NCBI RefSeq assembly: GCF_019649055.1
Contig: NW_026570223.1
Span: 62,001 to 126,000 of the forward strand
DNA: 64,000 nucleotides
Reading direction: 5' to 3'
Source of the DNA: Paramacrobiotus metropolitanus
Taxonomy: Eukaryota > Tardigrada > Eutardigrada > Parachela > Macrobiotidae
A program made the translations under genes and the position numbers. Positions 1 through 64,000 of the stretch are shown in pieces (within the stretch, counting starts at the first letter, position 1; each line of letters opens with the position of its first letter). The notes below the pieces were generated by a model that was not told where the DNA came from, did no database searches, and saw only the letters and a program-made list of their open reading frames with translations.

Positions 1-2297
1 ATTTTGTTAAATCTGTTAGTCACAAGTGGTAAGTTTAAATTATTAGCGCGGAAAAAGATTTAAATACACTTGCACTACCGCTTGGACAATCAATACAAAT
101 AAGCCATCCATTCAGTAAAAACGGTTCCTGATTGACTGGCATTCGTTAATTGATTGCCCGGGCTTAGTCGATAATCTAAAACGCGATAAGAGGATCGCTC
201 GGTCGCAATGAATCGTGCGGTGGATATCAATCAAGCGTTCCGTACATGACTGCATATGTATCCATTTGTGATTTTGGACATGATGATAAAATCCCGTCAG
301 TGGCGCAATCGCGCATCGATCCACGTAGCAGTACAATAGCGCAATTTGGTGACACATACAGATAGTGCCCAGTTTGCTGGGATGGAGAATTGAACGGGCA
401 ACATGTGTGCGCGTTAGCGGGGGAATTTGTCGCGGGGGTGCATCACAGCGGGAGCACACCCATACTTTCCCTGACCATTCCCCTGGAGGATAGTCTTTTA
501 AAGTCAGCACCCAGTCAATCATGCAGATCCGGCCCGGGCGCAGTGTGCGGCACATATGAGACATGTCACTGCATGCTAATTACCCTGTCAATGGACTGCT
601 AATGCACTGGCCACAACGGCTCAAGCAGCGACACAACTGCACATGCTACTCCACTTTGCCAAACCAGCACAACAACCGTAGTCAATCACCAGCCGATCGA
701 TCAGACTACTACTTTAGTTACGTATAACTTTGTTTTTTTAAGGTGCGAAAGATTACAAGCTTTGTCACATAAAACGGCTCAATTTTAAAAATATAGATAC
801 ATATTAGTTAAATACAGATTTACATAGATGCAATATAAATTTAAGTTTTATTGATTAAAACTTTTTTTACTTGCTTTATGTGGAGTTTGTACGAGTTTTT
901 ATCTATCTTCAATATACTCGAATACCTCCTAAATCCTTGCTAGGAATCCATACATTTGAGAACATGCGAATACATATGCAACATACAGATGTGTGTACAT
1001 GGTAGTATACTACACTATAAATAATTATTGCTTTCAGCCGTAATCTAGGTAAATGTTTAATTATGCACGTAAGAGCTAGCAGTATCTGTACACCACGCAA
1101 TTGTATACACTATTCTGCCTAACGTCTGCAATACATCGTGCAGTTTGCGAGCGTTTATGATTGCTCAGTGTGATACATTAAATTACTGTAATATTTAACA
1201 TCATATTAACCCTTAGTAACGATTTTGGTTCATGACTTTATTGGCAAAATCCATGCCACAAAACACAAATTCGAAGAAAAAAAACATGCTAAACTATAAC
1301 AGAAAAATTTTGGTTGTTACCCTTTAGTTGTAACCCTTTAGAAAATATTTTGGTTTGGTTTTCATAATTTATATTGCCTTGGAAAGACCAGTGGTAATGA
1401 ATACGGGTAGGTATGAACAATTACCGACTATCAAATTCGTGAGATGCGGGTTGAAGTGTTATGCAGTTGCTACCAAGCAAGAACATGATTATGTTCTCCT
1501 GCAATTCCTGCTTACTTAATTTTACAAAATTAATCTGTATAAACTTTGTATATCATTCATCATTTTATCATTTGATCATTAAAAGAAGAAAACGCACTAC
1601 GATAATGAACTATGATAATGAACTTTAATCACCGCTGCCCAAGTGCGCGTTGGTGTGTTAATGGACTTCCAAAAAAGCTAAAATATTGTGAAGCATATCC
1701 TTACATTTTGCCTTACAACAAGGCCCATAAGCGCACAACTACATTATTATACTGTAAAATGTAATTCTACAGTTATAGCGCTGGTATTAATTACTGCTTG
1801 GTGTCGGTTAAACTGACGCAATTTTTGTTTGTAGTTTTAAAGTTTAACTTTAATATTCACCAGTAAGTGGTCTTTAGTTTAATATTCATTTTATGCCGGT
1901 CTGTGAGCACTGTAAGGTGCACTCCCGGTCGGACTGTGTATCACCTGGGTCAACTATAAAGTAATATCAAGATAGAGACTTCCTACAAACAAAACGTTTA
2001 TGTTCGCTGGTTGCGTAACTCTTACGAGCTGCGGAAATGTCGCGTATCGTGTTAAGTAATTTGATTCGCAAGGGAAGACTGCACCCGTCGACGAATGGCG
2101 GTCTTTTGTAACAAACGCCCTTGGAACGTGCTCCGCTCGAAATTTCACGCTGACTTCCTGCGCAGAGGGAAAACTCGATCCGAACCTTGAAAGCAACGGT
2201 AAACACCGAACAAACTCTCACCAAAGACTGGAAATTCCATGCACATTGCCGCCCGTTACACCTGCTGATCATCGCGTCAAATCTTCAAAATCTTTAA
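1..2297. other. Intergenic region upstream of GRL1, no supported gene
   Basis: AT-rich sequence with short imperfect repeats, such as two GATAATGAACT copies near 1600-1625. Open frames exist (for example complement 112-564) but none has a recognisable domain, a paralog in the window or a splice pattern. I see no gene, RNA or transposon end here that I can support. Confidence 0.5.
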
Positions 2298-3897
2298 ATG
2301 GCCAGAATGTGTAACACAAAAACTTCCCCATGGTTTTTTGGTGACCGCAAAATGACCACCAATGGAAAGGGATATTTGGAGACCGTGTTCACCTTTTGGT
2401 TGTATCTGCTACAGGTGAGCGGTATGGGATGCGTATTCCATTGCTCCTCATCGAAACCGCACTGGATCATCCGTATTCTTCACTGCTTGTGGGCGCTACT
2501 GATCGCTTTCCTCCAGATTGTAACCGCCACGGAGACCATCGTGTATGTGTGGAGCAAAACGACACCGCAGCTGGAATCCATTGTGGAGTTCGCATGTCAA
2601 CTGCAGCGCATGATTGCGGTTGCCGTTGGCTTCATTTATTACATTTGCATCTTTAACAAATTAGTTAAACACCTTCGCAAGCTGGACCATTTTGTGCGTC
2701 AAGAATTTCACCTGGTAGATAAGGTCATTGTGGTGTTCTACGCTATCTGCGGCACCGGCATTTCTCTAGGATTTATAATGCACAGTGTGTATGGGACACT
2801 GAAGTATCCCTATACTATTTCGTTTTATGAGATTTTTGTCGGATTAATCGTAAAAAAATTGCTTCTAACAAAAGTCATCTGTTATTTATTGCTGGTCTCG
2901 GATTGGACGGCGGAACTGGCGAGTTATCTGATGAGATTTCTAATTGGTGCGCTGTGCCTGGTGATAGCTCTGTGCTTCCGGCGGATTCGTGGTCGGATGA
3001 AGGAAATCTTAGCAGAAACACAGTCCCTCGTTCCTTCGGTATATGAGCATGCGGATCTCTGTGACAATGTTGCCGAAATGGAGAAAGAACTGAATGTGCT
3101 TCTGTTCATACAGTATGCATTGTATACTCTGAATATTCTCAACATTATCACCCAATGGCGAAATGGCAACTCGAGACATCTGCTCGATCTAGTGGAGACG
3201 GTACTATTTATGTCCGTTTCCACAGTATTTTTCGTTGGCGTGCATGAGACGGTAAACAGTGTTTAGTAAAAAGGTTTTGTTGCATGCGCTGCCAAAGGGT
3301 GTGATAATATGACGCATTTGATGTAGGCTTCGGAAGCAATGACGCAAATGGAGCGAGGTCTTCGCGCGAACGCTCAGTCCAATGTCCAACAGATCTTCAT
3401 GCATTTGAACAGACTAACATTAAGACCAGTTTCGTTTTCCGTTGGAGGATTCTTCCCGATAAATCGGGCTTTTATTGCGACGGTAAATAAATCAAATTAT
3501 TTTTGTTGTAAATACTGTATGTAATTTATGTTTAAGTCATTCTAATGCGCCAGGAAATTTTCGAGCACTTTAATTATTTTTGGTGGTTGATTTCTACGAG
3601 TATATGTCAAAATTTATTTGCTTATTGTCGCTAGAATGCTTGCTTAGAATGCGACAAATTTATTTGCCTATTGTCGCCAAAATGTCGCTAGAACTACCGT
3701 ACTGTTGCGATATCACTTGTGGTCATTTACCGAACTCTGCTTCCTTTCAGCTTTTTGGTGGTATCGCGGCGTATGCAATCGTTATCTGGGAGCTGGGCGA
3801 CAAAGGCATATCCAATAGCGATATTGAAAAAATTTCCGATCTAATTACCGCTCGATTCTTGCATGGGCATAATATCTCGAATCTCACTTTACCATAA
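2298..3897 (+). CDS. GRL1: class-1 gustatory-receptor-like 7TM protein, 3 exons, intact
   Basis: Exons 2298-3251, 3327-3482 and 3751-3897 join in phase 0 with GT-AG borders to give about 418 aa. Hydrophobic segments lie near residues 28-50, 55-80, 100-120, 145-170, 195-235 and 285-315, and the last exon supplies TM7. Exon 1 ends at HET; exon 2 is 52 codons and carries GGFFPINRAFIAT, close to the Gr-family signature before TM7; exon 3 has GGIAAY..IWELGDKG and a longer soluble tail. The start ATG sits in TTTAAATGG; a second ATG at 2352 aligns better with class-1 relatives and may be the true start. Known for the family: insect Gr and animal GRL proteins are 7TM chemoreceptors with phase-0 C-terminal introns. 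Ligand and tissue are unknown. Nearest relative in the window is the broken GRL5. The second intron holds short TTTATTTGC..ATTGTCG repeats. Confidence 0.85.
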
Positions 3898-5049
3898 TCC
3901 CCAATATATTCCGAACATTCTTCAGTGCCAGTTATGCTTCGCTTGCTTTGCTATTTGTTTTATTCGTTTTCGCATTTAACAGAATGCAGTCTACTGTAGC
4001 AGGAGAGACTGCTGAACGTCTAACCATGTATCACAGGCAACAGTGGTAATGCTAGTACAGCATGATGTTCAAAATTGTTAAAAATCATCTTAAAAGAAAA
4101 AAACCTGAGGAGAACTATTTACCTCACGATGTAATAATATCTTCCATGAGACTGTTCGATGCTGCATAATATCCACAGTTCCGAGTACTCACTTCCCTTG
4201 TGGATCCTTAATAGTTAGTCGAATTGAAAGTTCCATGAGTGTGAAATATTTCTATGATTTCACTCTTCGTCACACCTTTGCTTTGCAGTTGGTCTATGAG
4301 CAATGCAAAGGTCACAATTCCTCGTGCAAATTAAAAATCAAAGCGTAATATTAGAGTGGTGAATAAATGAGTTCACTAATAAGTGCTGCAGCGTCATTCC
4401 GCTAACTAAACGCAACTCCGGAATCTAGAAGCGGATGTCTTAAGCTGCAACAAGCCTACCGTTGCTACGAATTGTCACTCGATTGCGAAAAGCCCTCCGA
4501 CCCCCGAAAAGGCCAAATTCACTGCCCTGGCACGTTGGATCAGGAAATGCATCGGCGAACGCTCCTCACGCGTCATGCGGTGAGCCATAACGTGCAAGTG
4601 CTCTTTTAATGTCTCGGCCTATGACCATACAGCAGATTATCGATTTGCATTTATAAGATAATATACGGCAATTACATCTTTAAATCTAATGGCAATAATG
4701 TTAAAATAAATAAATGGTGCATGTGCGGTTGTACCTGGTTTTTGAAACAATGGGCGTGTGGAGTAAAGAATCTAAATGCAAGATGTTTACGCTCGGTAAG
4801 ATGCTTTTCGAGAGGACACAGGAGAAACGGTCCACTCTATTTCTGAAGCAGAGAATTAGCATAGCTTTGATGCGTGGTAACGCTGCTTGTGTTCAGGAAA
4901 CGTTCTGTATTGGTAAGAGATTGGACGAAGTGTACTATGTGCTAAAATGATGTGACGCGTAATATTGTTTCTATCCTATGTTCACTCCAATAACCCAATA
5001 AAGTACCCTGCTCGTATCCATAAACGAACTGCCAAAGTCCCGCTACTGT
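3898..5049. other. Intergenic; one possible exon remnant
   Basis: Mostly featureless. A roughly 57-codon open stretch at 4409-4582 (+) has no ATG and ends in a basic, helical-looking peptide (KFTALARWIRKCIGER, then a stop after VMR). It could be a last exon or a relic; I cannot tie it to any gene. The open frame 4714-4950 shows no family features. Confidence 0.25.
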
Positions 5050-5222
5050 CAGTACAGCCACAATGATTATTCCATCTATGCCCACATGCATTCGAGACTG
5101 TCAGTAGACTCAGTACAGCCACAATGATTATTCCATCTATGCCCACATGCATTCGAGACTGTCAGTAGACTCAGTACAGCCACAATGATTATTCCATCTA
5201 TGCCCATATGCATTCGAGACTG
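5050..5222. repeat. Tandem triplication, 61-bp unit
   Basis: Three copies of a 61-bp unit start at 5050, 5111 and 5172, each beginning CAGTACAGCCACAATGATTA. The unit is derived from the 3' end of the GRL2 remnant: on the minus strand the third copy still reads as the receptor's C-S-L-E-C-I-W stretch before a stop. As 61 is not a multiple of 3 and the copies contain stops, the array cannot extend the reading frame. Confidence 0.9.
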
Positions 5223-5773
5223 CAGATAATTCGGACCCCAACGGAATGTGGCGAAAGGTCAAACGACTCCACAACGCTTTGACTGAAACCTTCAGAGCGC
5301 GATAGGAATGTCTGAGCATGAGAAGTGGCAAACCCAATCGATGTTAGACACGCAATAATGTTGAATATGCTGATTAATTTTCTATCGACGCTCTGGGAAT
5401 GTCGTTCGACATAGTCATCCAGTTGATGAATATTCTGGATATGTTGCTTATACACCCAGTGTACGCTGCAGACGGACAAAAATACCGTTACCGTTCTCTG
5501 CCAGGTTGTAAGGAACGATAGCAACGCTCCGTTGTCCACTGGACGCACTGCATAACTCCGTACTCGATCGTACAATGTGTAGACAATGCATGCGCCATAC
5601 GTTGCCAGCAGCAAAACTGCCCCGAAATGGTGCAGATATTTTCCTAGTATGCGAGAACGTCCAGAATATCGCGGAAATGGCAAAGCGCCGAAACCGGCAA
5701 GAGAGAAGATAATAATCCATGGTTGCATTAGCTGATTAGTCACCATTTTTAACGTACAGTATCTCGTGATCAT
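5198..5773 (-). pseudogene. GRL2: class-1 receptor, 5' half only
   Basis: About 190 codons remain open from ATG 5773, matching the N-terminal half of GRL3: shared MQPWI (GRL3: IQPWI) followed by AGFGA.P, the WVYKQHIQNIHQLDDYVERH stretch (FVYVQYIENVKQIDSFLTRY in GRL3), then TM4. The frame stops where the sequence runs into a 61-bp tandem array. No TM5-TM7, exon 2 or exon 3 is visible downstream on the minus strand. It is a truncated copy, probably non-functional. Its minus orientation matches its neighbour GRL3. Confidence 0.8.
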
Positions 5774-6522
5774 GCTACGATGAAAGCCACGCAAAAGGTA
5801 AAAGTTTGACTTAATTAAGTACTTGCACAGAGTACCAAGTAAAAGAAAGCGAATGAAGCGATCCTCCTATTCGCTGTCTCTGCTTCGAGAAATCATGTAC
5901 CAACTACCACGATTACTACGTAGTATCGTAGTATACTACGATACTACGCTTTTGTACTACGATTTTGTAATAAGCTGAACTTTCAAGCACGACTATGAAA
6001 ACATCCAGAATGTTGAATAGGGTGATTATAGGCGGTATTGGCTAAGGTGCTTGAAACAATTGGGTAAATACTGATCGGTGCCGGTAAGATCAACTTATTC
6101 GAAAGTGATAACGAACTGAGAACTTACTTAGGTGCAAAATGATTACAAACCCAAGTGCGAGAACGTCGTACCGCATTTACGGCGTACAAATATGACAGGT
6201 GCCGCAGGAGCACCCGACAGTGCTGACAGTAGTGAATCTACTATTTAACATGCACTGTGGCAATTTATTCTGCTCCTATACAGAGCAGTTACGAAAGAAT
6301 TATTGACAGATTTGCAACACAGAAAACAATGTGACTAATTGAATTTACACGGTTCCATCTGTCGCCCCATAACTTCTAAAAACTACACAAACCCGATGTC
6401 ACAGTAGCGGTTAGACTGCTATGGACGCATTCATCCATTATACGTATTACTCGTAGCTTCAGAAGTGATTGGAAATTTTACAAAGAAGAACAATTACTGT
6501 ACATATATATTGCTTTGGAGGA
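5774..6522. other. Intergenic between GRL2 and GRL3
   Basis: No gene seen. It holds a perfect palindrome at 5919-5948, listed separately. It contains the upstream region of GRL2 and the downstream flank of GRL3, both minus strand. Confidence 0.5.
5919..5948. repeat. Perfect 30-bp palindrome
   Basis: CGTAGTATCGTAGTA is followed at once by its reverse complement, with further loosely repeated TACTACGAT on both sides. It lies about 145 bp upstream of the GRL2 start on the minus strand. It could form a hairpin or cruciform or be a small foldback footprint; no function can be assigned. Confidence 0.9.
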
Positions 6523-8259
6523 TTAGACTCTTGCTTCGATTGTGCTCAGATTAGTGATGCCAAGGTTCTGTAGAAGAGCGGACAAGTGGTAAACGGAAAC
6601 GCTTTTGGCCTCAAGCTGATCCATCACCAGAGCGAAGGTTAAAATCGCACCAGCCAGCTACACCACCATCAATCTTTATACGATCAGGAATTGTAGTACT
6701 ATCAGTTTTAATGTCAATATCTTTGGAAATAATTTAACAAACTATAAAGCCTATGTGTAACTGTATTTGAGCACATCTGCACTAAGTATTAAGGGTATGG
6801 ATCTTTCTGTAGTTCAACTTTACCGTGGCGATAAATGTTCGGTCCACAGTGAAGAAGCCGCCCAAACTGAAAGCAATGCTGACCGAAGTGACACGTTTGA
6901 TAGCGAAATGTAGAGACAACCGCTCATCCGGTGGCGCTTGGTAGATGATATCAGGCAGTAGATTGCTTATTTCTGCCGACTGTAAATAGTTGTTAGTCCT
7001 TTTAGTGTTTTCCGAATTCAGCAAGACCTTAACATAAAACTGGAGTAAACGTATTACTGTCTCTGTTAGAAAATCGTGTTTGCGTGTATTATTAGTTCGA
7101 AGATTTAGAGAAAGCTAACTGTAAACAGTTTCATTCCAGCTTCATGTGCGCAAAAGACGGAGTGATTCAGAGATCAATGTCTAGAAATGTATAGCTGCAA
7201 TTGACGAATGTTAGCATTGTATGATCTTTGTTGCACTGTGGTAGATAATACTACGGCTTTAGCACATTCTCCAGCAGGCAGTTTTCCAAAAAGTTATGAC
7301 AGTAAATGAATTCATACCTTTTCGTGCGCATAGATGAACGCGTGAGTGCCGGCAACGGTCAGCAAAGGCATGATGAAAATACTTTCAGGATTAACATAAA
7401 CTCCGGTCTTCATTCTCGTAATGTAATTCAGAATCGTGCAGACTCTGTAAACGTATACAAACAGGATACTACATGACAGAAGACTGTTCATCGTCTGTAG
7501 CCGCTGACTAAGCTGATAATGGTCGTTGAGGAGCGGATCCACATCTTTTAATTCATACGGCACTTTCGCCAGCCTTTTACTAATTTGTCGATAGCATCTT
7601 CCACCAACAAAACAGACGATCATAGGTAAGGTTTGAATTAGGATGAAAAGGGCGTCCATGAACCACTGCGAGAACGAACAGAGATTCGCTAGAAACTGCG
7701 CAATATGAGTTGCCGGTATAACGTGCAGAAATCGGGCAATGTCGCGCTCAAAAGCCTTTGTGTCTTGACGGAAGCAGAGCGCCCACATGTGAAGGGCAAT
7801 AATCGTCAGAGAACATGCAAACGTTAGCACCGCGAAGATACCAGCGTATTGCCGGTCTCTGTCCTTTAGATAGCGTGTTAGAAAGCTATCGATCTGCTTT
7901 ACATTTTCGATGTACTGGACATAGACAAAATGGAAGTACACAATGCACGACAACGTCGTCACCATACGCATTACATTGGTGACCATGATAAAGAAATCTT
8001 CGTTGTCTGGTGTGAGATTAGCTTGTAGTTCAGCATACAGGGTGCAGGCTAAGTCAAACGAAAATAGCAGCATCAAAACGAACATCCACGATGTTCGCGA
8101 AATATTGAATATCTGCTTTGTTTTGGATGGATTTTTATACATCTGGAGCGGAAAGGCCCCAAACCCGGCCGTGTGCAGCATAAAGATCCATGGCTGGATC
8201 AGCTTTTCCAGGAACGTCAAATGGCTCAGATTATGCACTAAAAAGCTTTTTAGTGACAT
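6523..8259 (-). CDS. GRL3: class-1 gustatory-receptor-like 7TM protein, 3 exons, intact
   Basis: Exons run 8259-7318, 6979-6824 and 6657-6523 on the complement; all introns are phase 0 with GT-AG ends (donors GTATG and GTAAAG, acceptors ACAG and TGTAG). The product is about 410 aa. The start ATG at 8259 opens MSLKSFLVHN, a cytosolic N-terminus as expected for Gr proteins. TM segments lie near residues 20-40, 55-75, 90-115, 140-165, 195-235 and 270-305. Exon 2 (52 codons, the same length as GRL1) ends in GGFFTVDRTFIAT, very close to the canonical Gr signature. Exon 3 encodes TM7 (LAGAILTFALVMDQLEAK) and an approximately 25-residue tail. It lacks the AELSDK ending of class-2 genes, so it is the most Gr-like and most diverged member here. 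Its nearest relative is the broken GRL2. Confidence 0.85.
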
Positions 8260-8751
8260 TTCCAAATACTTTAAATAGTAATTTTTTGATGAATATCTAA
8301 CGTACTACAACTGACGATGAGAACACTAATGTGATTTAAATCTTGTCCGTTACACTGCAGATATGTCTTCAGTTTAGCGGCTACGATTTCGATTACTTAT
8401 TTCCCATTCCCTTTGTGTGCAATTTCAGGCTATGAAATGTTTTCCTCTGTTTTTCTAACATGAAATGTACGAAGTAGTCAGCAATTTTGATGTTTTCAGA
8501 ATGCATCGAACATTATTCCCAAAAGACCGGTGGATTTATTCTAGCGTAATAAGAGAGCCGCTGCTTTGCACACGCATCGCCGTCTACGTCAGACTATATG
8601 TTAAATAATTAATTTACATGTATTCTTTATATTTTCGGTTAGAACATCTCCTCTCGGAATTATTGTTTATTAAGTGACGGAACATGGCTTCATGGCCGCG
8701 TAAGTTGGAGAAACATCTAGGGTCAACAGTGCCGCTTGAATGGCGACGAGC
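8260..8751. other. Intergenic between GRL3 and GRL4
   Basis: About 490 bp with no gene, repeat or RNA that I can support. It would contain the promoter of GRL3, which reads leftwards from 8259. Confidence 0.5.
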
Positions 8752-10224
8752 CTATTCGGACGCCGTATTGTAAACGATACGAGACTTGTCATTCAATGCC
8801 ATAAGGACCAAAATGTATCCAAAAATGGAACAACCAATCTGAAAAAATTACAGATTCTTGAACACTTTGCTGCCCTTTGCTGACTGAAAGTCTGAAATGT
8901 GGCATTTTGATGCCGTACTTTCCCAATAACAAAGTATGAGCATTCGCCGGGATGTGCAAGAGTTCACCTACACAAGCAAGCTTATCGCGGTTGATGCACA
9001 ATCCTGCTAGTGTCACTTGGGGTTCCATTGCGATGACTCGTTGTAGATGGCGCTCTACGGATCGGGAAACATCTGTCGGGGGTTTTTGAAATGTTAAGAT
9101 GTGATGCAGGAATCTGACGACATCTTGTTCCTATAAAACTGCTGTGTAGTGTGTGCAATACGTATTGTTTAGTGTGTGCCATACGTACTTAACGTAGCTA
9201 TCCGACAAATCGTATATACGCATTTTTGGTTCATGTTTCTTAATGGATTATTAATGGATTTCAGTACGATCGAGACTCTTACCTGCTCATTGACATACAA
9301 TACAGATAGCAGCTGTACAATCCCCATCACAGCACTGCACACTGAGAAGAGCACTGCCGCTACATCAACTTCTTTGCTCTGCACAATGCGGTCGAGAAAC
9401 ACTTGCAAAAATCCCATCGTAATAAGAAGACTCTCAGCCAATGTCATAATATTCAGCCAAGAGAAATGTTCGTCGTATTGGCACAATCTATGACAGACTT
9501 CGTAATGCACAGCCAGCGCCTCTCGCAATGTTTTGCAATAATCACTCCGATATAAACTCAGCGAATCAATATGCTGTTGAATTGCAGCTAACTGCAGCCC
9601 TTCCATAAAAGGATGCACAATAAGAACACACTGGACAATTCGGAAACCGATGACGCCCATCTCGTATAATACGTGCATACATAACGAAAGCGATTGAGCT
9701 AAAACACCTAGCTTGTTAAATGTATCGTCAAGCCGGTCAAGGATCCAGCGATCGTTGATAAGAAGAATTAATTTCGATACTAAAATCTCTCCTGGACCGA
9801 TTACGAATACAAACAACGCTAATGCCGTAATTTGGACAACATGTAGCGGTTTTACTAACGAAGAGAAAGATGCTAGCATGGCCGTGCTGTTAAGCAGCAG
9901 CAATGTGCCACTGCGCCATATCTGCAGAGCGCACACTAGCCGAATTAAGGGGAATGACAATATGGGCAACCAAATCATCGCCCGGGAAATACTCCGGCCC
10001 AGGATGAATATATAGACGCTGTCAATGGTGAAAAATGCGTTGGCTGTACACTGGGATAATACGTAGAGTGTCATTGCAGATCGTATTGTGAGAGCAATAG
10101 GAAAAGATTTGGTCAACTTGAAAACTGGGAAGCAAAAATACCCACATATATGCATTCCGTAAAAGAAGAGTAAATTTTGCCATCGAAGAATTTTTATTAA
10201 TAATGCCGATCGGTCCGTCACCAT
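8752..10224 (-). CDS. GRL4: class-2 gustatory-receptor-like 7TM protein, 3 exons, intact
   Basis: Exons 10224-9283, 9130-8972 and 8838-8752 (complement) join in phase 0 to give about 395 aa. I chose ATG 10224 (MVTDRSALLIKIL) because it aligns with the MANxxxxLxxILK start of other class-2 genes; the frame is open further 5'. Landmarks are ICGYFCFP at TM1, ALQIWR in TM3, HPFMEGLQL, FSWLNIMTL.E.LL and VLYVNEQ at the end of exon 1. Exon 2 is 159 nt and carries PQVTLAGLCINRDKLAC. Exon 3 encodes CSIFGYILVLMALNDKSR plus a short tail. It is the only class-2 gene on the minus strand, lying among class-1 genes, which suggests a local inversion or an old founder copy. Chemoreceptor role is inferred from family; ligand unknown. 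Confidence 0.85.
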
Positions 10225-10989
10225 TTTATGCGATGTCCTGATGGCCCAGTGATGGGTAACATATTCGACACAAAAATGAGGAAAAAGCCAGCATACGACT
10301 GGGGACAATATGGTTGATGACGGTCTGTTCTCAATAAAAAAGGGGTATCGACTTTCTGTTAGCTTTGCGGAGATTAGAAGAAGCCGGCATGTTTGCTTTG
10401 TGCTGCTTTCTCGTTGTAAATTTGTTCATTCAGTATTTGACAGGTTTAAAGTGATCCAGTGAACAATTTCAGTCGAAAACCTCTTACCTTTCCTGTACTT
10501 CTAACTAGTGTCCTTGAATTACAGTAAAACCTTCCTGATACGTACACTCTTATGTACGTACACCCTCTGTATTAAATACACCAAAACGTTAACCAAAATT
10601 ACTGTAAACTGCAAAATACACCTCTGAGTAAAGATTCAGTTCCTACTAGTAAGTACAGTGTTAAGTGCCGTTCTTACTTAAAACCTGTCGCATGAAACAA
10701 GGCTGAATGCCCCATTTCCTTCTTGTTGCATGATTTGACTAAATAAAAGTTTCTTAACATTTTAACAGATTTGCAGATATCCGCCAATGCTCTAACCGCA
10801 TCAAAAATTTAAGCGTGGACTATAGTTTCAGATCTGCACGTATATAAGCGCGCGGCGTGCCTCAAGGCGGCATCAAGAAACATGATGGTAGCTGGTTGTT
10901 TACTTCGTACATTGATACAAAATTCTTTCAAAAGAAGCTACTAAGTAGCTTCTTATTAGCGCACCATGGAACTTCTATTTGGATTACGT
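10225..10989. other. Intergenic between GRL4 and GRL5
   Basis: Contains a short GTACGTACA-rich stretch near 10540-10565. No gene seen. It is the promoter side of GRL4 and the 3' side of GRL5. Confidence 0.45.
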
Positions 10990-12623
10990 TTACATAACAC
11001 GAGCAACCGACGACGTTGTATTAAATCGAGCTGCTATTAAATCTGAAATCTTTTCAAGATCGCTGCTGGATAGGCCCTTGTCTCCCATTTCCAAAATCAC
11101 GACAGCGTAAGCTGCGATCCCACCGACGAGCTACAATGAAGGATTCGTTATTAACCGAGCCTTAAAGGCATTGTTATACTCTTACCGTTGCAATAAAAGC
11201 GCGATCAATGACAAAAAATCCTGCAACAGAGAACGCGATCGGCCTTAAGGTCAACCTGTTGATGTGCATGGCGATCTGCTCGGTAGTCTTTTCCTCGTTT
11301 TTTCTCAAGCTGCATTCCATTGGCAGCAGTGCATCCGACGCCTATAACCGCGATGGTTCAGTACACAATGGAATTAGTTACTTGCAGTGTAATTATGAAA
11401 ATGATTGTCTCTCGGGGAATGTTACGCTCCTACCGTTTCATGTACAGCCACAAAGATTAGCGTCGACATGCTCATGAAGACCAGGATGTCCACCATGTTT
11501 TGGGCATGGCGGAATTGACCTTTATGACAGTAATTGATGAAATTCAAAATTTTAACCATGTAGAACATATAGTGAATGAATAACATAGGGCTCAGGGCGT
11601 TCTCCATCTTCATTGTCTGATCGCACAGATCAGCATGCTCGTTTACACAAGAATGTAATGACTGTCCCTTCCCTAGAGTTTTCGTCATGCGCATTTTTTG
11701 CTGACCAGTGGTCAATGTGTTGACCACTTCTGTACTGCTGCTTTAAAGCACTTTTTTTGTACTATTTAATGAACTAATTGTTTTTACTTAATTCCTGTTC
11801 GCCTAATTATTACAAAATTAAACATTTTTATGCTGTAGACTGTCCATGGGCATTGGCGTTGGCAAGGCGACATAGTCAGCACCGCTGACCTATGGTCAGC
11901 ACAAGCTCACAAAAAATTCCCCTTTTTAATTGATTTTTTTCGTCGGGAAATCCCAATTTTCAGAAGGAAACTCGCACTCCTTCGGGTACCGCCCGCTGGA
12001 GGGTTAATACGGCGGAAACACAATGCCATGGCCAGACAAATTGTTCCAATCAAAAAACGCATGAGATACGTAGCCGATGAAGCCAACCAATCAGAAACCA
12101 GCATCGCGTAGCAGGTAAGCATTTTCAAAGACGACTGCTTTATGACCGGTGCAATAATGGATTCATAAAATCCGTAAATACCGTTGTCAGTTAAGGCAAA
12201 ATACATTTCTTGAACGGTTAGACCGGTGCAAAATCCGGCACCCAGTACAACAAAGCACACTAGCACACATTTATCCGCCGCATGTAGTTCCTTGTGTACG
12301 AAATAATCCAGCTTGCGGATGTGGTCCACCAATTTATTGTAGATGCAGATGTAGTAAATTAGGCCGATAACGACGGCGATCATTCGCTGTAGTTGGCAGA
12401 TAAAACTCACAATGGAGTCGAGCTGGAGCGTTGTCTGCGCCAGAACAGCACGTACGGTTCCGGTAGCGGCTGTAATTTGCAGCAAAATGATAAGAAGCGC
12501 CCAGAAACAGTGCATAATGCGAAACATCCAGTGCTGTTTTGTACCGTTAGTGTGGAATATACAGCCTAAACCGCTTAGCCGAAGCGCATACAGCCACAAT
12601 TTTACGAGTCTTTCCAAAACCAA
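10990..12623 (-). pseudogene. GRL5: class-1 receptor with disrupted exon 1
   Basis: A close paralog of GRL1: LSGLGCIFH, RIMHCFWALLI..QI.AATG and QLQRMIAVVIGLIYYICIYN match GRL1 throughout. Exon 1 runs from about 12623 to 11434 but is split by roughly 300 bp of foreign sequence (about 11700-12004) after CFRRI; the receptor resumes at NEHADLCDQTMKMENAL. The only nearby ATG (MNWKN) is out of frame with the body, so there is also a 1-bp shift at the N-terminus. Exons 2 (11341-11186, ending VAGFFVIDRAFIAT) and 3 (11130-10990, GGIAAYAVVILEMGDKGLSS) remain perfectly open with good splice sites. Loss of function therefore looks recent, unless the insert is spliced out as a new intron. Confidence 0.8.
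11700..12004. mobile_element. Insertion of about 300 bp within GRL5 exon 1
   Basis: Sequence absent from GRL1 at the same place. On the minus strand it begins AACCCTCCAGCGGGCGGTAC and ends near CTGGTCAGCAAAAAATG. It contains short GGTCAGC palindromes near 11876-11900. No coding capacity and no clear target duplication were seen, so its class is unknown. Confidence 0.5.
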
Positions 12624-13362
12624 TATTCTTCCAGTTCATGGTTTATACGCAATTTGTATAAGTACTATAAAGTAGCAAGAAAAACACTAGTATGAATTTC
12701 CGGAATTTCAGCGGTCTGTTTTGCAACAGTATGTAAGTTGTAGGAATGGTTCGATGCCTGTCGCACCATAACATTTTTAAGGCTCGACTACAGTACTTCG
12801 CTCTCTGCATGCTGCACGGTACTCCGTGTTTGCTCTTCACTTTATGCTAGTGTGTGCAGGTTGCGAGAACGGAAGCATCGGTCAGCAAAAAACTGCTTGC
12901 CTGAAACTAGTCTGTGTTACCAATCCGTAAGATGGTTGTTGTAATGCCTTGGCTCCGGATATAACTGAAACGGGCTTAATCGGGCGCAACTTAAATCGCG
13001 CAACATACCCGGGATGTTAGAACCAACCGACTCCATAATTTCTGCTTCTCAGGGTTTTCTTATTTCCAACTCAGTGAAACTTAGTTGGAGTTTGACCATT
13101 TACGGCGAAACGACAAATGATTCCGTAGAGTTTATAATAGTATTTAGCCACGAGATACAAATCTACAATCATTTATACAACCATTATTTGTATTCATTAG
13201 CCTCCGCTTTAGAGCGAAAGCAAAATTACAACGCAAGTAATTGCATAATATAGAGAAACGAGGAAATTAACGCGACCTTGCACTATAAAAACTAATAAGA
13301 ACCAGTACCGTTCCATAAGAACTAATAAGAACCAGTACCATAACTGATATCTGCCGTTCGAA
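12624..13362. other. Intergenic between GRL5 and the BTB gene
   Basis: No gene found. It contains an imperfect tandem duplication at about 13290-13340, where ACTAATAAGAACCAGTACC occurs twice. Confidence 0.45.
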
Positions 13363-14283
13363 CTACATGCTTTCAATCCCAGTTCTGCCCTCCATTTTCA
13401 GCATCCGCTCGCTCAGTCTCAAGACAAGATGCACTGTAGCCTGCGCGGTCATACCGCAGTCCAACAGTGTAACGTTGTCGATCAGCTGTGTGCCTTCAAA
13501 AATCAATCGCTGCTGATCCATGGGAATCCCTTCCTTATTCTGAATCCAACATTTAACCGGGTACACCCAGTAAGCCAGATTAACTGGCACAGTGAGAGTT
13601 TTTCCGGTCAAGGTCTTAACGAAAATGGTGGTATCGGGCAGCAACCGCGTCGGCTGGAGAAAGTTCTTCCACAATGCCGGCTTCGGTGCAATTACCTGTT
13701 GCAGCTCATCCATGGTCCAGGACGCCCCGGAAGAATGCAGGATGCGCAACAGACTGAACAGTCCGCACAGAATCATCCGACTGCCCACCTCCTTTGGTTC
13801 AGCGTGGCGGTAAATAGCCCGGACAGCATCCAGGACGGGGATCTGCTCCAGATTGACGACCGGATGGCACAGACGCTCTACAAACGCCACCTGCGTCCAC
13901 AGTTTCAGCTGCGGAATTTCCCAAATCAACGCCAACTTCATGACCTCATACAGGAAGAACGGAGCCGCTCGGCGGGGATCGACTGGCAGAGATTCGTTCT
14001 TATTTACCGCCGCGTCCAGCACAGTCGCAACAACCGCTAAACTGCAGTCCAATCCGTAGGAGCCGACTTTTCCCATTTCTCCCTCGGCGAAGATGGCACG
14101 TGCTTTTGGCGACACACTGGCCAGAATCTGCCGATCCATCTCGATCTTTCCCTGTCGCGTGTTCAGCACCACGGTATCCGTTCCTTCCATGACACCCCCT
14201 TTTGCCAGGGCTGGACACTCCGGGATGGTCTGCCGAAATTTACTGAACAGCTGCCCCAGAAAACGTCGCAACGGCACACGCAT
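13363..14283 (-). CDS. BTB/POZ protein with integral C-terminal ubiquitin-like domain
   Basis: A single-exon frame of 306 aa from ATG 14283; the frame stays open to about 14390 (after a TGA) without a further ATG, so an upstream exon is possible. Residues about 32-125 read as a BTB fold: GTDTVVLNTRQGKIEMDRQI then LASVSPKARAIF. Residues 125-205 look like a BACK-type helical region. Residues 220-290 are clearly ubiquitin-derived: FVKTLTGKTLTV, IQNKEGIPMDQQRLIFEG, TVHLVLRL. Ubiquitin K6, K11, K27 and K33 are kept, the I44 patch (RLIF) is kept, K48 is Thr and K63 is Ala. The terminal Gly-Gly is replaced by SERMLKM and a 16-residue tail, so it cannot be conjugated or released like ubiquitin. Known: BTB proteins often recruit Cul3 ligases and UbL domains can bind proteasome or ubiquitin-binding partners. 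Inference: an adaptor that uses UbL as a docking module. Confidence 0.8.
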   Translation of the reverse strand: MRVPLRRFLGQLFSKFRQTIPECPALAKGGVMEGTDTVVLNTRQGKIEMDRQILASVSPKARAIFAEGEMGKVGSYGLDCSLAVVATVLDAAVNKNESLPVDPRRAAPFFLYEVMKLALIWEIPQLKLWTQVAFVERLCHPVVNLEQIPVLDAVRAIYRHAEPKEVGSRMILCGLFSLLRILHSSGASWTMDELQQVIAPKPALWKNFLQPTRLLPDTTIFVKTLTGKTLTVPVNLAYWVYPVKCWIQNKEGIPMDQQRLIFEGTQLIDNVTLLDCGMTAQATVHLVLRLSERMLKMEGRTGIESM

Positions 14284-14534
14284 GGTGACGAAACAATAGG
14301 CTTCGCGGAAGATCCCGAGTTCCTGGCAGCACTCCGAATACGTCTGACCTAGGGCCGAAATCAAACTGTCAGGATTCTGTCAGGATTCAAATGTCGAATC
14401 AAACTTGCTTCAAAATTACACAGTCCTAAGCGTGTTTAAACTAATTTCAAATAGGCAAATTAAACTGCCTAAACACAGTAAACTGCCTTTTCACTCTTTT
14501 ATTCCGATTATAAATGTAGAAAATCACGGAAATA

Positions 14535-15653
14535 CAGCCATGGGCAGCCAAGTTGGGGCAGTTGTGTTAATTAAATTACAAAATATTGTTTCCAGCAGTT
14601 TTTGATTTGATTTTGCGTACACTTAATGTAGTTTTTATGGGGAATTGAGCAATATAAAAACCGGAACTATTCGATTTGTCAGTAGCGAGCCGAGCAGTGA
14701 TCCAGGGCTCGGAGTGGTGGTCACTTTTAAAGTGCTTATAACCGCCCTTCCAAAAAATTCAGCAACTGATATTTTTAAGGGGTGTTTATGGAAACTGTTC
14801 AGTGGTCCAAAAGGTACGTGTTGTAGGATGGCAAAAAAATTGTGCTCGATCAGTGCTTACTGTGCCTTTGTGCCTTTGAATCAAACTACGTCTCCCATAG
14901 CCCTGTATGCTATAAAGTGCCCGCCGAAACAAGTGGTTGCCTAGCGCGCTTGTCTGAGTAACCGCGAATTGATCTTTTTCTTGCATGAGGAATGTAATAA
15001 TTTTAACAGTTTTATTGTGTCCAGGGATTTTTGTTGCATGGGCGGGAAGATGGAAGTGCCAGACTGATGAAAGAGAATTATTATAAAGCTGTGATAAAAA
15101 ACAGTTATGATTGCTTTTAGAGCTTGTTGGAAAACAACGTCTGGTGTTCCTTTTGTAGTTGAACAAGCTAAAGGTGGCATTCGGTACCTTCTTACTAAGA
15201 TTTTATCAAAAATGGCAATTTCGGATGTTTCGTCGCTGCTTGGCGGGCGTGCAAGTGAGGTCGCCCTCAACTTCGACAGTGCCCCTATTAAAATTCTAAG
15301 GGTCACCCAGCCGTCGCGCGAATGTGGTGTTGTCAGGTGTATTACGTAGCAGGACTAGTTAGGAAACGGTCCAGGCTTATCGTTTTTGGGGTACCACATC
15401 AACGAAATTTTTATCAAATTTTAAGTGGCAGAAAGGATTCTACGGTGGATGGGTCGGGCCGCATTTTTGAGCAGGGCTGTTCTAGTTTGACCTCACTGCA
15501 ATTTGAAACATGGTCGCAGTGTTGAAACTTTAAGTTCAATAGATGCTGGACACATAGGGCAACCATCTAAAAGTTAAATAAAGATTTATTTGTTGACGAC
15601 TGGCCAGAGGTAAATTTTTGTAAAAACTGCCCCAACTTGGCTGCCCAGGGCTG
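14535..15653. mobile_element. Non-autonomous DNA transposon, 1.1 kb, with about 30-bp terminal inverted repeats
   Basis: The left end CAGCCATGGGCAGCCAAGTT is matched by the right end in inverted orientation (AACTTGGCTGCCCAGGGCTG), with GGGGCAGTT continuing inward on both sides. The repeats are flanked by TA on both sides, and by AAAT if the end is set 2 bp out, so TA or a 4-bp target duplication are both possible. Internal open frames (14645-14944, 15107-15349) do not resemble a transposase that I know. It sits between the BTB gene and the next gene, both minus strand. Confidence 0.75.
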
Positions 15654-15756
15654 TAAATGGCCAGCTGACAAAAAGAAATAGATACAGTGCCATAAAACAA
15701 TTTCTTTCCATTAAGTTCAAATTTTATTTTGTTGCCAATCAAATTTTTACGTTATC

Positions 15757-16766
15757 TCAAGAACGGCTAAAAATGTTTGCATTTGACTGACCGTTGATGT
15801 TCTTCAGTGTGTTGTTGATGAAGTCCATGTTGGTAGCATGGGTCGCCGCCATTTCAATGTGAACGATCGGGCTTCCGCGATGGTCCGGATTAATGAACGC
15901 CAGTTGCACCTCTGTTAGAATGCATTCGTCCGGAAGGCGCTCCAACTGGATCCTGGCCTGCCATGGAATCTCGAAACCACGCTTAGACTCGTCCTCGGAA
16001 GAGTGTCGTCGGTTTGTCGCCACCTTTTCCTGCACTGCAACGCACTATTGGCCATTACTCTTTTTCAAATGCTTTACATCGGATGTAGATCAGTGAACCA
16101 TACTAGGATATGCAGATAACGACGAATTATAAATTTACAACAGAATAATAATTATATAGTTTCTCAGCAGTACATTCTTAAACGCATCACTAGACGATTT
16201 CCTTAAAAACGGAGATTAGACTGAAAACTCTCGTACAAGGACCCTACTACAGTATTACACGATGCGATGCGTCGCCATCAGCTACATTTGGGGGTTGATC
16301 AGACAAACAGCCGTCAAAGAACGACTTTAAAAGGTCAATACTTACGAAACACTTGCAGTCCAACGCCGTTCTCCAGCCATGCTGGCAATGGGGAAATTTC
16401 GTGGCCAGTCCGTGACACACGCACTCGCTGCAGTTTTCCCTGACCGTAATGGTTCCACATCGCGGAATGCAAGTCTTGTAAAGCCTTCTGAAAAGTGTAC
16501 ATGGCGCGGCACAATACGGCACCGTCATCCGTCGCGCCCGATTCCATGTTGGCCAACTGATAATGGGCGAGCAACTGCAAAAGTCCCGTTTCCAACAGGC
16601 GCTGCTCATTTAAACGGTCGGGGTGTTGTGCGTTGATGATGCGGACTTGGCGAGGGAAATGGAGCGAGATGCGGCCATCAAGGTCCAGATGGTGCTCTGT
16701 CGAATGTCGGATCGTGAAGCCATTTCCAGCTACGTCAAACCCCTTCTTCATCCTTTTGCCGTCCAT
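15757..16766 (-). CDS. Unknown protein, 232 aa, two exons
   Basis: Exon 1 is 16766-16346 and exon 2 is 16034-15757 (complement). Donor GTAAGT and acceptor TTGCAG join in phase 1; the total is 699 nt, an exact multiple of three, ending in TGA or TAA after NIFSRS. The start ATG opens MDGKRMKKGFDVAGNGF. No signal peptide or membrane segment is seen. The sequence is mixed alpha/beta in character; exon 1 has a long amphipathic stretch (LNEQRLLETGLLQLLAHYQL), exon 2 has LPDECILTEVQLAFINPD then GSPIVHIEMAATHATNMDFI. I do not recognise the family. It lies next to the BTB-ubiquitin gene on the same strand but about 2.5 kb away, so no operon is implied. A 33-bp tandem duplication sits directly upstream of its start. 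Confidence 0.6.
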
Positions 16767-16767
16767 T

Positions 16768-16836
16768 TCTTAGCGCTTGTCGATCGGACAAAACCAAAAA
16801 TCTTAGCGCTTGTCGATCGGACAAAACCAAAAATCT
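16768..16836. repeat. Tandem duplication, 33-bp unit x2
   Basis: CTTAGCGCTTGTCGATCGGA plus ACAAAACCAAAAAT occurs twice in direct succession. It lies immediately upstream (minus strand) of the ATG at 16766, so it would fall in the 5' UTR or core promoter of that gene. Confidence 0.85.
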
Positions 16837-18591
16837 GGAGGAACACAATCAACTAGAGACACTGTTGCAAGTGGTACAAATCCATCCAGTTTTCCATACC
16901 GATACGCTCAGTGCCAGTGGCTCACGATCAACATCTTACCTGAAGAGCTCCGGTTTCCCGTTGGATAAATACCTTACCTGCCTACCGTTCCCTGTCCGAC
17001 CACAGTACGCAGAAAATTACAAAAGGCTTGAGAAGATTCCTTTGGAATAGCAGAATATTCCTTAGATCAAACCCAGCATGGAAATGAATCACGATTATTG
17101 GACTGTGGCTTATAAGCCGCTCGCTGGGTCCATAAATTTTACGTTAAACGCACGATTGCGAACAACTCGGAACGACTATTTAAACCGTTACTAACGGGTA
17201 AAGCAGGTGGAGCATGTGAGCCGGCGAATCACCGGGCTAATAAGTACCCGTACCGGTCGTACGTACTGTTGCCTGTGGGCACGTGCTTATATGGCAAGCC
17301 ACACAGGACAGTTTCTAATGCGCTGACAGGTATCTTCGCAGTTACACACTGGCGAAGCCCATGTTATACGATAAGTGGCGCACCATGACCACGCCCATTG
17401 CTGCATGCGCATGAGCACAGAATAATAATTTGGGCGTCCGTAGGCGGTGACGATCGACGCATTGAGCCTATTGCTTCTGTTAGTTTTGTTCCTTTATATT
17501 TATACTAAGTAGCGGTGGTTGTTAACCACATTAGTGACGTTGCGCAAACGCGCTTCTGGTGGCAGTTGCTTGTCGCTCGTCGCTTTTATCCAGTCTGTGC
17601 TCTGTCTACCAGAGATAGAGCGCAGACTGGATAAAAGCGACGAGCGACAAGCAACTGCCACCAGAAGCGCGCTGCGCAACGTCACTATTATTGCACGAGC
17701 GCGAGCGCCAATACCACTGAGTAGTGGTACTGGGTTCGTGGAACTGGAAAAGTGAGCCGCCACTGTGAGCGGTGACGCTCTTCGTGGCGTCATTGCGTCA
17801 GACAAATTTATGCTCTTGACGATCAGTTAATTGCAGAACCTCGCGCTTCGCGCTCGGTGCAAAGAAGACGGCAGTGGCAGACTAGCAGAAAAGCAGCGAC
17901 TGCCTCTGATCAGTATTTGTGATTCTGTAAAATTTTTTCAACCGAGCCCAACAACAGCAGTAAATCAAAAACAATAATTCTTACCCCGCGCAATACTGTA
18001 GAGAAAGATTATACTGTAATGTGTTAGGTCGCTTAGATTTCTTTCAGATGATATTTTGTATTTCCAGATAGTGCATTTGACCAAGTTGCTTCGCAGATAC
18101 TCTATGCTTCTATTACATTCAAAATTTAATGCAGTGTTTTTTAAGCTGGCGTTGCAGAAGCCACACCTAGTATCCTTTGTTGGTTAGTTTGATGCTCTTA
18201 GACAAAGTAGTGTCAGCAGGTTTCGAAAATATAACCTGGTCTCCAAAGTTATGGTGTTTGTTGAGGATGTTGACTGCCGGTGCTGTTGGCATTGCAGTTG
18301 GAACTGCAGTTGAAGGCGCCATCAAGCGCCTGCTTATAAATCTATCATAGTACAAATTTGTTCTGCAATGTATAAGAAGTCACAATTCATCTGAGAATTT
18401 CACGTAAATCGGTGATTAAGGTAATAATAGCATGCTCTGCAAACTGAAAAAACTTTGGAAACGGAAGTACTGACTTTTTAGATTCGTTTCTGATGTTCTT
18501 AATGTTCTTAATCTACCGTAACTCAGGTAGTTGGCTCATTGTTACTGTTACATCCGCACAACCCAACTTGAGTACACGTGTAATAGAAGCA
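16837..18591. other. Intergenic, partly GC-rich, with a long hairpin
   Basis: No gene supported. It contains the hairpin at 17533-17686 and a GC-rich flank to about 17900 with a second small palindrome (CCAATACCACT / AGTGGTACTGG near 17708-17734). This may be one larger inserted element, but I could not find its outer ends. Confidence 0.45.
17533..17686. repeat. Long near-perfect hairpin (about 70-bp arms)
   Basis: The left arm 17533-17604 starts AGTGACGTTGCGCAAACGCG; the right arm, about 17615-17686, is its inverted copy ending GTCACT. The arms differ at only a few bases and the spacer is about 10 bp. This is the layout of a foldback or MITE-type element or of a template-switch product. No open frame is involved. 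Confidence 0.85.
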
Positions 18592-19740
18592 ATGGTTGTT
18601 AAGAAATGCTTCTTAGTTAAAATTTTAAGCGTTCATAATACTACATGGTTTACTCTGCTTCACACATTCGGATACTTCTGCTATCCAGTGAATGCCACAA
18701 CCTGCCGTTCGCGTTGCGCACGTTTCACTATTAGCATTTTAATGGCTCTCTGCGTCGCCTTCCAGCTGTGTGCTAATACCGTACGAGATATCGAATTATT
18801 TCAAGATCTACAGTCAATCAGCAGGCCGCTCTCGCAGGCCTTTCTCCTAACGCCGGCGCTGCTGACGTTCCCCATAACTCGGCTGGTTTACGCATTGCAG
18901 ATATGGCGACTCGTCGGTTTTTTGCCTATTTACGCCCGACAAAACCTCGTATCCTTTGCTTCATTTGTGCGATTATCTGATGTTGCTAAAGTGTGCATAC
19001 TATCCCTTTGTATCTGTACTCTGTTCCCTGGTGCGCACTTGGCTTATACAGTAACTTGTCGTACGCACCTAGAAATTTTATCAAATTTACCGGCAGGTAT
19101 GCCAACCTTTAGGGCCGACCGTCAAACCTCTGGTCGCCGGCCGGTGTATGTTCTTTTTCATGCCGGTATTCGGTTATGAAGTGCTTCGCTGCATTTTGGC
19201 CGTGTTGCCCTTTATGGACGGCCTTCAGTTATCCGCAATCCACCGCTGCATCAAAACGTTATCTCTTAATGATGAGAAAGCGGCCGAAACACTCTCTAAC
19301 CTTCTGCATACGCATCTGATGCTCTCTGAACGAATCCGCACATATGATCGACATCTTTCGTGGTTGAATGTGATGACCTGTAGCGTGATGAATTAGCGTG
19401 ATGACCGTAATGTGTCCAAGCCTGTAGCGCTCATGGCAATCTGGTCAAGAATTAGGCACAACATAGTTCTTCCGTTTGGTATCAGTATGTTTTGGAGGCT
19501 GTCATTGATTCACTATCCCAGTAATTAGTATGACTGTATGAGTTAAAACAAGGAGCAGTCACATACTCACATTTCCTACAACCTACGATGTACAGTACAA
19601 GTACATCGCTGCTGCCGTATCACAGAGCCAGACAGTGGTACTTACCTTCTACGCAAATTGTAAGATTCTATTAATTGCAGATTGCATCGACGGTTTTCGG
19701 GTAATTCTTGCTGTTTGCTGAGTTAAACGACCACCCCAAG
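18592..19740 (+). pseudogene. GRL6: class-2 receptor pseudogene
   Basis: From ATG 18592 the protein matches class 2: HTFGYFCYPV, FPITRLVYALQIWRLVGFLP and CICTLFPGAHL. A frameshift at about 19075-19105 moves the frame; the rest (VFGYEVLRCILAVLPFMDGL, HLSWLNVMT) continues in another frame and then stops at 19394 inside TM6, followed by sequence that no longer aligns. No exon 2 is visible. An exon-3-like segment at 19681, after a TTAATTGCAG acceptor, reads IASTVFG, then TAA where class 2 has Tyr, then FLLFAELNDHPK. Closest relative is GRL7. At least three independent lesions, so it is dead. Confidence 0.8.
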
Positions 19741-19880
19741 GAATTTAATGGACTGTCGCAACAAAACAATTTGAAATCTGCATTTAGCACTGACACATTC
19801 TGTGCGCCGGCTTTCGTTCATTCCCGTCTGGGCCGGTCTGGCAGACTGGCATCTTTCTTCAATTCGTTACGTATCGAAGT

Positions 19881-19915
19881 GGCTATTTTGCCGCAGTATT
19901 TGCGGCAAAATAGCC
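19881..19915. repeat. Perfect stem-loop, 15-bp arms
   Basis: GGCTATTTTGCCGCA, a 5-nt loop, then the exact inverted copy. It lies in the spacer just downstream of the GRL6 remnant. No terminator or RNA role can be claimed. Confidence 0.85.
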
Positions 19916-20294
19916 TTAGCCATAATATCTGGGTCAGAATTGGCGCAGTAGTTTGTACCGCGCCAGAATTAGCCTTATGTATTGCCGTAACGTCACACTC
20001 CAGGCGGGTGGCGGCAGCCGTACAGGGGAACAGTGAATCGAGTTTACTTTTTCCCCCTATATATGTATGAGGTACGTACAACCCTAATAAAAGGGGAGCA
20101 ACTGCAAAACGATGTGTCTGAAAATGTAGGATTTTTTTGTTTTTGACTTTGTTATAAAACGGTCTGTAGTGCAGTGAGATGAATTAAAATTGCTTCTACG
20201 AAAGTTCGACACATATCCTAAATCAATGTGATGGCTGATGACGATAAAAAATGTAACTCGATGCGCAGAGGTAGATCTTCATGATATATGAAAT

Positions 20295-20331
20295 AATACC
20301 ACCTAATAATGCCTCCATTTTAGGTGGTATT
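20295..20331. repeat. Perfect stem-loop, 12-bp arms
   Basis: AATACCACCTAA and TTAGGTGGTATT flank a 13-nt spacer. Function unknown; the loop is too long for a histone-type stem-loop. Confidence 0.8.
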
Positions 20332-20548
20332 TTGCCAGTATATTACTGAATGTAAGTGTACATATTTTAGCAGATCGCCTCAAAAGTTTCTGAATACGTT
20401 TCCATTCTCGTGGGACGCGGAGATCAGCGCTCACCCTTAAGAATTAACGAACTTTGTGAAACATATGACGTAAAACGTAAAAACTGGATGCCGCAAGTTA
20501 AATGCCGCAGTGGTTTGCGTAATGGATCTGACGTAAACCGCCATTAAA

Positions 20549-20877
20549 GTACGAGGCAAGCGGCAACTCTTTCCCACCGCTTTAGTAAATTTTATCACTT
20601 TCCCCGCTGCATCTTACCCGTGTGCAGGCGCCCACGTGATATCGTAACTATTCACCATTGTAATCAGCGCTTACTTAGCCGGCGATAAAATCTCACCTGC
20701 CGTCCTCTTCGCTATCTTCTTTATCAGTCTGCGTAATCAACTATAGCTTCAAACCGGTTTAGACGTGAAACGGCTGAAATCAAGTATCACGTGAGCGCCT
20801 GCACACGAGTAAGATGCAGCGGGGAAAGTGATAAAATTTACTAAAGCCATGGGAAAGAGTTGCCGCTTGCCTCGTAC
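20549..20877. mobile_element. Foldback or MITE-like element with about 92-bp inverted repeats
   Basis: The left arm 20549-20643 starts GTACGAGGCAAGCGGCAACT; the right arm 20786-20877 is its inverted copy ending CTTGCCTCGTAC, with few mismatches and a one- or two-base indel. The 140-bp centre has no coding frame. Target duplication is not clear. It lies about 340 bp upstream of the GRL7 start and could affect that promoter. Confidence 0.75.
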
Positions 20878-21219
20878 GCTTAGCAAGCCTACACTATTGA
20901 CTGTGTTTCTCGTTTACGGATACGTACTGCATGGTTTTCATAACTCTTCTGTGGTCACCGTAGAGAAAATTAACCGCCAACGGCACACTGTGTAGCTGCT
21001 GACTGTTTGTTTTGCTAATCAGACATCACTATGCAATCTTCACCAAAAACATTAACTAGTTTAACCTGCAGATAGATGTTAGAAGCGCTTAGATGGCGCT
21101 TTGGCAACCTACGAATCCGTGCATGGGATTTCCTCTCTGCAGACTAGCAAAAATTAATTATAATAATTGTCACTTGATGCTTGATAGCAGCGTACGTAGG
21201 CGAGTATCACGAGTAAGTT

Positions 21220-23207
21220 ATGGCAACCAAAATGGCATTACTAAAAAGAATTCTGGTTACACATAATTTTTTAGTGTATGGGTTCATGTACCTGTGAGGA
21301 TATTTTTGCTACTCAACCGCCTCTTTATCTCACTTGCGCACGATGCGCTTCCTGATACAAAGTTGTATGGGTATCTTTATCCTTCTCCAACTATGTGGTA
21401 ATCTGTTGCGTGATATCGATTCTTTTCAAGCCTTCCTATTGTCCATTGATCGGAGTGTCGCGCAAACCTTGTTATTGTCACCGGCAACTTTACTGTTTCC
21501 TATCGCCAGAGTGATGTACGCCGTACAAAATTGGCGGTTTCCTGGCTTCTTACCAGCTCACAACCATGCGCTTGTCGAGTCATTCGCGCCGTTTCTCACA
21601 CTGCAAGACGTTGCTAAAATTGTTGTACTATCGGCTGGCCTCTTCACACTGTTTCCGGTTTCACATCTAATTAGTAATTTATCCGGATTTTCCGGTCGAA
21701 TAGCCACTTTAACGGTCAAGTACACACCTCTCTTTGGAGCGTTTTCTAAGCCGGTGGTGGTTTGTAGTGGTTTGTTTTACGCCACGTCAGTCGCCGGTTA
21801 CGAACTAATTAAGTGTGTTCTGGCACTTATTCCCTTCATGATAGGATTACGTCTGGCAGCGTTAGAAAAATGGATTTCGGCGGTCGCACTAGACCATCCT
21901 GAGTCTGTACACCTGCCAAAACTACATGAAACTCTGGAGGCCCATGTATCCTTTTCGCGTCTTATCTGCTCGCTTGATGAAAACCTCTCGTGGCTTAGCT
22001 TAGCAACTTTTGCGGAGACCCGGTTATCGGTTATGAAATATCTGCAGGACTTCTTCGACAGTATTGCGCAGGAGAAAGAGATCCCTTACGTTCGCTTGTT
22101 CTTGTACATGATTCCCGAAACAATACTGCTTGCTGCGCAGTTAATGCCGCTTGTGTATATGCAAGCGAGAAGGTGGGAATAATTACTGTAAATAAATCAA
22201 TCGGAGTCATCAGTTCTAGAGCCAACAGTCTACACCGCTTCGTATCATATTCTTTATTGAGCAATAGCCGGCAAAAGCAAACATAAATGGTAAGTATTTT
22301 GTCAGTTATCGCGAAACAAAAAGATCCTATACTGGATACTGGCTTTTCGCCAACACGTGCCGGCAGTCAAGGCTGCTCTTGAGCTTCACCTTGAACTCAT
22401 GGACGCAATGAATCCGGTGATGACTCTAGCCGGAATACCTGTGGATCGTACAGCAATTGCTACGGTAGGGGTTTGTTCTCTTTCGATTACCGCGTCATTT
22501 TCACGGGGTACCATTTGTAAAATTTAATGTCTAAATGCCTTACGAAAGTACCGGCATTATGCGGTTATAGCAAAAAAGTGAGGGGACTTTTCTGGTGGTT
22601 GTGTAGAAGTGCAAACGGCCTGTGATTTGGAAAGGAGAGTTGAAGAGACTTCAGTACAGCGATATCAAAATGATGGCTTCAAGGGCATCAGTAATTTTCG
22701 AGCGAATCGAAGCGAAGCTCACAATTAAACAAAATTGCAGCAAAATTGCATACTTCATACTGCCAGTGAATATGCCCAAGCAGGGCGCAATCAGCGTAAC
22801 AGGGCATCAGAAGAAAATTACAATGACGAGTGTTCGATGGGATCGATAATTCTAAGCATCCGATCGTGCTGCAACGAACCGGGACGTTGGTTGAGTGATA
22901 CAGAAGGCGGCAGTCACAAGCCGAGGCTGCCCGGATGCGGTTCCGATGCGAACTGTCGTTCAGAACCTCAACCGCCAGCCGAAAAGCACGGCATCCAGGC
23001 AGCTTTAATTTTTATCAATTTCGATTATTGAGTTTGTACCCTCACAGAAACATTTAAATAGGAAATGAAGTTACACGAAAGATTAACTTAATGTTGCCGC
23101 ATTTGTTGCAGATTGTTTCCACGATTTTTGGATACATTCTTCTCTTTGCACAACTAAATGACCACCCGACACAACTGAATGACTGCACAAACCACACACG
23201 ACTGTAG
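21220..23207 (+). pseudogene. GRL7: class-2 receptor, one early nonsense codon and a frame-mismatched splice
   Basis: ATG 21220 opens MATKMALLKRILVTHN; codon 26 is TGA (21295-21297) where other members have Cys in CGYFCY. Translation is then open for over 290 codons: MGIFILLQLCGNLL, RVMYAVQNWRFPGFLP, LFPVSHLI, IPFMIGLRL, LSWLSLATF. Exon 1 ends VYMQARR at about 22172, and a donor there would be out of phase by one or two bases with exon 2. Exon 2 (22306-22464, 159 nt) is intact and carries MTLAGIPVDRTAIAT. Exon 3 (23112-23207) is intact: IVSTIFGYILLFAQLNDHPT plus a 10-residue tail. The two lesions and otherwise excellent preservation suggest recent loss, or stop readthrough or polymorphism. 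Confidence 0.75.
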
Positions 23208-23856
23208 AACACGATATTAGTTTGTATTTGTAGGGAGATACGTGCTGTATGTAGTCGACATGCGGACATTGTGGTCTTTTCGAGACCTCCTGTCGATTAC
23301 GCTGCTACAATGCTAACCAATAACAATCAGGCCACAAAAACTAATATGATTATGGGCCGGAGTTGATACATTATTTAAGTTCATTTTACTTGCGTTTTTT
23401 TTAATTCGTTAAATTGCAATTAAAGACCGCCTGCGCTAAAACATTTTATGCGACAACCAGCCGTTTACAGATATATTGAACGAAGGTACAGCTACTGGTC
23501 CTTATGCTGGCACAACGACGAAAATGCGGTATTGCAAACCGGCCCGTTTCCAGAAACACCGGGAGAAAGAAATCACACAGTTATTAGATCGGTTAGGGCA
23601 CGCCAGCTGTCATACGCAGAAGTTGGCTAAAAATGATCCATCATATGGTATCACCTGGTGTAATTATTTTAAGCTTGCAGATTCCATGAATCTGTGTAAC
23701 TCTAGATCACCGTGTAACTAATTGTTCTAGCGGAAAGGATTCTCTAATTCATTTCGTGTGTCAGCACCCTTCTTTAATCCTTAATCTGCTTGTCTTTCTA
23801 ACGTTTCGCGATAAGCTTGTTGACGGTATCCGTGTATCACGAAGTTTCCAGTAATC
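23208..23856. other. Intergenic, no supported gene
   Basis: A 60-81 codon open stretch at 23448-23721 has no recognisable features. Otherwise nothing seen. Confidence 0.4.
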
Positions 23857-24300
23857 ATAACCTTACACATCGACCCGCTCGCCCTCTCCCCAAACAGGCT
23901 TTCGTGATTTCATCCATCAGTCGGTTCACCTTGTTGCAGTGGTTCGACGCCGTGTCCGTCATCGGTTTAACTGACAACGGCAGTTACCTTTAGAATTTTA
24001 GAAATTTCGCGAATTCTTTACTTTATTCAACACCTATGTCATCGGCCTTCTTGGCAAATATCGCCGGCACACCATTCAGCTTCAATCCGATCGTTACCGC
24101 CATAACCCCCGGGGTCGATTGGCGAATACCTAGTTTACAGATTACTGCCACATAACCATCGCCCTCCGACTCTGGGATCTGGGTGGTGACGTGGCCGTTA
24201 TCGTGGCGGGCAAACCACTCAAAAGAACAAGCGTTTATACCCTGCATTCTCTACTGGTCAGCGATTTTCGCTCTCGCAGTAATGGTCATAGCCGTCGAAT
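23857..24300 (+). pseudogene. Decayed partial copy of the rhodopsin-like GPCR at 27-28 kb
   Basis: Three collinear blocks match the GPCR: 23857-23990 matches the N-terminus to TM1 (ATAACCTTACAC.CATCGACC in both), 24030-24110 matches TM2 (encoded NIAG..FSFNPIVTAI-like) and 24140-24300 matches TM3-TM4 (CACATAACCATCGCCCTC.. against the parent's CATATGAGCATCGCTCTC). Internal segments are deleted and frames are broken. The copy runs straight into a decayed receptor fragment (GRL8), as the GPCR is followed by GRL9 in the parent region. Confidence 0.75.
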
Positions 24301-24309
24301 CGTAGAACG

Positions 24310-25135
24310 CCGTTATTGTTGCCGGTTTTATTAATCTTTCCGGGGACATGATTTGCACAGCTATGCCGAACGTTAATGACGGAACGCCGGTTTCTTGCCG
24401 CGCCACGCTTTGGTCATGGGCTTATCTTTCTCTTCCTTTGTCTCGGTACCTTCACGACGTGAGCGTCGTGCTCTTTGATAAATTGCAACTGAATTACTAA
24501 AATTAATACAAAAACACAGGGACACTCAGTGATACTCCATTTACAACATAGGCCAGTAGTGCGACACTGGCACACGTTGCCATGCGTCACAGTAGAGTAC
24601 CTAACTGCGTAACATAGTATTATAACGTCATAACAGTTAATTGTGTAACATAGTATCCTTTTCATTGAGTATCTTTTTGGTGTTTCTGATGAAAGTTGAA
24701 ATAACTTTTACTATAATAAAATTGGATATCGCTTGGTTGTTGGAATTTTAAACAACGGAACGACATAATTACGATCGATTAATATTACTCGTACAATGCA
24801 ATCTATTCGGGAAGTATGACAAACCAATGTCCGTCTGCATGTATCTGTTCTCGTTCTTCCTGTCTTCTGGTGTCAGTACTCGAATGTCCAGTCGCTTTCT
24901 GCGCACTGCTCGCTTTCCTTGCAATGGAAAACTGCAAATGTCAACAATATGTCGCTGCATCACATGTTTTTCTTTTAATAATCAATGAAATCAATGAAAT
25001 TATTTGTGACTGTAAAAACTCTTCAGTTTGCCGATTGTTCCGCCGTTTTCGGATACATTCTCATGTTTGCACAGCAAAACGGCTATTCGAAAACCCAACT
25101 GAATATGCCAACCAGACGAGAAGGTAGAAGCATCA
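24310..25135 (+). pseudogene. GRL8: fragmented class-2 receptor pseudogene (GRL9-like)
   Basis: The block 24310-24465 matches GRL9 TM3 and the following loop (GCCGGTTTTATTAATCTTTC is nearly identical in both; the GFLP and ESFSSF region follows). The block 24773-24960 matches GRL9 around GQYGKPIIICMYSFLLVSVF and FPVMEGLHL. An exon-3-like segment at about 25029-25135 reads CSAVFGYILMFAQQNGYSKT. Frames are broken and long parts are missing. The order GPCR fragment then GRL9-like fragment mirrors 27.1-30 kb. Confidence 0.75.
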
Positions 25136-27136
25136 GGCATGTACTGTCGATATTCTGACTTTGACGATTGTTGCCTCTGGAACGGGATCATGGCGCTACA
25201 ACATTGTCGCAAAAACCTATAACGATCAAACTGAAAAATTTTATCTATTATTCGAAATATTGTATTAAGTGTAAATAAATGGATCGGAGTGCACTTTGCA
25301 TGCGTATTAACTATATCCGTTCGACATTTTGAATTTTAATGCATATATGTATTTTGGTAAAACGGTTATTGTCATATGTCAGCTAAATTCAGAATTCCGA
25401 CATTCTTTTTATTCAGCTGTGGTACAACGCATTATACATAAATCCAGAATATCCCAATTTTTACAATACAACATTAAAACTTCAATAAAATTTTCTGCTC
25501 TTTTCTTTTGTTCCCATCAGTGATGCTGCGTTTCCCCGCGTTGTACCGTATCTCCAGTGATATTCTCTAACGCAAAAATTCATGATAACGGGGTTCGCTC
25601 GTTGTTGTAATCGTTTACCCAGCTCATTTATAATGGCGATAGATGACCGTCTTCATGGGCCCATTGTTGCGAAGGCTATCGGTGCAGTTCGGACATTTGG
25701 ATTCCCTCTATTAATGCATCAAAACGATTATATTAGTTGCAAAATGCAGCTACGACTTCGTAGTGAGAGATAATGTTACTTTATTAAGACAGTTACATAC
25801 TGTACATTGATGTAACTGCTTGTTACCTGCTTGTTATTCGATAATAATAATCATAATAATAATAATGATGATGTTACAGGCTAAATTACATACTTTGATA
25901 AAAAGCAATTTCGGAACCTATCTGTACAGTACTGGTGGCAGTCTGGCAGAACACCATGCATTTGCTCTAACGTCAGTTGCATATTGAAAGATGGTGATAC
26001 TGGGTACCGATCAAAGCACACATCTCTGACGTAATAATCAGCTGACCGGTTAGTCTTTATAGGTCTGTGTCGGTTCATTTGCGCAGGCGACTATCAAAGT
26101 CGAGTCAACCGGGTTTAATAAAGGGCATGCGACAATAACAACCGACTAATTACACTATGCTGATTACCTGATCTGTGCCTCCAAGAGTTGCCTCGAGCCC
26201 AGTGGTGTCATCCCGCATGATGCCGCAATTTTTGTCCTCACTTCTAGTTCCTATTTCATTCAGTCGTCGACCCTCCAGAATCCACACAATTGCCGCACTT
26301 CGATAAGTAGAGTGTCCAGGCACCTAATACGTGACAGTTATGACTTTCTTTAGCCTACAGAGTTTCCGTGTTTCAGTATGCTACATAATTAGCAAAATAA
26401 CTCAGTCAAACGGCTACCGTTGCAATTTTCCAGTTTTTCTGTTTCGGTACTCGCAGCGCCCAAGTAACAAACAAAAAATAAGGTCTGTTTGAAGAGATTT
26501 AACAATTGCAGCCTCTACGGTTACGTTGCACTTGAAAAAGCATAAACACATTTTTGTAGAACGGTGCAGTACAGTATCAAGATTATGCGGAAGCTGTTAT
26601 TAAGAGGCACAGCATCAATCTTTTGGAACCTTCATATAGTAATTCATCAACGATATCTCCTCTGCTGAACCATAGAACATATAAGCAAAACTGTTGCAAA
26701 ATCAAAAATGTGCACTAATAACTGTCAAAGGCACAATTTTTATGCAAAGGGAAAATAACTCTAGGATAGCCTCTACGGTATATGTTGCAAAGTTCCTCAA
26801 GCTAAATACCACATCAAAAAGAAAAATAATTCGACAAGGAAGGTGCGGAAAACTGTAATTGTATCGCATTAAAGTTCAATACCGCTCCTTTATCGAAAAT
26901 ACCGGCAGAAACCAAAATAGATGGCAATTAGGCCAAGCTGGATAATCATGTGCGGTAACTGTGGGACAGCATTGCGTCACCCTGGTTCAATTAGTGCCTC
27001 CCATCCGCAATTCTTTGCCTCATTCTTCCTCTGAATCATCCTGTGATTAATTTTCGCGCTAAATTTCTTGCTTATAATTACTCCGAACCACATATAAACG
27101 CCATAACAGCTTCAGCATGCTTCAGTTTTCTTTCAA
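25136..27136. other. Two-kilobase intergenic region upstream of the GPCR
   Basis: No gene supported. It holds an AAT-rich microsatellite near 25838-25872 and two partial direct repeats (GCCTCTACGGT near 26509 and 26770). The last 500 bp would hold the GPCR promoter. Confidence 0.45.
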
Positions 27137-28147
27137 ATGCTCCGCCTAATATTGACATTAACCATGAATCGCAACATCTCCCACGACCATAACCTTACAC
27201 GCATCGACCCGCTCGCTCTCTCACCGAACATGCGTGCATCCATCAGTCAATTCACCTGGCTGCACTGGTTGACCGTTGTCATGTCCGTTATCACTTTAAC
27301 GGGCAACCTCAGTCTGCTGTCCATTTTTTATAAACTACGCGAGCTCCTTACTCCCTTCACTATTTATATCATCAGTCTTTTGTTGGCTAACATCGCCGGC
27401 GCCCTGTTTACCTTCAATCCGTTCATTGCCGCCATCAACAGTCTCCTAACCGAACAGGACTCCCCCTTCTTTTGCGCTTTTCCGCGTTTTTTCGCCGTGG
27501 CCATCGGCCCACTGTCTCCATTGTATCATATGAGCATCGCTCTCAACCGCCTGTGGGCGGTAACGTGGCCGTTATCGTACCGTTCCAAACACACAAAAAG
27601 GACAGCGATAATTATTTGCATTCTCTGCTGGGCAGCGATTACCGCCTTTGCGGTAACGGTCACCACGGTGGATACGGTTTTGTACAGCGACGCCTTGGAC
27701 AATGTGCAGTGCAGTTATAGTCGCGTAGTGCCTTCGGAATTTTACTGGCTGCCGTTTCATAACTGGGCGTTTTATGCACTGCCGGAAATCGTTATTGTCA
27801 TCAGTTATCCGTACTTTGTCATCCGTCGACGAAAGATTGCCGTTGGGACGCGAAAAACGGCAAATTCTTCTGACACTGACCCATTGCCTTTCGCCGTTGC
27901 TCACGCAGAAACCGGCAAACATAGACACATTGTGGATAAAAGGTCAAGTGGGTCATTTTTCTTGCTGTCACTCATGACCTTTAGTGTAGCGGTCTGCTGG
28001 AGCGTGTCCAACATCTATTTCATGTCGGGAACGCTGTTGGCCAATAATCGTGTTTTGTACTTGACCGGGCGGATTTTCAAGATGGCACAGGCGACCCTTG
28101 ATCCAGTTATTTTTGCATTCGCTCGGCCGAGAATTCTTCGTAAATGA
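27137..28147 (+). CDS. Rhodopsin-like (class A) G-protein-coupled receptor, intronless, divergent
   Basis: 336 aa from ATG 27137, or 327 aa from ATG 27164, which starts MNRNISHDHNLTRIDP with two N-glycosylation sites (NIS, NLT). Seven hydrophobic segments are clear. TM1 has TGNLSLLSIF (the usual GN). TM2 has SLLLANIAG, with Asn where class A has the Asp sodium site. TM3 begins after FFCAFPRFF (conserved Cys) and ends ALNRLWAVTWPLSY, an NRL in place of DRY. TM6 has VCWSVSNIYF. TM7 has LDPVIFAFARP, a DPxxF form of NPxxY. The C-terminus ends after about six residues (RILRK); a GTAAAT at the stop could be a donor to a further exon. Ligand unknown; it does not look like an opsin, as the TM7 Lys is missing. 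A degraded copy lies at 23.9 kb. Confidence 0.85.
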   Translation: MLRLILTLTMNRNISHDHNLTRIDPLALSPNMRASISQFTWLHWLTVVMSVITLTGNLSLLSIFYKLRELLTPFTIYIISLLLANIAGALFTFNPFIAAINSLLTEQDSPFFCAFPRFFAVAIGPLSPLYHMSIALNRLWAVTWPLSYRSKHTKRTAIIICILCWAAITAFAVTVTTVDTVLYSDALDNVQCSYSRVVPSEFYWLPFHNWAFYALPEIVIVISYPYFVIRRRKIAVGTRKTANSSDTDPLPFAVAHAETGKHRHIVDKRSSGSFFLLSLMTFSVAVCWSVSNIYFMSGTLLANNRVLYLTGRIFKMAQATLDPVIFAFARPRILRK

Positions 28148-29188
28148 CACCTCACAGCGGTTCTTACTAAAAGATGTTTGTCTGGCCAACAAATATGGAT
28201 AATGTACAATAGCCAGATCAGATTGCTACACAGTAATTTTAATTATGCTTTTCCCAGTGGATTAATGTATATAAAAAATATGATTAAGCTTCACAGAGAT
28301 ACAATTAAGGTGTTCGAATGATTACGGAGCATTGCCTATTACTGTAGCATGACAGGCTCTTTTGTCACTAAATGGCAAGCACTTCGGTGTGCGGCTATAC
28401 TGTATTTGTTTTAAAATTCATCGGAATCAAGTAAAAAGTACAATTTTTGTGCTAATCGATGTTAAATTCTAGCTGACCACTGTTTGGCAAGTTTGGTCTC
28501 AAAAACCGCAACACGTTTCTGCTTCCGCATTATCACCCATGATTCCGGCCAGGAAGATTAAATATATCCTATAGGCGACCTTCAGTTTTATAATGAGCTT
28601 CCGTACCGCTGCGTCAAGGGCTTTGCAGAGGCAGTCAGAATTTCATATGGATCACGCATAATTCGAAAGCCATACAGTACAGTAAACCATACAGCCATCC
28701 AAACTCAGATTTAGAAACAAAATTATTATTCTGATAACTGATTGTCACGCTCAATCTGGATCAGTTACCACAAAACTCGGTTGCGAGTATACCTTCGATT
28801 CTAATATTTCTTCGTATGGCAGGCTGCATCGATCGACATTCAGCACAATTTACAGGACTAGTGGTACAAATCGTTGCTATGTTTTTCACAAGTTTACAGA
28901 CAATTAACCGCTGAAATCACAAAACAAGTGGAAGCAGGAAAATAAACAGGAAAAGAGAATGTATACCATTCTGGGAGAAACGACCAACAGAAATTATCCC
29001 ACCCCTCCGCAGCAAGAAAATATTTGATTAAGTAGTTCTTGGTCATATGATACCGGCAGAAACGTCTGCACCTGTATGAACGCACAGCAGCGTTGTGAGC
29101 TTTCAATGTATCGGTTGCGTTTTTAGCATCCCTTTTATTAATGCCCTAATTTATTAGTGGCAAATTCAGTAATTTATTGTCCACATAA
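28148..29188. other. Intergenic between the GPCR and GRL9
   Basis: No gene supported. TTCAGTAA at about 29165 precedes the GRL9 ATG by about 20 bp, too close to be the same initiator seen at other genes. Confidence 0.4.
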
Positions 29189-30534
29189 ATGGCTAACCGG
29201 TCTGTTTCGCTGGAGAATATTCTCAAAATACATAACTTATGTTGGTTGTGCCTTGCGCATTCATGCGGTTATTTCTGTTATCCAACCAATGTTCTCATCC
29301 GCTCACGACAGTTACGTTGTCTTACACGTTGCGCCATGGGAGTGTTCGTGTTTCTCCAGTTTAGCGCCAACGTAATGTACGATATATATCTATTCCCACA
29401 GCCAGATGCTTTTAGCAAGAGTATGTCCAGGACACTGTTATCACTGCCGGTTTTACTAATCTTTCCGCTGACACGACTTAGCTATGCCGTACACTTATGG
29501 CGGCATGCCGGATTTTTACCGCGTCAGGCACTGGCTATTACCGAATCTTTCTCTTCCTTTATCGAACCAACTCATTTATTTAAAATAATATCCGTTTCCC
29601 TGGGTGTGTTTTTGATGTTTCCTGGGGGAAATCTTGTCATTAATTTTTACTATCTGAGCAGTGAAACGACATATATGATCGACCAATATTACAATCTCTT
29701 CGGTCAGTATGGCAAGCCAATCATCATCTGCATGTACTCGTTCCTCCTTGTGTCGGTATTCGGCTGTCAGGTCGTGTTCTGCATGCTGATCGTGTTTCCT
29801 GTCATGGAAGGGCTGCATCTGTCAGCAATTTTTGACCGCATCACGTGTCTTTCTTTTGATAAAAGAAATTCTTTTGCAAATATTAAAACGCTCTTCCATT
29901 TGCATTTGATAACTTCTCGTCGGCTTCTTGCATATAACCAGCGTCTTTCTTGGTTGTATGTGTTGATCTTTACGGAAACATTGCTTGTTTGTATGGGTTA
30001 TCTGGATTCGCTTCTCCAGGAACTGGCAGACGAAAGCAGCCCAAGTGTAAGCTCGTGGTGGTACTTGGGATCGAATGTGTTCGTGCTGACGGCGCAGATG
30101 ACGGCCGTGGTATATGTTAATGAAAGGGTAATTGCAGCTCTGACGTATGAGGAAATCACTGAAAGAAACATTCTCCTAAATTCCAACTTCCTTGGTGTGT
30201 ACGGTCAGTTTATTTTCAGGTCGCGGCAGCGGCTGAAGCGTGGCACCATGTACTAGCCTTCCAAAGACCCCCAACTGATATTGTTCCTTCAATTCAGCAG
30301 CATATTAACCGCATCACGGCCATGGAACTTCAGATCACTTCTGCCGGGATATTTATAGATCGGTCGCGAGCTTTTGCGGTAAAATGCCACATTTATAAAA
30401 TACTCTGTACATGCAATTCAACAAAAAAAACTGTTATTCTACAGGTTGTGTTTAGCTATTGCGTATTGCAGGTTACGTGCAGTATCGCGGGATACGCGCT
30501 GTTGTTAGGCGAGCTCACGGACAAGCACTGGTGA
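29189..30534 (+). CDS. GRL9: class-2 gustatory-receptor-like 7TM protein, 3 exons, intact
   Basis: Exons 29189-30127, 30220-30378 and 30472-30534, all phase 0, encode 386 aa. The start is MANRSVSLENILKIHN in the context CATAAATGG. Landmarks: SCGYFCYP (TM1), MGVFVFLQFSANVMYD (TM2), FPLTRLSYAVHLWRHAGFLP (TM3), MFPGGNLVINF (TM4 region), GKPIIICMYSFLL (TM5), FPVMEGLHL, LSWLYVLIFTETLL (TM6) and VVYVNER at the exon-1 end. Exon 2 is 159 nt and carries ELQITSAGIFIDRSRAFA. Exon 3 encodes VTCSIAGYALLLGELTDKHW, the TM7 signature. Intron 1 is only 92 bp and intron 2 is 93 bp. It lies just downstream of the GPCR; the pair has been copied together in decayed form at 23.9-25.1 kb. Confidence 0.88.
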
Positions 30535-31095
30535 CCTTGTCCTTGTGTATCATTAAGTTGGCGCAAGCTTAATTCGAGTTGTCGTGTGACTTGTGTCTGA
30601 TAATTGCAGTCGTACTATTGTTAAAAGTGCTAAGCGTAGCAACAATTAATTCGTGTGGTCACATTATCACAAACAACGAAGCTCAGCCATATTATAATAT
30701 TCTCCACGATAATAATTGCATTTCATGGACGCCTGATATTTGACACTGAGCAGCTCAAGTTCTTAAAACAGGAAGATATAACCACTCTGACGTAAATGCA
30801 AAAGTATCTGGAATTTGTCACCCCCAGCTGCTAAAGTTACCCGATCGCTGTTGATCCGATCACCCATGTCACCGATGCATGCTGCCAAAGACATAATATC
30901 GTAGTGGCATTAAAATTTCAGATGTAAACAATTTGTCTGGTGTGTTATAACAACAAATCTGCATTCTTCTCAAGCTTTCGTATTAAATGGCCGGTTTATT
31001 ATTCCCCAGCTTTCTCAACCAGTTAAGTTATCATCCAAAATTCCCTTAATCATCTCATCGTTTTTTTGAAAAGAATCTCCACGGATAAAATTGAA
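30535..31095. other. Intergenic between GRL9 and GRL10
   Basis: No gene or repeat that I can support in about 560 bp. CTTTCTCAACCAGTTAAG near 31008 is a weak counterpart of the initiator motif of other genes. Confidence 0.4.
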
Positions 31096-33300
31096 ATGGC
31101 CGGAAAATCTACATTCCTACCTGGAAGTCTCAAAATCCACAATGCATGTTGGTTTTGCATTTTGTATGTATGCGGCTACTTTTGCTTTACATTCAGCGGA
31201 TTCAACAAAGTTCCCGGCCACTGCGTTACATCGCATATTGTGCAATGGCTTTTTGTTTGCTGCTGCAATTCGGCGCCAGTTTAGTTTCCGCTGCCGATAT
31301 CTTCCATCGAGCAACGGATATAAACCTACACAGGAGCATGTCCAGCACACTAATTACGTTAGAAGTTCTGTTGATCTTCTCTTTCACTCGGGTAGGTTAT
31401 GCTGTGCAGGTATGGCGTATTGCTGGCTTCCTAACGCACAACACTCGTTCCCTTGTCGATTCATTCACTCCTTTCATCTAGGTTTGCCATGTGGTCAAAA
31501 TATTGTTAACCTCTTCGGTCTTTTCGCGCTCTTTCCTGGATTAAATTTAATCGTCGGTTTGTTTTTTTATGCAGAGAGATGCGATAGTCTTGGCAGCGGA
31601 ATACTACTCTAATGTCGGTGAATTTGGCCACTCTATTCTTATTTGCCTTAGGATGATGTTTCTCCTAGCGGTAGTTGGCTATTGAATTGTATTGTGTCTC
31701 CTGGTACTGTTTCCTTTCATGGAAAGACTTGACCTGTAAGAGATCGACGCCCGGCAAATTTTTCGTTCTCTGTCGTCGAAGCGTTGTATCATCCCGCAAC
31801 TTAGGAAAATCTTCTTGAGATACATATAATATCAGTTTACCAACGCCTAGGCGAATACAACAAACGCCTTTCTTTGCTGAATACAACGGCCTTTACAATG
31901 TGAATATTAACAGTGCTAATCGACATGGGATACCTGCAGATCCTTCTTAATGCGCTTGTAGAACGGAAGAGCGTTGATTTGGCACACGGTTTCTTTTTGG
32001 CCTCGTGTGTCATTATGGCGGGAGCACTTTTGTGCGGCTGCGGTATATGTAAACGAAAGAGTAAGGAAGATTTTGTTTGTACAAGACACTGTATATTAAG
32101 GGATTAAATATCGGAGTATCGTATGCCGCGAGATAGAATCATGAAGGTTAATAATGATTTTTCGTATAGCCGCGGTATAGGTATTTATTTGGGGTGCCAA
32201 AAACCCCGTTGCCTTGCACTTAATCGGAGGATCCATATTTTTAAAAACATGATTATCCTGAGCATTTTGCAGCCGATATGTAAGCGTAACAAGAATTTGT
32301 AGACTGTGGGAGACTGTACAGTGGACTGCGAAAAGGTGTTACAACGCGCGCAACCAGGCACTTTTCTGTACTCTAACAGGCAAATTCGGAACTGGCCATC
32401 GGCCTGTTGATATTAACACTTGCTCCTAGCGCATTTCCCAACGAAAACCATCAATCGATATCTCAAAAGAAAGAGAAAAACATTTCAAGAATTTTGATAC
32501 CATATAGGTTGTTCTTAGTGAGATCTAAGAGAAAATCCACCCACCTAAAGTTTCTCGTAGACATAACATAAGATTTGAATGCACTGTTTGTCTCCAGTTC
32601 TCAGTGATCTCACACAGAAATCGTATGCTTCGTCTACGACAAACTAAAATGGCTCGATTTTCTCTTAGACCTCATAAAGGATGACACGTTTGGTATCAAA
32701 ATTCTTGAAATTTTGTTCTCTCCCGTTTGAGATATCGGTTGATAGTTTTCGTTGGGAAATGCGCAAGATGCAGGTGTTCAAAGTCTTGCGCGTTTCGCGT
32801 TTATTGGTCATTTGGTCTCGGCCATTTACTTTTACTGGTCATTCGGTCGCGGACCGAATGTAACAGGTTTTTACAGTCCACTGTAAATGCTTGGCACCAT
32901 GTGATTGTGTTTCATCGACCATCGGCTGACACAGGTGCTTCAATCCAAAACCATCTTTTCTGCGTTGCTATGGTAGAACCGGATATCACTTTCGCCGATA
33001 TATATATGTTGATCGAAATCGAGTTTCTCCTGTAAGTTGTTACATATCGATGGACTATTTTTTGCCTTTCTCACCTAATTTGTGCGCGATTACTGAATTC
33101 AGCAAGCTTCATTGAGAAGCGTATGCAGAACTGCATACTCTTATATGATTATATCTACCTTGCAACTTGCAAGCAAACTGAGCTGAGTAAATCTAACATT
33201 TTTGCAATTATTGCAGATAACTTTCAGCGTCACAAGCTACGCCCTGCTGCTGGCAGAACTAAGCGAAAAGCACAGTCAATATTCTGTGCGCACGTACTGA
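31096..33300 (+). pseudogene. GRL10: class-2 receptor, many lesions, transposon in exon 2
   Basis: ATG 31096 gives MAGKSTFLPGSLKIHN and YVCGYFCFTF, then a frameshift at about 31205. TM2-TM3 continue in another frame (MAFCLLLQFGASL, TRVGYAVQVWRIAGFL) to a TAG right after TPFI (31479-31481). Later parts (LFALFPGLNLIVGLFF, FPFMERL, VYVNER up to 32060) lie in mixed frames. Exon 2 starts after TTGTAG at 32303, is interrupted after 16 bp by a TA-flanked inverted-repeat element (32319-32883), and resumes at AWHHVIVFHRPSA, with a degraded ITFADIYM motif and a donor at 33032. Exon 3 (33217-33300) is open: ITFSVTSYALLLAELSEKH plus a tail. Clearly dead, in the GRL12-19 subgroup. Confidence 0.85.
32319..32883. 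mobile_element. TA-flanked inverted-repeat (MITE or foldback) element, 565 bp, in GRL10 exon 2
   Basis: The ends CAGTGGACTG and CAGTCCACTG are inverted copies, continuing inward as AAAAGGTGTTACA and its near-inverse. TA is present on both sides (32317-32318, 32884-32885), as expected for a TA target duplication of Tc1/mariner-type elements. Inside lie two more nested inverted pairs: 32427-32505 with 32681-32765, and about 32520-32570 with 32625-32676. No transposase is encoded. Removal of element plus one TA would rejoin the receptor exon exactly. Confidence 0.85.
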
Positions 33301-34547
33301 GTATTGCCCTGCAGTAATTTACAGACTGGATTCAGTTTCTGGATCATGTTGCGCCAATCTGTAGTTAGATATTCTTCTCCCTCCGTTTCTAAAAAACTCT
33401 GCTACCCTGTCTTGGGCATGGTTAGCATCTTTGGATCTCCTTTAATTATGAGACGACAACATGTTCGTAATCGTTACTACACACGTATAATAACAGTACT
33501 GTACGTTTGTGACGGAGTGCTATAAGACGGTTCCGAAAACCGGAGTAGTAGCGTTCAGTTACTTTGCAGTTTGCACTGCCTTGAGCCAGTCAGATTACGC
33601 TCTCTGGTGAACAGAGGAAGAGAAGCAAAAAAGTAGTACTGGTACAAGTATAAATAATAAATAAACAGTGGCACTTAAAAAAGAAGTCTTATCAAACAAA
33701 ATAGGGATTAGAGCAGAAGTCAGCTAGTCGTGCTTACTGCACTTTAGGCTTCCCTTGATGCCTAACAATGCACAAGCATATCCGCCCGCACGCCAGCCCG
33801 ATAAGGAGGAGCGCATCGGTACTCCCTATCCCAGACGATCACTCGTGCCTTTCACAGATTTTCGAGCCCAGGGGCCAAACTTAGAGTAAAAAAATAAAAA
33901 AAATTCCGATGTGCAACGCGGTAGCATCCCGGACGCGCTATCGTGCAGCATGCAAAGCACAATAAGGACCCGTCAGAATCACTGTTAGCCTAACAACCCG
34001 CAATCCTTATGTATTTTGTCCTAGAACTTCGCAGCTTCAGAATTTGCTGTACTACCCTGCACTGGAGCTTTCGAACCGCCTAAAGTGGGAAAATTCCATG
34101 TAAGGGAAATCTCGCGCTTGAAATGCGTGTTCCGCCAACTGTCAGTGTGGCCGGCGATCAACTTGGCATAAGTTTTGAAAATTGAAATGGAAATATTAGC
34201 GTTAAATGACAGTGCTTGTACTAGTATTCATGTTACCATTAACATTCGTATGACGAATCGCGCGCTCGAGATGTGTGTACTGCTAACAATACGCTGTCAG
34301 TGTGGCCGGCGATTAACTTGCCAGACGTTGTATTAACGTTGTATTAATTACTATATGTTGGAATCCGACCACCAGTTCCAAAAACAAATGCTCAACTTCA
34401 TGCAAGACTGGTTGTTTAATGATTAGACTTGGCACGAATACTCTGCAAACGTTAGCGCGCATTAGTATCTGTAGCCTATAGGTGCTTTGCTACTCCACCT
34501 AACGTTTTACAGTCATTGTTTTGTTTGCTGACTGTAATGATAGAAGT
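33301..34547. other. Intergenic between GRL10 and GRL11, with a direct repeat
   Basis: No gene supported. A segment containing CTGTCAGTGTGGCCGGCGAT occurs at about 34139-34158 and again at 34294-34313 with related flanks, a direct duplication with a roughly 155-bp period. Confidence 0.5.
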
Positions 34548-36126
34548 ATGGCTGCTAAATCGGATGTAATACGAAAAATCTTGGCGGCACATTACACTTT
34601 CTGGTTATGCCTGATGTTCGTATGCGGCTACGTTTGCTATCCAATCAACAGCTTCACCAAAACCCGCTTAATTCGTTACATTACAACGTTTACGTTGGCG
34701 CTGTACGTTTTTCTGCAGTTTAGCGCTAACATCCTATATGTAGCTCGCTTGTTCCAAACTGAAAACGTCACGTATAAGAGTATGTCGCGCACTCTCCTGA
34801 TGTTACCGAGTCTGTTGAGCTTCCCGTTAACACGGTTCGGCTATGCTGTTCATATCTGGCGCCATGCCGGTTTTTTACCGCGCAATGCGCACGCACAGGC
34901 TCAGTCACTGTCGCGTTGCATCCAGCTGACGGATGTAATTAAAATCTTATTGTTGTCCGTCTGTCTGCTGGTACTGCTTCCGGTGGCAAATTTTATCCTT
35001 AATGTTTCCGATCTGGCCAATGAGACGGCTCATCTGGCCGCCCGATACCACTACCTCTTGGGCGCATGTGGCACACCATTAATCGTGATCCTAAGCTTGT
35101 TGCTGTATCTGTCAGTTGTGGGAGACGAAGCGGTTTCGTGCGCGCTTATTGTGTTTCCCTTTATGGAAGGACTGGAATCATCGGCGCTGTGCAAAAGCAT
35201 CCACTCTCTGTTCTTCCACGCTCTACACGACGCAGCGGCTGTGCAGAAGGTTTTGGTTAGACATCTGGCTGTAGTGCAACGTCTGTCAACATACAACTCG
35301 CATTTGGCATGGTTGAATTTCTTGACCTTTACGGAGGCGCTGCTTGGTACACTGGCAAATGTGCAACTGCTTCTGGACAGCGTCATAGACCAGCGTCCCA
35401 TGCCGACGATAATATGCTTGTTTTTTATAACGAGCGGTGTTTTGATAGCGACGCAATTGACGGTGCTGGTTTATGTTAATGAAAAGGTAGCAAAACCAAA
35501 ATGTTTTTTTATAATAAATCTGTTCCAGATTATTGATGCCGCATCCGAAATGATGCGGTTTTTTTTGTTTTTCTCCGTCAAAATTACATTGTTATTATTT
35601 AGACAGCCGGCGTTACCGATGCTCTGCGCGAGGTATTAGCTTCCCAGAGGCCATCTTTGGCGATTGCGACAGCGGTAAAGCAACATATGCTGCGCGTCGC
35701 TGCTGCTGAACCGCAGATAACGTTAGCTGGGATTCGAGTAGATCGCGAAAACGCTGTCGCGGTAAAATTTTGCATGTTAAACACGTCTGCAGCTTTACTG
35801 TGAACTTTTCGATTGCATAAGTACAATAAAAGCCCTTATCGGACAGATTATTTTTGGGAAAGGGCTAGCTGTTTGAAAACTCTGGTATTCTGTAAGATCG
35901 TTGGAAAGCTCAATTTGCACCACTTTATATTTTTTCGCCTGATAGCAGCTCTTCGTCATTTAATCTCAAAAGCTCAAAATTACAATAATACTAGTACGAC
36001 TTTTTGCAGATTGTATGCAGTGTCTGTGGATATGCTCTGTTGATAGCGGAATTAAACGATAAAAACCCGGTAGTCCTGGCTCAGACTGGAGAAAACGAAT
36101 GGACAGCAAAGCGATTTCCTAGCTGA
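34548..36126 (+). CDS. GRL11: class-2 gustatory-receptor-like 7TM protein, 3 exons, intact
   Basis: Exons 34548-35486, 35603-35761 and 36010-36126 (phase 0) encode 404 aa. Start MAAKSDVIRKILAAHYTFWL. Landmarks: VCGYVCYP, LYVFLQFSANILYVARLF, FPLTRFGYAVHIWRHAGFLP, VLLPVANFILN, FPFMEGLESSAL, LAWLNFLTFTEALL and VLVYVNEK. Exon 2 (159 nt) is distinct in its first half but keeps PQITLAGIRVDRENAVA. Exon 3 reads IVCSVCGYALLIAELNDKNP and then a 19-residue hydrophilic tail, longer than in GRL12-19. GRL11 and the broken GRL16 form a separate subgroup: they share exon-2 VKQHxLRVAA and the exon-3 VCGYALLIAEL. Family role: chemoreceptor, ligand unknown. Confidence 0.87.
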
Positions 36127-37504
36127 TACTACAATACAACCCTTTCACAAACTCCCCGTTTCATAAACTCCCCGTTTTAAGCTCTTTGAATGTTGTAAAG
36201 AGGTGTGTGTTTCGTAGGGGCAGTGCCCTTGGAGGCGGTTATTAGCAGACGCCGGCGCACGGAGCCGCCGATGTTTTGTTTATCCTCCCATATTTTCAGG
36301 CATCATATATGTTTTGCAGCTCCGGCGCTAATGTTTTGCAAACGTTTTTAAAAAAGCAGCCGTATTACTGCCAGTTTATGCTTCAGAATGGTGATTTTTG
36401 ATGTCGTTTAGCTGACAACTTTAGCTGTTTTGTGCTGCCAGATCTGGTACTGGCCAGATCTGCTGGAGAACTCGTAACTTCATTTGAATTTTTCATTCGC
36501 TTATCTAGCCAACTGTATGTAACGCAGGGGTTAACTGTATTCTAAATATTATCAGCGGTTTCTCGAACGGTGTAAAGTATGCTTACCCTTATAAAGCGGT
36601 GGAATTATATACAGAAAACTGCCCTTATTATAATTCACCGGACAGTCTGGTTCTCAGCCGAGTGTATATAATTAAGGAGGGAATGTTGTGTAAGGATATA
36701 TGTAACGAGAGGTTTTAATGTAGCAGTTAACGACATTCCAGAGTCAGCTTATATAACAAACACCAGGAGTCCGCAAAACCACCCCTTTAGCGTTGAGTGG
36801 AGTCCTCCTAGCCCCACCATGCAAGATGACTTCTCTTAGAAGGCCCGCTGAAATAATATGTTCAACAGAACGTGTAGCAATTGATTTTGTCCGTAGGTAT
36901 GCTGTTCAATCGATTAGGAATACAAAATTGTAAAAAACCATCGCCCTTTCTGACCTGTATAAGACTTCGGGGTGCTATAAAGCTGCATGTTAAAGTACTA
37001 AAGCTGCACTGACTTGACCGTTAGCGTCTCTGCAATTCGGTGAACTACCCATGGAATTTAGCATTTCTTTATTTGTTCTTGATCTTTTTAGATTGCATGG
37101 GAACTTCTAAATTTGTCATTAGAGTCAACATAGTAATTAAAGTACGAGGTAGAAAACCTGGTATGATAAAAGAACCGGATACGATACATCTGATAGAAGT
37201 ATGACAAAAGGAAACATTGCGAGACAGCTGTCACACTACGGTTACATTTAACGGATTCTGCTTGGGGTCCAATATCACCGCTTTCGGATGTACGAGTATG
37301 CCTTAACGCCACAATCTAATGCTAAAACTACTGTACAATTTCCGATTTACACAGTGTGTCTGTCACAAAATGCATCGTACATTCTCATCCAGTTTGCATA
37401 ACCTGTCGGGGTCCTGTCCGATAAACGTCATTGATGGTCAGTTTGTTTTATAAGGCTTCCGTAATCTTTTCCAGTTCTTCCGAACTCTATTTTTCAACAG
37501 GAGC
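36127..37504. other. Intergenic between GRL11 and GRL12
   Basis: No gene supported. It contains a small GCCAGATCTG / CCAGATCTGC palindrome near 36437-36465 and the GRL12 initiator-like motif at 37438. Otherwise nothing seen. Confidence 0.4.
37437..37445 (+). promoter_or_regulatory. Initiator-like TCAGTT motif of GRL12
   Basis: GTCAGTTTG lies 71 bp before ATG 37511. It matches the arthropod initiator consensus TCAKTY and occurs at nearly the same distance in GRL13, 14, 15, 18 and 19. Transcription start is inferred at the A. Confidence 0.4.
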
Positions 37505-39174
37505 ATGTTGATGGCTAACAATTCTGTTTTCCTACTCAACATTTTAAAAGTACACAACACAATGTGGTTGTGCCTTCTACATGTCTGCGGTTACTTTTGC
37601 TACCCAGTCAGCGGCTTTATTAAACCTCGGTTACTGCGGCGCATCGTGCACTGTGCAATGAGTTGTTGTGTTATGTTGCAGTTCGCCGCCAATTTAATCT
37701 ACGATGTAATTTTACTTCACCGAACGGAGAGTAGCACGCCGGCGAAACTCATCTCATTGCCAGTTTTAATGCTCTTTCCGCTAACACGGTTACTTTACGC
37801 TATACAAATATGGCTTACTGCCGGCTTCCTACCGAACAACGCTCGTGCCATTGTCACTACCTTTACACCTTTCATCCGGCTGCACCACATAATCAAAATC
37901 TTGTCAGTATCACTATGTCTTCTTGCACTTTTTCCCGGGGAAAATTGTGTTGTAAATTTGCTTCTGATGCTAGACGGCACAGATGCGATATCTGTTGCTG
38001 AGAAAAAATATCATATTCTCGGCGAATACGGCGTTCCGGTTGTATTGTTCCTCAATGTTTTGCTTCGTCTGTCGATTGCCGGTTACGAAAGTGTCTTGTG
38101 TCTGTTAGTGTTGTTTCCTTTTATGGAGGGACTCCAGCTAACCGAGCTTTGTCACCGCATTCGTTCTTTGTCATTTGACAAAGCAGATCATTATGTAGCG
38201 TCCATAGAAGCTCATTTATCAACATGTCGGCGGCTGTCTGAATACAATATACGCTTTTCCTGGTTGAATATGATGACCTTAACTGAGACGCTGTTAATCG
38301 GGATGCGATACTTGCAGATCGTTCTTAATGAGCTTGTAGAACAGAAGAACACAAACTTAAGGAACATGCTTTTCTTTATTTCGGCTGTCATTATGGTGGG
38401 AGCTCTACTGACAGCTGTGGTGTATATCAACGAAAGAGTAAGAAAGAATAAAGGAACCTTTCTAGAAATGTAAGAAGGGAAAAAAAGTAAAGTTACAAAA
38501 TGCAAAAAGCACACAGTCGTTTAACAGGTGTGCCCTGCTGTTTAATCCGGCGCAGTAAATAAGCACCATTTTCAGCCTACAACGTCCCACTCCAGACGGG
38601 TGACGGCAGCAGCAGCGAGAAACGGTTTTTAGTGAAGGTTGTCCCTTTATATGCGCATTTAGGCTAAACTTTCATACGTCAGTGCCGATTACCTTGTATC
38701 ATGTAACAAACAGTGGACATCCATTCTTATTATCTGTAGAAGTACCTGTTTTTAGTCAAGTATAGATAATCTAGTTTTCGTAGGCTAATGAAGCTGTGGT
38801 TTCCTGGCGTCATGCACTGGCATTTCACCGACCACCGGCTGATGTAGCCGCTGCTATCAACACCCATCTTGACTACGTTGCAATGATGCAACCGAAAATC
38901 ACTTTTGCCGGCATATACATAGATCGTCAACAAGCTGCGGCTGTAAGTTTCTGTTTACTGATCGCCAGTCATAAGAATAACTATTAAGCTTTTATAATTA
39001 ACTTTGATGCACGCCAGATGACTCCTGAGCACATAGAATTAATCGAGTACTGCATATAGAACAAAATGTCTGAAAAGATTCTAATGAACGGAAGCAGTCA
39101 TTTTTTTGTAGATAGCGTGCGGCGTCGTGGGATTTGCAATGCTCCTGGCACAGTTCAGTGACAAGCATCGGTAA
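37505..39174 (+). CDS. GRL12: class-2 gustatory-receptor-like 7TM protein, 3 exons, intact
   Basis: Exons 37505-38437, 38784-38942 and 39112-39174, phase 0, give 384 aa from ATG 37505. The ATG at 37511 (MANNSVFLLNILKVHN) aligns with all sister genes and is the likelier start. Landmarks: HVCGYFCYPVSGF, CVMLQFAANLIYD, FPLTRLLYAIQIWLTAGFLP, LALFPGENCVVN, FPFMEGLQLTEL, FSWLNMMTLTETLLIGMRYL, VVYINER. Exon 2 carries ADVAAAINTHLDYVAMMQPK then ITFAGIYIDRQQAAA. Exon 3 reads IACGVVGFAMLLAQFSDKHR; Phe replaces the usual Tyr of GY, and QF replaces EL, which by chance recalls the insect QF ending. Intron 1 is about 350 bp. Confidence 0.88.
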
Positions 39175-40149
39175 TATGGTACGCAATACGGTATTTGGTG
39201 AGTTGCCCTGCCGGTCTTCTGGTTCATGGTCAGCTGACTTTAAGGGCATATATAGCACGCTTTCACCTGATTTCGTACGTGGACGTACGAAGGGGCCTCA
39301 GTTTTTCAACTCAACTTTGATACGGATGCGATATAGAATGATACTGATCTTGTTGTTCTGTGGCTTTGTGCCTTGTGCATGACGTAGCTTTGTGCCCGTA
39401 TTAGCCTACAGCAATTCTGTGACGTGTTGCTTCTCTAGCGTACGTATTACTGGTGTTTAACGAGTTATGGTGACTTGACTAGCCTAGCATATTCGATGTT
39501 CTTCAACGGATAAGGATATGTGAGAGTGCCCGTTTACGGGCTTGGCTACTCGAAAATAAATCAGTTACTATAAACGCCTGTTCCTTTAAATTCCGTATCC
39601 CGTAATAAGGATTTTTTGAAACTTTGTGTACAAGCAAGGTTATCCTGATTATGTCACTTTCTTGCTGTCTGTAAAGTCACAGCGTGAACATAAAAACCCC
39701 TGTTGCAATTATGAACGGTTATACTGGGCGCACTGGTCGTGCAGACGCAGTCGCACCCCTGCTTTAATGTTCCATGGTGTGTGTAAGCGGACGACAACTC
39801 AATAAACGTTTTTCTTACTGTAAATCATTGCTAATGGCAAGTACATACATGTCGTAAGATACCAATTCTCCGTAAACCAGGAAGTGCAACAGCAAATTTC
39901 TGAAGCCGCTGCTTTAGTTACCCGGTCGCTGTTTGATGCGACAGGATGGCATTTCCGGATACTATTTCAGCTGCACACGTATTCGATCCACGAGAGCTTG
40001 ATATTGTATTATATTACAAGCTGATAAAACTCACATGCACTTCCCCCTTAATTTCACGCCTAACCCGTTTTCTCAGTTGATAAGTTGCTTTCAGAACGTT
40101 TGTACTTTCTTCCGTTAATTTAAAGAGTTTTCCAAAATAGAACAGTAAA
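39175..40149. other. Intergenic between GRL12 and GRL13
   Basis: No gene supported. It ends with the GRL13 upstream region, including the initiator-like motif at 40070. Confidence 0.4.
40069..40078 (+). promoter_or_regulatory. Initiator-like TCAGTT motif of GRL13
   Basis: TTTCTCAGTTG lies about 76 bp before ATG 40150, with the same wording and spacing as in GRL14, 18 and 19. The gene body is broken but the promoter motif is kept. Confidence 0.45.
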
Positions 40150-41708
40150 ATGATAGTCAGTAAATCTGTTTTCCTATCCAGGATTCTTAGAATGCACAAC
40201 ACATGTTGGTTGGGATTTCTGCACGCATGCGGTTACTTTTGTTATCCAATGAGTAAATGCGTGAAATCCCGACTACCGCGTCTCATGCTGCAGTGTGCGA
40301 TGGGGGTATGCGTCATGCTGCAATTTGGAGCCAATTTAATTTACGATGCCTCCATGTTCGATGAAACCGCGCATGTAACCAGGAGCATGTCAAGCGCACT
40401 TATTTCGTTACCAGTTCTCTTGTTCTTTCCTTTGACGCGGTTGGGTTATACTGTACAGGTATGGCGTATTACTGGGTTCTTACCGCACCACGCCCGTGCA
40501 ATTGTCGATTCATTTACCCCTTTCATCCAACTTCACCACGTGATCAAAATACTGACCGTATCGTTCGCTCTCTTTACGCTTTTTCCTGGAACAAATCTAG
40601 TTATCAATTTCGCTCATACTCAGAGTACTACGGTTTCTCTGGCAGCCGAGTATCATTATATTTTCGGCGAATATGGCAAACCGATTATTTTGAGCATTGG
40701 GCTGGTGCTTCTTCTATCGATAGTCGGCTATGAAACTGTATTGTGTCTATTGGTGTTATTTCCTTTCATGAAAGGGCTGCACCTAGCAGAGGTTGGTCGA
40801 CGGATTCGTTCTCTGTCAACTAAAACGGATGATCATACGGTAGTCGTAATAAACTTCATGGAAGTGCATCTGTCAATCTGCCGGCTGTCGTGCGAATACA
40901 ACAAGCGCCTATCCTGGCTGAATATGATGGCATTCACTGAAACTCTATTCATCAGCACGGGATAATTGTACATTATTCTCAATGACCTTGCAGAAAAAAG
41001 GAGCGTAAATTTGGGGACTGGTCTTTTCCTTTCCTCCGGCGCGGACTTATGGTGGGGGCATTATTAATCGCTGTGGTGTACGCCAACGAAAAAGTAAGAA
41101 GAAGAATGGTTGTTTGTACCCACTATCTGTAAGGCGAAATACGCCTTAGCAGCAGAAAAACGATAGCCATCTGCCACACCGGTTGTATGACTGCGCGACA
41201 TGAAAGAAAAAGCAGATACGATTAACCACGTTTGCATATTTCCCGACTGCACAGCATGCAATACACCTAAACTGTTCGCTAAACTAAACTGTTCGCGTTT
41301 CTGGGTTTTCGTATGTACAAAAAAGGCTTAAAGAATAAATTGTTTTAGACTGCTGAAGCTGCAGATGCTTGGCGTCATGTGCTAGCGTTTAATGTGCCTC
41401 CACCCGAGATTGCTGAGGTGATCACAAACCATCTCCATCGCACTGCTACGATGCAACCGGAAATCACTTTTGCCGGCATTTATATAGATCGTCAGCGCGC
41501 TACGGCTCTAAGTTGTACTGACTACTTACCAACGGGAAACTTAAAGTGTGCACGCTCATAGTGCAGTCAGCTAGCATCATTTGAAGGTTGCATACAGAAT
41601 TACTAAATTTTATAGAACCCTAGCGCACATATGTGAATTTTGCAGATGGCTTGCAGCATTATGGGATATGCGCTGCTGCTGGCAGAACTTAGCGACAAGC
41701 ACCGCTGA
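40150..41708 (+). pseudogene. GRL13: class-2 receptor with nonsense, frameshift and lost splice donor
   Basis: Exon 1 is open for 271 codons from ATG 40150 (MIVSKSVFLSRILRMHN, HACGYFCYPM, CVMLQFGANLIYD, LTRLGYTVQVWRITGFLP, FPFMKGLHLAEV, LSWLNMMAFTETLF). A TAA follows STG (about 40963-40965) where sisters read GYLQ. A frameshift near 41040 follows before VGALLIAVVYANEK, ending at 41093. Exon 2 (41349-41507, 159 nt) is fully open: PEITFAGIYIDRQRATA. Its donor is CTAAGT in place of GTAAGT, so intron 2 cannot be removed normally. Exon 3 (41646-41708) is intact: MACSIMGYALLLAELSDKHR. Three independent lesions with high overall identity point to recent loss. Confidence 0.82.
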
Positions 41709-42557
41709 TACTCTGTGTACAGATACGTCACTACTCGTTGTCAGCTTCCGAAAGATGTTTTCCCACTAAGCGATCAATAAACCGCTTAGTGATACTCTTT
41801 GCACTTTGTGTTACTACTTACTTCTGTGCATCCTTTCAATCCGTAGCTTGTGCAGCGGCCTTGGAAGTTTTGTTGTGATTTGTGTGCTACCAATTAACGA
41901 CGCGTTATTATCCTTAAACATTCGAATACTCCTTTCGAACTGTTCGAGGGCTTATTAAAGCTGCCATCAGAATAAAGCAGCTCTCGAGTATGGTTTAGTA
42001 GTTTACCAGCAAATGCGTATGCAAATTCGTTAGGTTTCTCTACTGCAAATGTCCACTTGTTCAATCTTTGTCCAGCCGGTGTCCGCATCTTCCGCATACA
42101 GCAGCTACATCTCATAAAACAAGTCCACTGATTTTAGAACGTTTAACAAGAGATTTAGGCTGACAACAGCGTAACTTTTCCTCGGGTAATTTCCGCCGCT
42201 TGCGCATTACGTGCTGCGGAACTGCTGCAGACAAAGTAAATTAGATGTAACATGAGACAAAAGTAAACTGCCTGGAAACTGTCCCTCCATTGCGAAAGTT
42301 ACCCCCGTTCGCTATTTGACCCGATAAGTTCCCCTTACCTGGTTTAAAGCGTACTGCCAAATTTAAATATGAATATTAAACATCAAAGCTCCATTAATTC
42401 ATACTGCTTGCCGTGAAACTCGAGGTAACGCTTTACCAACGTTCACAACCGCGACGGTATAATACCATTCTTGTTTCTCAGTTAGGTAAAATATTTACCG
42501 AAAGGTGAATTTAAAGCATTTCTGTTCTTCGAGTAGTTTTCCAAGACAAAACTATAA
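41709..42557. other. Intergenic between GRL13 and GRL14
   Basis: No gene supported. A TATA-like GGTATAATA near 42457 lies about 22 bp before the GRL14 initiator-like motif. Confidence 0.4.
42475..42484 (+). promoter_or_regulatory. Initiator-like TCAGTT motif of GRL14
   Basis: TTTCTCAGTTAG lies about 79 bp before ATG 42558, preceded by GGTATAATACC. It is part of the shared promoter pattern of GRL12-15, 18 and 19. Confidence 0.45.
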
Positions 42558-44259
42558 ATGGTCAACAAACCGGCTTTCTTAACTGGCATTCTAAAAGTAC
42601 ACAACACCAGTTGGTTGTGTTTTTTGCATGTATGTGGGTACTTCTGTTATCCGATCCACATATTTGTCAGATTCCGGCAGTTGCGCCTCATCGTACATTG
42701 TGCAATGGGTCTTTATGTGCTGCTGCAGTTTGGCGCCAATTTAATTTACGATGCCTCTTTCTTCCATCGAACGGAAGACTTACAAATAAGCAACAGCATG
42801 TCGCGGGTACTAATTAATCTACCGGTTTTGTTGATCTTTCCTTTCACTCGGTTATGTTATGCTATACAGATATGGCGCATTGCTGGCTTCTTACCGCATT
42901 ACACCCGTGCAGTTGTCGAATCATTCACCCCTTTCACCGAACTTCACCATTTGATCAAAATATTGTCAGTATCTCTTGGTCTGTTTTCGTTTCTTCCTGG
43001 AATATTTGTGGGCACCAATTTGTTTTATATGCAGAGTGATACGACATTTTTAGCCGCTGAATACCACTACATTTTCGGTGATTATGGCATGCCGATAATT
43101 ATGTGCATAAAGCTGGCGCTCCTTCCATCGATAGCTGGTTATGAAACTGTGTTGTGTCTGCTGGTGTTATTCCCTTTCATGGAAGGACTCCAACTGAGAG
43201 AGGTTGGCCGACGGATCCGTTCTGTATCGTTTAAAACGGAAGATCATTCTGCAGTCTTAAAAAACATTTTAGAACTGCACTTGTCAACCTGCCGGCGGTT
43301 GCGCGAATACAACAAACGGCTTTCTTGGCTGAATATCATGACCTTCACCGAGTCGCTACTGATCGGCATGGGATATCTGCAGATCATTCTCAATCAGGTT
43401 GTACAACAGAAGAGCGCAAAGCTGGATAACGGAATTCCTTTAATGTCGAGCGTTATTATGGTGGGAGCATTACTGGCATCTGTAGTATATGTCAACGAAG
43501 GCGTAAGTAATCCCTTATTCTGTGTAACCCAAATTAAATGTAGAATTTATGATTCAGAAAAGCACAAAAAGTGTCATGTTGCCGTTTACCACACCGCTGT
43601 TACTTGTACTTTTGTTCAACGCAATACAGGATGACATTAATGGTCTGCCGCTTGTTTATTTTTGGCTACACTCAAACGATGGTTTGCATTACTATTATTA
43701 TTATTATTATGGCACAAGAGCAACAACCCCAATGGGACTTCAAATCTGGTCGAATGTACAATCTACAATGTACTGTACAATCCTCGATCCGCTTCATAGG
43801 CGCACCTAAAACGTTCTAGGCATTGTTCCGTTTTTTCCTGTTAAACGAATGGATAGGACACAATCATTTTTTAGACTGTCCAAACTGCGAATGCCTGGCG
43901 TCATGTGCTTGCATTTCATCAACCACCGGCCGATGCAGTTGCTGCGATCGAGAACCACCTTCACTGCACTGATATGCTACAACCGGAAATTACTTTCGCC
44001 GGTATATATGTGGATCGGATTCGAGCTTCAGCTGTAAGTTTTGGCTTACCAGTGGACTGACGGTCATTCCCCCAAAGGGCAAACCAAGCCTTTTAGACAA
44101 GAAAATGAATAAATGAACAGAGAAATACTTGTATGCAGACGGCAGCAGGCCCAGAGTTACTAGGCAAATCCAAGCAACAATTTGATGTTTTTGTAGATAG
44201 CGGGCAGCGTCATGGGATATGTACTACTTCTGGCAGAGCTTAGTGATAAACGCCGCTGA
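42558..44259 (+). CDS. GRL14: class-2 gustatory-receptor-like 7TM protein, 3 exons, intact
   Basis: Exons 42558-43502, 43875-44033 and 44197-44259, phase 0, encode 388 aa. Start MVNKPAFLTGILKVHN in context CTATAAATGG. Landmarks: HVCGYFCYPI, MGLYVLLQFGANLIYDASFF, FPFTRLCYAIQIWRIAGFLP, FSFLPGIFVGTNLFY, FPFMEGLQLREV, LSWLNIMTFTESLLIGMGYL and VVYVNEG at the donor. Exon 2 carries HQPPADAVAAIENHLHCTDM then LQPEITFAGIYVDRIRASA. Exon 3 reads IAGSVMGYVLLLAELSDKRR. Intron 1 (372 bp) holds a short (TTA)n microsatellite at about 43690-43710. Exons 2-3 and about 550 bp downstream are duplicated at 54.7 kb. Unusual: Gly in place of Arg or Lys as last residue of exon 1. Confidence 0.88.
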
Positions 44260-44820
44260 TACTCTAATTTATCAAAGCGCAGGAATGGCGCTGCAGGGGT
44301 TTTGTTGAAGTTATTTTGCCGCTCTGTAGTCAACTCTGGTCAACTGCTTACTAATATTTTGTAATACTTTTTAAAGATACGTCTTGGCTTTGGCATTGCA
44401 TTAAGGTTTTATTTTGGCTTATTAAATTTCTGATACCGCTTATGTTGTTTGATGATTTACAGACGTACAAGATATTATACAGTTATGTAATTCGCTCATT
44501 ATTGTACGTATGAGCGTTTAAGCCTTTCGCATTTTATTTGTGTAGTGGAATAATAGTCACAATTTTCAAAAAATTTAACATTCAAGTAAAGCAGCAGCTG
44601 CACCTGTCATGAAGCATACCTCAACTGTAAACCGAAACAACTAAAACTCAACATCCCCAGGAAGCCGCGAAGCGAGTACCCAGCGATCTCACACTGCCCT
44701 TGACATCACACGGGTTATCGTCCGCGATTGGCGGACAGTTGCTGTCTCTTGTCCACTTGAAGCGGCTGGCCATCGGCTTCAAGCTTTTTAACAGAACAGC
44801 TGCACAGAAAAAGTAATAAT
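43909..44820 (+). repeat. Segmental duplication, copy 1 (GRL14 exons 2-3 plus downstream spacer)
   Basis: Matches 54719-55708 collinearly: exon 2, exon 3, the AAGTAAAGCAGCA block (44585 and 55463), and the TCCGCGAT.GGCGGACAGTTG block (44729 and 55605). Similarity stops where the non-LTR element begins. Both copies are followed by closely related genes (GRL15 and GRL18). Confidence 0.75.
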
Positions 44821-46210
44821 TTGCTTATTGTTTATTGTACGGCAGGCAGGTAACCCATTAAAAGGCTAGGATCGAGATCTAGCCTGGGAATTTAAACCTG
44901 GCTAAATAACAGAAATCATAATGAAATTAGAGCAAAAGCCACAAAACAAGAGAAGTACTAAGAAAAGAAAGGCAAGTAACATGCTTCAGTGCATTACGAA
45001 AAACAGCAAGCGAACTGCTCTTAAGAATGTCGCTTCCGGCCTCGGTTAGCTGGCTCATAACGTTGTTCAGCCTCCACGCCAACGTGGACTTCCCCGTCCT
45101 TGTCCTTCCCTGTCCTTCGATGAAGGTCCTGTTTCCGCTTCGAAGGCTGTACGGTTTGGAATCGTGTTTTACGACGATCATTTCGGTGAGGTAACGGGGC
45201 ACTTGGAACTTCTCCGGGTGCAGAATTTTGTAAAGCCAAGTTGCTTCCTGGTGTTTCCATCGCTTAAACAGTGGCGTTATCTCGTATTGCTTCATCAGGT
45301 CGGTGGTGGACACTTCGGCATAGTTGGCAATAGCTCGAATGGCTTTTCTTTGCGTGACAGCCAGCGGCTCCAGCGTGATAAAGTCCAACGCGTTGGGGCA
45401 CCGGCAGCCCGCTCTTCACACTGTTTATGAGGGCGACTCCATGATAAGCACTTTTTTGAACCTTTTTAATTTGGTCGGTCCATTTTAAATGCTCGTCCAT
45501 TATCACTCCCAAGTGCTTCACTGATTTTTCCGGTTCAAGCTTATGCCCATTCAAATCAACCGACACGATGCTTTTGTCCCGACTGTACGCTGAAGTGATC
45601 ATGAGCAGCTTAGACTTCTTTTCATTGACAACCAAGCGGTTCAGTTCAAACCACTCACAAATTATTGGAAGCACAGCGGTAATTTTATCTGCTGCACCTG
45701 ACTTCGTGTCTGCTATCGCATAGCAGACCGTGTCATCAGCGAAACTTTCTAACCGGACATCAGGACAACGTAAATTTATTTTCAATAATTCGTTCAGGTA
45801 AATGATAAAAAGTAATGGACCGAGAATGGAACCCTGTGGCACACCTGCGTACACACGTTCCCATACAGACATCCGTTCACCAATTCGCACCCGTTGCATT
45901 CTGCCAATGAGATACGAGTGTCACCATTCAAGTGCATCACTGTTGAAACCAAGATCGCGCAGTTTTATTAATAACAAATCATGACACACTGAAGGAAAAG
46001 CACTTTTAGATCAAGGAAAACACAAGCCACCGCCTTTTTGTTGTCAACAGCCTTTTTCCATGTTTCCGTCACTTTAAGAAGCAACGTTTCACACGAATGA
46101 CCGTTTCGAAACCCAGACTGGCATTCAGATAGAATGTCGTGACTTTTCAAAAATTTAACAATTTGCGACTGTGTTACCGACATGGGCGACATGCATATTG
46201 TATGTATAGA
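44821..46210 (-). mobile_element. 5'-truncated, decayed non-LTR (LINE) retrotransposon
   Basis: On the minus strand an RT domain runs from about 46170 to 45390: SECQSGFRNGHSCETLL, then VCVFLDL-type block, then AGVPQGSILGPLLFIIYLNE, the catalytic FADD (a YADD variant) in LESFADDTVCYAI, and KSVKHLGVIMDE. A C-terminal part (LEPLAVTQRKAIRAIANYAE) follows in another frame at 45388-44927, with a 3' tail ending near AATAAACAATAAGC. Frameshifts near 46015 and 45390 and an in-frame TGA near 45920 kill it. No endonuclease domain remains. The style suggests a Jockey/CR1-type clade. It lies in the GRL14-GRL15 spacer; the duplicate spacer at 55.7-56.8 kb lacks it, so it inserted after the duplication. Confidence 0.8.
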
Positions 46211-46297
46211 GACCGTACAGCCAGAAAGTAATAATAACAATAAAGCTTCGGAGTTATTATTCTCCATTATAGGCCGTAAGTTCGATGTCACTCAGTT

Positions 46298-46307
46298 GTC
46301 TCAGTTA
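46298..46307 (+). promoter_or_regulatory. Initiator-like TCAGTT motif of GRL15
   Basis: GTCTCAGTTAAA lies about 67 bp before ATG 46369; a second CTCAGTT occurs 10 bp upstream. Kept although the gene is broken. Confidence 0.4.
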
Positions 46308-47146
46308 AAATACTTCTCGATTTACTTGAATCGGCTTCAATTTTTGTTAGGTACAACTTAATGTATAAATGGCAAACGAATATACACTTTTTTACTCAAC
46401 ATTCTAAAAGTACACAACACTGTTTTATTATGCTTTTTGCACGCCAGCGGTTATTTTTGCTACCCCATCATAGACTTCATCAAACCTCCGTTACTGCGCC
46501 ACATCGTGAAGTGTGTAATGGTTTGTTGTGTTATGTTGCAATTTGCCGTCAATTTGTTTACCATGTCACTTTATTTCTCGAAGCGGACGCGTCACAGAAC
46601 AGCATATCGGTGACACTAATTCTGCTACCAGATCTGCTGCTTTTCCCCCTCACGAGATTAGGTTATACTGTACAGATATGGCGAACTGCCGGCTTCCTAT
46701 CGAATAATGCCCGTGCCATTGTCGCTGCCTTTACTCCTTTCATCCAGCTTCGTCATGTGATTAAAATACTGTTTTTATCACTCAGTCTTTTTGCACTTTT
46801 TCCTGGAGAAAACTTCATAATTAGTTTGCTCCAGATGTCGAACAGAACGATTTCTCTGGCCGAGGAAAAATATCATGTTCTCGGTGAATATGGCAAGCCA
46901 ATTATTTCGTCCATCGATATTTTGCTGTTTATCGATCGCTGGTTACAAAACCATAATGTGTTTGCTGGTGTTGTTTCCCTCCATGGAAGGGCTGCAATTA
47001 AGAGAGATCTGCCGCTGCATCTGTTCTTTGTCGTTCGACACATAAGATGTAGATTCCACCGTGACCTTGACAAACTACATGGAAGCCCATCTGTCAACCT
47101 CTCGACGGTTGCATGAATACAATAAGCGTTATTGCTGGCTGAATAT

Positions 47147-47531
47147 TGCAAAGGCAACTTCTAAGCTGCCACTAGTGGAGTGGGTTACACACCCGTACCA
47201 CGATAAAACGAGCTTTGATGGTTCGTCGGTGACCGTCGGTGATGTTACGAGTTAGCGAATTACCCAAAAGTCAGTTATGCAATTGCGAACATGTTAACCG
47301 ATACCGGCGCGATTGTCAAAGTGCACAAACATTTTTAATCAGCTGAAAAGTCATTGAGGAAGAGCAAGGGCAAGAGCAAGAATGATTTCAGAACATTCAG
47401 ACAATCTCAGAAGTCTAGAAAATCCACGTCAGAACTGGTCATTTCGTGCAAGTACACATTCAGATGTTTCCGGTTGAACTAGCACCAATGAGATGCACAT
47501 CTTCACTATAGATCTCATTTGTACGGCTACA
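47147..47531. mobile_element. 385-bp TG..CA insertion with ATAT target duplication in GRL15
   Basis: The insertion starts TGCAAAGGCAACTTCTAAGC and ends GTACGGCTACA. ATAT occurs just before (47143-47146) and just after (47532-47535), and removing insert plus one ATAT restores the receptor reading LNIMTFTE. TG..CA ends with a 4-bp duplication are typical of LTR retrotransposons. A short open stretch (VSYAIANMLTDTGAIVKVHK) includes DTGA, as in retropepsins, so this may be an internal remnant and not a plain solo LTR. Length and class need alignment to other copies. Confidence 0.65.
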
Positions 47532-47756
47532 ATATAATGACCTTCACGGAAACGCTGCTAATCGGCATGGCATACTGGGATAGATTATAGCGATAATCTT
47601 AGTGTTATTGTGCACAGGTGCTGACGCCTGTTGCAGCGTGTCTTGATGAATCCATGTTTGTAATCTGTATCGATGCTGTTAAGTGTCTAGCGGTTAGAAG
47701 CTCTCTCTCTGGTAGCGATGCGACCTGATTCGTAGATGCCCACTGGGCAGCCACCC

Positions 47757-47766
47757 GTATATAAGC
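47757..47766 (+). promoter_or_regulatory. TATA box of the retroelement leader
   Basis: CGTATATAAGCG lies about 200 bp before the gag ATG. About 25-30 bp downstream is ATACTCAGCG, a possible start site. Predicted from consensus only. Confidence 0.4.
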
Positions 47767-47791
47767 GATTAATCGGCGAATACTCAGCGTA

Positions 47792-47919
47792 TTTGGCGCT
47801 CAGTAGTTTGCGCATTTTTGATTTTTCTTTTTTCTGTGTCTAGAGGTTGTTTTTCCCTTGCGGTTGTGTTCAATGAGAAATAAATTTGGCGCTCAGTAGT
47901 TTGCGCATTTTTGATTTTT
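47792..47919 (+). repeat. Direct repeat in the retroelement leader, 93-bp spacing
   Basis: TTTGGCGCTCAGTAGTTTGC then GCATTTTTGATTTTT occurs at 47792 and again at 47885. The copies flank AATAAA at about 47877. This could mark the R region or the LTR border next to a primer-binding site. Confidence 0.75.
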
Positions 47920-47961
47920 GATTTTGATTAACCGACTGACTGACTTCGGTCATCCGTTATC

Positions 47962-49172
47962 ATGGATATTCCGAAGTCTAAGTCGGCGTTGAAAAAGTTA
48001 CCTGTTGATAAGCTTAAAAAGCTTTGCGATCAGTTAGATTTAGTGTATGCTTGTGATGACGATAAGAAGAAGTTAGCTCAGATTGCCGAGGATCACTTGT
48101 TTAACCAGACCATTGAAGGTGTACTGCGTCCACTGAAGTTGGACCACACGTGCCAGGATGAATTGGAAAAGGAGGGCATCACCACAAGGGCCACTCTGCT
48201 GACACTGGGGGAATCGTCAAAATTCCGGATAACCTGTCCTTCATCAGCCGCGAAGGTGTCCGCTGCATCTTGGAGAAGTATATTCGTGCCGGACTCTCGG
48301 TCCAGAATCCACCCAAACCTGCAGCTGCCAAAGAACAGCAGCCGCGTCAGTCGGGGTCATCGTCTCGCAGCAGTAGCCGCAGCCGCGGCACCGGCCGGCA
48401 CCACAGCAGCAAAGGTCACCGGTATTCCGCTCCAAAACCGGCTCCAGAGCCACCAGTTCCCACACACACCCCGGGAGGTGAGTCGCACTGTGAGAAGCCG
48501 AAGCGGTCAGATAGTCTGTCTTCTCTTGATTCGTGCGCGAGTTTAAAACCGCGCCCAGCTGTAAGCAATCGTGGCCGCTTCCCAGCGGAAGCGCGCGATC
48601 TGCAACGGCCGCATGAGCTGGCATGCCCGAAACCGGGTGCCAAAAGCAAAACGGTCGGGCCAACTGATTTGTCGTTAGACGAGTTTGCAGTCCATAGTTG
48701 GCGTACAGCAGTAAAGTTGTGTAAAACTGTGTCAGGGGAATACGCTCGTACTCTTTTGGAACATTTGGAGTACAACGAATTTTTAACTTCCATGCGATGT
48801 ACCTTTCGAGATGATGCTGTTTTAGCTTTTGATAACGATTTCCGTCATAATGCAAAAGAAGAAGAATTTTCGTTATATGATTTTCAACAACGTAATAATT
48901 ACAGCGCCCGGCATTTTCATGCCGGCAACCGTCGACACCAAAATAAGGCCGTAAGCCAACAGCTTTTTCGCGGGCGCAGCGGTTCGGACACGAACCGCTA
49001 CAAATTTGCCTGCTGTTACGCCTATCAAGAAGGCAACTGTCTCCGATCCGCCGCCGCCTGCTCATTCAACCATGTTTGTGGGGAGTGTGGTAAACGCGGA
49101 CACAGTTTTCGAGAACACCGAGACACCGGCAACGCCGGCGCCGGTGTATTATCTGAAAGGTTATCTGAATGA
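47962..49172 (+). pseudogene. Gag-like gene: SAP-like N-terminus, basic linker, CCCH/CCHC-type fingers, frameshifted
   Basis: ATG 47962 opens MDIPKSKSALKKLPVDKLKK, followed by LCDQLDL and KKKLAQIAEDHLF, which reads as a SAP-like helix pair. After about 83 codons the frame shifts at a GGGGG run near 48210; the protein continues as VRCILEKYIRAGLSVQNPPK, a Ser/Arg/Gly-rich linker (SGSSSRSSSRSRGTGRHHSS), a helical block (DEFAVHSWRTAVKLCKTVSG; DDAVLAFDNDFRHN) and a finger region CCYAYQEGNCLRSAAACSFN then HVCGECGKRGHS. The LAFDNDFR and C..C..H.C..CG..GH patterns are common in gag proteins of tyrosine-recombinase retrotransposons. RNA-binding capsid role inferred. Not functional here as the element is incomplete. 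Confidence 0.65.
48095..48186. repeat. 92-bp inverted duplication, left copy (inside gag)
   Basis: Starts ACTTGTTTAACCAGACCATT, within the gag coding region. It is matched exactly or nearly so, in inverted orientation, by 49244-49335. Confidence 0.9.
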
Positions 49173-49243
49173 CACGGTTTGCGTATTATCTGAAAGAACG
49201 ACAACTTTGGCGCCGTCAAAATATGCCGGCATAGGAGGCGGCG

Positions 49244-49335
49244 TGTGGTGATGCCCTCCTTTTCCAATTCATCCTGGCACGTGTGGTCCAACTTCAGTGG
49301 ACGCAGTACACCTTCAATGGTCTGGTTAAACAAGT
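49244..49335. repeat. 92-bp inverted duplication, right copy (element/receptor junction)
   Basis: Inverse copy of 48095-48186. It ends where the GRL15 sequence resumes (GTTCTCAATACG), so the right border of the insertion is made of an inverted piece of gag, not of a normal element end. Confidence 0.9.
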
Positions 49336-50055
49336 TCTCAATACGCTCGTAGAATGGAAAGGCACAAACTCTGGGGACTGGTTTTTTTTATGTCGAGTGT
49401 AGTTACGGTGGGAGCACTACTGACAGCTGTTGTGTACGTTAATGAAAGAGTAAGACTAAGAACGGCAGAAAATGAATTACGCAAGTTAAGTGAGGTAAAG
49501 CTTTACCAACCGAAAACCACACAGTCGCAGCTTTATGGCTCTGCACAATAATTATGATTAGAACGCTCAAAGGGTTAACCCGTTTTTCCTTTCCTCCATT
49601 GTACGTACAGACGTAGTTTGTCGACGCTGTAACTTGCAACTGGTTGGAGTGTTTTTAGGCAGCTGAAGCTGTGACTTCTTGGCGTTACGTACTGGCATTT
49701 CAGTGACCACCGCCCGATGTTGCAGCTGCCATCGAGTCCCATCTTCGGTGTCCTACTATTATGAAGGCGGAAATCACGTTTGCCGGCATTTGCATAGGTC
49801 GTGAGCGAGCTACTGCCGTAAGTTTTTGCTTACGAACACTGGCCAACCTACCAATACGGCAGATTTTAGAATTTGTTGCGCGCTAATTCATATATAATCA
49901 GGTAGGGCAAAGCGGATGTTGCAGAGCGCCCAAGTACGGTACACAAAACGTCCATTTTCTTGAAAGCATCATTATGAGGATTGCTTTTGTAGATCGCGTC
50001 CAGCGTTGTTGGTTATGCGCTGCTGCTGGCACAACTGAGTGACAAACACCGATGA

Positions 50056-50511
50056 TATCGTGGGCAGCTGCGATATTTCCGAAACTGACTGAATGTCCGC
50101 CACTTATCCTGTCGCTCCTGCGGTTGCCGATCAACTGACTGCAGAAGCACACTTGGACGCTTGAATTGTGCTGTCTGTTTTTTTACCACTTTTCATTCCA
50201 TAAGTTGTTGCACATCTTGAACTGAAAAATTTTACATTTTTATTGCCGAGCGTTTCAGCCTATACGGCTTGGTAAATGTTATACCTCTACCATTGCTTTT
50301 TAGCTTTTGTTTTATACAAAGTAGTTTTGTAATTTCGTAAGCAAAGTTTGATATTTTGTAAATGCTTTATTTAATATTGTTCTATTTCGACTGTACGAGC
50401 TTTCTGCGTTTGAATTTCGTTCGTGTTGGTGAACTTTGTGCTAAAAATTGTAGTTGTTAAACAAATTTTAAAGTATAATCGTTAAATAAATTTTCCGTAC
50501 GTATAGCAAGT
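50056..50511. other. Intergenic after GRL15
   Basis: No gene or repeat that I can support. Confidence 0.4.
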
Positions 50512-51067
50512 AGCAACGGCAGCTCCTGTAATGCCACAGCAACATGCGAATACGCAATCCCTGAATGTGTGGGCTGGTCCGTGGTGGACATCAATCTCAG
50601 GTACCCAGACCGAAGTCAAAACCCGCGAAATTTCCGCAACATCAGCCTGGGCATGGCCACAGTCCGGGAGAATCGCGCTGTCCGGTTGGGTCTGCACGAC
50701 ACCCACCTAAACATGACGAAGATGGCCCTGGCGGTAGACTTCCGCTACCTCCCTGAAGGAATGTTCATCCAGGCGACGAATCCCATCCGACGCAATGTTA
50801 CCGAATTCACCCTGTACAAGTCACCACCGCTGTACCGGCAAAATGCCGACAATGAACTTCACCAGCCTCCTGAGCTTCACCATCGACAAATGCGACCACA
50901 GCTACCGGAAACCGTTAACGGGGCACCGCGGTGACTTTGTCCAGAACCCGCATTTGCGTTTCATATTATTCAGTGAATGCGTCACCATGGAACTGGAGCC
51001 GTACACCTTCACGCACATTCCGGACCTGCGCTTACTGGCACAAGAGAAAAAATTCTTTGAATCTTAA
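50512..51067 (+). pseudogene. Unrecognised Cys-containing ectodomain-like gene fragment, frameshifted
   Basis: An open frame from about 50512 reads CNATATCEYAIPECVGWSVV, then NPRNFRNISLGMATV, LHDTHLNMTKMALAVDFRYL and NVTEFTLYKSPPL. Near 50840 it must shift frame to continue as FTSLLSFTIDKCDHSYRKPL, NPHLRFILFSECVTMELEPY and LAQEKKFFES, then stop at 51065-51067. Several NxS/T sites and paired Cys suggest a secreted or extracellular domain, with leucine-rich-repeat-like spacing. There is no clear ATG, signal peptide or transmembrane segment; an AG before 50512 could be an acceptor. It is unrelated to the receptors around it and may be a captured gene fragment or part of a gene with unseen exons. 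Confidence 0.4.
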
Positions 51068-52074
51068 TGGATGTCGGAAACAGAAGATCGAAATAAATGG
51101 TTGCAACTGCGCCGTTGCGGCTGTAAATACGCCTGGTTACGAAAATTTTTCCGGGTCAATTCCGAGTTGCTTGCGCGCGCCGAAAGCCGCCGCTCAGTTT
51201 TATGAAGTGTCACGTGCGTTAGTCCAGTGGTTAAAAGGGAAGGCATTTTCGTGCCAACTGACTGCCATAAGCCGCAATTTCCTGAGGACAATAGTCAAGT
51301 GGATGGGGCGGAGACGTGCTATTCCTTCAACACTGTATCGCGATAATTCTTCGCTCATTGCTTCGAATAAATAAAATTACTTCGTAGAAACTCGAAGGTC
51401 ACTCGTTTGGTGCGGGCTCCTGTATTGCCTATGAGCATTGAACAGATTTCTTTTGTGCCTTAACGCGTGTACAATTTTGATTGCAATTTTGCAGTGACCC
51501 TTTGTCAGGTTTTGATGATTTGTTTAGCGTTTCATAATGTTGCTTATCAAAGAATAAAATCTGTCTAAGAACGAGTTTTGCAACTGTCAGATGTCATAAG
51601 TATTATATCAAAATTCTGAAGCATTTTTGTTACCGGTGTGACCTCAGTAAGATACAGCTAGCTAAATCGGGGAGGGCGTTATGCCGCGATCGAGGAACTG
51701 CCACAACGATATTTCATGAGTACTGCCACAACGATATTTCACAGTATCGCTTACCGAGCAACTGAACCGGTGATCAAATTCGCAAAATATCTTCTTTAAC
51801 AAAAATTCTCGCGATGAAATACCGACATACATATCAACGGATGCTAGGATCCGGCGAAAAGCTGCAGAAACACAAGCTCCACTTTCATGTAAGATTGGCT
51901 GGGTTAAGTTCTAACGGTTAGAATTGGCACTCGGTAAACGGCAAACATTACTCTAGTACTAATGAGCATTCGCGTTCGGCAAAACTACATACACTGCATT
52001 TCCTTTCCCTTGTCCAAACTTCAACGCATTTACTGGATTGCAGTTAGATCCTCTTTGCTCGGATTTCTAATAAT
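51068..52074. other. Intergenic before GRL16
   Basis: Holds a tandem duplication of TGCCACAACGATATTTCA at about 51698-51741. An open frame at 51079-51374 has no recognisable features. Confidence 0.4.
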
Positions 52075-54433
52075 ATGGCTGCTAATTCGGCTGTAATACA
52101 AAGAATCTTAACGGTACACAACTCGTTCTGGTTTGGCCTGATGTTTGCCTGCGGCTACTTTTGTTATCCCACTAGGGCCATCGCCAAAACCTGCTTGATT
52201 CGTTACATTATAACGTTCACACTGGGTTTGTGCGTTCTTCTGCAGCTCGGTGCCAACCTCCTGCACGTGACTCGGGTATTCCATGGTGGTAGCGTTATAC
52301 AAAAGAGAATGTCGCGTACGCTACTGATAATATCTATATAGATATGGCACACTTCGAACACAACAATTTTTTATGACCGCACTTCCAGGTCGTAGTCCAG
52401 TAGCCAACGTAGTAACCTGTACACTTCAAATTCTGTTGGTCGACTTCCAAAATCTTAGTAGTCACTCTTAGTCTGGGTAGTAACCTGTAGTTTTTTGTAG
52501 TCTCGGTAGTTTGCGTAGTTTTCTGTAGTCTGGGTAGTCTTGGTAGTTTGCGTAGTTTTCTGTAGTCTCGGTAGTCTTGGTAGTTTGCGTAGTTTTCTGT
52601 AGTTTCCTGTAGTCCCGGTAGTTTTCTGTAGTTTCCTGTAGTCCCGGTAGTTTACGTAGTTTTCTGTAGTTTCCTGTAGTCCCTGTAGTTTTCTGTAGTT
52701 TCCTGTAGTCCCGGTAGTTTTCCGTGGTTCCCTGTAGTCCCGGTAGTTTACGTAGTTTTCTGTAGTTTCCTGTAGTCCCGGTAGTTTACGTAGTTTCCTG
52801 TAGTTTCCTGTAGTCTCGGTACACTCGGTCTCGGTACAATTTCCTGTAGTCTCGGTATAAGTACCGAGACTACAAGAAAGAACTACTCAAACTACCGAGA
52901 CTACAGGAAACTACAGAAAACTACGCAAACTACCGAGACTACTAAAAAGTGCCCAAATTACCGAGACTACCGAAAACTACACAAACTACCGAGACTACCG
53001 GAAACTGCACAAACTACCGGGACTAACGAAAACTACGCACACTACCGAGACTGTGCAGGTGACTACGGGCATGGCGGAAAAATTTTGCCATTGTATGAAC
53101 AGCCTTTGCGAGTACATAGGCTACAACGGAAAGGTGCACTACATCGTCTAAGGATGGCCGTAAAAAATTGTCGTGTCCGAAGTGTGCCATAGGTGTAATG
53201 CGCAGACACTAGTCCAGTCACTGTCCAGTTTTATCCAGCTGACAGACGTATTTAAAATCTTATTACTATCCATGTGTCTGTTGGCACTGTTTCCTGGGAC
53301 ATATTTCATTATCAGTTTCTCGAATCTCTCCAGTCTGACGGCGAATCTGGCCGCCAGATATCATTATATTTTTGGCGCATATGGTACACCAATCATCTCG
53401 TTGATGCTCACGCTGTTTATACTGTCCATTGTCGGATATGAAACCATATTATCACACTAAATGTGTTTCCGGTTATGGAAGGGCTACAGTTGTCCCCACT
53501 GTGTCAAAGCATCCTGTTTCTGATCTCCCACACTTCCCACGATGCCGCGACTGTGCAGCATATGTTGGATAGGCGTTTGGCAACTGTACAACGCCTGTCG
53601 GCATATAATTCGCATATGTCGTGGTTGAATTTCTTAACATTTATGGAGACGTTGCTCAGTGCGATGTCGTATCTGCAAGCCGTTCTCGACGACGCCATAC
53701 TAGCGCAACGTTCTGCACCGAAGTCATTGTGGTTGTTATTTGGAATGGACTGCCTTATGATAGCGATACAGCTGATGGCACTGGCGTACGTCAATGAAAA
53801 GGTGACACAAGTTGGCCCAAAAACCAAAAAAATGTATACAGGAGTATCGCTTTTGCAGTGTTGGTGATGCTGTGATGCAGTGGTAGTGATGCTTCTGCGG
53901 GTTTTCTGCGCTAAATCTGCTGCTGTTATTTTTTAGTCAGAAAGCGTCATCGATACTCTGCGCGAGATATTAGCATTCCAACAACCATGTCTGGAGATTT
54001 CGACGATGGTGAAGCAGCATATACTGCGCGTCGCTGCTGTGGAATCACAAATAACGTTTGCTGGAATTCGAATGGATCGCAGATCGCATACACGCTTCCG
54101 CGGTAAACTTCATAAAATTTTGCAAATTAGACTTTATCGTGAAATCGTGAATATAAATTTTACACGTTTGTCAATTTAAGGTAAACTTTTCAAGCACATA
54201 ACGTGAGTGCAATAAAAGTGGATATTGGATAACTATCTCTTTTGAAAGCGAACTGTTTCGAGATATTTTCTGTTTTTTTAATATCCGCTATATCGTTATT
54301 CGGAGCTCGAATCGCACCATGAAAATCTCGAGATGGTGTCTCTGCAGTAATGAGACTTCTTGTGCGGTAGACTGCATGGAGGGTCTGTGGATACGCCTTG
54401 TTGATAGCGGAGTTGAGTGATAAAAACCGGTAG
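52075..54433 (+). pseudogene. GRL16: class-2 receptor split by a foldback element
   Basis: ATG 52075 gives MAANSAVIQRILTVHN, FACGYFCYP, CVLLQLGANLLHVTRVF and MSRTLLI, then the frame enters an inserted foldback element (52343-53191). The receptor resumes as QTLVQSLSSFIQLTDVFKIL, LALFPGTYFII and TPIISLMLTLFILSIVGYET, meets a frameshift at about 53450, and continues FPVMEGLQLSPL, MSWLNFLTFMETLL, ALAYVNEK up to 53801. Exon 2 (53937-54112) is 176 nt, not 159, so it is shifted near its RMDRRS motif. Exon 3 (54371-54433) is open: WRVCGYALLIAELSDKNR. A partner of GRL11 by exon-2 and exon-3 sequence. About 65 bp of receptor around TM3 were also lost at the insertion site. Confidence 0.85.
52343..53191. 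mobile_element. Foldback element with tandem-repeat arms (849 bp)
   Basis: The ends are inverted copies: TATGGCACACTTCGAACACA at 52343 and CGAAGTGTGCCATA ending at 53191, about 40 bp with few mismatches, including AATTTTTTA on both. Inside, the left arm (about 52440-52855) is a minisatellite of GTAGTTTCCTGTAGTCCCGG and GTAGTTTTCT-type units; the right arm (about 52860-53055) is the same array inverted (ACTACCGAGACTACAGGAAA). The symmetry centre is CTCGGTATAAGTACCGAG at about 52853-52870. If the ends are set at TGGCAC..GTGCCA, TA flanks both sides. No transposase. This is the layout of FB-type foldback transposons. Confidence 0.88.
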
Positions 54434-54718
54434 TTTTGGAGCAGATAGGAGAAAACGGATGGACAAAAAAACGCCTTCCCAGCAGACTGCGTCAACCCAT
54501 TTTAGAATCCGCTAGGTAAATAAAGCACAGGTAGACGGTGACCTCGACCCTTGCAGAGGAAGCGCACGTGGTCCCACCGTGGAAGATGACGACTTGTATG
54601 TGAAACAGATTCGTTACAATGACAGTTCCATTTTTCGATGGTTTGTTACTTATCTTCCATGACAATAAATTTTGTTTTATTAATAACAAAAATACGTCAT
54701 GTGCTTAATACGTCCTGT
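54434..54718. other. Spacer between GRL16 and orphan exons
   Basis: Under 300 bp. No feature supported. Homology to the GRL14 region starts at about 54719, inside exon 2. Confidence 0.4.
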
Positions 54719-55063
54719 GTTGCATTTCACCAACCACCGGCCGATGCAGCTGATGCGATCGAGAACCACCTTCAATGCACTGATATGCTACAACCGGAAA
54801 TTACTTTCGCCGGCATATATGTAGCGGATTCGAGCTTCAGCTGTAAGCAATGATTTACCACTGAACTCCCCAACAGGACAGATCTGACTTTTTAAAGAAA
54901 TTTGTCATTAGAACCGACTGAGGATTGCATGATGAATCAAATGTTCTTAAGCGAATCCAAAGGAATAGATACAGCGTTTTTGCAGATGGCTGGCAGCATC
55001 CTGGGACACATATTGCTGTTGTGAGAACTTAGTGACAAGCACCGTTAATACTCTGCTTAAACT
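54719..55063 (+). pseudogene. GRL17: orphan exons 2 and 3 of a GRL14 copy
   Basis: Exon-2 sequence from about 54719 matches GRL14 exon 2 almost base for base (HQPPADAADAIENHLQCTDM, then LQPEITFAGIYV) with a 2-bp deletion in the DR motif, and ends with a GTAAGC donor at about 54842. Exon 3 (about 54987-55049) after TTTTTGCAG reads MAGSILGHILLL, then TGA, then ELSDKHR. No exon 1 exists: the sequence upstream is the GRL16 3' flank. This is the 5' edge of a segmental duplication and cannot make a receptor. Confidence 0.85.
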
Positions 55064-55708
55064 CAACGTTAAGCTTACACTCTACGTTTAGCCGTTATTG
55101 CTCTACGTAAAGCACCGTTAAAGCGCAAGAACGGTGCCGCAGGGGCTTTGCTGAAGCTCGGTGACCAACTCAAGGCTTACAAGTACTAATTTTCGTGACT
55201 TATGTGCTAATGCGTCTTTTTTCGTGCTCTGTACGTTGGCAATTATTTAAATTTCATTTTAGCCTGTCATAATTTTGAGTGCTGTTTACTTTGTTTGATG
55301 GTATATAAACGTATAATACTGTATATTATGCCATTCTAATGCAATTTGGGAATAACTTTAAACGTGTGAGCGTTTCAACGCTTGGGTTTTATCCACGTGT
55401 CCTAGAACAGCAGGATATTAACAGAGTTCGTTATAAAATAATAACTTTTCAAAACATTTACCATTAAAGTAAAGCAGCAAACGCACCTGCCAGGAAGCAT
55501 ACTTCAACTGTAAGCCGAAACAACTACGATCACTTATTGCGCCGGATAGCGAAATTGCAGACCAAGCGATCCCACCGCGCCTCTGACATTAGTTTAAGCC
55601 TAATCCGCGATCGGCGGACAGTTGCTGTTAACTGCCCACAAGAAGAGGCTTATCATTCGCCCCAAACCGTCACAACAGAATAGCTGCATAGAAGGAATAC
55701 TAATTTGT
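54719..55708 (+). repeat. Segmental duplication, copy 2
   Basis: Counterpart of 43909-44820; see that entry. The copy has diverged by substitutions and small indels, including an extra near-tandem ACGTTTAGC..TACGTAAAGCACCGTTAA stretch at about 55060-55120. Confidence 0.75.
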
Positions 55709-56007
55709 AAGTAATGCATTTCCATCCGGTGGTAGCACGACCGCGGCATGAAACGCATGGCTCTTTTGCCGGTAAAGGTTCATAAACTGCATTCGTAACG
55801 AAAACGCATTCCATTTATGCATCGAAAGTTTATATCACTGGGCAGTTGTGCAGCAGAATGCTTTCAGAATTGCTTCGCAATTTGCTTGTTAATATGAAAT
55901 GCACAAAGGCTTGGATTTTCCAAAGTGTGACATCTGATAGACGGGGAGCAGTACGACTGACGCAATAAAAGTATAAGCTCTCTGAAAATTTTAAGATTGT
56001 GGTTAAA

Positions 56008-56068
56008 GAAACCTGATCGCTGTTTTGTGCGAGACAACTTGTTTCAAACAAAACCGCGATCAGGTTTC
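56008..56068. repeat. Inverted repeat, about 20-bp arms
   Basis: GAAACCTGATCGC and TTTTGT are mirrored by ACAAAACCGCGATCAGGTTTC, with a roughly 20-bp spacer. It abuts the insertion that follows at 56083. Confidence 0.8.
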
Positions 56069-56082
56069 CTTGCATTAATATT

Positions 56083-56569
56083 CCATTAATGTTCTACGTC
56101 TCTCGTGCAACCACAGCAGCGTGTGGGGGGATACTGGAGAAGCTGCTGACCGGAAGCGCAAGCAAGGTGTGTGAACGCAAATGCGTTGGCCACCTCTGAT
56201 CGCTCCAGCCGCACAAGCAATCCCTTTATTTTGGTTGTGTACAAGCAAAATAAACAGACAGAAGCAAACAGGTGCGCGGCGGGCGGGAGAACAAAAACAG
56301 CGACGTTCTGAGCAAGAACTGAGCGATACATAAATGAAAACTCCTGACGCTAGCGCGCGAGCAGAGGCGACAAGAACAGCTCGAAGCGAACGTGTGCAAA
56401 ACGCAACAGCCATAAAGCGGGCGGCCGCCGCAGAGCCATCAAAGCGTCCGAAAGGCGTCCCGTCTGAATGGTGGGCCAGCGGGGAAGGCGAGCACCGCCG
56501 ACGTAACATTAACCTCAATTAACGCGTTAATTGGCCGTTAACTGCATTAATATTCCTTGCATTAATATT
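56083..56569. mobile_element. GC-rich insertion flanked by 15-bp direct repeats
   Basis: CCTTGCATTAATATT occurs at 56068-56082 and 56555-56569 and brackets about 470 bp that are far more GC- and CpG-rich than the surroundings. Inside are open frames on both strands with Ala/Arg-rich translations and no known domain. It ends with AACGCGTTAATTGGCCGTTA. A short retroposed or DNA element with a long target duplication is possible; class unknown. Confidence 0.5.
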
Positions 56570-56746
56570 GCGTTGTTAGCGACATACGCAGTTTTTCCAG
56601 GTAGGCATTTAAGTACCTTCCAGCCAGAAAGTACTCGTAGTAATAGACGTAGCGATAATGCTTTCTAGTTGCACAGTATTGCGGTAATCATACAATGCGA
56701 TTCTCCTTTGGTCTTCACAGGTCGTCTGGTCCCATGTCATTCTGTT

Positions 56747-56757
56747 TTCTCAGTTAT
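56747..56757 (+). promoter_or_regulatory. Initiator-like TCAGTT motif of GRL18
   Basis: TTTTCTCAGTTATTT lies about 81 bp before ATG 56833, the same wording and spacing as GRL13 and GRL14. Confidence 0.45.
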
Positions 56758-56832
56758 TTAACCTGCTTTCTAGGTCTTCCCAAATTTTTCCAATTCTTTG
56801 ACGTTCTGTTTTTTTTGTACCTAAAAATATAA

Positions 56833-58323
56833 ATGGCTAACAGGATAACCTTCTTACTCAACATTCTAAAAGTACACAGCACCGTTTGGTTATGCTTTTT
56901 GCATGCCTGCGGTTACTTTTGCTACCCAGTCAGAGACTTCCTGAAACCTCCAATACTGCGTCACTTCGTGAAGCGTACAATGGGTTGTTGTGTTGTGTTT
57001 CGATTTGCCGTTAATTTAATTTACGATGTCGCTTTATTTCACGAAATGAACACGTCAGAAACTAGCATGTTGGCTATACTGCTATTGCTACCGAATCTGC
57101 TGCTTTTCCCACTCACAAGATTAGGTTATACTGTACAGATATGGCGTACTGCCGGTTTTCTACAAAATAATGTCGCTTCCATTAATCCTTTCATCCAGCT
57201 CTATCATGTGATCAAAACATTGGTATTATCAATTAACCTTTTTGTACTTTTTCCTGGAGAAAATTTGGTCATGAATTTGCTCCATCTGCCGAACATGACG
57301 ATTTCTTAGGCCGAGCTTAAATTTCATGTTCTCGGTGAATATGGCAAGCCGATTGTTTTGGCCATCAATGTTTTGCTCAGTCTATCGAATACTGGTTACA
57401 AAACCGTAATGTGTTTCTTGGTCGTATTTCGCTTTATGGAGGGACTGCAGTTAAGAGACACCTGTCGCTGCATTCATTCTTTGTTGTTCGACAAAAAAGA
57501 TTTCACCGTGACCTTGAGAAACTTCATAGAATCCCATATGTCAACCTCTCGACGGTTGTGTGAATACAATAAACGTTTTTCCTGGCTGAATATGATGACC
57601 TTCATCGAACTCTGTTAAGCGGCATGGCTCAATTGCATACCGTTCTCAACCAGCTTGTAGAACGTAAAACACAAACTTTGGGGACTGGGTTTTCTTTACC
57701 TCAAGTTTCATTATGGTTACAGCACAATTGACGGCTGTCGTGTATGTCAACGAAAGAGTAAGGAAAACCTTAGGTACATGTTGAATTAAGCCATGCACAG
57801 CAAAGCTGCTCCAATCCAAAATTGCACAGTCGCTGGCTTATGGTTTCGTACATTTTCAATGCTTAAAAGCTAAAGCTTTCATCTGTTTTCCATCTCTTTA
57901 TCTAGGATACAGTTTTCCTCATATTTATCCAGGGTATTCCGTTTTGTGGATTGTTGAAGTCGTGACTGCTTAGCCCTACATGCAAGTACTGTATTTCACC
58001 GGCTACCGACCGATGTTGCTGTAGCTATCGAAACACATCTTCAATGTACTGCTATGATGTAGGAGGAAATCACGTTCGCCAGCATATTCATGGATAGTCT
58101 GCGAGCTGGAACTGTAAAGGTTTGCGTACTGAGTTATCTGCCAACAACAATTCATAATCTGGTTTACGCTATAATTCTAATGCAGGTCAGCTGAATGAGT
58201 CTTGTATACCGAGAAAATGTCTGGAATAACGTCCAAGCATCAATATGGGGGATGTTTTTGTAGATCATGTGCAGTGTCGTCAGTTACGCATTCTTGTCGG
58301 CTCAACTCAGTGACAAACACTGA
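56833..58323 (+). pseudogene. GRL18: class-2 receptor with nonsense codon, frameshifts and decayed exon 2
   Basis: ATG 56833 gives MANRITFLLNILKVHSTVWL, HACGYFCYPV, FRFAVNLIYDVALFHE, FPLTRLGYTVQIWRTAGFLQ and LFVLFPGENLVMN. TAG at 57307 replaces a Leu codon after MTIS. The same frame then continues (HVLGEYGKPIVLAINVLLSL, FMEGLQL, FSWLNMMTFIE) to a frameshift at about 57608, with the remains of VVYVNER up to 57757. Exon 2 (about 57945-58111) is heavily decayed, with stops and EITFASIFMDSLRAGT-like remnants. Exon 3 (58264-58323) is open: IMCSVVSYAFLSAQLSDKH. Closest relative is GRL15; both follow copies of the same duplicated spacer. Confidence 0.82.
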
Positions 58324-58971
58324 TGATATCATGCGCCGTTATAGAATTAAGTTCGCATTCAGGGATCGGTTGGCTTTCCGCCAGTATTCTGCCGCTTCTG
58401 TGGTCATCGAGAAACTGAAGACATAGACGCTTTATTACTCTTTAGTTATACGACGCCTTTTTTACGCATTTTTGCTTGATATCTTGCACTCTGAAATTGT
58501 GGAATCTTTTATGCAAGGTTTTTAGAGTTTTTGACAGACGTCTGGAACGTTCAACGATAAACAAAAATGTGAAGCTGCTTTATTATTTTTCGTCGCCTGC
58601 GAGCCACCTAATGCGGAAGTATTGCAGTGCTGACAAGATCAGTTTGACGTAATTTAAGGAAAAGTAAATCGATCACCTGAAAATTGTCATAACGCTGCTA
58701 AAGTTACCCGCTCAGTTTTCGTCCCGACTACCTCATGGCTCATGCTACCCGTTGCATGCTGCGAAATTTTACTCGTATTACGTACGCCAACCGAACAAAC
58801 AATGCAGTATTTCATTATCTTATTCCTATTAGACTCTCTTCGAATTTGCACCCGTTGGTACAATTTCATCTAATGCGATTCTGGCTTCTCAGTTGATTTG
58901 GTTTATTTGTAAATTATTTCATATTGGTAGGTTTGTACCTCCTTTGTTCTTCGAATGTTTCCCAACTATAA
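58324..58971. other. Intergenic before GRL19
   Basis: No gene supported. It ends with the GRL19 promoter region. Confidence 0.4.
58885..58895 (+). promoter_or_regulatory. Initiator-like TCAGTT motif of GRL19
   Basis: CTTCTCAGTTGATTT lies 81 bp before the first ATG (58972) and 108 bp before the GRL19 start (58999). The 27-bp difference equals the duplicated start segment, so the original spacing matches its sisters. Confidence 0.45.
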
Positions 58972-58998
58972 ATGGCCAATAAATCTTCTTTCTTATAA
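58972..58998 (+). other. Upstream mini-ORF made by duplication of the GRL19 start
   Basis: A 27-bp tandem duplication repeats ATGGCCAATAAATCTTCTTT. The first copy reads MANKSSFL and stops at TAA (58996-58998); the next base begins the main ATG. Stop and start therefore abut with no spacing and in the same frame. If this lies in the mature 5' UTR, it would act as an upstream ORF that requires reinitiation, leaky scanning or stop readthrough to make the receptor. Confidence 0.8.
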
Positions 58999-60591
58999 AT
59001 GGCCAATAAATCTTCTTTCTTAATCGGTATACTGAAACTGCACAACACCGTTTGGTTGTGCTTTTTACATGTATGCGGTTACTTTTGCTATCCAATCAAC
59101 ACATGTGTCCATTCTAGGGCGCTGCTTCTCATCGTGCACTGTGCAATGGGCCTCTGTGTACTGCTGCAGTTTGGCGCCAATTTAATTTACGATGCCTCTT
59201 TCTTCCACGGAACGGAGAATATGATCAGGAGCATGACGAGGGCGCTAATTTCGCTACCGACTGCGTTGATTTTTCCTTTAACTCGGTTAGGTTATGCTGT
59301 ACAGATATGGCGGATTGCTGGCTTTCTACCACACAACGCTCGTGCAATTATCGATTCATTCACTCCCTTCATACAGTTTCACCACGTGATCAAAATATTA
59401 TCAGTATCACTCTGCCTTTTTTCGTTTTCCCCTGGGATAAATTTGGTCATCAGTTTACCCCGCATGCAAAGCGATACGGCTCTCTGGGCCGCGGAATACC
59501 ACAGCGTTTTCGGCGAATATGGCCAGCCGATTATTATGTGCATTAAGTTGGTGCTTCTTCCATCGATAGTTGGTTGTGAAATTGTAATGTCTCTGCTAAT
59601 ATTATTTCCTTTCATGGAAGGACTGCAGTTGGCAGAGATTGGTCGAAGGGTCCGTTCTTTGTCGTTCGAAACAGATTATTATTCCGCGAGCTTGAGAAAC
59701 TTTCTAGAACTACACCTGTCAATCTGCCGACGGCTTATCGAGTACAATAAACATCTTTCTTGGCTGAATGGGATGGCCTTCATTGAAATGTTGCTAATAG
59801 GGATGGGCTACTTGCAACTTGTTCTGCGTGAGCTTGTAGAATGGAAGAGCGCAAACTTGGAGAACTGGCTTTACTTTTCCTCGTGTATCATTCGAGTAGG
59901 AGGACTACTGGGGGCAGCTGTGTACAACAACGAAAAAGTAGGTAAGAGTTTAACATAAACTGGAGGATGCCGGTAAATTATTCTTCGTAGAGCGTTGGAG
60001 CTTTAAATGCTTGGCGTCATGTGCTGGCGTTTCACCTGCCGCCACTCGATGTATCTTCCGCTATCGAAAACCATCTTGACTGCATAGCTCTTATGCAGCC
60101 GGAAATCACCTTCGCCGGCATATGCATGGATCGTAAGCGAGCTACGGCTGTAAGTTTTTGCTTACTGACTGCTAATGCTATAGGTATCCATACTAACGGG
60201 CAGAATATAATAATAAAAGGAAGTGGAATAAACTAAATTAAGGTAAACGGGGTAACGCTATGAGCATATTGTGCACAATCCCATCTCATGTTAACTGGGA
60301 CAAGTTCTTCATTTGATTGCATTATACTGAGGGGTGCTCGTTGTTGTACATATGGAACTATTAAAACAAAACAGGCAAACGGGTTAAAACTATTAAAACA
60401 AAACAGATAGTATTTCGCGAATGCCCTTTTTGTTATATTGATGGCTTTTGCCCAATAAAGATTATCTCCAAACAGATAAACGGGTTAGTAGGCAAATCGG
60501 GCGTATAAGTGTGTCGTTTTTGCAGATGGCTTGCAGCATCATGGGATTCGTACTGCTGGTAGCGGAACTCAGTGACAAGCATCGCTATTAA
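58999..60591 (+). CDS. GRL19: class-2 gustatory-receptor-like 7TM protein, 3 exons, intact
   Basis: Exons 58999-59937, 59991-60149 and 60526-60591, phase 0, encode 387 aa. Start MANKSSFLIGILKLHN. Landmarks: HVCGYFCYPI, MGLCVLLQFGANLIYDASFF, FPLTRLGYAVQIWRIAGFLP, LFSFSPGINLVISL, FPFMEGLQLAEI, LSWLNGMAFIEMLLIGMGYL and AAVYNNEK. Exon 2 (159 nt) carries PLDVSSAIENHLDCIALMQP then EITFAGICMDRKRATA. Exon 3 reads MACSIMGFVLLVAELSDKHR plus Tyr. Intron 1 is only 53 bp, the shortest in the array; intron 2 is 376 bp and contains a duplicated AACTATTAAAACAAAACAG. Closest to GRL14 and GRL13. It is the last receptor of the cluster in this window. The duplicated start just upstream may lower its translation. 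Confidence 0.88.
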
Positions 60592-61289
60592 CCTTATTCT
60601 ACCTGTAAAAGCATGTACGGCTTTGCTGGTCCTAACGGTGTACTGCCGCTGTGTAGTTAACTTTGAGGCTTATTTACTTTGCATTATGTTGTCTTGCACC
60701 TCTGCTTTGCATACCGTATAATTTGATATTCATTTGATACCGAGCAATTCATTTCGATTGTTAAATTATTTAAAATATTCTTGTTGTTTTATTTCACGAT
60801 TATCATGGCTACAACTAATAATAGTGCTTAAATGTTAAATTAAGAAGTAAACCAATCAACCAATACCGTCTTGTAAGAGCGCATAGATAATTCAATACCT
60901 GCAGTTCATTAAATATGTATAATCTTTGAGATTTACCATAAAACTTAAAAAGCAACTTAAGAGTAAAACTTAAAAATGTTTGTTCTTGCGTACATCACTG
61001 AGATAACATTTCCGCCACTGCTACGGCAATTATTGCAAGCGCAGATTTTTATATCGCTTCTCAACAGAAGGAAACAGCCACTTCCTTGGTAGTATTGTAT
61101 TATTCAGCAAACTGGATGACTTGCAACCATCCGCACACGGCGTGATATCCCAAATTCGGATAGGGCCACAAAGGGCGACCACGTTGCACTGCCTTCAGCC
61201 AGTTCAAATTACGTTCCGGCGGCTCCACATGCAACCTAATCAGCTGACATTAAGGTCTCTTACTACACATGTCGACGAAATATGCCTCC
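60592..61289. other. Intergenic at the end of the receptor array
   Basis: No gene supported. It separates the plus-strand receptors from the convergent minus-strand gene ending at 61290. Confidence 0.4.
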
Positions 61290-63080
61290 TTACTTTTGCA
61301 AGCACTGGGCCAATAGATCGAAATGCCCGTCGGATACAAAACCCAAAATATCCACCACCTCCATCCGTTTGTCCAGCGCTTCTCTGTCTGCCTCGTTTGG
61401 TGGACACAACGTATCGAGTTTCTCGAAGAAATCCAGGGTCCACTGCAGAGGATCCGCATTTCGACTCTGCAGTCGAAGTTCATCTGTCTGACAGTTGAAT
61501 AACGTGCAGACATATCCACACGGCAACGTCCCCGTTTTGCCATCGTGGAGTAACATACAACGCTCAATGAGAATCTGACAGCGGTGCAAAATTATCACGC
61601 CACATGTATCCCGCACTTCCGGGCGGAGAACGTAGGTGCGGTAGCAGTCGACGAAATCATCCGGAGCGACGTACTCGTTATCAGCTATTATCAAATGATT
61701 GAGGAAGATGCTCTTATGCTGTAAAATGCGTGTCAGTGCGACAACGCATCGGTGATAGTTTCCGATTAGGTAGATGCAACGCGTGGCCCGGGTAGCAGTT
61801 TTGTGAATAGCCAGCGCTAGATCGTAGGAGTTGTTGATGCAGCTGCTGGCCCGCACGATGAGTTGTTTGTCCAGAGACTGCCATGATAAAACACTATGCC
61901 AAAATACCGACACTCTAACAAAAAAGAAGGTACAGTTACTAGTTTGTCTAATGTATTAATCTCAAACTAGCACTCTCTCAAAATTATTCTCATTCGAAGA
62001 AGTGAAACCGGAATCCGCCAGAAGAATCGCTTACTTTTTAATGATCTGTCGTTCGTAAATGTCGAAATACGAACATAATTCCATCAGAATATCCTCGGTT
62101 ATATCTTCGAAATTACTCGTATAGTCAGCACAAACATCGGCTGCGGATGAAACGTAAACATCACGCTCCATTGCAGTTTTATCAATAGCAAGGGCATAAG
62201 CCAGCAGCTCTTGTGGAATGTCTTCACAACCTTCCGACCAAACCGACTCGAGCATATCGCGCCGGCACAGCACTACAGCAACGTCGTTTTGAATGCCCAT
62301 TAACACCGTCCCGGTATGGTTCATCCAGCGGTATCGAAACTCAGAGTTGTTGCAGTGCCGAAGAGCTTCAATGGATGCGGGTGAGAGATTGACGGTTACC
62401 TTCTGGACCGTCTCCGCGGTCGCCGCATTACGGGGTACACGCTGTCGCAAACGTCGACGCTGCCAGAACGGTCCGTCGTTAACCACCAGTGAATTATCGA
62501 AAGCGTTACTGGTCACGGTCGCCAACTGCCACCCGTTGCCGGTTGGTCGACCATCCCATTCCGGGTAGACCCAGCCCGTCTGCGATTGGAGGGATAGAAC
62601 TTTACATGGGTACCATCTGCAGAAATTAATTCGCAACGTTGCAAGTTGACATCCAAAATGAATTTAGGTAGTAATATTTTCCCGTTTCCGGAAGAAATAT
62701 GACTAAAATATAACGTAAACGTGCTAAGGTTTTGGCGAAATAAGAAGCGTAATTGTAGGCACTAAAGTTTGAACATGTATGTATATCGAAATGTACCGTT
62801 CGGGTTGGTCTTCCGCTAACCGCAGTAACACTTCCATGTTCTCTGCAATGTCGCTCGTGTCAGTAATCTGTTCATCTAAATCGTCGTCCATTATAAAACA
62901 TTTGTCGAATGCTACTGTTTCTTGTTGCCGCTTGGAGCAGTTGAAATCCACCAGGAGACCATCTTCCGAGCGATCCACCACAAAGCCGCGCGTGAAATTT
63001 CCATCGGCGTCCAGCACATCCACAGCCAGCTCTTGGCGGACACAGGATAATCGTTTGCACTGCTGGAATGTCCATGGAAA
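61290..63080 (-). CDS. Unrecognised multi-exon protein (about 495 aa seen), possible Tudor-like N-terminus
   Basis: Three exons on the complement: about 63080-62797, 62616-62035 and 61914-61290, with GT-AG borders; both introns are phase 2 and all frames fit. Exon 1 reads LAVDVLDADGNFTRGFVVDR, SEDGLLVDFNCSKRQQETVA; the short beta-rich D..G....G.VVD...DGLLVDF pattern recalls a Tudor or SH3-like barrel, which is inference. Exon 2 has WYPCKVLSLQSQTGWVYPEW and a Cys/Arg-containing core. Exon 3 has DLALAIHKTATRATRCIYLI, RDTCGVIILHRCQILIERCM and an acidic C-terminus. No signal peptide or TM segment. The first exon has no in-frame ATG and probably begins at an acceptor near 63065, so the true start lies upstream. 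A GTAAGG overlapping the stop at 61290 could be a further donor. Unrelated to the receptors. Confidence 0.6.
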
Positions 63081-64000
63081 TCAGCGTTCAGTTGCAAATC
63101 GCGTGGTTGCTTTTATAAAAAAAGAACCAGAACATGGTAGGCTGGCAAGACTAGATGCTAGGGTAAGCGAAAGGATGCAATATTCTCAGTCGTTTCAAGT
63201 TAGCACCAAGCGTAGCGACAGAAACAGTGCCAGGAAGGGAGAGGAAAAATCAATACAACCGCCGACATGTTATCACGCCGCTGTACTGATTATCTGGTGT
63301 GAAGGCCACATCAAAGTCGTATGTATGCGCGAGCTATGCCAGTAAGGCGGTTAATAAAAAGATAAATCCTTTGCGACCATTTTGGCAAACTCATGTTCGT
63401 CTTTTTTTAGTAAAACTTATTGTTTCGCCATAATTATGCTATAAGCTAATCCAGAATACAAGACCTGAACGTATGACACAGCTAAGTTCTGTTGCAGTTT
63501 TCAAATACCATTTGCCGGTACAAGGACAGTATAAAATCGTATACTGCAGCACAACATCATTACTGTATAATAATGTATAATACTAATATTACAAGCGAAA
63601 CCTTTTCCCTTCTTTGTAAGACTTTTATATTGATTGTGTAATTCAGCGTCCGATTAACGGCGCAAAGTAATATGATCATACGAACAGTTATACAGTAGTT
63701 AACTGCATTAAGTGCGTGAGTAAAGCGTGAACGAGATTCTTGTCGTAAAGTAAATTATATTTCGTAATTGCGCTTAAACAGTTTTGACAATTTGATCATC
63801 CTTTTTTAAATTTCGGTGGGTTAAAATGTATAATTAGGTTAAAATGTGAAAATTGCTTTTTTTCTTAAGTTCTTTATTTTATATGGCAAAAACCGTGTTT
63901 TATAAATTAATAAGTTCAGCAAGTGGCCCAGCACAACAAGCAAGCGGTAACAGATACACAAAGCACGACTCTTGAAGAACCTACAGTACCTATGTACAAC
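63081..64000. other. Window end; probable 5' region of the 61-63 kb gene
   Basis: No coding exon could be assigned. A 5' exon of the minus-strand gene is expected here or beyond the window. The rest is AT-rich. Confidence 0.4.

What the first reader, a model, noticed from the sequence alone, without database searches (positions are those of the whole stretch)
13363..14283. BTB protein with a built-in ubiquitin-like domain that lacks Gly-Gly
A single open frame joins a BTB-type region to an obvious ubiquitin derivative: TLTGKTLTV and DQQRLIFEG are nearly intact, K48 and K63 are lost, and the GG tail is replaced by a 16-residue extension. BTB adaptors bind Cul3; an internal non-cleavable UbL on such an adaptor could dock the proteasome or mimic a ubiquitinated substrate. 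I know of no well-described protein with this order.
Basis: partly seen in the sequence, partly recalled or inferred. Interest (0 to 1): 0.75.

Follow-up and report, generated by a model that had tools for sequence, protein, structure and literature searches.

The report
Tardigrade BTB-like proteins with ubiquitin-like tails
What looked like one odd fused protein is part of the last exon of a three-exon gene from a family of about 35 gene copies, probably in a water bear, that end in a ubiquitin-like domain which should not be attachable to other proteins; two relatives carry the same tail on a heat-shock chaperone and on a protein kinase.

Summary
The open frame and its ubiquitin-like domain (UbL) are real (PF00240, E 4.7e-19). 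The frame is only part of exon 3 of a three-exon minus-strand gene (16766-13363, 549 aa).

It is not unique: 35 loci on 12 contigs of the same genome (probably the tardigrade Paramacrobiotus metropolitanus; hand-merged count) carry the BTB-like region, and a UbL adjoins 32. dN/dS of the window copy against five paralogs is 0.10-0.42 (exon 3, three regions). At least nine copies show frame breaks.

The "16-residue extension" is private to this copy: a 4-nt insertion destroys the Gly-Cys-stop kept by close paralogs. None of 25 UbLs has Gly-Gly. Eighteen of 25 have Cys at ubiquitin position 76, among the best-conserved positions although identity to ubiquitin falls to 20%.

The BTB call is weak: no Pfam hit, a marginal profile match. 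Two relatives join the cassette's first part in one frame to an Hsp70 and to a protein kinase.

Best reading: divergent BTB-type adaptors whose fixed, non-conjugable UbL is a docking or scaffold surface. Cul3 and proteasome links are untested. The UbL's hydrophobic patch survives in this copy but not family-wide, so patch-mediated proteasome docking cannot be the shared function. Expression is untested.

The parts
16346..16766 (-). Exon 1: start codon MDGK..., variable N-terminal region, helix and first half of the N-module (CRAMYTFQK...PLPAWLENGVGLQVF); donor GTAAGT
   Evidence: splice model; 15 paralog exons aligned with it; MDGK start in L004, L008, L010
15792..16034 (-). Exon 2: second half of the N-module (GFEIPWQARIQLERLPDECILTEVQLAFINPD...NING); GT-AG borders
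   Evidence: contiguous with exon 3 in L005 and others
13363..14348 (-). Exon 3: end of the N-module, BTB-like region, linker, UbL, private tail, stop
13732..14184 (-). BTB-like region plus BACK-like helices (GTDTVVL...LLRILHS); remote similarity only
   Evidence: hhalign P 9e-4 and 3.4e-4, 0.003 with 28 members; no Pfam hit
13414..13632 (-). Ubiquitin-like domain (positions matching ubiquitin 1-73)
   Evidence: PF00240 E 4.7e-19; PDB ubiquitin matches; residue table
13411..13414 (-). 4-nt insertion relative to paralogs (placement ambiguous within GAGCGAGC, 13407-13414); shifts the frame past the Gly-Cys end that paralogs have
   Evidence: against L003, L004, L005; tails
13366..13413 (-). 16-residue tail SERMLKMEGRTGIESM, the reading of what is 3' flanking sequence in paralogs; out-of-frame remnant of TGC TGA at 13403-13398

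Best explanation
The finding is part of the last exon of a three-exon gene in an expanded tardigrade family with a fixed cassette: N-module of about 200 aa, a highly divergent BTB/BACK-like region, then a ubiquitin-derived UbL (order shown at sequence level; BTB only probable). The UbL lacks Gly-Gly in all 25 copies aligned, so it should be neither cleaved off nor conjugated (inferred from ubiquitin chemistry). Most likely the protein is a BTB-type adaptor or scaffold: the BTB-like region oligomerises and may recruit a cullin-3-type ligase, the N-module or an N-terminal partner (Hsp70 and kinase in two relatives) selects clients, and the UbL is a permanent docking surface in cis (all inferred). 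In the window copy the ubiquitin hydrophobic patch is intact, so it could bind ordinary ubiquitin receptors; in other clades the patch is gone and the surface must do something else. The 16-residue tail of this copy is an accident of a 4-nt insertion.
For: Family of 35 loci (merged by hand) with a UbL match over Pfam's cut-off adjoining 32. Three-exon model with consensus splice sites, corroborated by paralogs that read across the exon 2/3 junction. dN/dS of the window copy against L002-L006, exon 3 only: 0.10-0.26 (before the BTB), 0.28-0.35 (BTB to linker), 0.18-0.42 (UbL). BTB: profile match collinear over 94-95 columns, P 3.4e-4 to 3.4e-3, reached by 0-1 of 200-300 column shuffles per test; the N-module and exon-1 profiles as controls gave P 0.45 and 0.53. 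Gly-Gly in 0 of 25. L8, I44, H68, V70, R72 intact in the window UbL. First part of the cassette in one frame with Hsp70 (PF00012 E 9.1e-116) and with a kinase (PF00069 E 2.1e-27).
Against: No Pfam BTB hit in the window protein or in 11 members scanned. The profile match became weaker when 28 instead of 14 members were used (P 0.003 against 0.0009), and single shuffles came close to or above it. A HMMER test did not separate the family from shuffled decoys with the BTB profile, and only weakly in the other direction. PDB searches: ZBTB7A best but not significant, second to an unrelated protein, nothing with N-module plus BTB. AlphaFold without an alignment failed (pLDDT 36.5 and 42.1). At least nine copies show frame breaks. 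No evidence for Cul3 or proteasome binding, no RNA data. The hydrophobic patch is not conserved family-wide.
Confidence: 0.4

Rival explanations
1. The -GC UbL is the working part: a ubiquitin-like domain whose terminal cysteine (in place of Gly76) does thiol chemistry (disulfide, acylation or a metal/thioester role) or is read as a C-terminal signal. The window copy has lost this function by frameshift and keeps only a partial role.
For: Cys76 in 18 of 20 members of the two main clades other than the window copy, tied with P37 behind the invariant K27, Q40 and Q41, while mean column conservation is 51%. Exactly -GC-stop in 15 of 25. Polyubiquitin in this genome ends in plain GG-stop (L033, L034), so the Cys is not inherited from a polyubiquitin tail.
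Against: Absent in L013, L022, L025, L026, L019, L028 and the window copy. Three of the 18 rows with Cys76 (L011, L015a, L015b) come from copies with a frame break upstream. No biochemical evidence; no precedent that I recall.
Confidence: 0.2
2. The BTB-like and UbL parts pack together as one structural unit, like the Elongin C (BTB/SKP1 fold) and Elongin B (UbL) heterodimer but in one chain, and serve as a cullin-box adaptor core.
For: BTB-like part followed by an adjoining UbL in 32 of 35 loci; K27, Q40 and Q41 invariant in 25 of 25 while the patch drifts.
Against: The window UbL is 57% identical to ubiquitin, nearer than Elongin B is as I recall; contact surfaces were not modelled; the Elongin comparison is from memory.
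Confidence: 0.15
3. The family is a fast-decaying multigene family; the window copy is on its way to a pseudogene and has no function.
For: Frame breaks seen by eye in at least nine copies (L002, L007, L009, L011, L015a, L015b, L032, L058, L060), some perhaps assembly errors, and the private 4-nt insertion in the window copy.
Against: dN/dS 0.10-0.42 for the window copy in exon 3, an ordinary branch length (0.21), all three exons open with consensus splice sites.
Confidence: 0.15

Closest known systems
BTB (POZ) substrate adaptors of Cul3 ligases, for example MATH-BTB proteins such as SPOP (recalled)
   Same: An N-terminal domain, then a BTB-like region followed by helices; the genome holds a large ordinary BTB repertoire (151 PF00651 matches from 150 scored of 1036 candidates).
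   Different: BTB similarity only marginal; no Pfam MATH, BTB or BACK hit; a UbL follows the helices. The searches of the open-access library listed no paper evidently on this combination (listings only).
Integral ubiquitin-domain proteins (UbL shuttles and BAG1-like co-chaperones, recalled)
   Same: A non-cleavable UbL within a longer protein; in the window clade the hydrophobic patch is mostly kept.
   Different: UbL at the C terminus, ending in Gly-Cys in 15 of 25 copies; no UBA or BAG domain reported by Pfam in the members scanned; attached to a BTB-like region, and in two relatives to Hsp70 or a kinase.
Ubiquitin fusion precursors and polyubiquitin
   Same: UbL derived from ubiquitin (up to 59% identity).
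   Different: No Gly-Gly in any of 25; nothing follows that could be released; the UbL is at the end of the protein, not the start.
Elongin B-Elongin C heterodimer (recalled)
   Same: Pairs a UbL with a BTB/SKP1-type fold.
   Different: Two chains there, one chain here; the UbL here is close to ubiquitin.

Membership tests
Ubiquitin-like domain family (PF00240) | Significant match over the domain | tested here: met
   Window 4.7e-19, cut-off passed; 32 of 35 loci with an adjoining match over cut-off
Conjugable ubiquitin or type-1 UbL modifier | C-terminal Gly-Gly exposed directly or after cleavage | tested here: not met
   0 of 25 aligned UbLs keep Gly-Gly
BTB/POZ domain (PF00651) | Pfam match above the curated cut-off | tested here: not met
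   No hit for the window protein nor for 11 members scanned
BTB/POZ domain (PF00651) | Collinear remote homology to known BTB profiles | tested here: inconclusive
   hhalign P 3.4e-4 to 3.4e-3 over 94-95 columns, reached by 0 of 200, 1 of 200, 1 of 300 and 0 of 300 shuffles; HMMER decoy test weak or negative; ZBTB7A E 0.033, 0.13
BTB/POZ domain (PF00651) | BTB fold in a confident model | not testable with these tools
Cul3 adaptor | Binding to cullin 3 | not testable with these tools
   No structure or binding data
Proteasome-docking UbL shuttle | Conserved L8-I44-H68-V70 surface | tested here: inconclusive
   Intact in the window copy, mostly hydrophobic in its clade, largely lost in the C158/C37 copies

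The most novel reading that the evidence does not exclude
A tardigrade lineage turned a ubiquitin copy into a fixed C-terminal part of an adaptor cassette, replaced Gly76 by a selected cysteine, multiplied it to about 35 copies, and moved the cassette onto an Hsp70 (in place of its unmatched C-terminal lid region) and a kinase. This would be a new class of cis-acting, non-conjugable ubiquitin-like proteins with a functional terminal cysteine that couple chaperone or kinase clients directly to the ubiquitin system.
Probability: 0.25. Interest if true: 0.82.

Novelty: new variant of a known kind. Interest (0 to 1): 0.6.

Why it matters
It shows ubiquitin recruited as a permanent, non-transferable domain in a large gene family, with a conserved Gly-Cys end for which I recall no precedent, and with natural Hsp70 and kinase fusions that suggest what the cassette is for. 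In a desiccation-tolerant animal, a chaperone hard-wired to a ubiquitin-like tail would make the link between stress chaperones and protein disposal directly testable.

Tried and rejected
Rejected: a chance open frame (homologous exons with dN/dS well below 1); separate BTB and UbL genes (same exon here and in close paralogs); a cleavable ubiquitin precursor (no Gly-Gly, UbL last); the tail as a conserved feature; a Cys inherited from a polyubiquitin extension (polyubiquitin ends GG-stop); a viral source (50 pattern matches, none a relative; query without the UbL); a prokaryotic source (24 pattern matches, none a relative; single-protein query that reaches only close relatives). A BTB orthogroup in PMC5531438 (passages) is listed there as shared by arthropods and tardigrades, and the passage says nothing of a UbL; not treated as related.

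Led nowhere: AlphaFold of exon 3 and of the UbL alone without alignments (pLDDT 36.5 and 42.1), so no fold search was run. PDB search with the 12-sequence N-module plus BTB alignment: 0 matches up to E 10; with the 11-sequence exon 2 plus BTB alignment: RsbS E 0.082 above ZBTB7A E 0.13. Pfam on 16 exon-1 sequences: only weak unrelated matches, best E 0.019. The HMMER decoy test did not help the BTB case. One script failed on a missing sequence and one on an aligner option; both were rerun in mended form.

Rows dropped: of 35 loci, 28 are in the family alignment. Left out: L002, L007, L009, L032, L058 and L060 (frame breaks or fragments) and C83:213k (not fetched). Small pieces at C38:179.1k, C3:256.1k, C3:260.3k and C83:581.7k were not counted as loci. 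The UbL table has 25 of the 28 (the other three had under 60 aa of UbL in my models). dN/dS used exon 3 of 15 copies, 14 pairs. The structure-search alignment A6 used 12 of 17 sequences prepared.

Full report
Observation. The frame at 14283-13363 on the minus strand is open for 306 aa. Its residues 220-290 match the ubiquitin family (PF00240, E 4.7e-19), and 422 distinct PDB sequences match at E up to 1, the 60 shown being ubiquitins or their derivatives and fusions. K6, K11, K27 and K33 are kept. L8, I44, H68 and V70, the hydrophobic patch, are intact in this copy.

Gene structure. Paralogs showed that the frame is only the end of a gene. Exons 16766-16346, 16034-15792 and 14348-13363 join through GT-AG introns of 311 and 1443 nt without a frame break to 549 aa. 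In L005 exons 2 and 3 are one continuous frame reading through ...NINGQTYSECCQELG..., the sequence that splicing gives in the window. The window copy starts MDGK, as do L004, L008 and L010. No RNA was available.

Which organism. G000 has 169,799,020 bases in 533 contigs, and contig C1 is 4,484,719 bases long; window G+C is 43.05%. The published Paramacrobiotus sp. TYO assembly has 170,483,395 bases, 684 scaffolds, longest 4,484,941, G+C 43.46% (PMC8277472, passages). PMC11191345 (passages) gives 170 Mbp and a longest scaffold of 4.48 M for P. metropolitanus. I infer that G000 is a cleaned version of that assembly; it is not an exact match.

Family. Single-protein searches of G000 (merged by hand, lower bounds) give 35 loci with the BTB-like region on 12 contigs (C1, C3, C37, C38, C56, C63, C75, C83, C123, C158, C228, C400). 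A PF00240 match over the cut-off adjoins 32 of 35. C63:594k has a fragment about 6.4 kb away (L061); at C228:98.8k and C83:213k none was found, which does not show absence. An exon-1 query found 34 matches, nearly all at these loci. A tree of 27 members places the window copy, with an ordinary branch (0.21), in a 13-member clade. A 10-member clade on C83, C158 and C37 is separate (support 100/99). L022 and L013 are long branches, so their place is unsure. No relative was found in viral contigs or, with a query reaching only close relatives, in prokaryote genomes. Other animals could not be searched.

Constraint. Exon 3 dN/dS of the window copy against L002-L006 is 0.10-0.26 before the BTB-like region, 0.28-0.35 in the BTB-to-linker region and 0.18-0.42 in the UbL. 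Against the distant L013 and L014 most values are saturated; the two that can be computed are 0.58 (UbL, L013) and 0.46 (BTB to linker, L014). For the six other pairs with a computable UbL value it is 0.33-0.61, and L019/L020 is saturated. This argues for a protein constrained for most of its history. Against that, at least nine copies (L002, L007, L009, L011, L015a, L015b, L032, L058, L060) show frame breaks by eye, so part of the family is decaying or mis-assembled; I did not score this systematically.

The tail. L003, L004, L005 and L006 end in ...RGC-stop. The window has four extra bases just before, which shift the frame past TGC TGA and read 16 residues of what is 3' flank in paralogs (aligned against L003, L004 and L005). 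L002 and L028 have other altered ends. The extension is therefore not a feature of the design. Its effect on this protein is unknown, and an assembly error was not excluded.

The Gly-Cys end. Among 25 UbLs none ends in Gly-Gly. Eighteen of 25 have Cys at ubiquitin position 76 and 15 end exactly -GC-stop. In the 20 members of the two main clades other than the window copy, Cys76 is kept in 18, level with P37 and after the invariant K27, Q40 and Q41; mean column conservation is 51%. Three of these rows (L011, L015a, L015b) come from copies with a frame break upstream; without them it is 15 of 17. Identity to ubiquitin falls as low as 20%. Polyubiquitin genes of this genome end in GG-stop (L033, L034). 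So the Cys is a family trait held through deep divergence. What it does is unexplained. L013, L022, L025, L026, L019 and L028 lack it.

BTB. Pfam finds none in the window protein or in 11 members. A 14-member profile has ZBTB7A as best PDB hit in a plausible register, but at E 0.033; an 11-member profile ranks the unrelated RsbS first (E 0.082) and ZBTB7A second (E 0.13); a 12-member profile of N-module plus BTB finds nothing. hhalign of the 14-member profile against 13 ordinary BTB domains of this genome gives P 9e-4 and 3.4e-4 over 95 collinear columns; 0 of 200 column shuffles of the target (best 26.8 against 27.5) and 1 of 200 of the query reach the observed score. With 28 members P is 0.003, reached by 1 of 300 and 0 of 300 shuffles. 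A HMMER test with shuffled decoys was weak in one direction and negative in the other. I rate BTB as probable (about three in five), not shown. The N-module has no recognisable relative.

N-terminal fusions. At C63:283.7-287.1 kb one frame of 757 codons holds Hsp70 (PF00012 residues 7-513, E 9.1e-116, profile 1-491 of 599, so the last part of the profile, the lid region as I recall it, is not matched) followed by the exon-1 domain; exon 2, BTB-like region and UbL follow in the next frame (L013). At C56:296.3-300.7 kb one frame holds the C-terminal part of a protein kinase (PF00069 E 2.1e-27) and the exon-1 domain, with a likely N-lobe frame upstream (PF07714 E 0.0048, below cut-off) and the rest of the cassette downstream (L038, L022). 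The cassette thus seems a movable C-terminal part. Splice borders and transcripts of these two genes were not checked.

Function. Shown: frame and splice-site structure, family, domain order, constraint, loss of Gly-Gly, Gly-Cys conservation. Inferred: a non-conjugable UbL acting in cis, on a probable BTB-type adaptor or scaffold, with client choice by the N-terminal part. The window clade mostly keeps the hydrophobic patch; the C158 and C37 copies have Q/W/M/K/L at 8 and Y/H/V/F at 70, so binding to the usual ubiquitin receptors cannot be the function of all. Rivals are a cysteine-based role, an Elongin B/C-like unit in one chain, and decay.

Literature. Searches for BTB with UbL, tardigrade, fusion, Cul3, Hsp70 or Paramacrobiotus listed no paper in this open-access library that is evidently about such a protein. 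I saw listings and abstract starts only, except the passages of PMC8277472, PMC11191345 and PMC5531438 named above. Subscription papers and genome annotation databases were not searched.

Noticed in passing
L013 (G000 C63:283300-287700): An Hsp70 whose match stops at profile position 491 of 599 is joined in one open frame to the family's exon-1 domain, with BTB-like and UbL parts downstream.
   Followed up: partly
L038 and L022 (G000 C56:294500-301200): The C-terminal part of a protein kinase is joined in one open frame to the same exon-1 domain, cassette downstream; HSDLKPKN and DLDD stand where the usual catalytic motifs would be (motifs recalled).
   Followed up: partly
window 18448-59955, mostly + strand: Array of about ten similar single-frame proteins (MANK..FL..ILK.HNT.WLCFLH.CGYFCYP; counted by eye) that look like multi-pass receptors; the one array member scanned (42558-43631) and a similar minus-strand frame (9172-10425) had no Pfam family at cut-off.
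   Followed up: partly
window 27107-28144 +: Rhodopsin-type GPCR (7tm_1 E 7e-20) inside the array.
   Followed up: partly
window 45267-45920 -: Reverse transcriptase fragment (RVT_1 E 4.9e-13).
   Followed up: no
window about 16770-16860 and 13281-13345: Short tandem duplications just upstream of the start codon (gatttttggttttgtccgatcgacaagcgctaa) and in the 3' flank (ggtactggttcttattagtt) of the gene.
   Followed up: no
G000 as a whole: Large ordinary BTB repertoire (151 matches from 150 scored of 1036 candidates) and many Hsp70 matches (88, counted exon by exon).
   Followed up: no
L008, L010, L012, L027-L030 (C63) against the window: Intron positions seem to differ between subfamilies: the C63 copies read across the exon 2/3 junction but break inside the BTB-like region after ...DRQILV.
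   Followed up: no
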